Assembly (NCBI GenBank): GCA_029237605.1
Contig: JAQRGB010000001.1
Span: 62,001 to 126,000, forward strand
Source: Candidatus Thiodubiliella sp.
GTDB taxonomy: Bacteria > Pseudomonadota > Gammaproteobacteria > PS1 > Pseudothioglobaceae
Direction of reading: 5' to 3'
Length of the DNA: 64,000 nucleotides
How positions within the stretch are numbered: the stretch's first letter is position 1; every line of letters begins with the position of its first letter. Both the position numbers and the translations under genes were made by a program. Below the pieces are notes generated by a model. The model saw nothing but the letters and a program-made list of their open reading frames with translations. It did no database searches and was not told the DNA's origin. Below, piece by piece: positions 1 through 64,000 of the stretch.

Positions 1-2
1 CA

Positions 3-638
3 CAACCTGGCGGTGTATTGATTCGCCCAGGCCACACCGAAGCAGGTTGTGACTTAGCGCGTCTTGCAGGCTTTGAAGCATCATCAGTGATTGTTGAGAT
101 TTTGAACGATGATGGCTCAATGGCGCGTCGTGATGATTTAGAATTTTTTGCTGAACAACATGATATTAAATGGGGCACAATTGAAGACTTGATTTCCTAC
201 CGTGTAGAAAATGAAAAAACTATTAAACGTATTGGTGAGCGACTATTTAGCAATAAATACGGTGAATGGACGATGGTGTTATTCTTAGATAGTATTCACC
301 AGCAAACACACACAGCCTTAGTAAAAGGCAGCATTAGCAAAGATGTGCCAATTTGTATACGTGTGCATATGGAAAATACGTTTATCGATATCTTGCAAGA
401 AAATACTAAATCTCTAAAGTCGGAGGCCAAGCGGTCTTAGGAAGAACGAAATGGTGTATTTTTGCTTATTCGTCCACATGAAGCCAGTAGTGATGTTAAA
501 ACTTATGGTGTAGGTGCTCAAATATTATCTGATTTAGGCGTTGGTAAAATGCGTATTTTAGGTAACCCGAGAAAGCTAAATGCTTTAAATGGCTTTGGCT
601 TAGAAGTGGTTGAATATATTACAAACCATACAAAATAG
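3..638 (+). CDS. ribB: RibB with degenerate RibA-like domain (RibBX type), 5' partial and interrupted by an adapter
   Basis: 3,4-dihydroxy-2-butanone-4-phosphate synthase makes the four-carbon precursor of riboflavin from ribulose 5-phosphate. The 5' end lies outside the window. The RibB signature [14 protein letters not shown] is seen at once. The following part is laid out like GTP cyclohydrolase II (IRVHMENT, later [12 protein letters not shown] and GNPRKL) but lacks the zinc cysteines expected after VHSE, so this half is probably inactive, as in RibBX proteins; a separate RibA would be needed. Bases 417-445 are adapter sequence that supplies an in-frame TAG at 438-440. The frame downstream (450-638) is the same as upstream, so the break is artificial and a few residues are missing. 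ribH follows after 6 bases. Confidence 0.85.
417..445. other. Embedded MGI/BGI library adapter, end A (inside ribB)
   Basis: The stretch begins AAGTCGGAGGCCAAGCGG and runs on to GGAAGA, matching 29 of the 32 bases of the MGI/BGI forward-read adapter. It interrupts the ribB frame and adds a stop. This is not biological sequence. Confidence 0.95.
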
Positions 639-644
639 GGTATT

Positions 645-1118
645 ATGAATTTTAAATTTGATAAAAATAGCAATAATAATTTTTTAAAAGATAAGGTAAT
701 TGCCATTATCGTAGGTTATTTTTATCAAGAAATTGGCGATAAGTTGTTAGTTGCTACGCAGGAAATTCTTTCTAAATACGGTATTGAGAAGAATAATGTC
801 GATGTTTTTTATGTACCAGGTGCTTTTGAAATTCCACTATTAGCTAAAAAATTAGCAAAAAGTGGAAAATATCACGGCATAATAACCCTAGGTGCTGTAA
901 TTAAAGGCAAAACCTCACATTTTGACTTTGTATGTAGCGAATGCGCTCGCGGCATTGCAAATGTATCTTATCAATATGAAGTGCCAACTACCTTTGGTAT
1001 ACTTACCACCAGTAACATGGAACAAACCATCGATAGGGCAGGTGGCTATAAAGGCAACAAAGGTGAGGAGGCGGCTATGGCAATGATTGAAATGCTATAT
1101 TTACTTAACCAAGCTTAA
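645..1118 (+). CDS. ribH: 6,7-dimethyl-8-ribityllumazine synthase
   Basis: Condenses the RibB product with 5-amino-6-ribitylaminouracil to give lumazine, the penultimate step of riboflavin synthesis. The 157-residue length is normal for RibH. VPGAFEIPLLAKKLA (about residues 65-79) is the substrate-binding segment, and GAVIKGKTSHFDFVC (about 88-102) holds the catalytic histidine. It lies 6 bases after ribB and 15 bases before nusB, the common proteobacterial ribBA-ribH-nusB order, so the genes are probably cotranscribed. The frame is intact, unlike its neighbours. Confidence 0.95.
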   Translation: MNFKFDKNSNNNFLKDKVIAIIVGYFYQEIGDKLLVATQEILSKYGIEKNNVDVFYVPGAFEIPLLAKKLAKSGKYHGIITLGAVIKGKTSHFDFVCSECARGIANVSYQYEVPTTFGILTTSNMEQTIDRAGGYKGNKGEEAAMAMIEMLYLLNQA

Positions 1119-1133
1119 AATTAGCCTTAAATA

Positions 1134-1562
1134 ATGACGTTTATAACCCCTAAACATCGATCTAGAGAGCGTGTAGTACAAGCGCTATATCAGTATATGA
1201 TGTCAGGTGGTGAAGTGTTACAAATTGAACAACAATTTTTAAATCAAAAGCCTGGAAGAATATCAAAAGCATTTTTTTCAAACCTATTTATCAATATTCT
1301 AAAAAATCGCACCGAGTTAGATGAACTCATTGCCCCAACTATTAATCGTGATACTGATGAGCTAGGCTCAGTAGAGCATGCTGTACTTTATTTAGCTACA
1401 TATGAGCTGCAAAATTCAATTGAAGTGCCCTATAAAGTAGTTATTAATGAAGCACTTAAAGTTGCTAAGCTATATGGCGCTGAGGGAAGTTTTAAGTTTA
1501 TCAATGCTTCACTGGATAAACTGTCTAAAAAATTAAGAATTATAGAAATAAATAATTTATGA
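1134..1562 (+). CDS. nusB: Transcription antitermination factor NusB
   Basis: All-alpha RNA-binding protein that works with NusE on boxA in rRNA operons. It has 142 residues with the characteristic start RSRERVVQALYQYMMSG and the C-terminal VINEALKVAKLYGAEGSFKF block. The stop overlaps the start of the following sulP pseudogene by 4 bases (ATGA), which suggests translational coupling. Its position after ribH is conserved in many gammaproteobacteria. Confidence 0.94.
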   Translation: MTFITPKHRSRERVVQALYQYMMSGGEVLQIEQQFLNQKPGRISKAFFSNLFINILKNRTELDELIAPTINRDTDELGSVEHAVLYLATYELQNSIEVPYKVVINEALKVAKLYGAEGSFKFINASLDKLSKKLRIIEINNL

Positions 1563-3301
1563 AAAATAGACTTGTTAAATTATTGCCATTTCTGATATGG
1601 CTTAAAGCAATTAATAAAAATACCATAAAAGAAGATATTATTGCAGGCTTTACTGGTGCAGTGGTAGTATTACCTCAGGGCGTTGCTTTTGCAACCATTG
1701 CTGGGCTTCCGCCAGAATATGGATTATACACAGCAATGGTTACCCCGATTATTGCCGCACTATTTGGTTCATCATATCATTTAGTTTCAGGCCCAACAAC
1801 AGCGATTTCAATTGTTATGTTTTCTACTATTAGCAAACATGTTGACCCAGGATCTACAGAATTCATCTCAATGGCACTTACTTTAACTTTTCTTGCTGGG
1901 GTTTATCAATTAGCATTTGGCTTAGCTAGATTTGGAACTTTGGTAAATTTTGTCTCGCATACAGTAGTTACTGGCTTTACTTTTGGTGCGGCAATTTTAA
2001 TTGCAACTAGCCAATTAAAACACATTACTGGTATTTATGTGCCTAAAGGAGAATCATTTTTACAGACTTGGGTTGATTTATATCAGGGCTCTGCTAACTT
2101 TGATGTTTATTTTCTACTAATTGCATTAGTAACACTATTTAGTTCAACTTTGTTTAAAAGATTTTTGCCGAAATCTCCTAATCTTTTAATTGGCATGATA
2201 CTAGGTAGTATTTTGGCATTTTATTTATCTAAATTTCAACTCTCAACAAATATTGAATTTGTTGGTAAAATTCCTGCACATTTGCCACCTTTATCGATGC
2301 CTTATTTTTCTCTTTCTATAATTTCTGAATTGGCGTCAGGGGCTTTTGCAATTGCACTATTAGGCTTGATTGAAGCAATTTCAATCAGTAAAGCTATTGC
2401 CACAAAGTCTAATCAAAGAATAAACTCCAATCAAGAATTTATCGGGCAAGGAATGTCTAATATATTTGCTAGTTTTTTTCTAGTTACGCAGGTTCCGGCT
2501 CTTTTACTAGATCTGGCATTAATTATGAATCTGGCGCAAAAACTCCACTTTCAGCTATTTTTGCTGCATTATTTTTAATGATTATTGTATTACTGATTGC
2601 ACCATTAACTGCTTATCTACCAATCTCTGTTATGGGTGGAGTTATTTTGTTAGTTGCTTATAATTTGATTGATATTCAGCATATTATGAAGATTTTTAAA
2701 TACAGTAAATCAGAATCTTCAATTTTAATTACAACTTTTTTAGCAACTATATTCCTTGAATTAGAATTTGCTATTTATTTAGGTGTGCTATTATCTTTGG
2801 TACTGTTTTTAGCAAAAACTTCAACACCAAGAATACCTACTTTGTCAATAGATAGTGTAGATAATAAAGGTCATAGAAATTTTACAAATATTCTAAAAAG
2901 CCACTGAGACAGTGCCTACAATTAAAAATAATTAGGGTTGATATGTCAATTTATTTTGGCTCAATCAATCATATCCAGAAAAAATTGAAAAAATATCTGA
3001 TGGACAAAATATTTATAATATTCTAATTGTTGCTAGTGGCATTAATTTTATAGATTTATCAGGTATTGAAACTTTAGCCTCTGAGCAAAATAGGTTAAAA
3101 AGAAAAGGCGGAGGCTTGTATTTTGTTGGACTTAAAGCACCAGTTTATCAATTTTTAGCACAGACTCATTTTATAGAGAAAATTGGCAGAATAAACTTTT
3201 TCGATTCTAAAGAAATTGCTATTAGCGCTATCTATAAGCGACTTAATCGTGATATATGCAGTCAATGTGATGCAAAAATATTTAATGAATGTAATTCTTA
3301 A
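1559..3301 (+). pseudogene. SulP-family anion permease with STAS domain, three frameshifts
   Basis: SLC26/SulP inner-membrane anion permease (sulfate, bicarbonate or similar). The N-terminal part reads well to about 2470: VVLPQGVAFATIAGLPPEYG and the FGSSYHLVSGPTTAIS block are SulP hallmarks. The frame then moves at a T7 run (2473-2479), again near an A5 run (2895-2899) and again at about 2970. The pieces reconnect as SFFSSYAGSGSFTRSG, then membrane segments, then a STAS domain ending DICSQCDAKIFNECNS. If all three lost bases are restored the product is about 581 residues, the usual SulP length. It overlaps nusB by 4 bases. Substrate is unknown; broken by decay or by sequence error. Confidence 0.85.
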
Positions 3302-4213
3302 AGCTTGTTGTGTAAAAATTATTGTATTTCTTTTTTTTATTAACCAAATGATGTAATCTTTTTTTTACACAATTTTTTAGTTAAATTTTATAGATGATAA
3401 TTTTTTTTCATGTTTTTATAGTTTTAATGATGCTCTAGTCATGGTTATTATTACTTGTTTTGCTATTTAATTTAAAAAATCACGTTCTAATATTTATTAA
3501 TGCTAAGAAAATATGTTGTTGTATTTATATAAAGTAAATTCCTACAATTATCTTACGCTCTTGAACAAGTTAATAAGCGAAGTATTGCTTTGGGATTGTT
3601 TAGTTAAGTTATCCGATACATTAGGTACAGTCCCTATGTCTAACAACATTTTTTCTGGTGTTACCCCAAGAGTATCAATAATTTCTGTTTTTGATGCGAG
3701 CGTATAAAAAAACTTAATGTTAATTATTTCTTCTTTTCCTGCTATCATTTTAACCTTACTCTGCTTTTACTGGTCATATTGCAGTAGCCTGTTAGTTTTT
3801 TTACCTAGGTTATTAAATCTTAATTACCAATTGATATACCTTGATTAGTAGTTCTACGAATATTGTCAATCAATTTAATATCAAGCTCTTATTCAAAGAG
3901 TAATTGGTAGTTTTGTTGTCTTATTGAATTTGTTTCATCTAAAGATAAATAATATTCATGTGGAAAGCAAAGATTAGAGGTTATTCTTAATGCATTAATT
4001 TAATAACTAGAAAAAGAATAATCAGCAGTATTATTTGTCATGCCATCTCGAGTTTAATATAGCGATAAACACTGAGTAAATAATACTCAGATTGTATCAG
4101 TAATGTTCTTCCAAAATGTGCTACTACAGTATAAAATAAGTCTGTCTACATCTTGCACGTAGCCTTGCTTAGAATATTTTGTATAAGTTACATACAAAGC
4201 AAATGAATATGAT
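3302..4213. other. Gene-poor AT-rich stretch, possible coding remnants
   Basis: No convincing gene in about 0.9 kb. The only open frame of note is a 66-codon minus-strand ORF (3548-3748, starting MIAGKEEIINIKFFYTLASK), whose composition is protein-like but which I do not recognise; the plus strand over it has a similar-length ORF, so it may be chance. No tRNA or known small RNA is recognised. The stretch ends at a plus-strand terminator, so decayed genes or an unrecognised transcript are both possible. Confidence 0.4.
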
Positions 4214-4214
4214 T

Positions 4215-4258
4215 AGCTATTAAAACCCAAGTGGGGTTTTTAGCTGGTGTTTTTTTTT
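4215..4258 (+). terminator. Rho-independent terminator with no intact gene upstream
   Basis: AAAACCC (4222-4228) pairs with GGGTTTT (4234-4240), and outside a small bulge AGCTA (4215-4219) pairs with TAGCT (4241-4245). A run of nine T follows (4250-4258). The orientation is plus. The nearest upstream plus-strand gene is the sulP pseudogene, ending more than 900 bases earlier. Confidence 0.7.
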
Positions 4259-4421
4259 GAATATTTTTTTATAAAACTAATATAAAAAGCCATGCTGTCT
4301 AGCAAAATTGAGGATTATCACCACTTCAATTGACAATTTTTACTCTTTATTTGAAAAGCTTTAATATCTAAATTTAGCTGACGTGTAAGCACTCAGATGG
4401 AATGATTTATTATATTTTTTA

Positions 4422-4706
4422 TTAATAGCAAGTGTCATCAGTAGGGTGGCATTTTGATTTAAACCAAGAAAGTACTGTTTTTGCATCTGTAACACACCAC
4501 CAGCATGGGCAATTTTTCCATCAATAATAACGCCAGGGGATTGGCAGAACGCCATAGTCCATAATTTTTATAGTATCTTTTATTTTTTCTAAATTAATCG
4601 TTATATCATTATCGCTACAAACCTTTTTAATGAGTTTTTGCGTAACCTTACATTTATACAACCTAGCTAGCTTTCTTGGGTTAAAATTACTCAAACTCTA
4701 GTTGCA
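4422..4706 (-). pseudogene. Thioredoxin-fold small redox-active disulfide protein, frameshifted
   Basis: Remnant of the small thioredoxin-like family (TIGR00412 type). Segments in different frames read in order: KCKVTQKLIKKVCSDND, then NLEKIKDTIKIMDYGVL, then SPGVIIDGKIAHAGGV, then TDAKTVLSWFKSKCHP before a stop. The SPGVIIDGK cis-proline block and HAGGV are diagnostic. The active-site pair appears as GC...KCK with one base missing between the halves. At least three frameshifts are needed to join the pieces, so this is real decay and not one error. The proposed start is the ATG at 4706. It lies downstream of, and in the same direction as, the MBL gene. Confidence 0.7.
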
Positions 4707-4752
4707 TAAAGGTATTTTGAGCATTTGTTCTACTAATTACTTTAAAGTTTTT

Positions 4753-4767
4753 GCTACGATCCGACTT
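4753..4767. other. Embedded MGI/BGI adapter fragment, end B (3' edge of MBL gene)
   Basis: GCTACGATCCGACTT matches the last 15 bases of the reverse complement of the MGI/BGI reverse-read adapter. It abuts the C-terminal codons of the MBL-fold gene and helps form its stop codon, so the real C-terminus and the true downstream sequence are uncertain. Confidence 0.85.
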
Positions 4768-5606
4768 TATTTAAATTTTTCTTGATTAATGTTAGTTGCT
4801 GAGAGTATACCGCCATCATCTTCAATTATCTTACGAATTTTGTCACGCAAAAAGATTAAATAATCATAAGTATCTTGAGTGGCAATTTTTAAGTTTGTTA
4901 CGCTTCCATGCCCTGGTACTATAACCTTTGGTTTAAATTGTGCCATTTTTTCAAATACCTTTATCCAGCTTTTAATATTTTTTGCAGGACCTGTGCCAAG
5001 CATTCTATCTACAAACACCACATCGCCACTAAACATTATTTTTTCATCAGGCATCCATATGATAATATCACCTACTGTGTGTGCTTCCCCAAAATGATAA
5101 AGCTCTAAATGAGTTCCTTCAAAATTAAAGATTTTTTTATTATTAAAAGTTTCATTGGCATAAAAAGGTTTGGTGCCATTTAGGCTTCTACCAATTAGAA
5201 TACTTAATCTATTTAAATGATAATCAGTACGCGCAATTTGGTCATCATGGGTTTTTTGTGACGCAATAATGTTAGAACCTAATTGATAAAAATAATCATT
5301 TCCTAGCCAGCGATGATCTTGCCCCCCAGTATTTACAACATATTTAATGGGCTTTTCGGTTATGGTTTTAATGGCGTTATGAATTTGTTTCGCTCCCAAA
5401 AAACTAGCGCCGCTGTCAATTAACAACACTGATTTTTTGCCAATAATGACACCATGAGTTGAATTATTGCCAAAATTATCTTTTGATCGTTGCGAAGTCT
5501 CTCCCTTTAAAGCGTAAACATTATTACTAATCTTTACGATATTAAGAGGCACTTCTGCTACTACTACAAAAGATACTAATAAACCAACTAAAAATATTTT
5601 TTTCAT
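4767..5606 (-). CDS. Periplasmic MBL-fold hydrolase-like protein, non-canonical metal site
   Basis: Metallo-beta-lactamase-fold protein with an N-terminal signal peptide (MKKIFLVGLLVSFVVVAEV). THGVIIGKKSVLLIDSGAS is the first MBL strand pair; HTVGD (about residue 175), FSGDVVF and PGHGS are the later metal-ligand motifs. The block that normally reads THxHxDH reads NTGGQDHRWLGN, so two of the usual first-site histidines are absent while Asp-His remain. This may be a mononuclear or altered-site subfamily. The C-terminus is cut at an adapter fragment, and the stop lies on the junction, so some residues are probably missing. A thioredoxin-like pseudogene follows. The substrate cannot be told from sequence. 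Confidence 0.75.
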   Translation of the reverse strand: MKKIFLVGLLVSFVVVAEVPLNIVKISNNVYALKGETSQRSKDNFGNNSTHGVIIGKKSVLLIDSGASFLGAKQIHNAIKTITEKPIKYVVNTGGQDHRWLGNDYFYQLGSNIIASQKTHDDQIARTDYHLNRLSILIGRSLNGTKPFYANETFNNKKIFNFEGTHLELYHFGEAHTVGDIIIWMPDEKIMFSGDVVFVDRMLGTGPAKNIKSWIKVFEKMAQFKPKVIVPGHGSVTNLKIATQDTYDYLIFLRDKIRKIIEDDGGILSATNINQEKFK

Positions 5607-5791
5607 TTTTTTCTATTATTAAATTAAATAACAATTATCTCAGTGTAATTGAAATTGCCACAATACTTGTAAATAAGACCAAAGCCTTCCAGTGCACTGC
5701 TTTTTTTTAAATTTGATAATTCGTGATTGACTGAATGTAAAACCCATTACCCACTTCGTATAAATTACCTAATATAATACATTAAAAAATA

Positions 5792-5819
5792 CTTCCTAAG
5801 ACCGCTTGGCCTCCGACTT
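5792..5819. other. Embedded MGI/BGI adapter, end A, just downstream of metH
   Basis: The plus strand reads CTTCCTAAGACCGCTTGG and continues to CCGACTT, 28 of 32 bases of the reverse complement of adapter end A. It sits between the MBL gene and the metH stop codon (5852), so the adjacency of these two genes is itself unproven. Confidence 0.95.
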
Positions 5820-5851
5820 TCAAATTCAGTTGCTATACTAGCATAAAAGAA

Positions 5852-8800
5852 CTATTCTAAGTTAGGGGAGAGTAGTTTTTCTGCTTGCTCCAATGAAATG
5901 CCTTTGCGTTTGGCATAATTTTCTAGTTGTCCTTGGTTGATTTTTGCTACACCAAAATATCTGGCATCATTGTTGGCGAAATACCATCCACTGACACTAG
6001 CAGTAGGCAGCATGGCGAATGAACTAGTAAGAGTCATGCCTGTATGCTTTTCTACATCAAGTAAACCCCACAGTTTTTCTTTTTCACTATGTTCTGGACA
6101 GGACGGGTAACCTGGAGCAGGGCGGATGCCATCAAACTTTTCTCGCATGAGTTGGTTGTTATCAAATGCCTCAGTGCTATAACCCCAAAATTCGGTGCGT
6201 AGCTTAAAGTGCATAAGCTCGGTAAAGGCTTCAGCTAGACGGTCAGCCACGGCTTTAATCATAATTGAATTATAATCATCATGGTCGGCTTCAAATGTGG
6301 TAATTAGTGGTTCGATGTTAATGCCAGCGGTAACGGCAAAAGCACCAAGTCGGATCGTAGCCATGTCGTTCTGTGAGCCAAGGAGTTGGGTCTAGTAAAA
6401 TCACTTAAACAAAAATTTGGGGTATTACCTTTCTTATCCAGTTGTTGACGTAGATGATTAAGAATTATTAAAACCTTATTATTTTCATCATACAATTCAA
6501 TATCTTCATTGACACTATTGGCTGGGAATATGCCAATAACGGCATTGGCGGTGAGTAGTTTTTCGTCAATAACTTTTTTAAACATTTGCTTCGCATCAGT
6601 AAATAGTTGAGAAGCAGATTCTCCGACTACTTTATCCGTTAAGATGTCAGGGAATTTGCCAGCTAATTCCCAAGTGCGGAAAAATGGCATCCAATCAATA
6701 AATTTGAAAATTTCAGCCAAGTCGTAGTCTTTAAAAACATGAACGCCTAATTTTTTAGGTCTAACAATAGTATTGAAAGATAGTTTTGGCTTGTTAGCTC
6801 TAGCTTTTTCCAAAGATATTAGCTTGCTTTTACCTTTATTAGCGCGACGCTGTCGCACTATTTCATAGTCGACCTTGGTATCGGCTAAAAGCTGTGGTTT
6901 AAGGGTTGTGGATAGTATAGCACTTACTATACCAACAGATTTGGAGGCGTCTTGCACATAAAACACACCTTTGTCATATTCGGGCTCAATTTTCACCGCT
7001 GTATGCGCTTTGGAAGTAGTAGCACCACCAATCATTAAGGGTAATTCAAACCCTTGGCGGGTCATTTCCTTGGCAACAGATACCATTTCATCAAGTGATG
7101 GGGTGATGAGCCCAGAAAGCCCAATAATATCGACATTTTCTTTTTTAGCAGTTTCTAAAATAGTCTCAGCAGGTACCATCACACCTAAATCAATGATTTC
7201 ATAGTTGTTACAAGACAGCACAACACCCACAATATTTTTACCAATATCATGTACATCGCCTTTAACGGTTGCCATGAGGATTTTGCCTTGTGAAGTAGGA
7301 GTACAATCTTGTTTTTCAGCTTCTAAGAATGGGTCTAGGTAAGCCACTGATTTTTTCATCACGCGGGCAGATTTAACCACTTGTGGTAAGAACATTTTAC
7401 CTGCACCAAACAAATCACCGACGATGTTCATACCACTCATTAGCGGGCCTTCGATAACGAGAATAGGGCGACCCAATTTATCAAAGGCTTCTTGGGTGTC
7501 TTCGTCAATGTATTTGGTAATGCCTTTAACTAGCGCATGTTCTAGGCGTTTTTCCACTGCCCATGTGCGCCATTCTAAGTCTTTTTTATTGTCTTTTTGC
7601 TCACCTGTGCCAGAAAACTTTGCGGCAATATCCACCAAGCGTTCACCTGCTTGTTCATCAGCATTAAGTACCACATCTTCAACGCATTTTTTGAGTTCTG
7701 GGTCAATATCATCATAAACCACCAACTGACCTGCATTGACAATGCCCATGGTCATGCCAGCTTTTACTGCGTGATATAAAAATACGGAGTGAATTGCCTC
7801 GCGTACAAGGAGTTGTAAGAGACCCTTGTCTTCCTAAGACCGCTTGGCCTCCGACTTTGAGATTTTGGCGTGGGGCAGGGTGTTGATAATCTCAAGGGTG
7901 GCTTCAATAAAATCAACGCCATAGTTGTTATGCTCTTCAATGCCTGTAGCAACCGCAAAAATATTAGGGTCAAAAATAATATCTTCAGGCGGAAAATCAA
8001 CTTCATTAACCAGGATGTTATAGGCATTGGTACAAATTTCTATTTTGCGTGCTTGTGTATCTGCCTGACCTGCTTCATCAAATGCCATAACGATAATCGC
8101 CGCACCGTAACGCTTGCATAGATGTGCGTATTTAACAAAGCTTTCCTTGCCTTCTTTGAGTGAGATAGAATTAACAATCGGCTTACCCTGTGTGCATTTA
8201 AGCCCAGCTTCGATAATATTCCACTTACTTGAATCTACCATAATAGGCACTTTGGAGATATCCGGCTCAGAAGCAATTAGGTTCATAAAGCGCATCATGG
8301 CAACTTTACCATCAAGCATACCTTCATCCATATTGATGTCAACCACTTGCGCGCCATCTTCGACCTGTGCACGACAAATATCAAGCGCTTCTTCGTATTC
8401 CTCATTTAGGATTAGGCGTTTAAATTTCGCAGAACCGGTAATATTAGCGCGTTCACCAATATTGACAAACAAAGAGTCACTACCAATATTAAAGGCCTCT
8501 AAACCTGATAATCGGCATTCTAATGGTATTTCTGGTATTTCCCTAGGTGCTAAACCATCAATAGCATCAGCAATGGCTTTAATGTGCTCAGGGGTGGAGC
8601 CACAGCAGCCCCCTAAGATGTTAACCAAACCTGAAGTTGCCCATTCACTGACTTGCTCGCTCATTGTACTAGCATCTAAATCATATTCGCCAAATTCATT
8701 AGGTAAGCCAGCATTTGGATGGGCTGAGACAAAGCAATCTGCCACACGCGACATTTCAGCCACATATTGGCGCAACAAATCAGGCCCAAGTGCACAGTTA

Positions 8801-9525
8801 AGTCGGATCGTAGCCATGTCGTTCTGTGAGCCAAGGAGTTGGGTCTAGTCAGTTACTTGACCAGATAGAGTTCGCCCTGAAGCGTCTGTGATAGTACCTG
8901 AAATCATAATTGGTAATTTAACGCCATCGTCTTCAAACACCTGTTGTACTGCGAAAATAGCTGCTTTAGCATTGAGTGTATCAAATATAGTTTCAATTAA
9001 GATAATATCTACACCGCCTTCAATCAATCCACGAGTTGACTGTGAATAAACACCAACCAACTCATCAAAGCTCACATTTCTAAAACCTGGGTCGTTAACA
9101 TCAGGAGAAAGCGAACAAGTACGTGAAGTAGGGCCTATAACACCAGCAACAAAGCGTGGCTTGTCATTTGTTGAAAACTCATTACAAGCCTGTTTGGCTA
9201 GTTTGGCACTTTTTACATTAATTTCATATACTAAATTTTGCATCTTATAATCCGCCATAGAAGTACTAGAGGCGTTAAAAGTATTGGTTTCAATAATATC
9301 AGCACCAACTTCCAAATAAGAACGGTGTATATCTTGAATAATTTTTGGCTGAGTTATACTTAGTAGATCGTTATTACCCTGAACAAGGGTAGCGCAATCC
9401 TTAAAACGTTCACCACGATAATCTTTTTCCGTGAGTTTGTGCTTCTGAATCATCGTGCCCATAGCTCCGTCCAATACTAGGATTCGCTGTTGTAAAATGG
9501 ATTGTAGTAACTGTTGTGTATTCAT
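5852..9525 (-). CDS. metH: Cobalamin-dependent methionine synthase, split into four segments by adapters
   Basis: Transfers methyl from methyltetrahydrofolate to homocysteine through cobalamin. Read from 9525 leftwards the domains are in normal order: homocysteine domain ([12 protein letters not shown]; zinc cysteines in [11 protein letters not shown]), pterin domain ([18 protein letters not shown]), B12 domain ([16 protein letters not shown]) and AdoMet reactivation domain ([15 protein letters not shown]). Breaks at 8800-8848, 7806-7857 and 6347-6395 are adapter sequence. At each, a few to about 15 conserved residues are lost, for example the stretch between LPHAKIS and [14 protein letters not shown]. 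The biological gene is almost certainly one intact ORF of about 1,200 codons; the segments 8845-9525, about 7858-8799, about 6396-7805 and 5852-6346 should not be kept as separate genes. Confidence 0.93.
6347..6395. other. Embedded MGI/BGI adapter, end B, in metH
   Basis: Starts AAGTCGGATCGTAGCCATG and contains all 42 bases of the MGI/BGI reverse-read adapter (6347-6388), followed by GGTCTAG, which recurs after the same adapter at 8842-8848. On the minus strand it falls between the NFCLSDF and GAFAVTAG blocks of MetH. Confidence 0.97.
7806..7857. other. Embedded MGI/BGI double adapter with probable 10-base barcode, in metH
   Basis: Plus strand 7826-7857 is the full 32-base reverse complement of adapter end A. 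7806-7815 (CAAGGAGTTG) is the terminal ten bases of adapter end B. The ten bases between them (TAAGAGACCC, 7816-7825) sit exactly where the sample barcode lies in an MGI library. On the minus strand the insert separates LPHAKIS from VREAIHSVF of MetH. Confidence 0.95.
8800..8848. other. Embedded MGI/BGI adapter, end B, in metH
   Basis: 8800-8841 is the complete 42-base end B adapter, again followed by GGTCTAG. On the minus strand it replaces the MetH residues between [10 protein letters not shown] and [14 protein letters not shown]. Confidence 0.97.
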
Positions 9526-9597
9526 TCAAAATATTATACCTAAAGGCAATAATGCACTTGGTTTTTAAAACTGATTTTATAAAAAAACATTAGTTAT

Positions 9598-9605
9598 GTT
9601 ATAAT
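9598..9605 (+). promoter_or_regulatory. Probable -10 element before the GNY-repeat protein gene
   Basis: GTTATAAT places a consensus TATAAT at 9600-9605, with TATG just before it. It lies about 38 bases upstream of the start codon at 9643, which has a GGAGA ribosome site at 9632-9636. No good -35 match is visible, so only the -10 is proposed. Confidence 0.5.
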
Positions 9606-9642
9606 GCAAAAACTATTTGATCATTAATCATGGAGAAACAAA

Positions 9643-10020
9643 ATGAAAAGACTATTTATAATTACATTGCTTACAGTGTCATTAGGCGTGAATGCTTTTT
9701 GGGGTAACAACTATAACGGTTATGGATATCAACAAGATAATGGCATTTTTGGCTTTAACCCTTATAATTTTTGGGATCCTCGTTGGTACCCTGAAGAAAT
9801 GAGTAATATGTTTGATGAATTCGATGACGATGACTGGAATAATAACAATGGTTATAGCTATAATCCATATAATAAAAATCGTTACAATCCATATAATAAA
9901 AATCGTTACAATCCATATAATAGAAATGGTTATAATTTATACAACAAAAATTACCGCAATATACCGTGGAATAACGCCACTAATTATGGTAATAATAATC
10001 CAATAATAAGCACTAAATAA
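9643..10020 (+). CDS. Secreted Gly/Asn/Tyr-rich repeat protein, sulfur-globule-protein-like
   Basis: 125 residues: a signal peptide (MKRLFIITLLTVSLGVNA, then FWGNNYNGYGY) and a mature part dominated by Asn, Tyr, Gly and Pro, with an acidic patch (FDEFDDDDW) and about four copies of an 8-residue NPYNKNRY unit. This composition and the export signal match sulfur globule envelope proteins of sulfur-oxidising bacteria, which are short, secreted and repetitive. Assignment is by composition only, so another surface or matrix protein is possible. It has its own promoter-like -10 and a good GGAGA ribosome site, and is divergent from metH. Confidence 0.6.
   Translation: MKRLFIITLLTVSLGVNAFWGNNYNGYGYQQDNGIFGFNPYNFWDPRWYPEEMSNMFDEFDDDDWNNNNGYSYNPYNKNRYNPYNKNRYNPYNRNGYNLYNKNYRNIPWNNATNYGNNNPIISTK
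9862..9957 (+). repeat. Four tandem 24-bp units coding NPYNKNRY-type repeats
   Basis: Units at 9862-9885, 9886-9909, 9910-9933 and 9934-9957. The first two are identical, the third differs at three positions, the fourth is more diverged. The 24-bp period keeps the frame, so copy-number change would lengthen the secreted protein in steps of eight residues. Confidence 0.9.
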
Positions 10021-10117
10021 CTTACAAGAAAAATTAATAAAAATTCTATTTTTTCAATATTTGTTATTGAAACTTAGCATAAAATAATGCTCTTTTAGGT
10101 TTAAGGCAAATAAAATC

Positions 10118-10516
10118 ATGAGTAATGATTGTATTTTTTGTACATTAAGAGATGAGCGTGTTATTGGTGAATGTAATTACACAAAAACCTTTATTGATAG
10201 CTATCCAGCATCCCCAGGGCATACACTAATTGTACCTAAAAGACATTTTGCAACTTATTTTGAAGCTACAAAAGAAGAATTATTAGCCATCGGTAAGGCT
10301 GTGCAAAATGCTAAGATAATCTTAGATAAGGAGTTTTCACCTGATGGTTATAATATTGGTATTAACAATGAACAAGCAGCAGGTCAAAGTGTAATGCATC
10401 TTCATGTGCATTTAATTCCAAGGTATAAAGGTGATGTTAAAGATCCAAAAGGAGGTGTGCGCTGGATATTAAGGAATAAAGCAAATTACTGGGATGGTAA
10501 AGAAAAACACTGTTAG
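10118..10516 (+). CDS. HIT family nucleotide-binding hydrolase
   Basis: Histidine-triad protein of 132 residues, cytoplasmic, of the kind that hydrolyses or transfers nucleoside phosphoramidates or dinucleoside polyphosphates. CIFCTLRDERVIGE is the usual N-terminus (zinc-type CxxC), SYPASPGHTLIVPKRH is the conserved core and MHLHVHLIPR carries the HxHxH catalytic triad. The exact substrate is not predictable. It is convergent with ssb across a perfect AT palindrome. Confidence 0.88.
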   Translation: MSNDCIFCTLRDERVIGECNYTKTFIDSYPASPGHTLIVPKRHFATYFEATKEELLAIGKAVQNAKIILDKEFSPDGYNIGINNEQAAGQSVMHLHVHLIPRYKGDVKDPKGGVRWILRNKANYWDGKEKHC

Positions 10517-10584
10517 AGTAAAATAAAAAAATATCTAAATAGTACGTCAGCCTGATAGAAGATAATCTTTTGTAAGTATTTATC

Positions 10585-10620
10585 TTAATAATATTTATAA
10601 AATTTTATAAATATTATTAA
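10585..10620. terminator. Perfect 36-bp A/T-only palindrome between convergent genes
   Basis: The arm TTAATAATATTTATAAAA (10585-10602) is followed directly by its exact reverse complement (10603-10620), with no spacer. It lies in the convergent gap between the HIT gene and ssb and could act as a bidirectional hairpin terminator, although there is no GC stem or long T run. A protein-binding site is the alternative. Confidence 0.5.
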
Positions 10621-10638
10621 AGACACTCTTTAGAATAT

Positions 10639-11106
10639 CTAGAATGGAATATCATCATCAAAATCACTGTTATCAACAGGTGCAATAGGATCAACAACAG
10701 CTTGTTGTGCAGGTGGTGATGTGACAGGGTCAGATTGTTGTGTGGCGCTACCTACGTTATCACGACGATCTAGCATTTGCAAAGTACCGTTAAACCCCGA
10801 TACAACAACTTCAGTGGTATAGCGGTCAGCTCCTGATTGATCTTGCCATTTACGCGTTTGTAATTTGCCCTCTACATAAACTTTAGATCCTTTATCTAAA
10901 TATTGACCAGCTATTTCAGCTAATTTGCCAAATAAACTTACACGGTGCCATTCAGTTTTTTCCTGTTTTTGACCTGTATTTTTATCTGTCCAAGATTCAC
11001 TTGTTGCAACTGATAAATTAGTCATTGCATTGCCAGCTTGGCTGTATTTTATTTCTGGTTTTGCACCTAAATTACCAACTAAAATTACTTTATTAATGCC
11101 TGCCAT
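10639..11106 (-). CDS. ssb: Single-stranded DNA-binding protein
   Basis: 155 residues. The N-terminal OB fold runs from [20 protein letters not shown] through [20 protein letters not shown] to about residue 112. A Gln/Pro/Asp-rich linker follows, and the tail DFDDDIPF is the acidic tip that recruits replication and repair partners. The length is a little under that of E. coli SSB because of a shorter linker. It is transcribed after the MFS gene, 22 bases away. Confidence 0.96.
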
Positions 11107-11128
11107 ATTACTTCTCCTATAAGATTTT

Positions 11129-12280
11129 TTATTGTTTCATTGTAAGCATAACACTTAGCCAAATTATTGCCATCAATATGGTAAATAAGAATACACTATT
11201 TAAATCATATATGTTGTAAATCCATCCACCAAATACACCACCAATAAATGCGCCTAAAAACTGTGAAGTGGAGTATAAACCCATTGCCAAGCCACGTTTA
11301 TCATCTATTGCAATTTTTGATACAAGTGATGGTAGCATGGCTTCTATTGCATTAAAGGTAATAAAAAACAACGTTAATAAAATTAAAAATATAGTGTAAG
11401 TTAATGTGACCTGATAAAACAAGATTTGACTGATAAGCATTATTATAATTGCAGTAAGGATCATAGCCTTATATTTTTGAAATTTTTCAGCTAAGATGAT
11501 GATTGGCAACATACCGACAAAAGATAACAACAGCACTGGTAAATAGACACTCCAATTATCCTTTAAATCAGTAGCAACAATATTATTTTTCACTAATAAT
11601 ATTGGTATCACGATAAAAGTACAAGTAAGAATTAAGTGTAGTACAAAGATACTAAAGTCTAATTTAAACAATTTAATAGTCAATACTTGTTTAATGTTTG
11701 ATATTGATAATGAGTATTGTGCATGTGGCCTAACATATGGCAATGTTAGAACAATTATCAATGCAACGATAGATAAACCAGCAATTACCCAAAAAAGCCC
11801 TGAAATACCTAAATTTACTGTAATCAGTGGACCAATTAATATTGAAAGCATAAACGCCAGTCCAATTTGCATTCCCACAAAAGCATTTGCCTTAGGACGT
11901 TGCTCTTCAGAAACAAAATCTGCTAAAAAAGCCATTAATACTGCAGAAATGGCGCCACTACCTTGTAATGACCTACCAACCACCACATTAATAATATCAG
12001 TAGAGTTAGCGGCTACTACACTGCCAATAAAGAAAAAGATTAATCCGATAATAAGTAATGGCTTACGACCAAATTGATCAGATAGATAACCAAATGGAAT
12101 TTGTAATAATGATTGTGTTAAACCGTAAACACCAATTGCCAGGCCAATTAAATAAGGCGTGGTATTTTCGTATTGCGTAGCATACACTGAAAATACTGGA
12201 AATATCATAAACAACCCGAACATACGACTTGCCATAATAGATGAGATTTTAAGCGCAAAAAAACGCTCTTGCTTGGTCAT
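11129..12280 (-). CDS. MFS transporter (drug/sugar proton antiporter type)
   Basis: 383 residues with about twelve hydrophobic segments. Motif A after TM2 reads [12 protein letters not shown], and a weaker copy follows TM8. The start [28 protein letters not shown] resembles YajR-like transporters, but this one is shorter and lacks a C-terminal soluble domain. The substrate is unknown. It sits just upstream of ssb on the same strand, a pairing seen in several gammaproteobacteria. Confidence 0.85.
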
Positions 12281-12392
12281 GATAATCTAACCTAAATATA
12301 TAAATAAAATATTAAAATCATTACTTACGATACAAACAGTTGGCAGCGATAAGTGTAACGTGATAGACATGATTTTAATGCTTGAGAATTAG

Positions 12393-13159
12393 TTATCCAA
12401 GGTTATAGTGCGGCTCATATAAAGGATAACTTTTCTTTAATACACGACGCACATCTTTTGCTAGCTTATCCATATTTATAGTGCTGTAGTTGCGTGCCAT
12501 TAAATGCAATGCCGCAGGGACTGATGGTGTATTTGGATATTTTTCAATAATAAATTTAGTACGGTTAATAGCGGCAATATTTGCCCCTTTTTTAGTGTAA
12601 TAGATAGCAACAAACAATTCATGTCTAGCAAGAGTATTTCTTAAAATAATTAAACGCGTTCTTGCTTTTTTTGCATATTTTGTATCAGGAAATTTGTCAA
12701 TTAAAGCCATGTAGTAGTTAAAGGCATTACGTACTGACCTTACATCACGTTGGGCGCTATCACTATCAGTGAAGTATTTATCTAAAATAGAGCGTGATTT
12801 ATCTTCTGAGATAACGCCACGAAGATAATAGGCGTATGGCGTTGAAAAATGTTTAGGATAAATTTTAATATAGTCATTAAGATGTGAAGTTGCTACATCG
12901 TAATCTTTATTTTTATAAAGTCGATAAGCAATTTCTAATTTAGACTGCAATGCATACTTAGAGCCAGGGTAAGCGGCTTGTAGTTGCTCAAACAACTTAA
13001 TAGAATTTTTTGATGAATCAGAATCTTTTGCTTTCTGGAAGAAAGTTTTAGGCGACCAACCCTTAGTAATAGATTCTCTTTTTCTTCATCCAAGGAACAA
13101 GCGTTAAGCAATATGATTGACAAAGATAGTGCTATAGTTAATTTAATTTTGTTTTTCAT
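12393..13159 (-). CDS. bamD: Outer-membrane assembly lipoprotein BamD, one-base frameshift
   Basis: TPR-type lipoprotein of the BAM complex, normally essential. MKNKIKLTIALSLSIILLNAC carries a lipobox with the acylated Cys at about residue 21. The frame then breaks at a five-base A run (coding strand; 13079-13083). Restoring one A gives SITKGWSPKTFFQKAKDSDS joined to LFEQLQAAYPGSKYALQSKL, the standard BamD start, and a 255-residue product of normal length. The rest, up to YPLYEPHYNLG, is intact. Because BamD is essential the lesion is suspect as an error or a slippage-tolerated site. Divergent from spoT. Confidence 0.9.
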
Positions 13160-13214
13160 TGTTAAAATAATTATTTATGGAATATGTGTAAACATTATAC
13201 TGAGACACTTGTAT

Positions 13215-13220
13215 TATAAT
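13215..13220 (+). promoter_or_regulatory. Possible -10 element in the bamD-spoT divergent gap
   Basis: A consensus TATAAT lies 32 bases before the spoT start codon. No clear -35 is visible. The 93-bp gap must hold promoters for both directions, so the assignment to spoT is tentative. Confidence 0.4.
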
Positions 13221-13252
13221 ATAAATGATATTAACTTGAATAATATTCTTAA

Positions 13253-15381
13253 ATGACTTTGCCAGAAAAAAGAATTCTAATTAGTGACTTATGCAAAGTA
13301 CTAAATACTTATATGTCAAAAGATCAGATTAAAGGCGTTTATCAAGCTTATATATTAGCAGCAACATCTCATGATGGGCAGTATCGAAAATCAGGTGAGG
13401 CTTATGTGTTTCATCCAATTAATGTGGCGATGATTTTAGCAGAATTGAAATTAGATTACCATTGTATTGTTGCAGCGTTACTGCACGATTGCATTGAAGA
13501 CACTACGCTTACGCGAGAAGATATTATTCGAGATTTTGATGAAGAAGTGGCGCATATCGTAGATGGAGTTTCAAAATTAACTGGTTTAGAATTTCGCTCA
13601 AATATTGAGCAACAAGCGCAAAACTTTAGAAAATTGTTCCTAGCAATGAGTACAGATATGCGAGTAATGATGATTAAACTAGCTGACCGTCTACACAATA
13701 TGCGCACGCTACAATCAATAAAACATGAAAAACAACAAAGAATTGCCAAAGAAACTATTGAAATTCACGCACCAATTGCACGTCGTCTAGGTCTGAATAA
13801 TATCAACAAAGAGTTAGAAGAGCTATGTTTTAAGTACATTTACCCTTATCGTTATCAGGTTTTAAAGCATAAAATTAACAAGCGTTATGGTAATTTAAAA
13901 GAGATTATTGAAAAAATTCAGGATGAAATTAGATCTCGCTTAGAGCAGGAAGGATTGAGTGATATTAAAACTAGTGGGCGCAGAAAAACAACATCTAGTA
14001 TCTATAAAAAGATGAAAAATAATCATCTTAAATTTTCTGAAATACTTGATGTGTATGCATTTAGAGTTATTGTTGATAATATGCCTCAGTGTTATCAAAC
14101 ATTAGGTATTGTTCATAATTTATACAAGCCTGTACCTGGTAAATTTAAAGATTATATTGCGCTACCAAAGATTAATGGCTATCAGTCTCTACACACGGTG
14201 TTATTTGGCCCAAACAAAGTTTATATCGAGGTGCAAATTCGCACAAAAGAAATGCATTTTATCTCTGAATACGGTATTGCAGCACATTGGCACTATAAAA
14301 GCAAAAATGTTAATACTTCAAAATTAGCTGGTAATTGGATAGCTTCATTATTAGATATTCAGCAAAATTCAGATACTTCCATTGAATTTCTAGAGGGAAC
14401 TAAAGATGACTTATCATCTTCAGAAGTATTTGTTTTTACACCTGAGGGCGAAATCATTCAGTTACCATATAAGTCCACAGTATTAGATTTTGCCTATGCT
14501 ATCCATACTAATGTTGGTAATAGGGCGCTAGCGGCTAAAGTTAACCAAGTGAATATTAAATTTAATACTGAGTTGAAATCAGGACAAACGATTGAAATTA
14601 TTACCAATAAAAATGCTAGACCACTTCCATCTTGGTTAAAAATTGTAACTACAACAAAAGCAAAGACCTCGATCAAAAACAGTTTACAGGAAGAATCGGC
14701 CTCTAAATTAATACGACTAGGTGAATACTTACTTACTAATGCCTTAGATTACCAAGGTTATGTAGAGCCTATTAGTGAAAAAAATGGCAAACTTGCTTGC
14801 AAAATTTAAAGTGCTCTTCTAAAGAAGATTTGTATATGAAAATCGCTCTATCAGATATATTGATATCTTTTGTGCTTAATATAATCCAAGGTAACAATGG
14901 AGATGAATTAAATAACCGTATTAGCATTAAAAGCATCAAAGAAAACTCTATCAGCTGTGCACGTTGTTGTTATCCTATTCCAGGCGATAAGGTGGCCGGC
15001 CTATTGACCAATAATGGCCTAGTACTACATAGGTTTGATTGTGGCAATTTGCTTCGTGCTAAGCAAAAACATGAGCAATGGTTAAATGTGGACTGGCATG
15101 CAGATAAAGATGAAGAATTTGAGGTATTGATTCGCATAGAAAACGATAATCGTCGCGGTATGTTAGCGTCTATCGCCAGTGCTATTGCTAAATCTAATGT
15201 TAATATCGAATTTTTAGAAATAGAAGAAAGCAATGGCTCGATGAAGGGATTAAAATTACTAATTAGTGTATTGGGCATTTCGCAATTAGATGAAGCAATA
15301 TATGCTATTAAAAATTTAAAATTTGTACATTCTGTGAATAGAGTTAGTAATAAAAAAATAGTACTTATGGCTTTAATTTAG
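13253..15381 (+). CDS. spoT: Bifunctional (p)ppGpp synthetase/hydrolase, one-base frameshift
   Basis: Makes and degrades (p)ppGpp in the stringent response. The HD hydrolase domain is intact (YVFHPINVAMIL, then LLHDCIEDT). The synthetase domain shows FKDYIALPKINGYQSLHT, and EYGIAAHWHYK and a TGS domain (VFVFTPEGEIIQLP) follow. The frame is lost at an A7 run (14778-14784); adding one A joins PISEKKWQTCLQNLKCS to the C-terminal half, which carries CCYPIPGDK and an ACT domain. The restored length is 709 residues, as expected for SpoT. As written, the protein would lose its regulatory C-terminal region. Confidence 0.92.
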
Positions 15382-15422
15382 AGATTAAAATTAGACATTA
15401 TTTAATTTGAAATAAAATTTTT

Positions 15423-15617
15423 ATGATTTGGAGTGATTCCCTAGATATTGCCATCGCATTAGACGAGGCACACCCTGATTTTAATCCAAGTGTGGTTAAT
15501 TTTGTTGATTTAAGGCAAATGGTGATTGACTTGGAAGGATTTGATGGCGACGAAAATAAGTCCGGCGAAAAAATTTTAGAAGCTATTCAAATGCACTGGA
15601 TTGAAGAAAGAGAATGA
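15423..15617 (+). CDS. iscX: Fe-S cluster assembly adaptor IscX
   Basis: Small acidic 64-residue protein (MIWSDSLDIAIALDEAHPD at the start, ILEAIQMHWIEERE at the end) matching IscX/YfhJ, which binds IscS and modulates iron-sulfur assembly. Its usual home is the isc operon; here it lies alone between spoT and tolB. The stop overlaps the tolB start by four bases. Confidence 0.92.
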   Translation: MIWSDSLDIAIALDEAHPDFNPSVVNFVDLRQMVIDLEGFDGDENKSGEKILEAIQMHWIEERE

Positions 15618-16904
15618 AATTAAATAAGTGGCTAATGTTGATTGTAATATTTGCTGTTGGTAGTACACATGCAGTATTAGAGATAACTGTAGTTAAAAAA
15701 GATAAAAATGCTTTCCCAATTACTGTAAGTCCATTCAAACTACTTGGTGACAATGCACAAGACAAGGATATTTCAAAAATCATTCGTGATAATTTAGAAC
15801 GCTCAGGACGTTTTAATGTATTTATTCCTACCTCTGTTATAGGGAAAATTGATGCAAAATATTGGAAAGAAAAAATATAGAAGCACTTGTTATTGGCAGC
15901 ATTATTCAAGAAAGTAATGATATTTACAAACTTTCTGTAAGTTTATTTGATGTTTATAGTAACGTAAAGTTATTTAATCGTTCAACGCGTGTTCATACTA
16001 ATGGCTTTAGAAAGGTAGCACACCAGCTCAGTGATGATATTTACGAGGCATTATTAGGTGAAAACGGTTCGTTTAACACGTTATTAACTTATATTACAGT
16101 AAAAAAAGACGAAGAAGGAGTGAGACAATATCGTCTTAATATTTCGGATTCTGATGCAATGAACGCCAAAAGTCGTATTAAATTAGATAGTCCAATACTT
16201 TCTCCAGTTTGGTCGCCAGAGCATAAATATGAAGATAAAAAAATTGCCTATGTTTCCTTCCAAAATGGGCGAGCAGAAGTATTTATATGGCATCCATTCT
16301 TACGTAAAAAAATTGAAAAACTACCAAGTTTTGATGGTATTGCATCATCGCCCAGTTGGCATCCAAATGGTAAAAGTCTTGTGTTAACTCTATCTAAAGA
16401 AGGTAATAAAGACATTTACTCTTATGATTTAATAAGTAAAAAACTATATCGATTAACGCAAGACAAGGGCATTGACACTGAGGCAAGTTATTCCTCTGAC
16501 GGGAAAAATATTGTATTTACCTCTAACCGCTCTGGTCAAGCACAAATTTATATTAAAAACTTAAAAAGTGGGCGTGTTAATCGTGTCACATTCACTGGAT
16601 CTTACAATGCAAAAGCTGTATTTTCCCCAAACAATAAGTATTTGGCGCTAGTACACCGTATTGATAATGATTACCGTATTGCAATGCTAAATATTAAAAG
16701 TAAAGAATTAAACATGATGAGTGACGGCACATTAGATGAATCACCATATTTTTCACCAAATGGTGGTATGATTATATTTTCTAGTCATCGTGATAAAAAA
16801 GCTTGTTATCCGTAGTATCTGTGGAAGGCAATCGATCATATGAGTTATCTGAGTATGATGCAGAAGTAAGATCACCAAATTGGTCAAGTAATTTAGAAAA
16901 TTAA
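15614..16904 (+). CDS. tolB: Tol-Pal system periplasmic protein TolB, two frameshifts
   Basis: Periplasmic beta-propeller that links Pal to the Tol complex. A signal peptide (MKLNKWLMLIVIFAVGSTHA) is followed by the TolB N-domain, then propeller blades with SPSWHPNGKSLVLTLS and YSSDGKNIVFTSNRSGQAQI. The frame breaks at an A6 run (15870-15875) and again next to an A6 run (16795-16800). Restoring one base at each gives a 430-residue protein, the usual TolB length, ending NWSSNLEN. tolQRA are not in the window upstream; pal follows 15 bases later. Confidence 0.9.
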
Positions 16905-16919
16905 TAAAGGGGAAGTAAA

Positions 16920-17468
16920 ATGAAAAATAAAATTATAATAATGGCGTTACTTATAACTACACTAAGCGCATGTTCGGTAATAGATAATTTTAAAAAAGAT
17001 TTATGCCAAGCAGTAATAAAGTTATTGTTGAAGATAGAAGAGAAGTTGATGCGATTGTACGTGAGCAATCGACTTTCAAGTGGAAGCCTTCTAGTGAACA
17101 AATTGCAAATACTGATACGATGCTAACAGCAGAAAAAAGATGCATTAGAGATGCTAATAGCTAATGGCGGTGAGCTTGTATTATATTTTGATTATGATAC
17201 TGCCACCATGAGCCCGACAGTTAATCAAAAAATTATGAAGCATATTATCTTTATGCGAGATAATCCAAATGTTAGGTTGCGTCTAGAAGGGCATACAGAT
17301 GAGCGTGGCACACGTGAATATAACTTAGCTTTAGGTGAAAACCGTGCTTTAAGTGTTAAGCAAGCATTAGGCTTTTACAATAGAATTGAAACGGTAAGTT
17401 ATGGTGAAGAAAAAACACAAAGTAGTGAAGATGGCAAAAATCGTCGTGTTGAGTTTATCTACAAATAA
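16920..17468 (+). CDS. pal: Peptidoglycan-associated lipoprotein Pal, paired compensating frameshifts
   Basis: Outer-membrane lipoprotein that binds peptidoglycan through an OmpA-like domain. The lipobox is LLITTLSAC; the C-terminal domain reads LYFDYDTATMSPTV and LEGHTDERGTREYNLALGE. Between about 16998-17006 (one base lost) and an A6 run at 17133-17138 (one base gained relative to the expected frame) the reading is shifted. The expected text there, MPSSNKVIVEDRREVDAIVR, lies in the next frame. The net length, 182 residues, is right. Two offsetting lesions in one short gene are unusual. Confidence 0.88.
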
Positions 17469-17488
17469 ATTATGCTTATAGCCTAGCG

Positions 17489-18781
17489 GTGAAGTTTTTA
17501 GAAATCCCAGGACTAGCTTTAGATACTTTATGCCATCTAAATACACAACGTTATCCTTTTTTATTAGAAAGCGTTAGTCATAATCAGAATAATTATTATT
17601 CGATTTTGTTCGCTCATCCTAGCGAACAAATTGTTTTAAATAATTTGGAAGACTTTGATTTTCTTTCTGAATTAGAGTCAAAGGTTGATATATCTGTTAT
17701 AAATAGCAATTTACCCTTTACAGGAGGTTGGTTCGTATATTTATCATATGAGTTGATTGGACAAATTGAGCCAATATTAAAAAATGCTTTACCATCAAGC
17801 GATCAGTCAGTGGCGATTGCTGTTAAGATACCTACGGCAATTGTGATTGATCATTTACATGAAAAAACTTATCTATTAGACCAGTTTGATGACCAACGAC
17901 GTATAGACCAAGTATTATCAGATATAACACAATTACAAAGTATTCCACCTGTATCTATTCAAGGGGAGTTATCTTGTGAAGATGAAATTAAGTTTGTCAA
18001 TGGTGTTAAACGTAGTCGTGACTATATTATTGCAGGAGATGTATTTCAGGTAAACCTATCACGACAGTGGCAATATAAACTCACAAAAGATATTAACCCA
18101 ACACAAGTGTACCGAGGATTAAAGCAGTCTAACCCAGCGCCTTTTTCTGCTTTAGCAAATTTTGAAAACTTTAGCATAATATCTTCTTCTCCTGAGCGTT
18201 TATTTAGCGTTGATGGTAATAATCAAATAGAAACTAGGCCAATTGCTGGCACACACCCACGCGGTAGTGGGAAAGAGGATGAACGCCTTAAGCAGCGATT
18301 AATAAATCATCCTAAAGAGCGATCAGAACATATTATGTTACTTGATTTAGAACGTAACGACTTAGGCAAGGTATGTGAATATGGCTCAGTATATGTGAAT
18401 GAAGTAATGGGGCTGGAAACCTATCCTTTTGTACATCATATCGTTTCTAACATCAAAGGTAAACTCAAACAGGGCATTACTATTAAAGACATAATTAGTG
18501 CTTTATTTCCTGGCGGAACCATTACTGGTTGCCCTAAAGTTCGCTGTATGCAAATTATCGCTGAACTAGAACAAATGCCTCGTCAATCTTATACTGGTTC
18601 ATTGGGTTATATTAGCAGTAATGGAAAAATGGATTTTAATATTCTAATTCGCACCATTAGTAAACGAAACAACACTTTGATCTTTAGAGCTGGCAGTGGT
18701 ATAGTGTTTAATTCTATTATTGAGAGTGAATTAAAAGAAACAAAACACAAGGCCAAGGGCATGCTAAAGATATTTTTTTAA
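17489..18781 (+). CDS. pabB: Aminodeoxychorismate synthase component I (chorismate-binding)
   Basis: Converts chorismate with glutamine-derived ammonia to 4-amino-4-deoxychorismate for folate synthesis. 430 residues from a GTG start; the N-terminal GGWFVYLSYELIGQ and the C-terminal LDLERNDLGKVC and PGGTITGCPKVRCMQII are chorismate-enzyme motifs. The catalytic-site motif reads PIAGT instead of the PIKGT of E. coli PabB, as in TrpE-like members, so TrpE is the main alternative; the N-terminal half and length favour PabB. No glutamine amidotransferase partner is adjacent. It follows pal by 20 bases. Confidence 0.75.
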   Translation: MKFLEIPGLALDTLCHLNTQRYPFLLESVSHNQNNYYSILFAHPSEQIVLNNLEDFDFLSELESKVDISVINSNLPFTGGWFVYLSYELIGQIEPILKNALPSSDQSVAIAVKIPTAIVIDHLHEKTYLLDQFDDQRRIDQVLSDITQLQSIPPVSIQGELSCEDEIKFVNGVKRSRDYIIAGDVFQVNLSRQWQYKLTKDINPTQVYRGLKQSNPAPFSALANFENFSIISSSPERLFSVDGNNQIETRPIAGTHPRGSGKEDERLKQRLINHPKERSEHIMLLDLERNDLGKVCEYGSVYVNEVMGLETYPFVHHIVSNIKGKLKQGITIKDIISALFPGGTITGCPKVRCMQIIAELEQMPRQSYTGSLGYISSNGKMDFNILIRTISKRNNTLIFRAGSGIVFNSIIESELKETKHKAKGMLKIFF

Positions 18782-18830
18782 AAATTAATACGTCCAAATA
18801 TCAAATTGATGCGTATAGTGCATTATTTTT

Positions 18831-18897
18831 TTTAGGTAAATAACTTGTTTTTTATTATTTATATTCAAGTCTCGTGATTGACTTGTTTTACCTAAGT
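18831..18897. repeat. Inverted repeat in the pabB-omp gap
   Basis: TTAGGTAAA (18831-18839) is repeated inverted as TTTACCTAA (18889-18897), with nested ACTTG/CAAGT pairs in the loop. No long T run follows the arm. It may be an mRNA hairpin or regulatory site; function unknown. Confidence 0.4.
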
Positions 18898-19041
18898 ATA
18901 AAATATTAGGAATAAAATAAAGTGATACTGACTTTTTTGATTTCTTTTGATTCTAGAGGCTATTTAAATAACTGATGTTTTATTTTAGCAATTATTAAAA
19001 AATAAGGGTATTATATTAACTGAGGTTTTTGAGGGTAAAAA

Positions 19042-19793
19042 ATGAAAATATATATTTTAACTGTACTGCTTTTAATGTCTTTTCAAGCACAGGCAAAAAT
19101 GAATTTTAAGCATGGAGTGTATCTAAGCAAATCTTTAGATAAAATAACTTCAGATATTTCTGGAAAACATCAAGATTTTGCTGCATTTATGGGGAGCAAC
19201 CCAAATGCTATTACCGAGGAGAATGCAAACATTTATGACGGAAAAATATCAGATTACTCTTCTTTTGGTTATAATTTTAGATATATGCCAAAGATTGGTT
19301 TAGGTTATGAACTTGGTGTTTATTCTACTAAAATTAAAATACCAAAACAAATGGCTTTGCTTGTGCACGATAACGACAGCCCGTTTACAAAAAAAATATA
19401 CAAACTGGTTCAGAAAATGTAGAAGTAGACTCGCCTTCTTCTTATATTAGGACTATTGATATTTATATCGGTGGCTTATATAATTTTTCTAAAATTAAAG
19501 AAGACTACACACCTTATATTGGCGTAGGTTACGCCAAAATTAATGGCGATTGGTTTAATTCTTATTATAGAGGAACACCTGGGGATGACCCAAGGTACGG
19601 AACCGAAGGCAAGACTGATGTTAGTGGGCACTATACTAGCTTTAAGGTAGGTGTGAATTTTTTGGAAAATTATAGTCTAGAATTAGAGCATGCTAAACAT
19701 AAATTTCACGCAAATTCTTTTAGAAGTTTTAATATTAATGGTTCAAATTCTAGCTTTAACAGAACATCTTTAAATTTTATTCATAGTTTTTAA
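19042..19793 (+). CDS. Outer-membrane beta-barrel protein, one-base frameshift
   Basis: A signal peptide (MKIYILTVLLLMSFQAQA) is followed by alternating hydrophobic strands typical of small eight-strand barrels (opacity/OmpW-like), with YIGVGYAKINGDW late and a C-terminal Phe (NRTSLNFIHSF), the BAM recognition signal. An A8 run (19389-19396) breaks the frame; one added A joins TKKNIQTGSENVEVDSPSS to the second half, giving 250 residues. The exact family is not recognised. Long gene-poor flanks lie on both sides, so it is a single-gene unit. Confidence 0.75.
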
Positions 19794-20296
19794 TGATAAT
19801 AAGTGTGTCTAATAAATAATTTTAACCAATTGCCAGTGCATCTACTGAATCCAGGAGCTATATGTATGCGATTTTGATATTTAGCAAGATAGTCAACCTG
19901 ATCTAGAATAAACTATAAATAAATTATTAGGTTAGTTATAGTTACAAATATACCTCTATTTAACATTTTTTATATAAAGTGTGCATAGTATGTAAAAAAC
20001 AGATATGCAGAATTACATAATTAATAATAATTATGAATAGTTTTTATAAAATTTTACCGGATACAGCAAGGTTAAGATGTCTTGTTTTGATTTTTAAAAA
20101 TAACAAGATTTAACTTCAATCATTTGAAGCAATAGCTGTTTATTACCTTAAAATTATTGTATCAGGGTATAGATCCAAATACTTTGATAAAAGTGAAAGA
20201 TCGAATTTATGAATACTTAAAGTTTATTAGAAGTGAGGTGTTAGTAATTATTAATTAAGTATAAATATATACATAATTTTGATTCATTATTTATAA
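19794..20296. other. Gene-poor stretch with a possible short coding remnant
   Basis: About 500 AT-rich bases between the barrel gene and the nadE stop. One short plus-strand frame near 20155-20260 reads LLYQGIDPNTLIKVKDRIYE and continues for a few more codons without a start, and may be a gene remnant that I cannot name. No RNA gene or terminator is evident. Confidence 0.35.
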
Positions 20297-22006
20297 TTAA
20301 GGCTGAAATTTAGAAGTCATTGGATAACGATGATCTTTACCAAAAGAGTTTTGGCTAATTTTAGGGCCTGGCGCACTTTGTCTACGCTTATATTCATTGC
20401 TTAACACCATATTAGTAATATGCTTTACTGTGTCCACGTCATATCCCTGATGTGTAATGTACTCAACAGAGTGTTTTTTCTCAATGAATAATTCCAAAAT
20501 AGCATCGAGTTCGTAGTATTCAGGCAATGAGTCCTGATCGACTTGATTAGGCGCTAATTCTGCTGATGGAGCACGATCTATTACGCGACCAGGTATGACA
20601 TAATTAATTGTATTGCGATACTTAGCTAAGCGGTATACCATGGTTTTAGCAATATCTTTAAGTGGCGCAAAGCCACCTGACATATCGCCATATAGTGTAG
20701 TATACCCAACAGCCATCTCAGATTTGTTACCTGTAGCAAGTAAAATTTTGCCAAATTTATTAGATATTGCCATCAGTAAAGTACCCCGAATACGTGCTTG
20801 TAGATTTTCTTCGGTAGTATCGGCATTTAAGCCCTTGAACAATGGGGCAAGTTGCATATTAAAACTACAGAACGACATGGCTACGATCCGACTTCTATAA
20901 TCAACACTCATACTACTGGTTTGTGCTTTAGCGTCTTCTATGCTAATAGTAGAGGTATATTCATATGGCATCATTATGGCTTGCACATTCTCACTACCTA
21001 GCGCGTCAACGGCAATTGCCAGTGTTAATGCAGAGTCAATACCACCTGATAAACCGATAACTGCGCCTTCAAATATACCGTTCTTTTGCACATAATCTTT
21101 AGTAGCCAAAACCAAAGCATCATAAATAGTCTTTTCTATTAACTCTATGCTACTTATTATGGCAGGTGTGCCTAAAATCTGTATTGTAGCTTTAAAGAAT
21201 GGCAGTTGATTGGTTACTTCTCCTTTTCTGTTCATTGTAAACGATCCACCATCAAACACTAATTCGTCTTGCCCACCGACTGCATTTACATAAATAAAAT
21301 CTATTTTATTTTCTAAAACACGCTGACGAATAGTTTGTAGACGCTGATTGTGCTTATTCACTTGAAAAGGAGAAGCATTAATACTGACAATAGTCTGTGC
21401 ACCTTGATTGACTGCATTACTAACAGGTGTCTCATTCCAGGCATCCTCACAGATCACTACACCAATACGTTGCCCCTGGCATTCAAATACCATAGGTGCT
21501 TGCCCAGGAGTGAAGTAGCGTTTTTCATCAAATACACCATAATTTGGCAGATACTGTTTATGATAGCTACGAACTTTACCATATTGTATTAAATTAGCAC
21601 TGTTGTACAAGCATTCACCAATGCGAGTAGGGGATCCAAATATAATACTCATGGCTTTGGGTAATTGTTTACGTATACGTTCAATCTCTATTTCTACTTT
21701 AGTAATAAACCCATCGCGTAATAGCAGATCTTCTGGTGGGTAACCACAGAGTACTAATTCTGGAAAAATTAGTAAATGAACACCTGATTTAAAAGCTTTG
21801 CATGACAAATCAATAATTTGTTCGGCATTGTTACTTAAATCACCGACAATAGGGTTAATTTGTGCGATCTCTATTTTTAGAGATACTAAGTCACTTCTAA
21901 GATTTTCTATCTGCTCTTGCCAAAATTTGGCCTTTATTTCATTATTATTAATTTTTGCCTGTTCAAGTTTGGTATTTGCCACTACTTCGGCAGGGTTAAT
22001 GTTCAA
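20297..22006 (-). CDS. nadE: Glutamine-dependent NAD synthetase, adapter inside, N-terminus fused to upstream ORF
   Basis: Amidates nicotinate adenine dinucleotide to NAD. The nitrilase-type glutaminase domain starts at about 21880 (KIEIAQINPIVGDL; Glu in FPELVLCGYPPEDL; CEDAW Cys). The synthetase domain follows (AVIGLSGGIDSALTLAIAVD P-loop, LLATGNKSEMAVGYTTLYGD). Residues [10 protein letters not shown] are translated adapter (20867-20894) that replaced native residues without breaking the frame. No start codon precedes the NadE homology; the frame stays open into the HTH gene upstream, and the first available start (TTG at 22006) lies inside that gene. So there is either a fusion or a lost start. 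About 540 native codons. Confidence 0.9.
   Translation of the reverse strand: MNINPAEVVANTKLEQAKINNNEIKAKFWQEQIENLRSDLVSLKIEIAQINPIVGDLSNNAEQIIDLSCKAFKSGVHLLIFPELVLCGYPPEDLLLRDGFITKVEIEIERIRKQLPKAMSIIFGSPTRIGECLYNSANLIQYGKVRSYHKQYLPNYGVFDEKRYFTPGQAPMVFECQGQRIGVVICEDAWNETPVSNAVNQGAQTIVSINASPFQVNKHNQRLQTIRQRVLENKIDFIYVNAVGGQDELVFDGGSFTMNRKGEVTNQLPFFKATIQILGTPAIISSIELIEKTIYDALVLATKDYVQKNGIFEGAVIGLSGGIDSALTLAIAVDALGSENVQAIMMPYEYTSTISIEDAKAQTSSMSVDYRSRIVAMSFCSFNMQLAPLFKGLNADTTEENLQARIRGTLLMAISNKFGKILLATGNKSEMAVGYTTLYGDMSGGFAPLKDIAKTMVYRLAKYRNTINYVIPGRVIDRAPSAELAPNQVDQDSLPEYYELDAILELFIEKKHSVEYITHQGYDVDTVKHITNMVLSNEYKRRQSAPGPKISQNSFGKDHRYPMTSKFQP
20867..20894. other. Embedded MGI/BGI adapter, end B, translated in frame within nadE
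   Basis: ACAGAACGACATGGCTACGA and onward to CCGACTT matches 28 bases of the reverse complement of adapter end B. On the minus strand it is read without a stop, so a gene caller reports an intact NadE carrying about ten false residues. Confidence 0.96.
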
Positions 22007-22178
22007 AATTCCTGCAAATAACCAAGCATGAGTTTCTGATAGAGCTAATTTTCCAAGTCGGAGGCCAAAGCGGTCTTAGGAAGACAAGATTAATATCATA
22101 TTTTTTTGCTATTTTATAATCAGTAAACCCAGTTTTATTACGGACTTTAGCTAAATAATCCTTGGTTTTTATTATCAT
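21887..22178 (-). CDS. Small HTH protein (DUF3693-like), interrupted by adapter and open into nadE
   Basis: Starts MIIKTKDYLAKVRNKTGFTD, then YKIAKKYDIN, a helix-turn-helix first half. After the adapter at 22055-22087 it resumes in another frame as KLALSETHAWLFAGILNINP and AEVVANTKLEQAKINNNEIK, close in pattern to short phage-type regulators (DUF3693), where a SETALFLA-like helix and an acid/base-rich tail follow the HTH. A few residues of the recognition helix are missing at the junction. The tail runs without a stop into the NadE frame. A regulatory role is inference. Confidence 0.65.
22055..22087. other. Embedded MGI/BGI adapter, end A, in the HTH gene
   Basis: AAGTCGGAGGCC then AAAGCGGTCTTAGG and AAGACAA: all of adapter end A with one extra A (33 bases instead of 32). 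The insertion shifts the frame of the small HTH gene upstream of nadE. Confidence 0.96.
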
Positions 22179-22498
22179 AATATTTAGTTGTATTTTTTAA
22201 CTATTGTAAGGCATAATAGTTAAATTTTACCACCTATTAAGAAAAATTTATTAGTTAAAAATTACCAATAGTGGTAAAAAATATATAATAACTTTATAAA
22301 TTATTGATTTTTAATTATTTTTTTACTTTAAATTAATATATATAAATGTTAATTTAGCAATGATTACAACTAACAAATAGTTACTAATTACACTAACAAA
22401 TAATAGATTCAAAAGAATGGCGTTTAACTATTGGGTCAATAATTTCATGTATACTATTGATTGATAATTAATCTAAATAATTTTTAATAAAATAAATG
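22179..22498. other. Divergent intergenic region upstream of the amino-acid transporter
   Basis: About 320 AT-rich bases between the HTH gene and aapJ, which diverge. ATGTATACTATTG (about 22448-22460) gives a plausible extended -10 for the transporter operon, but no matching -35 is visible. No ORF or RNA gene is seen. The right edge is adapter, so real sequence may be missing. Confidence 0.4.
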
Positions 22499-22520
22499 AA
22501 GACCGCTTGGCCTCCGACTT
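22499..22520. other. Embedded MGI/BGI adapter, end A, at the 5' end of aapJ
   Basis: AAGACCGCTTGGCCTCCGAC plus TT: 22 bases of the reverse complement of adapter end A. It lies directly after ATGAA (22496-22500), probably the real start, so the true first codons of the binding-protein gene are lost. Confidence 0.93.
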
Positions 22521-23511
22521 GTTATATATCTTGTTACTATTAGCGTTTAGTGGGTTCTGCGCTCAAGCAGATACATTAAGTAATGTAAAGGCTAAAAATG
22601 TACTGAACTGTGGCGTGTCTACTGGTCTGGTCGGCTTTTCATCTACTGACTCTGCAGGTAAGTGGAAAGGATTAGATGTTGACATATGTCGTGCAGTTGC
22701 AGCAGCAACCTTGGGTGATGCTAACAAAGTTAGGTTTGTGCCTTTAACAGCAAAAGAACGCTTTATAGCACTACAGTCTGGTGAAATAGATATTTTATCG
22801 AGAAATACAACTTGGACATTATCCCGTGATACTTCTTTAGGTATAAACTTTGTTGGTGTTAATTACTATGATGGACAAGGATTTATGGTAAAAAAATCAT
22901 TAGGCGTTAATAATGTTAAGCAACTAGATGGCGCAACTTTTTGTTTGCAGCACGGTACAACGACTGAAATGTCTTTGGCTGATTATTTTACTAGCCACAA
23001 TATGACATACAATTCTACACTTTCTGATACTTCACAACAAACCAAAGTAGAATTTGAAACAGGTCGTTGCGATGCTCTTACCTCAGATAGATCACAGTTG
23101 CACGCCATCAGAACCACTTTAAAGCAACCTTCTTCTGCAATTATCCTACCTGAAATTATCACTAAAGAACCATTAGGGCCTTCAGTTAGACAGGGTGACG
23201 ATAAGTGGTTTAATATCGTAAAATGGTCGTTAAACACTATGATTGGTGCCGAAGAATTAGGCATTAATTCAAACAATGCCAGTACTCAGTTTAAAAATCC
23301 TAAGATTTTGCGTATGTTAGGACGCTCTGGAAGGCTGCATAAGCACTTAGGCTTAGATAAGAAATGGGCCTTTAATATTATTTCCCAAGTGGGTAATTAT
23401 GCACAAAGTTTTGATAGGAATATTGGCAAAGATACGCATTTAAAAATCTCTAGAGGTCTTAATGCACTTTGGAATGATGGTGGTATTTTATACTCACCAC
23501 CGTTTAGATAG
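22507..23511 (+). CDS. aapJ: Amino-acid ABC transporter substrate-binding protein (AapJ type), start codon in adapter
   Basis: Periplasmic binding protein for polar or general L-amino acids. About 330 residues: a hydrophobic signal segment (LLYILLLLAFSGFCAQA), then LNCGVSTGLVGFSSTD and KWKGLDVDICRAVAAATLGD, typical of the AapJ/BztA family, and a late NALWNDGGILYSPPFR. The apparent TTG start (22507) and codons for MASD are adapter; native sequence begins at 22521. The natural ATG is probably at 22496 with intervening bases lost. It heads aapJ-aapQ-aapM-aapP on one strand. Confidence 0.9.
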   Translation: MASDLLYILLLLAFSGFCAQADTLSNVKAKNVLNCGVSTGLVGFSSTDSAGKWKGLDVDICRAVAAATLGDANKVRFVPLTAKERFIALQSGEIDILSRNTTWTLSRDTSLGINFVGVNYYDGQGFMVKKSLGVNNVKQLDGATFCLQHGTTTEMSLADYFTSHNMTYNSTLSDTSQQTKVEFETGRCDALTSDRSQLHAIRTTLKQPSSAIILPEIITKEPLGPSVRQGDDKWFNIVKWSLNTMIGAEELGINSNNASTQFKNPKILRMLGRSGRLHKHLGLDKKWAFNIISQVGNYAQSFDRNIGKDTHLKISRGLNALWNDGGILYSPPFR

Positions 23512-23562
23512 GGCAATAAATTAAGCATAAAATAGTAAAGAGAAATAGCCCAGAGTTTTTAT

Positions 23563-24735
23563 ATGAAAAAAATCAAGTTGCTTCTTTCATTTATTTACAA
23601 TAACAAAATAAGATCTTTTTTATTTCAAATTATCACCTTGGTGGTAATTGTGTATTTCTTTTATAGTGCGTCTGGCAATGTAGTTAACAATATTGAAAGT
23701 CGAGGTATGCAAACTGGGTTTGGCTTTTTGGGGGCTGAGTCAGGTTTTAATATTTCTGAATTTTTAATAGATTATTCTTCAACCTCTAGTAACCTTATGG
23801 TTTTCTATGTTGGACTTATAAACACTATTGTCGTGTCCGTGGTAGGTATTATCTTCGCAAGTATTATTGGATTTGTCGTTGGCATTGCACGATTATCTAA
23901 TAACTGGTTAATTGCTAAACTGGCAGGTGGCTATATTGAATTGTTTAGGAATATTCCTATTCTATTACAAATTTTATTTTGGTATAACCTTGCTATAGTA
24001 AGTCTACCATCTACTAAGCAAAGTTTTGAATTGTTTAATTCTATATTTATTAATCTACGTGGTATTTATTTACCAAAACCAATTGCAACTGAAGGCTTTG
24101 TCTGGGTGTTTGTTGCTTTAATCGCGGGCATTGTGTTAAGAACACTGATTAAATGCCATTTTAAAAAAATGCATAATAAAACAGGCGTTAAAACCAATAC
24201 TTTAACTTATTCACTGTTACTAATAATTGTTTTACCTATTGCGGTGTATTTTACGCTGGGTTCGCCGATGGTTTTTGACTATCCAGCGCTAAAAGGCTTT
24301 AATTTCAGGGGTGGTATGAGTTTGTCGCCAGAATTTCTGTCTTTGGCATTTGCCTTAAGTATTTATTCCGCTACTTATATTGCCGAAGCTATTCGTTCTG
24401 GCGTTGAATCGGTATCTAATGGGCAGAAAGAAGCAGCATTAGCTATAGGTTTAACACAAAGACAGTCATTAAAGCTAGTGGTTCTCCCACAAGCACTTAA
24501 AGTAGCTATTCCGCCAATTATCAATCAATATCTTAATTTGACTAAAAATTCATCATTAGCGAGCGCTATTGGTTATTCTGATCTTGTTAGTGTATTTACA
24601 GGTACAGTGCTTACCCAAGTAGGGCAAGCACTTGAGATTATTTTTATGACTATGATGGTTTATTTAACTATATCTCTGTTAATTTCTTTGGTTTTAAATA
24701 TTGTGAACTACAAGATGAGCATTAAAGAACGCTAA
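23563..24735 (+). CDS. aapQ: Amino-acid ABC transporter permease (AapQ type)
   Basis: Inner-membrane permease of 390 residues. Large size, with an extended region between the first membrane segments, is typical of AapQ/BztB. The permease signature EAIRSGVESVSNGQKEAALA followed by IGLTQRQSLKLVVLPQALK is the EAA loop that contacts the ATPase, and INQYLNLTKNSSLASAIGYSD is the conserved C-terminal block. It lies 2 bases before aapM, so it is tightly coupled. Confidence 0.92.
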   Translation: MKKIKLLLSFIYNNKIRSFLFQIITLVVIVYFFYSASGNVVNNIESRGMQTGFGFLGAESGFNISEFLIDYSSTSSNLMVFYVGLINTIVVSVVGIIFASIIGFVVGIARLSNNWLIAKLAGGYIELFRNIPILLQILFWYNLAIVSLPSTKQSFELFNSIFINLRGIYLPKPIATEGFVWVFVALIAGIVLRTLIKCHFKKMHNKTGVKTNTLTYSLLLIIVLPIAVYFTLGSPMVFDYPALKGFNFRGGMSLSPEFLSLAFALSIYSATYIAEAIRSGVESVSNGQKEAALAIGLTQRQSLKLVVLPQALKVAIPPIINQYLNLTKNSSLASAIGYSDLVSVFTGTVLTQVGQALEIIFMTMMVYLTISLLISLVLNIVNYKMSIKER

Positions 24736-24737
24736 AT

Positions 24738-25835
24738 ATGGCTGTATTTAAACAACAAACACCAAAAAAAGCACCAAATCCAGAAACAAAGATAGTTAGT
24801 TGGTTGAGAGAGAATCTATTCCCTAACGCTACTAACAGCGCCTTAACCTTGCTTGCATTGTATGTTATCTACTTAATTGTACCAGTGGTAGCTAATTGGA
24901 TGTTGTTTGATGCGACTTTTGCGCCAGTTTCTAATGAACAATGCGGTATAAAAGGTGCTTGCTGGAGTTATATTTTTGAAAAACTTGATTTATTTATTTA
25001 TGGCTTTTACCCGCCAGAAATCTATTGGCGTCCGCAATGGGTGCTGATATTAGCGTTAAGCTTTGTCTGGATTGCTAAGTTATTAAAGCAACATAAATAC
25101 AAAACTAAAATTACCATAACTCTAATTATAATTTATCCAATAATCTCGTTCTTTTTATTATATGGTGGACCAGGTTTAGAAATTGTAGAAACGTATAAAT
25201 GGGGTGGACTAATGTTAACGATAATAGTTGCAACAGTAGGTGTCATTGCATCATTCCCGATTGGCGTGCTATTAGCGTTAGGGCGTCAATCAAAAATGCC
25301 TATTATCAGGTTTTTATCGATAATATATATAGAATTTATACGTGGCGTGCCGCTGATTACCATTTTGTTTATGGCATCAGTTATTTTACCATTATTTTTT
25401 AAAGAAGGAATGGATATGGATAAGTTATTACGCGCCTTAATTGGCATCACCATGTTTCAATCGGCTTATATTGCTGAAGTTATCCGTGGTGGCTTACAAG
25501 CCATTCCTAGGGGGCAATATGAGGCAGCAGATGCTATGGGGTTGAACTTTATACAGAAAATTGTGTTGATTATCTTACCACAGGCACTAAAAATATCAAT
25601 TCCAAACATTGTCGGCTCATTTATCGCGTTATTTAAGGACACAACATTGCTATTAATTATTGGCTTGTTCGATATTTTATCCATGGTGCATTTAACTACC
25701 AGTGATGAAAAATGGCTTGGTAGAAGTACAGAAGGTTATGTTTTTGTTATGGTCGTGATGTGGATTATTTTATATTCAATAAGTCACTATTCAAAGGTGT
25801 TAGAACTTAGATATAGCACAGAACACAAAAATTAA
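24738..25835 (+). CDS. aapM: Amino-acid ABC transporter permease (AapM type)
   Basis: Second permease subunit, 365 residues, predicted heterodimer partner of AapQ. The EAA loop reads AEVIRGGLQAIPRGQYEAAD then AMGLNFIQKIVLIILPQALK, and IVGSFIALFKDTTLLLIIGL follows. A long N-terminal region with several membrane segments precedes the permease domain, as in other AapM/BztC proteins. Starts 2 bases after aapQ. Confidence 0.92.
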   Translation: MAVFKQQTPKKAPNPETKIVSWLRENLFPNATNSALTLLALYVIYLIVPVVANWMLFDATFAPVSNEQCGIKGACWSYIFEKLDLFIYGFYPPEIYWRPQWVLILALSFVWIAKLLKQHKYKTKITITLIIIYPIISFFLLYGGPGLEIVETYKWGGLMLTIIVATVGVIASFPIGVLLALGRQSKMPIIRFLSIIYIEFIRGVPLITILFMASVILPLFFKEGMDMDKLLRALIGITMFQSAYIAEVIRGGLQAIPRGQYEAADAMGLNFIQKIVLIILPQALKISIPNIVGSFIALFKDTTLLLIIGLFDILSMVHLTTSDEKWLGRSTEGYVFVMVVMWIILYSISHYSKVLELRYSTEHKN

Positions 25836-25853
25836 AAGATAGATAAAAAAATT

Positions 25854-26594
25854 ATGAATACAAATATTATTGAAATTAATAGTTTAAATAAGTGGTATGG
25901 TGAGTTTCACGCACTTAAAAATATCAATCTCAAAGTTAAAGAAGGTGAAATTATTGTTATCTGTGGGCCATCAGGTAGCGGTAAATCAACATTAATACGC
26001 TGCATTAATTTTTTAGAAAAATTTCAAGAAGGCTCTATTATCGTTGATGGCATTACTCTTAACGATGATGTAAATAATATTAGACATATTAGAACGGAGG
26101 TTTCTATGGTATTTCAGCACTTTAACCTTTTTCCACATCTTAGTATTATTGATAATTTAACTTTAGCGCCAATTTGGGTGCATGGTAAAAGCAAACAAGA
26201 ATCAAAGAACAAAGTTCTAAGACTACTGGATAGAGTTGGCATTAAAGACCAAGCTAAAAAATACCCAAATCAACTTTCTAGTGGACAGCAGCAACGTGTC
26301 GCAATTGCTAGAGCATTATGCACTTCACCAAAGGTCATACTGTTTGATGAGCCAACTTCTGCACTTGATCCTGAGATGATTTCAGAAGTACTTGATGTTA
26401 TGATTGGATTAGCTAAAGAAGGCGTTACTATGTTATGTGTGACACACGAAATGGGGTTCGCTAAAAAAGTTGCAAACCGTGTTATTTTTATGGACAAAGG
26501 GCAGATTATTGAGGAAAATAAACCAAAAGACTTTTTTAATAATCCTGAATCTAGGCGATTACAGCTATTTTTAGACCAAATATTAAGTAGGTAG
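25854..26594 (+). CDS. aapP: Amino-acid ABC transporter ATP-binding protein (AapP type)
   Basis: 246-residue ATPase. Walker A is GPSGSGKST, the Q-loop [10 protein letters not shown], the signature motif [15 protein letters not shown], Walker [15 protein letters not shown], and the switch His lies in [10 protein letters not shown]. It energises the AapQM pair. It starts 18 bases after aapM and is followed 6 bases later by a winged-helix protein. Confidence 0.95.
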
Positions 26595-26600
26595 AGCATT

Positions 26601-27146
26601 ATGAAATGGCTTAAAAGCAACAAAATACTTGTAGATAAAGACGATATTAATAGCGATTTGTTTAATTTTGACGATACTCAGGAAAGTGAAATACCAAAGT
26701 TTTTAAAAACTGTTAAAGAAAAAAAACAGTTAAAAACCACCAAAGAACAAGAGGGTAATTTAAAAGAACTTAGTGAATCTATCAAGGACTTTAAGCGCAA
26801 TAATGTTAATAAAACTGGCAAGACACAAAAACATTTTAATTTTTCAGAAAACATTGATGTATCGGTAAATAATATAATAAATGGGACTAAGAAGGGACTA
26901 AGTAGAAATAACGGAAAAATAACTCAAGAACAGATTGAAATTTTAAAAAAATGTAAAGAAGAAAATACTGCTACAGAGTTGAGAGTAATTTCAAAAAGAA
27001 CTAATAAATCAAAATTTAAAGTAAATGTTTTAGATCCATTAATTCATTTTGGTTTTTTCGAATTAACTATTCCAGAATCACCAACTAGCCCAAATCAAAA
27101 ATATCGCCTTACAGGGAAATTTATTCGCAGAATTGAAAAAAATTAA
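26601..27146 (+). CDS. Hypothetical protein with C-terminal winged-helix-like domain
   Basis: 181 residues, lysine-rich, not recognised as a named family. Residues 1-105 are polar and low-complexity, probably disordered. Residues about 110-178 (QEQIEILKKCKEENTATELR, then LIHFGFFELTIPESPTSPNQ ending KYRLTGK) have the pattern of the winged-helix module found at the C-terminus of Fic, RecG-like and AAA_4 proteins. Only 6 bases after aapP, so probably cotranscribed. A DNA-binding or regulatory role for the operon is possible but unproven. Confidence 0.6.
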   Translation: MKWLKSNKILVDKDDINSDLFNFDDTQESEIPKFLKTVKEKKQLKTTKEQEGNLKELSESIKDFKRNNVNKTGKTQKHFNFSENIDVSVNNIINGTKKGLSRNNGKITQEQIEILKKCKEENTATELRVISKRTNKSKFKVNVLDPLIHFGFFELTIPESPTSPNQKYRLTGKFIRRIEKN

Positions 27147-27504
27147 TAATCTTTACTATGTTTTTAAAAAAAAGCTATAAATTTACGATTTAAGTAACTT
27201 TTTTATAAAAGTTAAGCTAAAGGGTATTAATTAAAGTAATAATCGTTAAATAAGTAAATTTAAACTGTATAGTATTTTTTTAGCTTTTTTTTTGTATTAT
27301 CTAGTATTTATATAAATTAAAAAATTACACAATCAACTGGTTATTTTAGATATATTTATATAATTATGGATTATGTGTAGCTTTACAAACTATTAACAAT
27401 GTTTGCAGCAGAGTATAGTAACATTAAACTTTAGCTAAAAAAATGAAGAAAATGAAAATTACTGGACAATTTTCAGTACGTATTCCATACAATCAGGAGT
27501 TTTG
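27147..27504. other. AT-rich intergenic region upstream of hemH
   Basis: About 350 bases with long A/T runs and no ORF of interest, RNA gene or clear terminator. Only the CAGGAG ribosome site just before hemH is recognisable. Confidence 0.6.
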
Positions 27505-28488
27505 ATGAAAATCGGAATTTTAATTACTAATCTTGGAACGCCTGACGCACCAACAAAATCTGCTTTAAAGCGATATTTAAAGGAATTCTTATCAGATGAG
27601 TGTGTTATTCAGCCAAAAAATAAATTAATATGGTGGATGATATTGAACATGGTTATTTTGAATACTAGGCCAGTAAAATCTGCACAAAACTACACTAAAA
27701 TTTGGGATAGCTTTGGCAAGGGATCGCCACTGTTAAACATTATTTTATTGCAGGCACAAGGTATTAAAAAAATTCTTGCAAATAAATTCGATAATTTAGC
27801 ATTTGAAGTTGGTATGCGTTACGGCAATCCATCAATTGATTTAGCACTTGAAAAACTACAAAATAAGAATTGTGAGAAAATTGTAATTTTACCACTTTAC
27901 CCGCAATACTCAGACACCACAACAGGTTCAACATTAGGTGTAATCAATAAGATACTTGATACTAGTTTTAGTAACAAACCAAAGCTAGACTTTATTAATA
28001 ATTACTATACAGATAAAGGCTATATCCAATCTTTAGCTAATTCAGTTATTGAACATCAAAAGCAGCATGGTAAGCCAGATAAATTAATGATCTCATTCCA
28101 TGGGATACCACAACGTTTTGTGAGTAATGGAGATGTTTATTATGACCATTGTGTTAATACTAGTGTATTGCTAGCTGAGGCACTTAACCTACAAGACAAT
28201 GACTATCAATTATGCTTTCAATCAATATTCGGTCGCGAGCAATGGGTTAAGCCACAGATAAAAGCCAGTTTAAAATCTTTAGTACAAGATGATGGTGTTG
28301 TACATATTCAAATTATTTGCCCTGGTTTTTCTGCAGACTGTTTAGAAACCTTGGAAGAAATTAATCAGGAAAGTAGACAATATTTCATGCAAGTAGGTGG
28401 TAAGACTTTTAGTTATATACCAGCATTAAATGATCGTAAAGACCATATCGAAGCACTTTCTAACATTATTTTAAAACATTTACAATAA
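27505..28488 (+). CDS. hemH: Ferrochelatase
   Basis: Inserts Fe(II) into protoporphyrin IX, the last step of haem synthesis. About 327 residues. GILITNLGTPDAPTKSALKR is the family start, RYGNPSIDLALEKL and LPLYPQYSDTTTGS are core motifs, SFHGIPQRF carries the metal-site His, and CPGFSADCLETLEEI is the C-terminal signature. The ATG at 27505 is preferred over an overlapping TTG because a CAGGAG site sits at the right distance. Single-gene unit, convergent with the next gene. Confidence 0.95.
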   Translation: MKIGILITNLGTPDAPTKSALKRYLKEFLSDECVIQPKNKLIWWMILNMVILNTRPVKSAQNYTKIWDSFGKGSPLLNIILLQAQGIKKILANKFDNLAFEVGMRYGNPSIDLALEKLQNKNCEKIVILPLYPQYSDTTTGSTLGVINKILDTSFSNKPKLDFINNYYTDKGYIQSLANSVIEHQKQHGKPDKLMISFHGIPQRFVSNGDVYYDHCVNTSVLLAEALNLQDNDYQLCFQSIFGREQWVKPQIKASLKSLVQDDGVVHIQIICPGFSADCLETLEEINQESRQYFMQVGGKTFSYIPALNDRKDHIEALSNIILKHLQ

Positions 28489-28620
28489 ACTCCGTAATTA
28501 AAACAACATTAAAACAACAAGATGCTTAATATTAAATTCGTATAATTTATATTATGTTAAGTTATTAAAAAATAAGCAAGTTTAAAGATATCTTTTTCTA
28601 ATTTTTATACTTTGTATTTT

Positions 28621-29847
28621 TTAAGGCAGTTGTGGCTTTGCTTGAGAAATACAAGGCCCATAATTTTTTGCTGCATCAAATACATGACTCAAGTGAAGTG
28701 CATTTTGCTTGTCAGGATTGTAATTGTGACAACTGAAACACCCTCTATTTTTTGTAGGATGCTCTATATCAAACCATTTTGTATTTTGTACGTAAGTTTC
28801 TATAGAAGTATTTGATAAAAGACTTGAGCCCCCTATCTCATTTCTCCATGTAGGTGGTATCTTGCCATTAGTAAAAAAAGGGTTAATAGATTGCGTCCAA
28901 GCACTGCCCACTAAAGAGTAATTGCTCCATACAAAACCTCTTGTTTTATATATATTCTTCATGTCGGCGTTTAACTCTTTAATATCACGTATAACTGTTA
29001 GACCAGCTTTTGCTAAAAAACCAGCTCCATAAGGTGTTTTTCTACATACTTGAGTTGGTTTACCAGCTAAATATTTATTGGTTGGCTGAGTTGAATTAGG
29101 GTTATATAAAGTCCAATTAGTATTATTGTCATATAATTCTATACTATCGCAATCAGGCGCATTGTTTTTATGTTCAAATGTTGTCCAAATCCATTCTGGA
29201 TGCTCTGGAGTTTTTCTAACAATATGCATACCTAATAAGGCAAGTTGTATATTTTTGTAAAGTTTTCCATTAAGCATAACATTTCGGCTAATAGTGAAAA
29301 ACTTTGAGATGTCATCATTATGCGTCAGCACCTTCCAAGATGTTTTGATTTCTATTGCACCTGATGAGATATTAAATTTACGTACTTTTGAATCAATTTT
29401 ACTAATACATTGACTGTTGTTTAATTGATTAGAAACTATATCATTATAAAAAATTTTATTTATATTTTCCTGATAAAAAATTGGATTTTTATTCCAGTCG
29501 TTTAATGGAATGTTAGAGCCTGCTTGTTCTATATTAGAAAAAATAAGATTTTTATCACCATTAAGGTCCCAAGTTTCAGGTTTTTTCTTAAATATTCGTT
29601 CTTTTGGCATCATTTCTAAAAAATGAGGTTTTTTAGTAGTTCCTGGCGCTACTAAATAAGAAAATGATTGCCAAGCAAACCTATGAAATTTGCATATTAT
29701 ATCTAATCTAGCAGTTTTTACTGGTTCTACTGGTAATGACGGGTTATCAACCCAACTGCTATTTGCAGAACAATTAAATGTTATCTTTGCATGAACGATA
29801 GAGCTGAAATATAAAATCAAAAATAGATTTATTAAAATAATTTTCAT
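28621..29847 (-). CDS. Secreted protein with one CxxCH haem motif
   Basis: 408 residues with a signal peptide (MKIILINLFLILYFSSIVHA). GCFSCHNYNPDKQN near the C-terminus is a CxxCH c-type haem site; other cysteines (NCSANSSW, IICKFHR, QCISK, DCDSIEL, QVCRKT) could form disulfides. The central LALLGMHIVRKTPEHPEWIW and TTFEHKNNAPDCDS resemble a group of proteobacterial proteins annotated only as cytochrome c family. Function unknown; a periplasmic redox or secreted role is inference. It is a single-gene unit convergent with hemH. Confidence 0.7.
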   Translation of the reverse strand: MKIILINLFLILYFSSIVHAKITFNCSANSSWVDNPSLPVEPVKTARLDIICKFHRFAWQSFSYLVAPGTTKKPHFLEMMPKERIFKKKPETWDLNGDKNLIFSNIEQAGSNIPLNDWNKNPIFYQENINKIFYNDIVSNQLNNSQCISKIDSKVRKFNISSGAIEIKTSWKVLTHNDDISKFFTISRNVMLNGKLYKNIQLALLGMHIVRKTPEHPEWIWTTFEHKNNAPDCDSIELYDNNTNWTLYNPNSTQPTNKYLAGKPTQVCRKTPYGAGFLAKAGLTVIRDIKELNADMKNIYKTRGFVWSNYSLVGSAWTQSINPFFTNGKIPPTWRNEIGGSSLLSNTSIETYVQNTKWFDIEHPTKNRGCFSCHNYNPDKQNALHLSHVFDAAKNYGPCISQAKPQLP

Positions 29848-30216
29848 AAAATTATGACTTTCTTTTATTAATTATTCAATGAATAATTTACCTTTTAAAA
29901 TAACCAGAGGCAGGATGAATATCATAGCAATAAACTGGATATCTTGCTTATTATTATAAAAAATTCTTTTTAAAATTATCTGGCTATTTAAAAAATAATA
30001 CTCTTAGCCTGCTCTCTAGTTAGGTAGTTTTATTAATTTATTGATTTGTTAATTCAAGTTTATAGTGTATTAAAAAAAAATATCTTAGTAATTGCATTAT
30101 TATGGCCATAATATTTTTAAGTGAAAAACATTTAAAGGAATATTTTTTTTAAATTTGATTATCTCTTTTGTGGCAAAACAATCAAAGGTTTTATTACAAA
30201 AGTAAAAAAATATTAC
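29848..30216. other. AT-rich divergent intergenic region
   Basis: About 370 bases between the CxxCH protein and the nrd promoter. No ORF, RNA gene or repeat recognised beyond A/T tracts. Confidence 0.6.
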
Positions 30217-30245
30217 TTGCAAAAAAAAGCAAAACACACTATATT
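30217..30245 (+). promoter_or_regulatory. Sigma-70 promoter of the nrdAB operon
   Basis: TTGCAA (30217-30222) and TATATT (30240-30245) are separated by exactly 17 bases. The -10 lies inside the first NrdR box, so repressor binding would block it directly. Start codon of nrdA is 50 bases downstream. Confidence 0.75.
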
Positions 30246-30251
30246 TAGTCA
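30236..30251. promoter_or_regulatory. NrdR box 1
   Basis: ACACTATATTTAGTCA matches the 16-bp NrdR consensus (ACACWATATWTWGTGT style) with mismatches near the right end. It overlaps the promoter -10 element. Confidence 0.8.
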
Positions 30252-30266
30252 TAAATTAATTTTAAA

Positions 30267-30282
30267 ACACTACATGTAGTGT
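30267..30282. promoter_or_regulatory. NrdR box 2
   Basis: ACACTACATGTAGTGT is a perfect 16-bp palindrome inside a 22-bp one (30264-30285). It starts 31 bases after box 1, three helical turns, the arrangement NrdR needs for cooperative binding upstream of ribonucleotide reductase genes. Confidence 0.88.
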
Positions 30283-30294
30283 TTTTTAACAAAA

Positions 30295-32574
30295 ATGAAA
30301 AAAGACATCCGAGTTACTAAACGAAACGGCAAAAAAGAAGCAATTGATATGGATAAAATTCATCGTGTTATTGATTGGGCTTCTTATGGATTGAACGGGG
30401 TTAGCGTTTCTCAAGTTGAAATTAATGCATTATTAACATTTTTTGACGGAATCAAGACAGAAGATATTCATGAAACTATAATCAAATCAGCCGCTGACTT
30501 GATTTCCACAGATGCTCCTGATTATCAATATTTAGCAGCGCGTTTAGCTATATTTCATTTGCGTAAAAAATCATTTAAATCTTTTATCCCACCGCCATTG
30601 TTTGAACATGTGAGTAAATTCACAGATTTAGGTATTTATGATAAAGATATTTTGAATAAGTATACTAAACAGGAGATTGTGGAACTAGATAAGTATACTA
30701 ATCATGATCGAGATATGAAATTTTCTTATGCAGCAGTTAAGCAACTTGAGGGTAAATATTTAGTACAAAATCGTACTAATGGTGAAATATACGAATCACC
30801 ACAACAGCTATATATGTTGGTTGGTATGTGTTTATTTCAAGAATACGAACCTAAGGCACGATTAGATATTGTCAAACGTTTTTATGATGCTGTTTCTAAC
30901 TTTAAAATATCTTTGCCAACACCTATTATGGCAGGTGTTCGTACTCCAACTCGTCAATTTTCTTCTTGTGTTCTGATCGAAGCGGATGATGACTTGGATT
31001 CAATTAGCGCTGCAGCAGGTGCAATTGTTAAATATGTTTCTCAGCGTGCTGGTATTGGTATAAATGCAGGAAAGATTCGTTCATTGGGCAGCCCTATTCG
31101 TGGTGGCGAGGCAGTGCATACTGGTTGTATTCCTTTTTATAAACATTTTTATACAGCAGTTAAGTCTTGTTCTCAGGGTGGTGTGCGTGGTGGTGCTGCT
31201 ACCCTATTTTATCCACTTTGGCATCTTGAGATAAGTGAGTTGTTGGTACTTAAAAACAATGCTGGCACCGAAGAGAATAGAATTCGCCACTTAGATTATG
31301 GTGTGCAATTCAATGGTTTAATGTATCAACGCTTTATAAAAGGTGGAAATATTACCTTATTCTCACCACATGAAACACCAGGGCTGTACGAGGCATTCTT
31401 TGCAGATCAAGATGAATTTAAACACCTGTACGAGTGTTACGAACAAGATGAATCTATTTGTAAGAAAACTATCAAAGCGCGCGAACTGTTTGCATCTTTT
31501 ATGCAAGAGCGTGCGAACACAGGACGTATCTATGTACAAAATGTTGATCATTGTAATACCCACGGTGCTTTTGACTCAAATCTAGCCCCTATTCGCCAAT
31601 CTAACCTCTGTATGGAGATTACTCTGCCCACTAAACCCCTTTATTCTGTTCAGGATCCTAAAGGTGAAGTAGCACTTTGCACACTCTCAGCAGTGAATTT
31701 AGGCACCTTAGAATCAATTGACGAGCTTGAAGAAATTACTGAGATTATTGTTAGAGCGCTAGATTCTTTATTAGATTATCAGCACTACCCAGTCAAAGCA
31801 GCAAAAATTGCCAGTATGAATCGTCGTACATTAGGTATTGGCGTTACTAATTTAGCTTATTATTTGGCCAAGAATGACGCTAAATATTCCGATGGTTCAG
31901 GCAATGAATTGGTTCACCATGCTTTTGAAGCCTTGCAATACTATTCACTTAAAGCGTCTAATAAACTTGCTAAAGAAAAAGGTATGTGTCCATCGTTTAA
32001 TGAAACACAATATGCAAAAGGCATACTGCCAATTGATACCTTTAAAAAAGATATTAATAATTTTTGTCATACCGCATTGAATATGGACTGGAATGAGCTA
32101 CGCAAAAATATTAAAAAATACGGCTTAAGAAACTCAACCTTAACTGCGTTAATGCCATGTGAAAGCTCGTCACAAATTTCAAACTCTACCAATGGTATTG
32201 AGCCGCCACGCGCATTTATCACCACTAAACAATCAAAAGATGGCTTATTAAAACAAGTAGTACCAGAGTATGTAAAACTAAAAAAACAATATGAACTGCT
32301 GTGGAATATTAAAGACAATGAGGGTTATTTACAGTTATGTGCCATTATGCAAAAATTTATTGACCAAGCTATTTCAGCTAACACACATTATGATCCTTCG
32401 CTGTTTGAAAGCAATAAGGTGCCAATGAAGTTGCTCTTAATGGACTTATTAAAAACTTATAAATATGGCATTAAGACGCTTTATTATCATACAACACGTG
32501 ATGGCAGTGGTGAAAAAGGCATACCTGAAAAAGAAGACGAAAGCGGCTGTATGGATGGTGTTTGTAAATTATGA
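30295..32574 (+). CDS. nrdA: Ribonucleoside-diphosphate reductase class Ia, alpha subunit
   Basis: Catalytic subunit reducing ribonucleotides. 759 residues. The N-terminal ATP cone (KRNGKKEAIDMDKIHRVIDW) senses ATP/dATP. FSSCVLIEADDDLD carries an active-site Cys, RQSNLCMEITLPT another, and PCESSSQISNSTNGIEPPRA is the NrdA signature. The C-terminal ESGCMDGVCKL holds the cysteine pair that accepts electrons from thioredoxin or glutaredoxin. Two NrdR boxes and a good promoter precede it. The stop overlaps a small ORF by ATGA. Confidence 0.97.
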   Translation: MKKDIRVTKRNGKKEAIDMDKIHRVIDWASYGLNGVSVSQVEINALLTFFDGIKTEDIHETIIKSAADLISTDAPDYQYLAARLAIFHLRKKSFKSFIPPPLFEHVSKFTDLGIYDKDILNKYTKQEIVELDKYTNHDRDMKFSYAAVKQLEGKYLVQNRTNGEIYESPQQLYMLVGMCLFQEYEPKARLDIVKRFYDAVSNFKISLPTPIMAGVRTPTRQFSSCVLIEADDDLDSISAAAGAIVKYVSQRAGIGINAGKIRSLGSPIRGGEAVHTGCIPFYKHFYTAVKSCSQGGVRGGAATLFYPLWHLEISELLVLKNNAGTEENRIRHLDYGVQFNGLMYQRFIKGGNITLFSPHETPGLYEAFFADQDEFKHLYECYEQDESICKKTIKARELFASFMQERANTGRIYVQNVDHCNTHGAFDSNLAPIRQSNLCMEITLPTKPLYSVQDPKGEVALCTLSAVNLGTLESIDELEEITEIIVRALDSLLDYQHYPVKAAKIASMNRRTLGIGVTNLAYYLAKNDAKYSDGSGNELVHHAFEALQYYSLKASNKLAKEKGMCPSFNETQYAKGILPIDTFKKDINNFCHTALNMDWNELRKNIKKYGLRNSTLTALMPCESSSQISNSTNGIEPPRAFITTKQSKDGLLKQVVPEYVKLKKQYELLWNIKDNEGYLQLCAIMQKFIDQAISANTHYDPSLFESNKVPMKLLLMDLLKTYKYGIKTLYYHTTRDGSGEKGIPEKEDESGCMDGVCKL

Positions 32575-32684
32575 AATTTAATATGGTCAAAAAATACACG
32601 ACTGTTACAATTGATTATAACCTTGATGACGCACTTACTAAGGAAAATATACAAGAAAATTCTTTAGTTAGATATGACAAATGA
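32571..32684 (+). CDS. Possible 37-residue protein between nrdA and nrdB
   Basis: An ATG overlapping the nrdA stop (ATGA) opens a 37-codon frame starting MKFNMVKKYTTVTIDYNLDD and ending SLVRYDK, followed by TGA 50 bases before nrdB. The overlap favours translational coupling and the composition is protein-like. I do not recognise a family, and such a short frame could be chance. Confidence 0.4.
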   Translation: MKFNMVKKYTTVTIDYNLDDALTKENIQENSLVRYDK

Positions 32685-32734
32685 GTGATTTTGGCAAAAG
32701 GTTATAAAAATAAAAAAAGAATTGGAGGGCAAAT

Positions 32735-33871
32735 ATGTCATATAGTATTTTTACTAAAGAAATTAGCGACACCTTAGCAGAGCCAATGTTTTTTGGTAAT
32801 TCTGTTAATGTAGCGCGTTTTGATAAACAAAAGTTTAAGATGTTTGAAAAACTAACAGAGAAACAGCTTTCATTCTTCTGGCGACCTGAAGAAATTGATG
32901 TGACTAAAGATAAGATAGATTTCAACAAATTATTACCCAATGAGAGGCATATTTTTATTTCTAATTTGCAATATCAAATCTTGTTGGATTCAGTGCAAGG
33001 CAGAAGCCCTAGTATTGCTTTTTTGCCGATTGTATCTCTGCCAGAAGTAGAAAACTGGATTGAGACTTGGTCATTCTCTGAAACTATTCATTCGCGCTCT
33101 TACACACATATTATTCGTGCAATTGTAAATGAGCCAGGTGTGGTGTTCGATGACATTATGAAAACCGATGAAATTATCAAGCGTGCTGAAAGTGTTTCTG
33201 AAAAATACGATGAGTTAATCAAATATACGCAAGCTTATCTGCTTCATGGAGAAGGAGAGTTAACTATAGATAGTAACAATCTAAAAATAGATTTATATAG
33301 TTTAAAAAAGAAGCTTTATTTAACTTTAGTATCAGTAAATATTCTTGAAGCCATTCGTTTTTATGTCTCATTTGCCTGCTCATTTGCCTTTGCTGAGCGT
33401 AAAATTATGGAAGGTAATGCCAAGATTATCAAGATGATTGCCCGTGATGAGGCGCTACATCTAGTTGGAACACAACATATGCTTAATCTGATGGGCAGTG
33501 GCAAGGATGATTCTGATATGCAGAAAATTGCTCAAGAAAGCAAGAATGAAGTGATTGATATGTTTAAAGAAGCTTGTGAACAAGAGAAAGAATGGGCAGA
33601 GTACTTATTTCGTGATGGATCTATGATTGGGCTTAATGCTGAAATTCTTAAGCAGTATTTAGAATATATTACTAACATACGTATGAATGCTGTAGGACTT
33701 AAGCCAATATTTAAAGACCGTGCTAACCCGCTACCTTGGATTAATCACTGGTTAGACTCTGATAGCGTTCAAGTTGCACCACAGGAAACAGAAATAACTG
33801 CTTATTTAGTGAGTGCAATTGATAATAATATGGATGTTAATGATGCTGATTTTAGTGATTTTAAGCTTTAA
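32735..33871 (+). CDS. nrdB: Ribonucleoside-diphosphate reductase class Ia, beta subunit
   Basis: Supplies the diferric-tyrosyl radical. 378 residues; [17 protein letters not shown] is the usual start region, and [16 protein letters not shown] and [20 protein letters not shown] carry the carboxylate and histidine iron ligands. AGGAGG-like GGAGGG ribosome site upstream. It follows nrdA and abuts the ferredoxin gene directly. Confidence 0.96.
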
Positions 33872-34156
33872 ATGTTTAAAATTGATGTTGACAATATCAA
33901 TGGAAAAACTGAATCACTATATGTATTTGGCAATAAATCCATTCTTACTGAGTTAGAAGACAATCAGATAATACTTAATCACTCTTGTCGACAAGGACAT
34001 TGTGGCCTATGTATACTGCAACTCCTATCAGGTGATGTTATGCACCAAGATTGTTTGATTCCACTTTCACGAGGAGAAATTTTGGCTTGTCAAGCTAAGC
34101 CACTCAGTGATATTAAGATTGGCATACGAGTTTTTTTTAGTCACTGCTATATTTGA
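33872..34156 (+). CDS. yfaE: 2Fe-2S ferredoxin YfaE (NrdB cofactor maintenance)
   Basis: 94-residue plant-type ferredoxin. HSCRQGHCGLCILQLLSGDV plus a later ACQ gives the C-x4-C-x2-C...C ligand set. YfaE-type ferredoxins reduce the NrdB diferric centre, and the ATG follows the nrdB stop with no gap, which fits that role. The 3' end overlaps the convergent selU by 10 bases. Confidence 0.92.
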   Translation: MFKIDVDNINGKTESLYVFGNKSILTELEDNQIILNHSCRQGHCGLCILQLLSGDVMHQDCLIPLSRGEILACQAKPLSDIKIGIRVFFSHCYI

Positions 34157-35235
34157 AGTAGATACTCTAAAACCTCATCTGAGTTACCTTTGAACACCAC
34201 TCTGTTTATTTTCTTCTTGATTTGATAATCATACATCGGGTCATAATAATTCACCAATAAATCTTCTATTACTGGATAAAAACCCTTATGCTCGCCCTGC
34301 TTTTTGTATTTTGATAGTGCATCATTCACTAATTTTAATAAGGCTTTATAACGCTCTAAACCTAAGCGCTTTTGAATTTTTTTCAAACTTCTTAACCAAT
34401 ACTGAGTAAAGTTATTAAAACCATTGATGCTGTCTTGCGCGATAAAATCATTGTGCATATTAATAACGTAGGCATTCATATTGACTTTAAGGCGTTCCTC
34501 AACATTAGCTTCCAATAAGATGAGTTCGGCTTGTTTAGTTTTAGCTTGTACACAGTCTGGGATATGCGCCATACCTATATTTGAACCTTCGTCTTCAAAT
34601 AATAAGGTTGTTTTATGTTGTTTTTTAATCAATTCAACTGCTAAAGCATTTTCAAAGTTAATTTGAGTGGGTTGTGGTGTAGTAGTGTTGCCAAAAGCAG
34701 AGCCACGGTGATTTGCTAAGCCTTCTAAATTAATCATATTGTTAATTTTGTTAAGCAACAAAGTTTTACCACAACCAGTTTTCCCGCCGATAACAATCGG
34801 TGTGATTTTCTGTATAATTCTATTAGTCTCATCAATAAGAAATTGACGTAATGCCTTGTAACCACCTTTGATACGCGGGTAATTAATACCAGAATCTTCG
34901 TAAATCCATTGTTGCGTAATTTGACTACGCAGACCTCCACGAAAACAATAAAGTGCACCATTTGGGTTATTTTTGATGAATTGTAACCACCCTTTTATAC
35001 GCGTATTTTTTACATCGCCTTGCACCAATTTATGCCCAAGTTCAATAGCTTTTGTCTGACCTTTGTTTTTGTAACAAGTACCTACCTTCTTGCGTTCATC
35101 ATCGCTCATCAATATAAGGTTTTGTGACTGTGGAAAAGCACCATGTTCAAATTCAATCGGCGCGCGCGTATCAATCAGTGGCGTATCAGTGATAAACAAA
35201 CGTGTTAAGTCGGTTATTTGCGTTAATTCAGACAT
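34147..35235 (-). CDS. selU: tRNA 2-selenouridine synthase
   Basis: Replaces sulfur by selenium in 2-thiouridine at the wobble position of tRNA Lys, Glu and Gln, via a geranylated intermediate. The N-terminal rhodanese domain ([20 protein letters not shown]) has the catalytic Cys in [12 protein letters not shown]; a P-loop follows ([17 protein letters not shown]). About 362 residues from the ATG at 35235; an upstream start at 35283 in the same frame is possible but lies inside selD. It overlaps the end of selD by 8 bases, which supplies its selenophosphate. Confidence 0.93.
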
Positions 35236-36268
35236 TAATTTGTACAATAGGCTTGTTATTATCATTCTCAACAATCTCACCAATGGATTCTAAGTCAAAG
35301 CCTGACTCATGCATCATTAGATGAAACTCAGATTCTACACTATCAGATACCATGATCAATAGGCCACCACTAGTTTGTGGGTCGCAAATAATAGATTGCA
35401 CTTCATTACTCATTGTGCTTAGATGGTGGCCATAGCTATCAAAATTACGTTGTGCACCACCTGGAGAACAGCCATTGACTAGGTATTTTTTTATATTCGG
35501 CAAAATCGGCACTTTATTGTAATCAATAGTTGCTGAAACCTTAGAGCCCAAACAAACTTCTGACAAATGCCCACCCAATCCAAATCCAGTCACATCAGTA
35601 ATTGCATTGATATCATCGATTTTAGCTATTTTGCCACCAATATTATTAAGTTGGCACATTATATTAATAGCGTGTTTTTCATCCTCTAGTGTAATTTTCT
35701 TTTGCTTCTGCGCTGTGGTTAAAATACCAATGCCTAATGGTTTAGTAAGATATATCTTATCTCCTACTTTGGCGGTAGAATTTTCTTTTAGGTGTTTAAT
35801 TTTTACCCTGCCTGTTACTGCTAGACCAAAAATTGGTTCAGGTGTATCAATACTATGACCACCTGCTAAGGTAATTTTTGCATCAGCACAAGCCATGCGA
35901 CCACCTTCAATCACTTGACGTCCAACTTCAGGTGGTAATTTATCTAATGGCCAACCAAAAATAGCAATTGCCATTAACGGCACTCCGCCCATGGCATACA
36001 CATCGCTAATCGCATTTGTAGCTGCTATACGCCCAAAGGTAGTTGGATCATCAACAATTGGCATAAAAAAATCTGTAGTACTGATAATTGCCTCACCATT
36101 ACCTAAATCATATACAGCAGCATCATCGCGAGAATGATTACCAACCAACAAGTTATTATCGCTAAATTCATCAATTGATGAATTTAAAATTGTGTTTAAA
36201 ATCTTAGGTGATATCTTGCAACCACAACCTTGGCCGTGACTGTATTCCGTAAGTCTGATTGATTTCAT
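35228..36268 (-). CDS. selD: Selenophosphate synthetase (cysteine form)
   Basis: Makes selenophosphate from selenide and ATP. 346 residues; the N-terminal [11 protein letters not shown] has Cys where some homologues use selenocysteine. [20 protein letters not shown] and [12 protein letters not shown] are family motifs. It is coupled to selU by overlap. No selA or selB is in the window, so here selenium points to tRNA modification and not selenoproteins. Confidence 0.96.
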
Positions 36269-36281
36269 AATTTGTTAGTGC

Positions 36282-36938
36282 TTAGGAGCTTATATATGTG
36301 TACTCTTTTTCTAATTTTTTATATAGTTGATCTGGGGTAAAAGTAGGATGCTCTTCCATAATGTTAAAAGCAATAACATTGTCTTCAACGGCATCCCATA
36401 TTTTGATGTAAGTACCATCCTTGTAGCCATGGTTTTGTCTAAAAGTATTCAGTTGATTTTTAACCACATATCGCCTATAAAGTTCTGGTACATCCATACT
36501 CATCATTGCCAGTGCCTTAAAGAATAGTGCAGTAATTTCATACAATCTATTTTGTGATTTATCTATATTAGCAGTAGCTGAAAGAGCTACTATTTTCTCT
36601 AAAATTTCCACCACCATTTCTGGGTTAATCTTTCTTTTTGGTGTTATACATTCATAAATTTCAGAGAATTGTGTATCGCCAAAATGAATGGCTTCACTCA
36701 TAATAAAGTGCCAAATATCCACTAATTCAACTTTGGCATTATCTAAATCATGCTCCCCTTCAATATTTTTCCAATGTTTCCAATTGAATGAGTCAATGGC
36801 TTCAGCGGCTTCCATATAAATACAACGAAGCCATGAAATTTGCCGCCCTTCTTTAGTAGCACCTTCAGTCCAGATTAAACCATTAGTGGTATCATTGAGT
36901 TTTTGTTGCAGCTCAAACATTTGCTTAATATATTTCAT
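36282..36938 (-). CDS. Dimeric all-alpha dUTPase
   Basis: Hydrolyses dUTP (and possibly dUDP) to dUMP. 218 residues of the all-alpha NTP-pyrophosphatase superfamily, unlike the trimeric Dut of E. coli. WLRCIYMEAAEAIDSFNWKH and KVELVDIWHFIMSEAIHFGD give the acidic metal-binding motifs; KNQLNTFRQNHGYKDGTYIK is the nucleotide motif. It lies 13 bases before selD on the same strand. Its presence near nrdAB fits pyrimidine metabolism. Confidence 0.85.
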   Translation of the reverse strand: MKYIKQMFELQQKLNDTTNGLIWTEGATKEGRQISWLRCIYMEAAEAIDSFNWKHWKNIEGEHDLDNAKVELVDIWHFIMSEAIHFGDTQFSEIYECITPKRKINPEMVVEILEKIVALSATANIDKSQNRLYEITALFFKALAMMSMDVPELYRRYVVKNQLNTFRQNHGYKDGTYIKIWDAVEDNVIAFNIMEEHPTFTPDQLYKKLEKEYTYISS

Positions 36939-36993
36939 AAATAAGGCATTATAATGATATTAAATTTATTGGTTAATTATTATACAACTGAGT

Positions 36994-37659
36994 ATGAGTA
37001 AAAATTTAATTAATTGTGATTTAGGCGAATGTTTAATTCCTAACCACGATATTAATATTATGCCATTAATTGATATGGCTAATATAGCCTGTGGTGGACA
37101 TGCTGGTAACAATAGTAGCATGACTAAAGCCATTAAACTTGCTAAACACAACCAGGTAAAAATTGGCGCCCACCCAAGTTATGCAAACATACATAATTTT
37201 GGTCGCATCAGTTATAAACTCAGCGATAAAGCATTGTATGATTTGCTTTATCAACAAATATTAAACTTTAAAAAGCTTTGTAATAATAACGCTGTAGTAC
37301 TTAAATATATCAAGCCACATGGTGCACTGTATCACGATATGATGCAAAATATAGTTGTATTTAACACAATTTGTGAAGTTATTAGAGCTATTGATACACA
37401 TTTAAGTTTAGTGGTGCAAGCAGGCTTTAAAAAAAATACAAATATCAGTTTGTTATATGAAGTATTTGCCGATAGAGCTTACGATGGAATTAAATTGATT
37501 CCACGCAGTGAGAAAAATGCAGTTTTAGATGATACTGACGCTATTATTGAGCAATACAAGCGCTTTCTAACTAAGGATACTTTTCAAATTGATACTATCT
37601 GTTTTCATAGTGATAACCAAGCCTCTATAAAAGCCTTAAAACAACTTAAAAATGCATAA
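36994..37659 (+). CDS. pxpA: 5-oxoprolinase subunit A (LamB/YcsF family)
   Basis: With PxpB and PxpC it hydrolyses 5-oxoproline to glutamate with ATP. 221 residues. INCDLGECLIPNHDINIMPL, ANIACGGHAGNNSSM and KIGAHPSYANIHNFGR are LamB/YcsF motifs, and YIKPHGALYHDMM is the conserved mid-block. Slightly shorter than the E. coli protein. It overlaps pxpB by 8 bases. Confidence 0.92.
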   Translation: MSKNLINCDLGECLIPNHDINIMPLIDMANIACGGHAGNNSSMTKAIKLAKHNQVKIGAHPSYANIHNFGRISYKLSDKALYDLLYQQILNFKKLCNNNAVVLKYIKPHGALYHDMMQNIVVFNTICEVIRAIDTHLSLVVQAGFKKNTNISLLYEVFADRAYDGIKLIPRSEKNAVLDDTDAIIEQYKRFLTKDTFQIDTICFHSDNQASIKALKQLKNA

Positions 37660-38335
37660 TATCGTTGCAGCAGGAGAAAATACAATACTAATTTATTTTG
37701 GTACTGAGATTGATAATGTGCTACCTGAAAAAATTGGACAGTTTGTTGAGCAATTAAAAAGTACTTTGGGTAATATTATTATTAATATCATTCCTTCTTA
37801 TACCTCGATACATATTAGTTATGACTTGAACAAGATTGCCCATCAGGCATTTGTTGATAAAATAAAAGTGATTTTGAATCAACAAGATAACAATATTTTT
37901 GTAATTAAATCTAAAACAATATACATCCCTGTTTATTACGACAACGAAGTAGGTTTAGATCTTAATAGACTTCTACTTGAAAAAAATATAGACATTCAGA
38001 CTTTTGTTAAGCTTCACACAGCACAAGAATATTTAGTTTATGCTATTGGCTTTAGTCCTGCCTTTGCTTATTTGGCTGAAGTGGATGTACGAATACAAAT
38101 CACGCGCCTATCTACACCAAGGATTAAAATCCCTGCTGGTAGTGTTGGTATTGCTCAAAATCAAACTGCCGTCTACCCTATTGATTCTTCAGGTGGTTGG
38201 AATATTATAGGACGTACACCACTAAATTTGTCACTTAACAAACCTGGTAATATTGATAAATTTCATGTTGGTGACAAGGTTAAATTTTACGCAATTATGC
38301 GCAATGAGTATTTGCGAAGTGGTGGTAAATTATGA
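37652..38335 (+). CDS. pxpB: 5-oxoprolinase subunit B (KipI family)
   Basis: 227 residues. YLVYAIGFSPAFAYLAEVD, TRLSTPRIKIPAGSVGIAQN and AVYPIDSSGGWNIIGRTPLN are the KipI/allophanate-hydrolase-subunit-1 signature blocks. It lies between pxpA and pxpC in one operon and forms the catalytic complex with them. Confidence 0.93.
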   Translation: MHNIVAAGENTILIYFGTEIDNVLPEKIGQFVEQLKSTLGNIIINIIPSYTSIHISYDLNKIAHQAFVDKIKVILNQQDNNIFVIKSKTIYIPVYYDNEVGLDLNRLLLEKNIDIQTFVKLHTAQEYLVYAIGFSPAFAYLAEVDVRIQITRLSTPRIKIPAGSVGIAQNQTAVYPIDSSGGWNIIGRTPLNLSLNKPGNIDKFHVGDKVKFYAIMRNEYLRSGGKL

Positions 38336-38375
38336 GAAGCTACTATTTTACACTATATTTATACAAAGACCTCTT

Positions 38376-39284
38376 ATGAGTTTTAAGGTAATTAAATCTA
38401 GTTTTTTGCACACTATACAAGATTATGGACGTATTAATCATGGTGAACACGGCATAAGTCAATCAGGGGCTATGGATGAACACGCTTATTGCTGGAGTAA
38501 TTACTTGCTTGCTAATCATTCAAATGATGCAGTTATTGAGATAACTTTTGGCGGTTTGGTGCTTGAGTCACAAATAAATACTTTTGTTGCTTTAACAGGT
38601 GCTGAGCTTGATTTTAAAATTAATGATAAACCTGTGCAAATGTGGCTTGGTGTGCAAATCCATAAAGGAGATATACTTAGCTTAGACAATCTTAAAAGTG
38701 GCATACGTTCTTATTTAGCAGTTAAAGGTGGCTTTGATACACCAGTATTATTTGACTCAAGATCGGTAAATTTGCGTGAACATATTGGCACTGAACTCAT
38801 TGCAGGAGACGTTATACCTTGTAAAAAATACAGTGAGATAGCTTACCGTATTATGCCAAAAAAGTATATACCAAATTACAAACAAGATATTGTTTTAAGA
38901 CTATTGCCAACTTATCAATTTAATGATTTTGATATTAAACAGCGAGACTTATTTTTTAAACAAGATTACAGTATTACTAACATAAGTGACAGGATTGGCT
39001 GCCGTCTAAACGGCACACCTATTATGAGTAAAAAAAAGCAAATGATTTCTGAAGGCATTAGTTATGGTAGCGTAGAAATTTCTACCGATGGTTTGCCTAT
39101 TATTTTGTTAAAAGATGCACCTAGTATTGGTGGCTATCCTAAGATTGGTACAGTATTTACACTAGATTTAGCCAAGCTAGCACAAAGACAAACAAACGCC
39201 AAACTTAGATTTGAGTTAATAGACATCCCTCAAGCACAAAAAAAGCGAAAGAAATTTAATATCTTTTTTAAAATAAATACTTAA
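38376..39284 (+). CDS. pxpC: 5-oxoprolinase subunit C (KipA family)
   Basis: About 302 residues from the ATG at 38376; an upstream in-frame ATG (38253) lies inside pxpB and is less likely, as homology begins at FKVIKSSFLHTIQDYGR. HGISQSGAMDEHAYCWSNYL, IRSYLAVKGGFDTP and ILLKDAPSIGGYPKIG are KipA/subunit 2 motifs. The stop overlaps the convergent rhodanese gene by four bases. Confidence 0.92.
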   Translation: MSFKVIKSSFLHTIQDYGRINHGEHGISQSGAMDEHAYCWSNYLLANHSNDAVIEITFGGLVLESQINTFVALTGAELDFKINDKPVQMWLGVQIHKGDILSLDNLKSGIRSYLAVKGGFDTPVLFDSRSVNLREHIGTELIAGDVIPCKKYSEIAYRIMPKKYIPNYKQDIVLRLLPTYQFNDFDIKQRDLFFKQDYSITNISDRIGCRLNGTPIMSKKKQMISEGISYGSVEISTDGLPIILLKDAPSIGGYPKIGTVFTLDLAKLAQRQTNAKLRFELIDIPQAQKKRKKFNIFFKINT

Positions 39285-39595
39285 TAAAGTGCCATCGAGC
39301 TGTCTACCTGTTTAGCCCAGGCATTAATACCGCCACGCAAGTTAATAATACTTGTAAATCCAATCGAATCTAAATAGTGTGCTACTTGCATTGAACGAAT
39401 ACCGTGATGACATATTATTGCTGTTTCTTTAGATTTATCTAATTTATCAATATTGGCAATAATTTGTCCCATTGGCAATAATATTGAGTCTTTAAAATGA
39501 CATTTATCCCATTCCCACTGCTCACGTATATCTAATATTAAAGGATTATTGTTCTTTAAATAATCGTCAAAATCGATGCTGGAAAAATTTTTCAT
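39281..39595 (-). CDS. Single-domain rhodanese
   Basis: 104-residue rhodanese domain: PLILDIREQWEWDKCHFKDS, then ICHHGIRSMQVAHYLDSIGF with the persulfide-forming Cys in the active-site loop, and NLRGGINAWAKQVD at the end. A cytoplasmic sulfur carrier is likely; the partner is unknown. It lies 3 bases after the VWA protein gene on the same strand. Confidence 0.88.
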   Translation of the reverse strand: MKNFSSIDFDDYLKNNNPLILDIREQWEWDKCHFKDSILLPMGQIIANIDKLDKSKETAIICHHGIRSMQVAHYLDSIGFTSIINLRGGINAWAKQVDSSMALY

Positions 39596-39598
39596 AAT

Positions 39599-40915
39599 TT
39601 AATTTAATTGAATACGAGAACCCCATGGCACAGATTCCTTACCTTTAACTATCCACATAACTGGATAAGAAGGCATAAATTCAGGGAATTTACCCTTAGC
39701 ATCAGTAAAGTAAATTAGCACATCGCAAATATTATCTTGAGTGGTAATATAATCAAATACAGGGTTAAAGTTAGTGCCTTTTCCACCACCTAAAGAAGCA
39801 GGAAATTGTAATTCATCCCAAGCTTCAAAATACCAAGGTGATTGCTCATAAATCTTGTCGTCACAGGCAATTAAAATGATACTTGCACGCAAATTAGACT
39901 TAATAGCGCTTACCTCTGAGATAAACTCATTAACTTCTTCTTGCGAAATAGACCCAGAAGTGTCAATTGCTATGGTTATATTAATTTTATGAGATCTTAG
40001 CGATGGAAAAATAACATCCCCCTGTCTACGTGATGGGCGAGAGTAACTAAAATCATCTCGTGCAAATGCTGACATATATTGTGCCAACAGTGATTGCCAC
40101 ATAACCTGTGGTTGTAAAAAAAAATCAATCAGTTTGGTAAACTCTCCATTGAATTTCCTTGCTTGTCGTGCAAGTTGTGCGCTGGACGCAAGATTTTTCT
40201 GCCATTGAGTGGCAAGTTTTATCATCTCATCTGGTTGTAAGGCTAATGGCTTTTGCGCTAGTTTCAACGCCACGCCGTGGTTAATATCATTTGACTTTGA
40301 ATCTGATGTTGCTTGTTCTTGTTCTTTTTTTAGTTGTTTTTCACACAGCCCAGCATCTGATTGTTTTGATTTATCATTAGTTTGCTCGTCATACAAATGT
40401 TGGTCCATTGGTTCTTGATTAAGATTATCATCAATCATCGAATAGATTTCTTCAGCAATCATGCCGCTATATTGCTGAAAAATAGGCACATTAATTGGTG
40501 GACGAAAACCCTCTTTGACTAATAATGGATTGATGGCAAAATCACATGCTAAATCCCACTTATGTTTTACTCGGTTACCCCGACGCGCAAAGTGCGTAAG
40601 TGCACAGTGTAATGCTTCATGAATTAAAACAAATTTGATTTGATTATTATCTAATGAATTAATAAATTTAGCATTGTAGTAAAAACTTTTAGCATCTGTG
40701 GCACTGGTTTTACACCAATAATCCGCAGCAACCAAAGGTAAATGTAATACCAAATTACCCAAGAAAGGATTGTCTAACATAAGTTGCGTGCGTGCTTTAG
40801 TAAGTCGTGCTTTAATCGTCTTTAATTCTTCTGCACTAAGTGCTCGTATTCCATATGTCTGAATAATATCTTTATTAATCACACTACCCCCAGTTTTAAA
40901 GATTTGTTTTTCCAT
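39599..40915 (-). CDS. VWA/metallopeptidase-like protein, partner of MoxR ATPase (DUF2201 type)
   Basis: 438 residues. IHEALHCALTHFARR is an HExxH zinc-type motif in the N-terminal domain; ITIAIDTSGSISQEEVNEF is a MIDAS-type DxSxS von Willebrand motif in the C-terminal domain. The middle (about 170-215) is charged linker. This architecture is the usual partner of MoxR-type AAA ATPases, and the start abuts the end of that gene by one base. Client protein unknown. Confidence 0.85.
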   Translation of the reverse strand: MEKQIFKTGGSVINKDIIQTYGIRALSAEELKTIKARLTKARTQLMLDNPFLGNLVLHLPLVAADYWCKTSATDAKSFYYNAKFINSLDNNQIKFVLIHEALHCALTHFARRGNRVKHKWDLACDFAINPLLVKEGFRPPINVPIFQQYSGMIAEEIYSMIDDNLNQEPMDQHLYDEQTNDKSKQSDAGLCEKQLKKEQEQATSDSKSNDINHGVALKLAQKPLALQPDEMIKLATQWQKNLASSAQLARQARKFNGEFTKLIDFFLQPQVMWQSLLAQYMSAFARDDFSYSRPSRRQGDVIFPSLRSHKINITIAIDTSGSISQEEVNEFISEVSAIKSNLRASIILIACDDKIYEQSPWYFEAWDELQFPASLGGGKGTNFNPVFDYITTQDNICDVLIYFTDAKGKFPEFMPSYPVMWIVKGKESVPWGSRIQLN

Positions 40916-41955
40916 TAATCAAACACTGTATCAGCTATTTTATTTGCCCAATCGCTAAATTCTGGAATGGTAAAAATATCATCACCAATCGCACGCTGCA
41001 TATCAGATACCAACATTACACCCAATTCTTTTTGCGGAAAATCACGAGCAAAATTAAGAATATTACCCCAAATTTGTTTACTATTATTCTTGTCTTTAAC
41101 ACTAATAGCCCTACCTACTAGCGCCGAACAAATAGCATATTGGAGATCAATTGCATCTGGAATAGAAACTGATTCTCCATTCACAATTGCATCAAGATCA
41201 GGTAGATCTTCAAGATGTTCGATAAAAGTAGCGACTTCAACACCTGCAATTTCACCAACACAAGCACTAGCTGCTTGCCGGAATAAATCAAGATTATTGT
41301 TAAATTTTTGCAAGGCACGATGTGTAAATTCCCAAGTTCTTGGCGATGGAAAAGCTACAGGATTGTATGCAGAGTCAAACTTAAATAAATACTCAGGACG
41401 ATAACGCAAGAACCCAATAATACGCTCATCAATGTTATTTTTATAAGCCCAATCTACCCAATCATCTAAATTGACATCAAGTTCGTAATGCGAAAAACGA
41501 TTTGCCAATGGTGCTGGCATTGAATAAGTCACACCACGGTCACCTTGACGATTACCAGCGGCAAAAATTACCCAGCCTTGCGGCACAACATAATCACCTA
41601 AGCGCCTATCTAAAATAAGTTGATAAGCTGCAGCAGAAACGGTTGGTGGTGCTGAAGTAATCTCATCTAAAAACAAAATACCTTGCTTGCTATGGCGCTT
41701 AGTATCGGGCAATAATGATGGAATTGCCCAATCCACTTGTTTACCATTTTTAAAAGGGATACCGCGTAAATCACTTGGCTCCATTTGTGATAGACGAATA
41801 TCAATCATATCAATATTATGTTGCTTAGCAACTTGTAAAATTATTTGTGATTTACCAATACCTGGTGCACCCCATAGCATAACAGGTGTATGATAACCAC
41901 GGGTAACGAATTTAAATTCTTGATTTAAAATAGTGCTAACTTGTTCTGGGCGCAT
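40915..41955 (-). CDS. MoxR-type AAA+ ATPase
   Basis: 346 residues. WGAPGIGKSQ is Walker A, GILFLDEITSAPPTVSAAAY is Walker B, and FAAGNRQGDRGVTYSMPAPL the sensor 1 and arginine-finger region. MoxR ATPases act as chaperones with VWA-domain partners to activate metalloproteins or complexes; the partner gene follows at once. Nothing nearby identifies the client. Confidence 0.9.
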   Translation of the reverse strand: MRPEQVSTILNQEFKFVTRGYHTPVMLWGAPGIGKSQIILQVAKQHNIDMIDIRLSQMEPSDLRGIPFKNGKQVDWAIPSLLPDTKRHSKQGILFLDEITSAPPTVSAAAYQLILDRRLGDYVVPQGWVIFAAGNRQGDRGVTYSMPAPLANRFSHYELDVNLDDWVDWAYKNNIDERIIGFLRYRPEYLFKFDSAYNPVAFPSPRTWEFTHRALQKFNNNLDLFRQAASACVGEIAGVEVATFIEHLEDLPDLDAIVNGESVSIPDAIDLQYAICSALVGRAISVKDKNNSKQIWGNILNFARDFPQKELGVMLVSDMQRAIGDDIFTIPEFSDWANKIADTVFD

Positions 41956-42016
41956 AATTACTTGAAATTATTAAAATCAACACTATTTTATATTAATAAA
42001 AATAAAATTACTAAAT

Positions 42017-42289
42017 ATGACTAAACTAACTACAGAAGAAATTTTTAACTTTCCTTGTGACTACCCTGTGAAAGTAATGGGCAAGGATTGCAAAGAATTA
42101 CATAGTGAAATATGTGGCATTATTGAAAGTTATGCAGGTAAGATTCATCCAAATCAAATTAGTAGTAAAAAAAGCACTAAAGGTAATTACATTTCATATA
42201 CTATTAGGATTGTAGCAACCAGTATGACACAATTGAATTCCATTAATAAAGAATTACAAAGCCACAATTTGGTTGCTTATATCCTTTGA
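42017..42289 (+). CDS. ybeD: DUF493/YbeD family protein
   Basis: 90-residue ferredoxin-like-fold protein ([16 protein letters not shown] at the start, [17 protein letters not shown] at the end). YbeD usually precedes lipB, as here, and the two overlap by four bases. It is thought to influence lipoylation, but its biochemical role is not settled. Confidence 0.9.
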
Positions 42290-42897
42290 ATATTATTAAT
42301 TTAGGTTTACAAGATTATTCCCAAATATGGGAAGAGATGAAAAAATTTACTGCTAACCGTCAAGCCTACAGTGAGGATGAATTATGGATTGTCGAACATC
42401 CAAGAGTTTTTACCCAAGGTATTTCTGGTAAAGCTAAGCATTTATTAAAAAATAGTGACATTCCTGTAGTACATAGCGATCGTGGCGGGCAAATTACTTA
42501 TCACGCACCAGGTCAACTAATTGTATATTGCTTGCTTGATTTAAAGCGTTTAGGATTTGGCGTTAAAAAAATGGTGTCATTGATGGAAATGGCAATAATG
42601 GATTTATTAAAGTCTTACAATATTCAATCACAATTAAAAGACGACGCACCAGGTGTATATGTTCAAGGTGCAAAAATTGCGGCACTAGGGCTTAAAGTGA
42701 AAAATGGCAGAACTTACCATGGTCTTAGTTTAAATGTAGATATGGATCTTTCTCCATTCTTTCAAATAAACCCTTGTGGGTGTCAAAATTTAGCTGTTAC
42801 ACAGTTGTCAGATTTAACGGATAATATCAAACTTAAAACTGTTAGCAAGGAACTTACAAAAAAATTAATAGATAATTTTACTACAAACACCTTGTAA
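42286..42897 (+). CDS. lipB: Octanoyltransferase LipB
   Basis: Moves octanoyl from acyl carrier protein to lipoyl domains. 203 residues from a TTG start overlapping the ybeD stop. [20 protein letters not shown] and [20 protein letters not shown] are LipB signatures, the second with the catalytic Lys, and [14 protein letters not shown] holds the catalytic Cys. lipA follows after a 224-bp gap without a gene. Confidence 0.94.
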
Positions 42898-43121
42898 TTT
42901 ATTAAATACAAAGAATAAGGATAAATTTCTTATTTTTTAATTAACTTAGTTCTTAATAAGAATTTTTGTTTAATTTTTAGTATTTTTACCCCAACTTTTT
43001 TTTAACAAGATAATCTTTGTATTTTACAAAATTAAATTTTATTATTGGCCAATAAGTATAGTTCTAAAAATTATGCCTTGTAAAATATAAAAAATTACCA
43101 TTATCAGATTTAAAAGTATTT

Positions 43122-44081
43122 ATGAAAAGCCCTTCACCTCAAGAAGTTGAAATCAAAGCACTAAAAGGTGAATCAAAAACCAAACGCTTAAAAATTAGGC
43201 CAGATACAACGCGCACGCCACTAAGAAAACCAAGTTGGATTCGCATTAAACACTATACTGACTCAAAAGTTAATAAACTCAAGAGCATATTACATAAACA
43301 AAAATTATTTACCGTTTGTGAAGAAGCTGGGTGCCCTAATCTCAGCGAATGCTTCAATCACGGAACAGCAACCTTTATGATTATGGGGCAAATCTGTACC
43401 CGTCGTTGCCCATTCTGCGATGTGGCACATGGCAAACCCAAGCCATTAGATACAGATGAGCCGCATAATTTAGCGCAAATAATTAAAAAAATGAAACTTA
43501 AGTATATAGTTATTACTTCAGTGGATAGAGATGATTTACGTGATGGTGGTGCTAATCATTTTAAAGAGTGCATTGACCAAATTAGACTAATAACACCGCA
43601 GGTTAAAATTGAGATACTTACGCCAGACTTTAGAGGGAAAATAGAAAAAGCCTTAAAAGTGTTTAAAACTTGTCCGCCTAATGTGTTTAATCATAATCTT
43701 GAAACTGTGCCAAGTCTATATCCAAAAGTACGACCAGGTGCAAATTATGCATATTCGTTAAAGTTATTACAATCTTTCAAACAGCAGCATCCAGAAGTAA
43801 CTACCAAATCTGGTCTAATGCTAGGCATAGGGGAAACTCAGCAACAAGTATTAGATGTGCTATCTGATTTACGGGCACATGATGTAGGCATGTTGACGCT
43901 TGGACAATATTTACAGCCTAGCAAATATCATTTATCAGTTGAAGAATATATTAACCCTAGACAATTCGAAAAATACAGGGTAATTGCATTAAAAATGGGT
44001 TTTTCTCAGGTTGCTAGTGGGCCTATGGTACGTTCATCGTACCATGCAGATTTACAAATGTCTGGAGAATTAATCACATAA
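43122..44081 (+). CDS. lipA: Lipoyl synthase LipA
   Basis: Radical SAM enzyme that inserts two sulfurs into octanoyl groups. 319 residues. [13 protein letters not shown] carries three ligands of the auxiliary 4Fe-4S cluster; CTRRCPFC is the radical SAM CxxxCxxC motif; the tail [11 protein letters not shown] has the conserved Arg-Ser-Ser that donates the last ligand. It is convergent with the RND gene with a 5-base gap. Confidence 0.96.
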
Positions 44082-44086
44082 AGATT

Positions 44087-47000
44087 TTAAACATCACTGC
44101 TATCTTCTTTTTTTAGTAAACTTTTGGTGTCAATTTTATTTTCATTCTGAATATTTTTCTTTGTAACAGCATTTTTTACAACTTTTTCACCCTTGGCTAA
44201 TATATTTTTAATCCATTCTTTAGCGTAGTCTTTATTGTGACTTGATGCTACTTCTCTATCAATATTATATTTTGCATCAGAATTAGTATCACCTGGTAAC
44301 AAGCCCATATTAACAGCAATATTACGACAAGATGCCTCACCTGCAGATAGTGTACCCAATGGAATGACAATCAAGCTAAGTACAGTTGAAATCAATACAC
44401 CAAATAACAGTGAAATAGCCATACCTTGGAATATTGGATCAGATAGTATAACACTTGAGCCGCCAACTAATGCAAAAGCAGTGATCATAATAGGGCGTGT
44501 TCTTGACACGCAAGAGTTTACTACCGCATCTATGAACGGCACACCTTTAGCGTACTCTTGTACAGTAAAGTCTATTAATAAAATTGAATTACGCACAATA
44601 ATACCTGCTAAAGCAATCCAGCCAATCATTGAAGTGGCAGTAAACTCTGCACCTAATAACCAATGTCCTGGAACAATACCCAATAATGTCAACGGAATTG
44701 GCGCCATAATTACCGCTGGTATGATGAAATTACCAAACTGCCAAACAACAAGCATATAAATTACCACTAATGCTACAGCAAACGCCGTACCCATATCTCG
44801 GAAAGTTTCATAAGTAATTGTCCATTCTCCACCCCACTCAAAACTTGGTACAGTTTGATCTTCTGGTGGCCCTAAATACTCTCCTTGTAATTGCTTACCA
44901 TCCACTGTTTGATATTTTAGTAATAAATCATCAACACCAATCATTGCATAAATTGGCGCACTCAAACGCCCTATTGGCTCACCTAAAACATACTCAATAT
45001 CAACTAAATCTTTATGGAAAATTAAATCGTCTTGTTTGCTATAAACAAATGACCCTAACTCAGAAACTGGGATCAGTTTGCCGCGTTGTGAAGGCACTGG
45101 TAATTGTGTCAAATAAGACAGTTGCGATCGTTTAGACAATGGTACTTTAATACAAACGCTTGAAGGTTCAAGCGCATTTTTAAGACGAATTGTAGTTACA
45201 TTAAAGCAACTCATTGCCATTGCCAAGGTTTCTTTAATAGTCCGTACACTAACCCCTAAACGTGATGCCTTTGCGGTATCTATTTGAAAATTAATCACTG
45301 GGTATTCATCACGCATTAGATTATCAATATCTGTCATTGTTCCTGACTCTTTAAACATTTTAGTTAAATCATTTGCTAACTTACGGCGCGTTGCCTTGTC
45401 AGGTCCATACACTTCAGCAACCACTGGACGCAACACTGGTGGGCCAGGTGGCATTTCAATCACGACATAATTAGCACCAGCTTCAAGGGCCACTTGTTGA
45501 ACTAATTGTCTAGCTTCAAGTGCAATTTCATGACTTGAGCGCTTGCGTTTATGTTTTTCTACTAACTCAATTTGCAACTCACCTTCTGAAGAATTTTGTC
45601 TTAAATAGGAATGTCTAACCAAACCATTAAAATCAAATGGTTTGGCAGTGCCTGCATAAGTTTGAATAGATACCACTTCTGGCATTTTACGTAGTATTTG
45701 AGCCATCTTATGTAGTATTGATGCTGTATCAGCTAATGCACTACCATCAGGCATATCAAGTGATACTCCAAACTCTGATTTATTATCTAACGGCAACATC
45801 TTTACTGGCACTGAAGTGGTGTAAAACATTGATATTGATAGAAAAAATAATAGCACTAAGCTAACCAAAAAGCTTATTCCATAAGCTTTAATATTGAATA
45901 ATTTTAAAATTATAGAATGGAAAAATTTGTATAATACCTTGCCTTCTCTTACCTCTTTTTCGTGCATTTTATGCAATATATCAAGTGGCGGCACAATTTT
46001 CATCACAAAATATGGTGTAAATACGAACGCTGCAAATAATGAAAACATCATTGCTATTGATCCCAATATTGGAATTGGGGCCATATACGGCCCCATCATG
46101 CCACTTACTGCTGCCATTGGAACTAATGCTGCAATCACGGTAAATGTAGCTAAAATAGTTGGATTACCAACTTCACGTACTGCATCAATTGCAGTAGTAA
46201 TAGTAATTTTGTCGTCAACAAGCCAACGTCGGTAAATATTTTCAGTTACAACAATTGCGTCATCTACCAAGATACCAATAGAAAAAACTAACGCAAATAA
46301 ACTCACTCTATCAATAGTCATACCCAACATCCAAGCTGAGAAAATAGTCATTAATAACACAACTGGAATTACCAGTGTTACTACGATTGCAGGACGAATG
46401 CCAAGTGCAAACCAAACTAATAAAGTCACAGCTCCAGTAGCAATAAAGAGCTTTTTAATCAATGCATTGACTTTATCTTTAGCAGATTTTCCGTAGTTTC
46501 TACTAACACTAATCTCAACATTATCTGGAATAAGACGCCCTTTTAATTCTTCAACTTTAGCTAAAATATCATCAGCAACCTTAACACCATTAGAGCCAAA
46601 CTTTTTTGCAATCGCAACTGTTACCGCTTGCTCACCCGTTGCTTTTATTTTTCCTTTACTAGCAACACCACTATAATGATTAACCATATGGCGCGCTTTT
46701 TCTGGTGCATAATATACGTCTGCAATATCACGTACATACACAGGCTTTCCATCATTTAATGCAACCACTAAATTCTCAATGTCTTCAACTTTTTTGAAGA
46801 AGTCACCTGAGTAGACCTCCATTTTATAACCATTTAATTCAATATTACCAGTATGTGAGCTAACATTTGCACTACTAATAGTATTTGAGATTTGCTGAAT
46901 AGAAACACCATATCCAGCTAAACGACCGGGGGAAATATCAATATTAAAAACCTCTTTACGCCCACCAACAATAAAACTATTATTGGTATTCTCTACCTTT

Positions 47001-47587
47001 TCAAGTTGCTGTAATAATTCCAAGCCCAATGAACGTAATTGCCCATCATCAAGTGATTTTGACCATAGTGTAAGGTTGATAATTGGCACATCATCAATTT
47101 CTTTTGGCTTAACCAGTGGTTTGCTAGCACCTGGCGGCATAAAATCAAGATTTGATAATATTTTGTCGCGCACCTTAAGGATAGAAGATGTCATTTCTTG
47201 ACCTACATCGAACTCAACAGTAACAATACCACGGCTCTTATCACTAGCTGAATAAACATGCTTAACACCTAATATATTAGAAATTAGGCGCTCTAATGGT
47301 TTGACTATAATATTAGATACTTCCTCTGAAGATGCTCCTGGGTACTCAACAAAGACATCAATTAATGGCACAGAAATTTGAGGATCCTCTTGTCGTGGCG
47401 TAGAAATAAGACCAAGAATACCAGCGCCAAACATAGCAAAGAACAAAATAATAGACAATGGAGAAGTGATAAAAGCTTGGGTTAATTTACCTGCAATCCC
47501 TAACTCATAATCTCTAAAGTCATCTAGAATTATATTTTTATCAATATTCTCATCTTTGGAAATATCAATATGATCGTGTTTTTTCAT
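44087..47587 (-). CDS. RND efflux permease (HAE1/AcrB-like), extended cytoplasmic tail
   Basis: 1166 residues, inner membrane proton antiporter with two large periplasmic loops. ISTPRQEDPQISVPLIDVFV and EYPGASSEEVSNIIVKPLER are family start blocks. GILVDDAIVVTENIYRRW in TM4 has the two proton-relay Asp. The C-terminal ~70 residues (after about 1095) are polar and Lys-rich, beyond the usual end at ~1030-1050. It clusters with permeases annotated for diverse substrates; no TolC-like partner is adjacent. The adaptor gene lies upstream, 99 bases away. The longest intact gene in the window. Confidence 0.9.
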   Translation of the reverse strand: MKKHDHIDISKDENIDKNIILDDFRDYELGIAGKLTQAFITSPLSIILFFAMFGAGILGLISTPRQEDPQISVPLIDVFVEYPGASSEEVSNIIVKPLERLISNILGVKHVYSASDKSRGIVTVEFDVGQEMTSSILKVRDKILSNLDFMPPGASKPLVKPKEIDDVPIINLTLWSKSLDDGQLRSLGLELLQQLEKVENTNNSFIVGGRKEVFNIDISPGRLAGYGVSIQQISNTISSANVSSHTGNIELNGYKMEVYSGDFFKKVEDIENLVVALNDGKPVYVRDIADVYYAPEKARHMVNHYSGVASKGKIKATGEQAVTVAIAKKFGSNGVKVADDILAKVEELKGRLIPDNVEISVSRNYGKSAKDKVNALIKKLFIATGAVTLLVWFALGIRPAIVVTLVIPVVLLMTIFSAWMLGMTIDRVSLFALVFSIGILVDDAIVVTENIYRRWLVDDKITITTAIDAVREVGNPTILATFTVIAALVPMAAVSGMMGPYMAPIPILGSIAMMFSLFAAFVFTPYFVMKIVPPLDILHKMHEKEVREGKVLYKFFHSIILKLFNIKAYGISFLVSLVLLFFLSISMFYTTSVPVKMLPLDNKSEFGVSLDMPDGSALADTASILHKMAQILRKMPEVVSIQTYAGTAKPFDFNGLVRHSYLRQNSSEGELQIELVEKHKRKRSSHEIALEARQLVQQVALEAGANYVVIEMPPGPPVLRPVVAEVYGPDKATRRKLANDLTKMFKESGTMTDIDNLMRDEYPVINFQIDTAKASRLGVSVRTIKETLAMAMSCFNVTTIRLKNALEPSSVCIKVPLSKRSQLSYLTQLPVPSQRGKLIPVSELGSFVYSKQDDLIFHKDLVDIEYVLGEPIGRLSAPIYAMIGVDDLLLKYQTVDGKQLQGEYLGPPEDQTVPSFEWGGEWTITYETFRDMGTAFAVALVVIYMLVVWQFGNFIIPAVIMAPIPLTLLGIVPGHWLLGAEFTATSMIGWIALAGIIVRNSILLIDFTVQEYAKGVPFIDAVVNSCVSRTRPIMITAFALVGGSSVILSDPIFQGMAISLLFGVLISTVLSLIVIPLGTLSAGEASCRNIAVNMGLLPGDTNSDAKYNIDREVASSHNKDYAKEWIKNILAKGEKVVKNAVTKKNIQNENKIDTKSLLKKEDSSDV

Positions 47588-47686
47588 AGTGCCTACGTGT
47601 AATTACGAATAACTTAAAAATACTAAATTTTGTTTTTTAAATTCACTTATGAGAGGTGGTAGTTTGATAATTATGCATAATATTTA

Positions 47687-48835
47687 CTAAATATCCATCC
47701 CTGAAACCATCATAATATTAGGATTAATAATGATTTTTTCACCAATTCTTAAACCAGACAAAACACTTTTTTGATAATCACTGACTTGCTCACCAAGACG
47801 CACAAACCTCAACTCAGTTTTGTTGGTTTGGGGGTTGACAATAAACACATTTGGCAAGCTAGAACGCCACATAATTGCAGTTTCTGGAATAATTGGCATT
47901 AACGAGCCTGAATCTGTTTCAAATATTTCTACCTCTGCGTAAGCTCCAGCTAAAACTGGTAAGTTTTCAGGTAAATCAAATTTTACTTTAACGCTATGTT
48001 TATTATTATCGGCAATTGGATAAATTTGTGATAATTTTGCATTAACCACAATATTTATCATATCTAGCTTAATGCGATATTCTTTATTAAGCCTTAAGCT
48101 AGTTACCAAGCGAGAAGGTACATTTAATTCAACCTGTAGTTTTTTAATATTGGCAAACTTCATTAATACCTGACCAGGTTGTACAATATCACCTTGATTG
48201 ATATTCTTAACCACAATAACGCCGTCAAAAGGTGCAACAATATTTGCATCCTTTAAACGTTCTTCTACTTGCTTAAGCTTAAGTTGTGATTGTGTTAATT
48301 TGTTTTTTGCCTGCTGATAACTGGTATAGCGTGAAGTGCGGTTGGCAAATCTGTCAAAATCAGGGTCGCCTCTTCCACTTATTTTCACCATTGGGTCTGT
48401 GAATACTGAAAACATACTTGGAATACCACCAAACATATTGCTTGAATTTGGAGAAACAATAGATTGAGAGTATTGCACACCCGCATTTCTTAATGCTTCA
48501 TTGGCAGAAGATATTTCTGCACGAACTGCATCTCTTTGCGCTTTAATAGATTCTTGCTCAAGTATTATCAAAACATCACCTTGGCTAAACATATCACCTT
48601 CTTTGCCATTAACAACCAACACATCACCTGAAGCTTGTGCTGATAAACTTGCTTCTGCAGAAGAGATAATTTTACCACCTAAAATCGCCCTTTTGTTTAG
48701 CGACATACCAAACACTTGCTGAGTCTTATAAATTGAATTCAAGTTTTCTGAATTTTGATTAAGGTCTTGATTGAGCGCCCTCACAAAACTAGATAGTGAC
48801 AGTAACAAAATTAAAAAAATAATTGGTAAATTCAT
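47687..48835 (-). CDS. RND efflux periplasmic adaptor (membrane fusion protein)
   Basis: 382 residues with a signal sequence (NLPIIFLILLLSLSSFVRAL). AQASGDVLVVNGKEGDMFSQ and DANIVAPFDGVIVVKNINQG form the two halves of a biotinyl-lipoyl domain around a helical hairpin; the barrel and membrane-proximal domains follow. It is expected to bridge the RND permease downstream to an outer-membrane channel that is encoded elsewhere. Confidence 0.9.
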   Translation of the reverse strand: MNLPIIFLILLLSLSSFVRALNQDLNQNSENLNSIYKTQQVFGMSLNKRAILGGKIISSAEASLSAQASGDVLVVNGKEGDMFSQGDVLIILEQESIKAQRDAVRAEISSANEALRNAGVQYSQSIVSPNSSNMFGGIPSMFSVFTDPMVKISGRGDPDFDRFANRTSRYTSYQQAKNKLTQSQLKLKQVEERLKDANIVAPFDGVIVVKNINQGDIVQPGQVLMKFANIKKLQVELNVPSRLVTSLRLNKEYRIKLDMINIVVNAKLSQIYPIADNNKHSVKVKFDLPENLPVLAGAYAEVEIFETDSGSLMPIIPETAIMWRSSLPNVFIVNPQTNKTELRFVRLGEQVSDYQKSVLSGLRIGEKIIINPNIMMVSGMDI

Positions 48836-48975
48836 AGTTAATATTTATTTAAATAAAATATTCAGATTTCATTATATTACTATTTTACAATATTTATTCT
48901 GTTTTTTATTTGATAAATATTAATTTATTTGGATTTGTCTTCTATAATTAGATTTTTTTAATATACTTTCTAAGT

Positions 48976-49941
48976 ATGATTGTACTTACTCTTGGCGAAC
49001 CTGCTGGAATTGGTCCTGATTTAGCAGTAATCTATGCCCAAGAAAAATTTAAAAAAAAATTATTGATTTTTGCCGACCCAGATCTATTGCTACATCGTGC
49101 TAAAATTCTTAATTTAACACTTAGAATTAGTGAGTCAGAAACAACTTCTAATGCTCAAACATTATGTGTTTACCCTATTAAAACAGCTAATAAGGTTGTT
49201 ATTGGTAAGCTGAATAAAAATAATTCTAAGTATGTATTAAAAACATTGGATTTAGCCATACAATATTGTCTTAATGGTAATGCACAAGCACTTGTAACTG
49301 GCCCTATACACAAAAGTATTATTAATCAGGCAAATATTTATCCAAATTTTAGTGGGCATACTGAATATTTGGCTCAGCGCTCAGGTGTAGACAAAACTGT
49401 AATGATGTTGGTGACCGATGGATTGCGTGTAGCATTAGCAACAACACACATACCGTTGAATCAAGTATCAAAACACATACAGACAGATTCTTTGGAGAAA
49501 ATATTAAATATTATTCATCAATCCTTACAGGATTACGGCATACAAAACCCTAGGATTATTGTTTGTGGGCTTAACCCACATGCAGGTGAAGGTGGGTATT
49601 TAGGATCTGAAGAAATTGAAATTATCAATCCTTTAATTGAAAAACTCAATGCACAAGGATTTAATCTTGTTGGTAGCGTACCGGCTGACACTGCTTTTAC
49701 TCCTGATGCATTAAAGGGCGTAGATTGTGTATTGACAATGTATCATGACCAGGGTTTGCCGGTATTAAAAACCTTGGGCTTTAAAAAAGCTGTTAATATT
49801 ACCTTAGGATTGCCTTTTATTCGCACATCAGTTGATCATGGCACGGCGCTTAATCTTGCTGGCACAGGTAATATTAGTCTAGGTAGCTTTAATACTGCGT
49901 TAAAAACTGCACAAAATTTTATAAAATCTAGTTATGAGTAA
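48976..49941 (+). CDS. pdxA: 4-hydroxythreonine-4-phosphate dehydrogenase
   Basis: Pyridoxal phosphate synthesis (DXP-dependent route). 321 residues. LTLGEPAGIGPDLA, ALVTGPIHKSIIN, FSGHTEYLAQRSG and TMYHDQGLPVLKTLGF are PdxA motifs with the metal-binding His residues. It carries an A9 run (49051-49059) in a correct frame, a useful contrast to the broken tracts elsewhere. It overlaps rsmA by 8 bases in the pdxA-rsmA-apaG-apaH order known from E. coli. Confidence 0.95.
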   Translation: MIVLTLGEPAGIGPDLAVIYAQEKFKKKLLIFADPDLLLHRAKILNLTLRISESETTSNAQTLCVYPIKTANKVVIGKLNKNNSKYVLKTLDLAIQYCLNGNAQALVTGPIHKSIINQANIYPNFSGHTEYLAQRSGVDKTVMMLVTDGLRVALATTHIPLNQVSKHIQTDSLEKILNIIHQSLQDYGIQNPRIIVCGLNPHAGEGGYLGSEEIEIINPLIEKLNAQGFNLVGSVPADTAFTPDALKGVDCVLTMYHDQGLPVLKTLGFKKAVNITLGLPFIRTSVDHGTALNLAGTGNISLGSFNTALKTAQNFIKSSYE

Positions 49942-50701
49942 GCATAAAGTTAGAAAACGTTTTGGACAAAACTTTTTGACTGATGATAAGGTTATTGAGC
50001 GTATTGTATATACTATTGCACCAAAATTTGATGATAATTTGCTTGAAATTGGTCCTGGTAAAGGTGCAATAACGCTGCCTTTATTAGAATACGTTAAACA
50101 GCTAAATGTAATTGAAATTGATAAAGATTTAATTGCTATGTTGAATGGTTTAAATAAAAATAACCTTATTGTCCATCAAGGTGATGCGCTTAAATTTGAC
50201 CTAAATATCCTGCCAATGCCTCTTCGTGTAGTAGGCAATTTACCTTATAACATCTCATCACCATTGCTTTTTCATTTACTTGAAAACAGAGACAAGATAG
50301 TAGACATGACTTTTATGCTGCAAAAAGAAGTAGTAAAAAGAATAGTAGCTGAACATGGTTCGAAAACTTATGGGCGTCTAAGTGTTATGATGCAAGCATT
50401 TTTTGAAGTTGAGTTAATTTTTATCGTACCTCCTGAGTCTTTCAATCCTGCACCAAAAGTAGATTCTGCCATTGTTTACCTTAAGCCATTGGCTAAATCA
50501 AAAGTTAGTAACATTAAACTTTTTGAAAAAATAGTCAAAGTAGCTTTTTCCCAGCGCAGAAAAATCCTTAAAAATTGTTTAAAATCTTTGCTCTTGCAAA
50601 GACAAACAACAATTGATTTATCACAACGCGCTGAAATGCTTAAAATAGAAGATTTTATTGTCTTAGCTAACGAATATGAGGTGCTTACAGATACTAAATA
50701 A
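49934..50701 (+). CDS. rsmA: 16S rRNA dimethyladenosine transferase RsmA (KsgA)
   Basis: Methylates A1518 and A1519 of 16S rRNA. 255 residues. KRFGQNFLTD and LLEIGPGKGAITLPLLE bind AdoMet; NLPYNISSPLLFHLL is the catalytic NLPY motif; ESFNPAPKVDSAIV follows. Overlaps pdxA; apaG starts 4 bases after its stop. Confidence 0.96.
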   Translation: MSKHKVRKRFGQNFLTDDKVIERIVYTIAPKFDDNLLEIGPGKGAITLPLLEYVKQLNVIEIDKDLIAMLNGLNKNNLIVHQGDALKFDLNILPMPLRVVGNLPYNISSPLLFHLLENRDKIVDMTFMLQKEVVKRIVAEHGSKTYGRLSVMMQAFFEVELIFIVPPESFNPAPKVDSAIVYLKPLAKSKVSNIKLFEKIVKVAFSQRRKILKNCLKSLLLQRQTTIDLSQRAEMLKIEDFIVLANEYEVLTDTK

Positions 50702-50705
50702 CATC

Positions 50706-51077
50706 ATGGAATATAATATTAAAATTACCGTCAAGGTTACCCCTATGGAAGCTCAAACTATTCCTATAAAAAATCAATATGCTTTTTCTTATAAAATTAT
50801 TATTAGTAATCAAGGGAAAATTGGTTCACAATTAATTAGCAGACATTGGTTTATCCAGGATGAAACTGGACACATAGAAGAAGTTATTGGCAAAGGTGTA
50901 GTTGGCGAACAGCCATATTTATTACCAAGCGAATCTTTCAAATACACTTCTTGGGTAATTATCAAAACACCAACTGGCACTATGAAAGGAAGATACAATA
51001 TGATTAGTGACACAGGAGAGCATTTTAGTGTTGAACTAGCAGAATTTGTACTAAGCAAACCCTATACATTACAATGA
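50706..51077 (+). CDS. apaG: ApaG domain protein
   Basis: 123 residues from the ATG at 50706; an in-frame start 30 bases earlier lies inside rsmA and is less likely. QYAFSYKIIISNQGKIGSQL and GVVGEQPYLLPSESFKYTSW are ApaG blocks with a fibronectin-like fold. Its role is not well defined. The stop overlaps apaH by four bases. Confidence 0.94.
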   Translation: MEYNIKITVKVTPMEAQTIPIKNQYAFSYKIIISNQGKIGSQLISRHWFIQDETGHIEEVIGKGVVGEQPYLLPSESFKYTSWVIIKTPTGTMKGRYNMISDTGEHFSVELAEFVLSKPYTLQ

Positions 51078-51871
51078 GTGATTATATGATTGGTGATATT
51101 CAAGGATGTTTTGACGCACTTCAAAAATTGCTTAAAAAGGTGCAATTTTCCAAAGATAAAGACCAATTGTTTTTTTTAGGAGATGTGGTTAATCGTGGCA
51201 ACAAGTCACTTGAAACCTTGAGATTTATCAAAAATTTATCTGAAAATGCTAAAATGGTTTTAGGTAATCATGATTTTCATTTATTGGCGTGTGCACTTGG
51301 AAGCAAAGTACCAAGCAATAAAGATACTTTTGGTGATATATTGAATGCTAGAGATGTAGAAGAATTGATTAACTTTTTAGTACAGCAACCATTGGCTATC
51401 GAACACCAAGATGCGCTTTTAGTGCATGCAGGAATTTCACCACTATGGGATAAAGCAATGGTATTAAAGCAATCTAGTATTGTTGAAAGACATTTACAGA
51501 ACACTAAAGCAGGTGATTTTATTAGTGCTATGTATGGCGATCAACCAGATTCCTGGACAAGTAATCTAGATGAAATTGATGCTTGTCGATATACCATTAA
51601 TGCCTGTATGCGTATGCGATTTTGTAAGGCAAATGGCACTCTTGAGTTTAAAGAGAATATGAATTATGATACTGCGCCTAGTGGCTTTAAAGCGTGGTTT
51701 TTGCATGAAAATAGAGCATTGAAAAATACCGATATATTTTTTGGCCATTGGTCAACTTTATTAGGCGTCAATCAACCACACATCTATCCAATGGATCATG
51801 GTTGTGTCTGGGGTGGCGCACTAAGTATGATTCGATTTGAAGATAAACAAGTATTTTCATTAGATTGTTAA
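51074..51871 (+). CDS. apaH: Symmetrical bis(5'-nucleosyl)-tetraphosphatase
   Basis: Splits Ap4A into two ADP and can remove Np4 caps from RNA. 265 residues. [31 protein letters not shown] and [11 protein letters not shown] are the metallophosphatase motifs. Coupled to apaG; the 3' end overlaps the convergent dapF by four bases. Confidence 0.95.
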
Positions 51872-52677
51872 ATCTCTACTTGCCCTTCAAATACAAACTC
51901 AGCAGGGCCCGATAAAAATACATGTTCACCTTCGTATGCAACAGATACACTGCCATACGTAAACTTAACGCTAACTTCGGAGTTTAACAAACCCATTCTA
52001 ATGCCATGAATAACCGCTGCACAAGCGCCTGAACCACAAGACAACGTTTTGCCAACACCTCGTTCATACACATGCAATGTTATGGTGTTTTTATTAATTA
52101 TTTGCATAAATCCGATATTAGCCTGTTTAGGTAATAATTTACTATTTTGAATATGTGATGCAATAGATTTAATGTCAACATTGTGATCATTAATTATTAT
52201 TACACAATGTGGATTTCCCACTGAAAGCACTCCTACTTTATGTCCTTCTATCTCATAAGTGTCAGCCTGTACATCTACTAACAATGGAATATCTTTAGGC
52301 TTAAAACTCGGCTTACCCATATCAACTTGTACTGTTTGATCATTATTGATAAACAAACTCATTATTCCAGAGCGTGTTTCGACTTTTATTGGATTGTTAC
52401 TCGTTAATTTTTTTTTAGTGACAAAACGCGCAAAACAGCGTGCACCATTGCCACACTGTGCTACCTCTGAACCATCAGCATTATAAATTACATAACAAAA
52501 ATCTACGCCTATCGTGGAAGAGTGCTCAACCATTAATAATTGATCAAACCCTACGCCCAAGTTACGTTTTGCTAATGTAATAATTTTCTCAGTACTGAGT
52601 GTTATCAAACCATTGGTATTATCAACCACCATGAAATCGTTACCAAGGCCGTGCATTTTTGTAAAATTAATCAACAT
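51868..52677 (-). CDS. dapF: Diaminopimelate epimerase
   Basis: Interconverts LL- and meso-diaminopimelate for lysine and peptidoglycan. 269 residues. [15 protein letters not shown] is the family start; the two catalytic cysteines lie in [12 protein letters not shown] and [13 protein letters not shown]. Single gene, divergent from the DUF971 gene with an 80-bp gap. Confidence 0.96.
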
Positions 52678-52756
52678 AGATAATATTTTATATATTTAAT
52701 GACACATAAGGTTTAAAATATCATTTAAATTTAATTTAATTTATTAATATTTTTTT

Positions 52757-53110
52757 ATGCAAACACCTAGTAATATAACTCTAAATAAGTCTAAAACCAT
52801 TCTTATTCTTACTTTTAATAACACAAAATATCCACTGAGCGCTGAATATTTAAGAGTATATTCTCCTTCTGCCGAAGTGGTGGGCCATGGATCAGGCCAA
52901 GAAATACTACAAGTAGGTAAAGAAAATATTACTATTACCCGTATTGAACCTACAGGAAATTACGCCATTGTTTTATTTTTTAGTGACAGCCATGATAGTG
53001 GTATTTATTCTTGGGAGTATCTTTACAAGTTAGCTATAGAGCAAGACAAATTATGGTCTGATTATCTTGCAAAATTAAAAGACTCTGGGCATTCTCATAA
53101 ACAACATTAA
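52757..53110 (+). CDS. DUF971 (GBBH-like N-terminal domain) protein
   Basis: 117 residues. LPSAEYLRVYSP-like SAEYLRVYSPSAEVVGHG and IYSWEYLYKLAIEQDKLWSD are typical of DUF971, a small domain also found at the N-terminus of gamma-butyrobetaine hydroxylase; the C-terminal HSHKQH could bind metal. A link to Fe-S handling has been suggested for stand-alone members; not provable here. bamA follows after 60 bases. Confidence 0.85.
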   Translation: MQTPSNITLNKSKTILILTFNNTKYPLSAEYLRVYSPSAEVVGHGSGQEILQVGKENITITRIEPTGNYAIVLFFSDSHDSGIYSWEYLYKLAIEQDKLWSDYLAKLKDSGHSHKQH

Positions 53111-53170
53111 AATTTAATTGTATAATTTGATGCTAATATTTTTCTTGCTTTATTGTTAACTATTTTAAAT

Positions 53171-55459
53171 ATGAAAAAAATCATCATTAAATTTATTTTA
53201 GTGGGAAGCTTGTTAATACCTTTCTTTGTAAATTCAGATCCTATTAAAAAAATTGAAATATTAGGTCTTGATGTTATTTCTCGAGGAACGGCATTGAGTT
53301 ATTTACCAGTTGAAGTGGGTGATAATTATACCACAAAAACATTAAAAAAAATTATTAATAGCCTTTACAAAACGCAATTTTTTAAAGATATTAAAGTAAA
53401 CGAAGTTAACCAAAATTTAAAAATTACAGTAATAGAGAATCCACATATTAAATACATTAATTTACTTAATTATTCAAAAGAAGTGATTGATGAAAAAATT
53501 ATTGAGAAAGTTTTATCTAGCATGAATTTAACCACAGGTAAGGTTTTCAGTAAAAAGAAATTGCATAAACTCGTTGAACAGCTTAAGGCAATTTATATTA
53601 ATAAGGGTTATTATGATGTTAATATCACTGAGAAAGTTGAAATTGATAGCGGTAATAGAGTTAGCATTGACCTTGATATTTTTGAAGGAAAAGTTGCACG
53701 CATTAAATCAATGCATATTAGAGGAAACAAGGTGAAAAAAGAACAAGATTTACTTAATTTTTTTGAAATTGGTGAGCCAGATTCTTCTATAGTTAATTAC
53801 TTTACTGAAAAAGACCACTACTCTAGAATTGAACTTGATGCAGGTATTGAAACATTAAGGTCGTACTACCTCAATCTTGGTTATCTAGATTTTAAAGTTA
53901 CTGATCTTAAAATAGATCTATCTAATGATAAACAACATATTGATATTGTTATTCAAATAAATGAAGGAGACGAATATAAAACTGGCAAAATTAAATTTAC
54001 AGGTAATATGCTAAACGAATCTAATGAAAGTTTGTCAAAATTTATAACTATTAGCACAGGCGATATATTTAAACGTAGAAAAATCGTCAATAGCGTAAAA
54101 AATATCACTGATATTTACAAAAATCAAGGTTATGCATTTGTCGAAATAGATGCAGCAGCTTCTGAAAGCAAAATTGCGAATATTATTAATTTGGAATTCA
54201 AAATATCGCCAAAGAAAAAAGCCTATATTAATCGTATTACTATTACTGGGAATACCAGAACACAAGATGACATTATACGTAGAGAAATAGGTATTTATGA
54301 AGGTGGAATATACTCAGAGGAAGAATTAGAAAGTTCTGTTAACAAACTTAGGCTTCTTGGTTATTTTTCTGATGTAAAAATGGAAATTTCTAAATTAAAA
54401 AATTATAATAATAAAATAAACCTAAATTTTTTGGTAAAGGAAACTAAAACAGGAAGTCTATCTGCTGGCTTATCTCATTCTAATAGCACTGGAGCCTCTT
54501 TTAATTTTGGTATAAAGGAAAGAAACTTTCTTGGTACTGGCAATACACTAAATGCAGAAATAGCAGGCTCAAAAGCTACAAAAGATATGAGTTTTTATTT
54601 CTCAGATCCTTACTTCACCAAAGACAAACATAGTATTAGTTATGGCATATTTAATAAAAAAACAGATGGTAAAAAGCTAAAAGTTGAATCATACAAAGTT
54701 AATGAAGTAGGTGGAAGTATTGGTTATGGTATTCCAATTACAAAAGATACACGCATAGGTCTAGATTTTAGATTTTCTTCTATAAAAATTACTTGTGGCG
54801 CGACTTTTGCCAGTCCAGAATACGAGGAAGAGCAGTGTGCTAGTAATGATAAAACTGAAGCTAGACTAAGTGCAAATTGGAGCAATAATACGCTAAATGA
54901 TTATAATTTTCCAACCGAAGGTAGTAGTAGTGATTTCAAGATAAATGTAGCACTACCAATTGCTGATTTTAAATACTACAAAATTACCACCTCACACAAA
55001 AGTTATTATCCTTTTTCCAAAAAATTAACTTTCAAGACTAATGTTGAATTAGGATTAGCAAAAGGCTATGGCGGCAAAAAGTTGCCATTCTTTAAACGTT
55101 ATTATGGCGGTGGTTTTTCTTCTGTACGTGGCTTTGACTTTAACTCTCTTGGTTCAAAATACCTCAATGACAAAGCTAAAGGCGGCGAGTTATCCATGCT
55201 AATGGGTGGTTCCGTTGTTTCGCCAGTCTCTTTTATAGGAGACAGCGAAAGCATACGTATGAGTGTATTTATTGATGCTGGTGGTATTAGCGAAAGTGCC
55301 ACTAATTTTAGTAATGATGATTTTCGTGCTTCTGTTGGTGTAGGATTTGTTTGGTTAACACCAGTTGGTCCGTTGGGCATGTATGCAGCTAAACCTCTTA
55401 TAAAGAAAATAGGTGATAAAACTAAAACTTTTCAATTTACCTTAGGCACAAGTTTTTAA
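53171..55459 (+). CDS. bamA: Outer-membrane protein assembly factor BamA
   Basis: Inserts beta-barrel proteins into the outer membrane. About 762 residues from the ATG at 53171, which starts a signal peptide (MKKIIIKFILVGSLLIPFFV); an upstream start at 53153 is less likely. Five POTRA domains fill residues ~25-420 (for example RITITGNTRTQDDIIRREIG), then a 16-strand barrel with the VRGF lock motif in GGGFSSVRGFDFN and a C-terminal Phe. It heads bamA-lpxD-fabZ-lpxA, with no skp gene between bamA and lpxD. Confidence 0.96.
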   Translation: MKKIIIKFILVGSLLIPFFVNSDPIKKIEILGLDVISRGTALSYLPVEVGDNYTTKTLKKIINSLYKTQFFKDIKVNEVNQNLKITVIENPHIKYINLLNYSKEVIDEKIIEKVLSSMNLTTGKVFSKKKLHKLVEQLKAIYINKGYYDVNITEKVEIDSGNRVSIDLDIFEGKVARIKSMHIRGNKVKKEQDLLNFFEIGEPDSSIVNYFTEKDHYSRIELDAGIETLRSYYLNLGYLDFKVTDLKIDLSNDKQHIDIVIQINEGDEYKTGKIKFTGNMLNESNESLSKFITISTGDIFKRRKIVNSVKNITDIYKNQGYAFVEIDAAASESKIANIINLEFKISPKKKAYINRITITGNTRTQDDIIRREIGIYEGGIYSEEELESSVNKLRLLGYFSDVKMEISKLKNYNNKINLNFLVKETKTGSLSAGLSHSNSTGASFNFGIKERNFLGTGNTLNAEIAGSKATKDMSFYFSDPYFTKDKHSISYGIFNKKTDGKKLKVESYKVNEVGGSIGYGIPITKDTRIGLDFRFSSIKITCGATFASPEYEEEQCASNDKTEARLSANWSNNTLNDYNFPTEGSSSDFKINVALPIADFKYYKITTSHKSYYPFSKKLTFKTNVELGLAKGYGGKKLPFFKRYYGGGFSSVRGFDFNSLGSKYLNDKAKGGELSMLMGGSVVSPVSFIGDSESIRMSVFIDAGGISESATNFSNDDFRASVGVGFVWLTPVGPLGMYAAKPLIKKIGDKTKTFQFTLGTSF

Positions 55460-55471
55460 ACTATTTTAATA

Positions 55472-56467
55472 ATGTACATACTAAAGGATATTGCTAGTTT
55501 TATTGATGCTAAATTGGTTGGCGATGTATCATTAAAGATAAATAGTTTGTCTGATAGCTCTAAGGCACAAAAAGATCAACTTACCTATATTGTAGATGGT
55601 AAACATAAGTCAGATTTAATCAATTCAAATGCTGGTGCGGTGATTTTAACCAAAGACTTGCTAGATGACTGCCCTACTAATGCACTTGTAGTTGATAATG
55701 TTTATTTAGCTTTCGCTAAAATTACGCATTATTTCAAACAACAATCCAGTCATCTTAACGGCATCCATGCAAGCGCTAAAATTAATAGTAAAAATATCGC
55801 AAATAATTGCACCATTGCCGAAAAAGTTATTATTGGTAGAAATTGTACCATAGGTGCAAATACTGCAATTGAGCAAGGTGTAACAATTGGTGATAATGTC
55901 ATTATACAGCCTAATGTTACTATCTTACAAAATACCACGATTGGCGATAATATAATTATTTCTGCAGGTGTTGTAATTGGCTCAGAAGGATTTGGTAATG
56001 CGCTAGATAAACAAGGTAGCTGGCATACAATTGCTCATCTAGGTAGCGTGGTAATTGGCAATAATATTACTATTGGAGCAAATACAGTTATTGATAGAGG
56101 TACATTGGAAAACACGCAAATCCACAATGGAGCGCGCCTTGATAACTTAGTGCACATCGCTCATAATGTTATCTTAGGTGCAGATACAGCAATTGCTGCC
56201 GGAGTCACTATTGGTGGTAGTGCAATATTAGGTAAACGTTGTAAAATCGGTGGTGGTGCAGTAATTGCTAGTCATATAAATTTAGAAGACGATACTATTG
56301 TAACTGGATCAAGTACAGTAGACAGGCACCTCAGCAAGGGGCATTATACAGGCTTCACCTCTATTTCCCTACACTCAGACTGGAAAATAACCCAAATATG
56401 GTTATTTAAACTTGATAAAATTGTTCAATATTTAAATATTAAATTAAAGAACTTAAGGGGGAAGTAA
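55472..56467 (+). CDS. lpxD: UDP-3-O-acylglucosamine N-acyltransferase
   Basis: Adds the second acyl chain in lipid A synthesis. 331 residues: an N-terminal uridine-binding domain, then a left-handed beta helix of hexapeptide repeats ([20 protein letters not shown]). [20 protein letters not shown] holds the catalytic His. The start lies 12 bases after bamA. Confidence 0.95.
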
Positions 56468-56469
56468 GC

Positions 56470-56913
56470 ATGGAAATGAATATTCAAGAAGTTAAGAATT
56501 ACTTGCCACATCGCTATCCATTTTTACTAATTGATAGAGTTCTAGAAATAAAAGTTGGCGAGTCCATCATTGCATTGAAGAATGTTTCATTCAATGAACC
56601 ACAATTTACTGGCCATTTCCCTGAACAACCAATTATGCCAGGTGTTTTAATTATTGAAGCCATGGCACAAGCCACAGGAATCTTAGCATTTAAATCTGAA
56701 GTTGGTAAGCCTATTGATGGTCAAATTTATATGTTAGTTGGCGTGGACAAAGTGCGCTTTAAACATATTGTTGAACCTGGTGATCAATTATACCTTGAAG
56801 TTAAAGTTATGACTGTTAAACGTGGTATTTGGAAGTTCCAATGCAAAGCTTATGTTGATAAGAACATAGTTACAACAGCTGAGCTAATGTGTACACAAAA
56901 AGCAGCTAATTAA
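56470..56913 (+). CDS. fabZ: 3-hydroxyacyl-[ACP] dehydratase FabZ
   Basis: Dehydrates hydroxyacyl-ACP in fatty-acid elongation. 147 residues; [16 protein letters not shown] carries the N-terminal signature, and [20 protein letters not shown] has the catalytic His and Glu. A GGGGAAG ribosome site precedes the ATG at 56470. It sits between lpxD and lpxA, where it balances hydroxyacyl supply between lipid A and phospholipids. Confidence 0.96.
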
Positions 56914-56924
56914 AGGTAAATCTT

Positions 56925-57716
56925 ATGGCAATACATAAAAGTGCAGTTGTTGATCCTAGCGCAAAAATTCATAAAAATGCTGAAATATGCGCATATGCTG
57001 TTATTGGTGCAAATGTAGAGATCGACGCTGGTACTATTGTACAATCTCATGCGATTGTACAAGGTCCGACAAAAATTGGTAAAAATAACCATATTTATTC
57101 ATTCGCCTCAATTGGTAGCGACCCACAAGACATAACTTATGAAGCTTGGCAGGATTCTAACTTAATTATTGGTGATGAAAATCAAATTCGTGAATTTTGC
57201 ACCATTAACCGTGGCACAGAAAAAGATGAATCTATAACGCGTATAGGCTCTAATAATTTATTGATGGCATATGTACATATTGCACATGACTGTCAGGTTG
57301 ACAATCATGTCATTATGTCAAACAATGCCTCGCTAGCAGGACATGTGCACATACAAGATTGGGCAATTCTTGGTGGCTTTACCTTAGTTAAGCAATTTTG
57401 CATGATTGGCATGCATACTTATATCGGTATGGGTTGTCAAATTAACAAAGATATACCATCTTATATGGTAGCATCAGGAGTACAAACACGCATTCGTGGT
57501 ATTAATGTCGAAGGCATGCGTAGGCGTGGATTTTCACAGAATTCTATTGCTGCTATAAGACGTGCCTTTAAAGTTGTTTATCGTGGTTCTGGATTACTTG
57601 ATCAATCACTTAAAGAGCTGGAAAAAACAGAGTACGATCACAAAGAAGTCATGCAATTTGTGGAGTGCATCCGTAGTTCAAAAACTGGTATTATGCATTG
57701 CCCTAACGAGGAATAA
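56925..57716 (+). CDS. lpxA: UDP-N-acetylglucosamine O-acyltransferase
   Basis: First step of lipid A synthesis. 263 residues of hexapeptide-repeat beta helix. NRGTEKDESITRIGSNNLLM and AYVHIAHDCQVDNHVIMSNN include the catalytic His in HIAHDC. The C-terminal helices end SSKTGIMHCPNEE. lpxB, common after lpxA, is not here; murJ follows at 14 bases. Confidence 0.96.
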   Translation: MAIHKSAVVDPSAKIHKNAEICAYAVIGANVEIDAGTIVQSHAIVQGPTKIGKNNHIYSFASIGSDPQDITYEAWQDSNLIIGDENQIREFCTINRGTEKDESITRIGSNNLLMAYVHIAHDCQVDNHVIMSNNASLAGHVHIQDWAILGGFTLVKQFCMIGMHTYIGMGCQINKDIPSYMVASGVQTRIRGINVEGMRRRGFSQNSIAAIRRAFKVVYRGSGLLDQSLKELEKTEYDHKEVMQFVECIRSSKTGIMHCPNEE

Positions 57717-57729
57717 CTTCAGCTAAATT

Positions 57730-59259
57730 ATGGACAAGTCTTTTTTGAAGTCTAGCAGTGTTGTCACTGCGATGACTTTTTTGTCACGTATATTAGGCTT
57801 GACGCGTGATTATTTTGTAGCACGATATTTTGGTGCAAATGGTTTAACAGACGCTTTTTTAGTTGCTTTTAGAATCCCTAATTTTCTAAGGCGCTTATTT
57901 GGCGAAGGTGCTTTTTCTCAAGCACTTGTGCCTATCTTGGTCAACGCTAAAATTAATCATAATGAAGCAGAAATACAAAATATTATCAATCATATTGGTA
58001 CTAAATTTTTAACTATTTTAATTATCATTACTGTGATCGCTGTAGTGATTTCCCCTGTAATTATCTTTATGTTTGCTTGGGGTTTTTACTTTGATGCAAA
58101 TCCGACTAAGTTCAATTTAGCATCTGATATGCTACGTATTACTTTTCCTTATCTGCTATTGATTTCATTAACAGCCTTTGCAGGTAGTATTTTGAATACC
58201 TACAACAAGTTTGCTGTGCCCGCTTTCACTCCAGTATTATTGAATATATCAATGATCCTCAGTGCAGTTTATTTATCAAAACATTTAGATACACCAATTA
58301 TGGCGCTGGCTTGGGGTGTGTTAATTGGTGGTATCGCACAATTATTGTTCCAAATTCCATTTCTAATTAAAATCAAAAAGATGCCACAATTAGTACATGG
58401 TGACCATAAAGCAGTAAGGACTCTTAAAAAACGTATGCTGCCAGCCATATTTGGAGTCTCAGTATCTCAAATTAATTTATTAATTGACACAATGATTGCT
58501 ACGGTATTGGTTAGTGGCAGTGTTTCTTGGTTGTATTATTCTGATAGATTATTAGAGTTACCTTTGGCACTCATTGGTATAGCACTGGCAACAGTAGCTT
58601 TGGCGAAACTTAGCATTCATTTTGCCAATAAAGATGAAGATAAATTTACCAAAACAGTTGGTTACGCACTAAAAATTGGTTTGATTCTTGGTACGCCAGC
58701 TTGTGCTGGACTTGTATTATTAGCAGAGCCTTTGATTATTGTTTTATTTCAATATGATGAATTTGATGCTTTTGCTGCACATCAGTCATCACTCAGTTTA
58801 ATGGCTTACGGCGCAGGTCTAATAGCGTTCATTATGGTTAAAATACTAGCACCTGTTTTTCTCTCTAGGGGTGATATAAAAACACCTGTTAAAGTTGGAA
58901 TTATAGCAATGGTAGCAAATATATTCTTAAACATTATATTTGCTTATTATTATGCGCATATAGGTTTAGCAATTGCTACTTCACTATCGGCTATTATAAA
59001 TGCATCTTTACTTTATTATTACCTAAGGCAACGTAATATTTTTACATTTTCTCATAATTTTATTAAAATATTTTTTAAAATTCTGTTGGCAACTATTATA
59101 ATGACAATTTTTATTTTAAATTTTAATCAAAATATTAACTACTACTTAAATGCCGATGCCTGGTATAGAACGCTAGCAATTACTAGTATTATTGGCGCTT
59201 CAACTGTAATTTATTTTACAAGTTTAAGGCTGTTAGGTATTACGATGGAACGCTTATGA
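57730..59259 (+). CDS. murJ: Lipid II flippase MurJ
   Basis: Moves lipid-linked peptidoglycan precursor across the inner membrane. 509 residues with about fourteen membrane segments. SRILGLTRDYFVARYFGANG, ADAFLVAFRIPNFLRR-like TDAFLVAFRIPNFLRRLFGE and GAFSQALVPIL are MurJ/MviN motifs. The stop overlaps yggX by four bases. Confidence 0.94.
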   Translation: MDKSFLKSSSVVTAMTFLSRILGLTRDYFVARYFGANGLTDAFLVAFRIPNFLRRLFGEGAFSQALVPILVNAKINHNEAEIQNIINHIGTKFLTILIIITVIAVVISPVIIFMFAWGFYFDANPTKFNLASDMLRITFPYLLLISLTAFAGSILNTYNKFAVPAFTPVLLNISMILSAVYLSKHLDTPIMALAWGVLIGGIAQLLFQIPFLIKIKKMPQLVHGDHKAVRTLKKRMLPAIFGVSVSQINLLIDTMIATVLVSGSVSWLYYSDRLLELPLALIGIALATVALAKLSIHFANKDEDKFTKTVGYALKIGLILGTPACAGLVLLAEPLIIVLFQYDEFDAFAAHQSSLSLMAYGAGLIAFIMVKILAPVFLSRGDIKTPVKVGIIAMVANIFLNIIFAYYYAHIGLAIATSLSAIINASLLYYYLRQRNIFTFSHNFIKIFFKILLATIIMTIFILNFNQNINYYLNADAWYRTLAITSIIGASTVIYFTSLRLLGITMERL

Positions 59260-59522
59260 ATATTATTAAATGTATAAAACTAAACAAAGAACTTGAAGCA
59301 TTAGAACGCGCGCCCTATCCAGGTGAGTTAGGTCAGCGAATTTTAACAAATGTTTCTAAACAAGGATGGCAAGAATGGCTAACTTACCAAACCATGCTGA
59401 TCAATGAAAATAACCTTAATATGCTTGATGATAATGCACAAAGCTACCTAAAAGAACAACTAGAAAAATTCTTTTTTTCTGCTGAAGGCGCCGATAATAT
59501 TACAGGATATACACCACAATGA
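59256..59522 (+). CDS. yggX: Fe(2+)-trafficking protein YggX
   Basis: 88-residue protein protecting Fe-S clusters from oxidative damage. IKCIKLNKELEALERAPYPG, ELGQRILTNVSKQGWQEWLT and EQLEKFFF match YggX closely. Overlaps murJ and gmk by four bases each, so the three are translationally coupled. Confidence 0.94.
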   Translation: MNIIKCIKLNKELEALERAPYPGELGQRILTNVSKQGWQEWLTYQTMLINENNLNMLDDNAQSYLKEQLEKFFFSAEGADNITGYTPQ

Positions 59523-60136
59523 ATAATAATGGTTTGTTATTCATTATTGCCGCACCTTCTGGTTGTGGTAAAACATCTTTAATTAAGGCGCTGATTGAAA
59601 AAATAGACAATCTTTGTGTTTCAGTATCGCACACCACGCGCACACCACGCCATGGCGAAGTGCATGGAAAAGACTACTTTTTTATTTCTAAAGAAGAATT
59701 TGACCAAATTAATAATAATAATGGCTTTATTGAGTCAGCACAAGTATTTGATAATTACTATGGTAGCGCCAAACAAACAATTGAAAATTTATTGATTGAC
59801 AATCAAGATGTTATCTTAGAAATTGATTGGCAAGGCGCTAGACAGATTAAAAAATCCTTCCAAAAAATTATCAGTATATTTATCATCCCACCTTCTATTG
59901 AAATACTAAAAGAGCGTTTAACCGATAGAGGGCAAGACGATCCAATAATTGTTAACCGTAGAATGCAAGATGCTGTTAGTGAAATGCAACATTATGATGA
60001 ATTTGACTACTTAGTAATTAATGATGATTTTGATATAGCATTAGACGATTTATCTGCTATCATTTTATCGCAGCGTTTAAATATTAGCCAACAAACAAAC
60101 AAACACCCGGATTTACTTAAAACTCTTTCTAAATAG
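59519..60136 (+). CDS. gmk: Guanylate kinase
   Basis: Phosphorylates GMP to GDP. 205 residues. IAAPSGCGKTSLIKALIEK is the P-loop; SHTTRTPRHGEVHGKDYFFI binds GMP; ILEIDWQGARQIK is the next conserved block. Overlaps yggX by four bases. rpoZ and spoT, its usual neighbours, are not adjacent here. Confidence 0.96.
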   Translation: MNNNGLLFIIAAPSGCGKTSLIKALIEKIDNLCVSVSHTTRTPRHGEVHGKDYFFISKEEFDQINNNNGFIESAQVFDNYYGSAKQTIENLLIDNQDVILEIDWQGARQIKKSFQKIISIFIIPPSIEILKERLTDRGQDDPIIVNRRMQDAVSEMQHYDEFDYLVINDDFDIALDDLSAIILSQRLNISQQTNKHPDLLKTLSK

Positions 60137-60151
60137 AATTATTATATATAG

Positions 60152-60157
60152 TATAAT
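60152..60157 (+). promoter_or_regulatory. Possible -10 element before rpoH
   Basis: A consensus TATAAT 30 bases before the rpoH start in a short AT-rich gap. No recognisable -35 is seen, so the call is weak. Confidence 0.35.
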
Positions 60158-60186
60158 ATTGACCAATTTTATTATTTTTAAATATT

Positions 60187-61023
60187 ATGAGTCGAGATTT
60201 TATGTTGCCAACTGTTCAAACCTTTAGTGCTACAGGCATTCAAAAATATGCACCGATTCTGTCAGCGCAAGAAGAACATGACTTAGCAGTTGAACTGTAT
60301 GAAAATCACGACTTAAGTGCCGCCAGAAAATTAGTGTTATCGCATATACGCTTTGTGGCTTTTATTGCACATGGATACAAAGGTTATGGTTTAGAGCAAG
60401 CTGATTTAGTGCAAGAAGGAACTATTGGTTTAATGAAAGCGGTTAAAAAGTTCAATCCATATAAAAATGTGCGACTTGCTTCTTATGCAGTCTATTGGAT
60501 TCGCGCTGAAATTCATGAGTTTGTCTTTAAAAACTGGAAGATTGTTAAAGTTGCTACAACTAAGGCACAGCGCAAATTATTTTTTAAGCTTAAAAAAGCA
60601 AAAGCAAATATTTACCAATCATTAAATGCAGAGCAAGCAAAAAAAATCGCTGATGAACTTGGTGTGCGCTCCAAAGATGTATTGGAAATGGAGTCTCGTT
60701 TACAGTTTAATGATATTGCATTTGAAGTTTCAAATGATGAAGATAATTCAGCGCCAGAACGTTACTTAACTAATAAGAATACACAAACTCCTGAGCAATT
60801 ATTGCTTAGTACTGATACTAAGAAACACCAAAAACATCAACTTTACAAGGCGCTTTCTATGCTAGATAAAAGAAGTTTAGATATTTTGCAGTCTAGATAC
60901 TTGAAAGAAGAAAAAACGACCCTATATACTTTAGCAGGCAAGTATGGGATTTCTACTGAAAGAGTTCGCCAACTTGAAAACAAAGCTATGCAACAAGTAA
61001 AAAGCTCTTTGAAGCAAACTTAA
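60187..61023 (+). CDS. rpoH: RNA polymerase heat-shock sigma factor RpoH (sigma-32)
   Basis: 278 residues. Region 2 has LVLSHIRFVAFIAHGYKGYG and LVQEGTIGLMKAVKKFNPYK; the RpoH-specific box is seen as QRKLFFKLKKAK; region 4 ends with YTLAGKYGISTERVRQLENK. It directs transcription of chaperone and protease genes. groES starts 43 bases downstream on the same strand, so sigma-32 and its main target operon are linked. Confidence 0.94.
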   Translation: MSRDFMLPTVQTFSATGIQKYAPILSAQEEHDLAVELYENHDLSAARKLVLSHIRFVAFIAHGYKGYGLEQADLVQEGTIGLMKAVKKFNPYKNVRLASYAVYWIRAEIHEFVFKNWKIVKVATTKAQRKLFFKLKKAKANIYQSLNAEQAKKIADELGVRSKDVLEMESRLQFNDIAFEVSNDEDNSAPERYLTNKNTQTPEQLLLSTDTKKHQKHQLYKALSMLDKRSLDILQSRYLKEEKTTLYTLAGKYGISTERVRQLENKAMQQVKSSLKQT

Positions 61024-61066
61024 ACGCTATGCTTTATTTTTTAAATAAATACATAGGAGTAAAAAA

Positions 61067-63009
<1,943 letters not shown>

Positions 63010-63038
63010 GCTTAAGCTACACATTTTGCTTCAATACC

Positions 63039-63068
63039 AAAAACCCCATTCTTTATGGGGTTTTTTTT
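63039..63068 (+). terminator. Rho-independent terminator after groEL
   Basis: AAACCCCAT (63041-63049) pairs with ATGGGGTTT (63055-63063) around a short TCTTT loop, followed by T through 63068. It ends the rpoH-groESL transcript. Confidence 0.92.
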
Positions 63069-63169
63069 ATGACAGATAAAATTTTTTAATAAAAAAATAA
63101 CATATCCTACATATGAAATAATGCTTTATGATTGCTCTTTTTTTTTAAAATAAATAAAAATAACTTAAA

Positions 63170-64000
63170 ATGAGAATAACAAAGTATTTGTTAATTATTT
63201 TAACGATGTCACCGCAATAGTTACAGTTACAGGTACAAACAAATATATAGTCTTTCATGAACTCAACAGAGTTGAGTAGCTGACACTGTGATGGATTTCA
63301 TTATAAACAGCAATGATTCACATTCAAATATTAGCAATATATCTTCAAAAAAATGTAGTAAATGTCATAGTGAAATTTACAAACAATGGGAAAAATCAAT
63401 GCACGCCAAAAGTACTGAGTTAAAAGACCCTATTCATGGTATTTTTTATAGTGCAGTCGCAGGGATTCCTGCGACTGAAGGCGTTAGAATAGAAAAAAAT
63501 AAAAATAAATGCCCAGTTTGCTTGTAATGCCACTCCCCTACTGATGCAAAAGAAGGAAAAGCACAACTTAATGCTAAAAATCATTCTATGAAGGTGTTAA
63601 TTGCATCGCTTGTCATTTTTTAACTAAATTTATATGAACCAAGAAAAAGGTGGTGCGCTAAACCTAGGTATAAAAGCTTATAAATATTCAAACAATCAAA
63701 TACAAGGACCTAAAGGCACTATTATCTTGCACCAAGCATTCGGAAAAGATGGTCTTGCAAATAACCAAAAATTATTTAAAAACCTATGAAGCATGTTTAG
63801 AATGTCACGATCGACGCAATAATTCTAAAAAGTCCATCTTTGTCAAACAGATATGGAAATTATATCTACAGAAGGTTCTACAACTTGTCAGTCTTGTTAT
63901 ATACCGGTAATTAACGATATTAGCAATCATTCAATGGTAGGTTGCTAAAATGGTAGACAAAGGTCTAGCTATGACAATTAAAGCAACAAAAGTTTTTGAT
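63170..64000 (+). pseudogene. Multihaem cytochrome c remnant, 3' end outside the window
   Basis: Heavily eroded c-type cytochrome. An ATG at 63170 opens a signal-like start (MRITKYLLIILTM) that stops quickly. From 63291 comes KKCSKCHSEIYKQWEKSMHA, then a stop at a CL*CH where a CxxCH haem site is expected, then CIACH in another frame, GVNCIACHFLT, CLECHDRRN, and CQSCY where CQSCH is expected. The SMHAKSTELKDPIHGIFYSA block resembles cytochrome c554-like proteins. Several frame changes and two lost haem motifs point to genuine decay, not a single error. Confidence 0.75.

Follow-up and report, generated by a model that had tools for sequence, protein, structure and literature searches.

A predicted exported protein with a 24-bp repeat tail

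The window, as the whole 64-kb stretch of DNA analysed is called here, carries at 9643-10020 (+) an ORF of 125 aa with an ATG start and a TAA stop. It lies between a metH-like gene and a gene for a HIT-domain protein, the latter identified by a Pfam match; the names metH, ssb, MFS, bamD and relA were assigned from sequence reading. The features of the locus are as follows.

9600-9605 (+): possible -10 element TATAAT, by eye
9632-9635 (+): possible ribosome-binding site GGAG, by eye
9643-10020 (+): ORF of 125 aa, predicted exported Asn/Tyr-rich protein, putative sulfur-globule coat protein of a Thioglobaceae family
9643-9696 (+): likely Sec signal peptide, residues 1-18, with a V-N-A end, by eye
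9736-9825 (+): conserved core DNGIFGFNPYNFWDPRWYPEEMSNMFDEFD, residues 32-61, from alignment A1
9862-9957 (+): four 24-bp units encoding NPYNKNRY-like octapeptides, the first two identical and the last two diverged
5852-9525 (-): metH-like gene, conserved neighbour, with two in-frame TAG codons and one frameshift; name from sequence reading
10118-10516 (+): HIT-domain protein, conserved neighbour; Pfam PF01230 and synteny
10639-11106 (-): single-strand DNA-binding protein (ssb), conserved neighbour; name from sequence reading

The N-terminus of the protein, MKRLFIITLLTVSLGVNA followed by FW, shows by eye the basic start, hydrophobic stretch and V-N-A end of an export signal. Alignment with its relatives (alignment A1, 32 sequences) revealed that M1, K2, N17 and F19 are invariant in this region and that A18 is nearly so, while 12 of the alignment's 18 invariant columns fall in the core DNGIFGFNPYNFWDPRWYPEEMSNMFDEFD. 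The mature part, predicted to comprise 107 aa (13.2 kDa), contains no Cys and is strongly hydrophilic (GRAVY -1.74). With a composition of 28% Asn, 15% Tyr, 7.5% Gly and 7.5% Pro, it is therefore Asn/Tyr-rich and not notably Gly-rich. AlphaFold prediction was uninformative for the window protein (mean pLDDT 50.8) and gave a mean pLDDT of 51.4 for one phage relative; the models contain a signal helix and one core helix, both of low confidence.

Within the repeat tail, the identical 24-bp units occupy 9862-9885 and 9886-9909, and the diverged pair 9910-9957. The exact match at lag 24 extends over 37 bases, a length never reached in shuffled versions of the ORF, where no lag from 6 to 120 gave a run longer than 14 bases in 500 dinucleotide shuffles or 15 bases in 2000 codon-order shuffles. 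This array ranks first among the tandem arrays of the window, with a score of 131 against 56 for the next. A first-pass annotation had described an export signal, exact 24-bp repeats with two identical copies and a Gly/Asn/Tyr-rich mature part. The repeats are borne out at 9862-9909 by the 37-base run, and the signal, seen by eye, is kept across the 32-sequence alignment; the composition holds for Asn and Tyr and falls short for Gly. A second Gly/Tyr repeat protein considered at 62973-63003 of the window was rejected, as these positions are the end of a GroEL-like ORF (named from sequence).

A protein family at a conserved locus in Thioglobaceae

When 58 genomes were searched at the protein level, matches to the window protein turned up in 31. 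Two of these were discounted: G034, whose match has an E of 0.037 and lies in a 797-aa frame, and G056, which belongs to another family (E 0.004). This leaves 29 of 37 genomes for the family of the window, which we take to be Thioglobaceae. The 32 sequences of alignment A1 share the core DNG[IM]FGxNPYxxWDPRWYxEEMxNMxDEFD and a common layout of signal, core and Asn/Gly/Tyr-rich tail, which is often repetitive and varies in length between species. No match to the window protein was found among the Pfam and NCBIfam models. As judged from the sequences, this is an uncatalogued protein family and not a lone ORF.

Comparison of 16 Thioglobaceae loci revealed that both metH and the HIT gene flank the family member in 9, one of them in 6, and neither in 1; several of the compared stretches end early, and the case with neither neighbour is a short contig. 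No sulfur-oxidation gene was seen adjoining a family member in the bacterial loci compared, which counts against a role as a globule coat protein. Several relatives contain tandem paralogues. In G031, which we take to be the genome of EF1, three tandem members lie at 13440-14751 in the conserved locus, with weaker matches elsewhere. Beside the WDPRWY type, Thioglobaceae also have paralogues whose core reads WTPM[YF]W (L024:938-1408, L027:429-899, L031:2910-3344); in the tree, this second type clusters with relatives from other families.

Single-protein tblastn searches returned no match from plasmid records with query L044, nor from named phage records with query L014. In a draw from the phylum searched with profile A2, the sole match among 398 genomes was the window's own genome; since at most 10 candidates per genome were scored, this is weak evidence of absence elsewhere.

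Co-occurrence with dsrA

The reverse-Dsr marker dsrA (TIGR02064) was detected in 32 of the 37 Thioglobaceae genomes, including a contig-end fragment in G015 and genes in pieces in G000, G016 and G027. All 29 family-positive genomes are dsrA-positive and all 5 dsrA-less genomes lack the family (p = 1.3e-4, a value whose weight is limited by the five belonging to two genera, g3 and g9). Three dsrA-positive Thioglobaceae genomes without the family (G001, G009 and G025) argue against the coat reading; G009 matches profile A2 by the signal end alone and was not counted as positive.

In a draw of 369 genomes from the class, profile A1 matched 16, four of them from the window's family; this count is a lower bound, as the dsrA-positive genome G045 was missed by A1 and found by A2, and the match in G051 covers the signal end only. 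Distant relatives occur in 12 of the 365 genomes outside the window's family, 10 of the 12 being dsrA-positive at a uniform threshold. In most of these relatives, a WDPRYWMEEM- or WTPMYWMEEM-like core lies between a start resembling an export signal and a Gly/Tyr/Pro-rich tail. Counted at E<=1e-60, dsrA is present in 14 of the 16 A1-positive genomes against 103 of the 353 others (p = 4e-6). The figure of 14 is the unbiased one and leaves out G254, whose split dsrA lies just above the E limit and was seen on a laxer look taken since G254 had matched.

The first-pass annotation had named homologues in non-sulfur bacteria as the finding that would speak against a globule protein. With dsrA as the marker, the homologues lie largely in sulfur oxidisers, G254 joining the 14 on the laxer look, and the exception is G351, which contains a distant relative and matches to PF17228 (Sulphur globule protein). 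Its lack of dsrA is a point against the coat reading. Photosynthetic reaction centre genes (Photo_RC) were found in none of the 84 dsrA- or PF17228-positive genomes (sets of 36 and 48). Near a distant relative, on the opposite strand, we also observed another exported-looking, Gly/Trp/Met-rich repeat protein (L050:704-1318), with a similar ORF in L051.

Comparison with known sulfur globule proteins

PF17228, which we take to represent the SgpA/SgpB type, served as a yardstick. The window protein has no match to this profile at E<=10 (gathering score 26.7 bits), and membership of the family was rejected on that ground. SUP05 bacteria and their relatives in mussel and clam symbioses are important in the dark-ocean sulfur cycle, yet the Pfam globule family was found in 0 of the 37 Thioglobaceae genomes (E<=0.01). 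Set beside the presence of the window family in 29 of the 37, this indicates a lineage that lacks the catalogued globule family and has the window family instead, which is a defined and testable candidate, with a single core motif, for the missing coat protein.

Across the class draw, PF17228 matched 55 of 369 genomes, 49 of which are dsrA-positive. The two families resemble one another as small low-complexity proteins of rDsr sulfur oxidisers with a similar tie to dsrA (49/55 against 14/16), whereas their core motifs are unlike. Both are present in 7 of the 16 A1-positive genomes, including G051 with its signal-end match.

PMC10386293 describes SgpC and SgpD of Allochromatium vinosum as exported and globule-associated, lists masses of 13, 12.6 and 11 kDa for SgpA, SgpB and SgpC, and calls SgpA-C extremely hydrophobic. 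With its 13.2 kDa mature part, the window protein lies within or near this 11-13 kDa class and was counted as belonging to it, and it is likened to SgpC (Alvin_1325) and SgpD by their published description only; its hydrophilic character (GRAVY -1.74), in contrast, is unlike that described for SgpA-C. The features of globule-envelope proteins found here are an export signal (by eye and in the alignment), the size of the window protein, and the occurrence of its family in reverse-Dsr sulfur oxidisers, with the exceptions of G351 on one side and G001, G009 and G025 on the other.

Sgp proteins have been reported earlier in SUP05. According to PMC6509183, 'Ca. Thioglobus autotrophicus' EF1 has its globules in the periplasm and four putative sgp genes in its genome, and three Sgp proteins were differentially expressed. 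EF1 belongs to the same bacterial family as the source of the window protein and holds the three tandem members at the conserved locus, and this trio likely corresponds to sgp genes of that report.

Relatives in phages and their gene neighbourhoods

Scanning of IMG/VR with A1 retrieved 29 records, and scanning with the phage alignment A3 retrieved 45, including those 29. The 45 records (L084-L112, L130-L165) encode 29 distinct translations in 19 clusters at 85% identity; the frameshifted L143 and the contig-end-cut L165 count among the 29 translations, and L143 is one of the 19 clusters. The phage relatives are mostly 83-106 aa long and consist of a signal, the core and a short end, with no repeat tail; in two clusters (L087; L106/L107) the core is present twice.

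Comparison with PHROG identified phage genes in several of these records: DNA polymerase, primase/helicase and phage RNA polymerase in the record of L098; DNA ligase and a PhoH-like protein in that of L102; DNA ligase in that of L106; topoisomerase II, primase, exonuclease and a PhoH-like protein in G425, the record of L107; a neck protein in that of L091; and a portal protein among the 42 ORFs of G416, G420 and G409. For the remaining records, most of the 45, the assignment to phages follows IMG/VR. A tree built from 67 core sequences places the phage rows on one side of a branch (92/86) lying within the Thioglobaceae rows; with 62 columns, branches that are long and a bootstrap that had not settled, this placement is indicative only. 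The tree used five distant relatives, left out L143, L165, duplicates, L005 and L020, and included L106 as two parts.

Analysis of the neighbourhoods revealed tusA, dsrC or dsrA near the SGP-like gene in 6 of the 19 phage clusters. The gene order SGP-like, TusA (PF01206), DsrC was found in L086/L088 and in L085, with DsrC assigned by PF04358 in L086 and by similarity in L085. TusA follows the SGP-like gene in L095/L096, and its start lies directly after that gene, at the contig end, in L094 and L097. L106/L107 have the SGP-like gene followed by two dsrA genes, with TusA and DsrC further on. A DsrC-like gene lies ~0.3 kb downstream in L084 and L153-155 (PF04358 in L084 and L153), and ~11 kb away in the record of L102 (G420). 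The covered flanks of the other 13 clusters, many of them ended by the contig, contain none of tusA, dsrC and dsrA, which weighs against the coat reading. Across the records, whole-record searches of 29 detected dsrA in 2; for the other 16 of the 45 the search covered the flanks.

Directly upstream of the SGP-like gene in L091 lies an ORF (4641-4970) whose score against PF17228, 18.8 bits, falls short of the 26.7-bit cut-off; an identical ORF lies upstream in L090, L092 and L093. Because of this sub-threshold resemblance, a single phage may encode globule-like proteins of two kinds. An ammonium-transporter gene was also observed near the SGP-like gene in two phage records, at L099:5894-7054 (PF00909) and L096:2163-3332 (by eye).

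Sulfur auxiliary genes already known from phages include dsrA, dsrC/tusE, soxYZ, soxC and soxD, according to the available parts of PMC8190135 and PMC4164917, and the former lists TusA among the common proteins of such phages. The phages found here are of the same kind, L106/L107 carrying two dsrA genes, tusA and dsrC together with the SGP-like gene. In the accessible text of PMC8190135 no globule protein is named, the word 'globule' occurring twice, both times for sulfur storage, and 'sgp' nowhere; neither word occurs in that of PMC4164917. Among the matches listed from open-licence papers, none reports a phage globule protein in its title or the opening of its abstract.

Proposed function and alternative explanations

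We predict, with fairly good confidence, that the product of this gene is a small protein with a structural role in sulfur globules of the periplasm. The reading that best accommodates the data is probably that of a lineage-specific sulfur-globule coat protein whose core doubles as a phage auxiliary gene, the coat role, the binding to globules, the periplasmic location and any effect of the phage copies being predictions. The first-pass annotation, which had proposed a sulfur globule protein, thus pointed largely in the right direction: the tie to dsrA, the EF1 genes and the phage relatives beside tusA, dsrC or dsrA accord with its proposal, while the missing PF17228 match and the hydrophilic composition do not.

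In the proposed mechanism, the protein would be exported by Sec and its signal removed after Ala18. The conserved aromatic and acidic core would direct assembly at the surface of a forming sulfur grain, and the Asn/Tyr-rich repeat tail would be a low-complexity part of variable length that contributes weak multivalent contacts and evolves fast as units are gained and lost. Phages keep the core and lack the repeats, and some carry it beside tusA, dsrC or dsrA, which suggests that the core is the functional part and has a role in the handling of stored sulfur. The same pattern would suggest that phages gain by acting on stored sulfur. We lean, by a small degree, towards a model in which SUP05-type phages carry stripped-down globule coat proteins in a TusA/DsrC/DsrA cassette, where they would loosen, re-coat or enlarge the globule, with its sulfur feeding a Dsr pathway boosted by the phage. 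The phage relatives raise the question whether viral control extends beyond sulfur enzymes to the sulfur store; if it does, coat proteins of storage granules would join the auxiliary metabolic genes as a new class.

A different explanation is that the protein is a secreted low-complexity component of the envelope or surface, serving in adhesion, host contact or as periplasmic filler, and that its association with sulfur oxidation reflects shared ancestry only. The hydrophilic composition fits such a protein, as does the lack of sulfur-oxidation genes alongside it in the bacterial loci, and the joint absence with dsrA within Thioglobaceae rests on two genera. Against it stand the dsrA-positive state, at the uniform threshold, of 10 of the 12 genomes with distant relatives outside the family (12 of 365 genomes), the presence of the family in free-living EF1 as well as in symbionts, and tusA, dsrC or dsrA near the phage relatives in 6 of 19 clusters. 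We consider this explanation unlikely. At the far end, the low complexity and the 24-bp repeat would fit a short repetitive ORF that serves no function, but the matches in 29 of 37 family genomes, the core kept in 32 aligned sequences and retained in phages, and the same locus in the relatives checked make this very improbable.

The protein might instead be a periplasmic accessory in sulfur handling that forms no coat, for example by bringing polysulfide or Sox/Dsr partners to the globule. The phage order of SGP-like gene, TusA and DsrC resembles a sulfur-trafficking cassette, and the structural-looking tail is absent from the phage relatives. Against this, the mature window protein has no cysteine and would thus be unable to carry persulfide sulfur itself. 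It also has an export signal, whereas the known TusA and DsrC proteins reside in the cytoplasm. An accessory role appears less likely still than an envelope or surface role, and a globule coat protein remains the preferred assignment.

Frame breaks and other features of the window

Several genes of the window are interrupted. The metH-like gene at 5852-9525 (-), with its two in-frame TAG codons and one frameshift, is open in the Bathymodiolus symbiont contig L032; the interruptions may reflect decay or an assembly error. The frame of a relA-like gene (13253-15381) breaks close to an A7 run, and the gene at 2578-3292 is spread over three frames. The dsrA gene of the same genome is likewise in two pieces (G000:C41:46293-48579). 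These frame breaks may be indel errors in the assembly. Beyond the metH-like gene, the window contains at 4767-5606 (-) a gene for a metallo-beta-lactamase-fold protein (PF00753) with a signal-like start.
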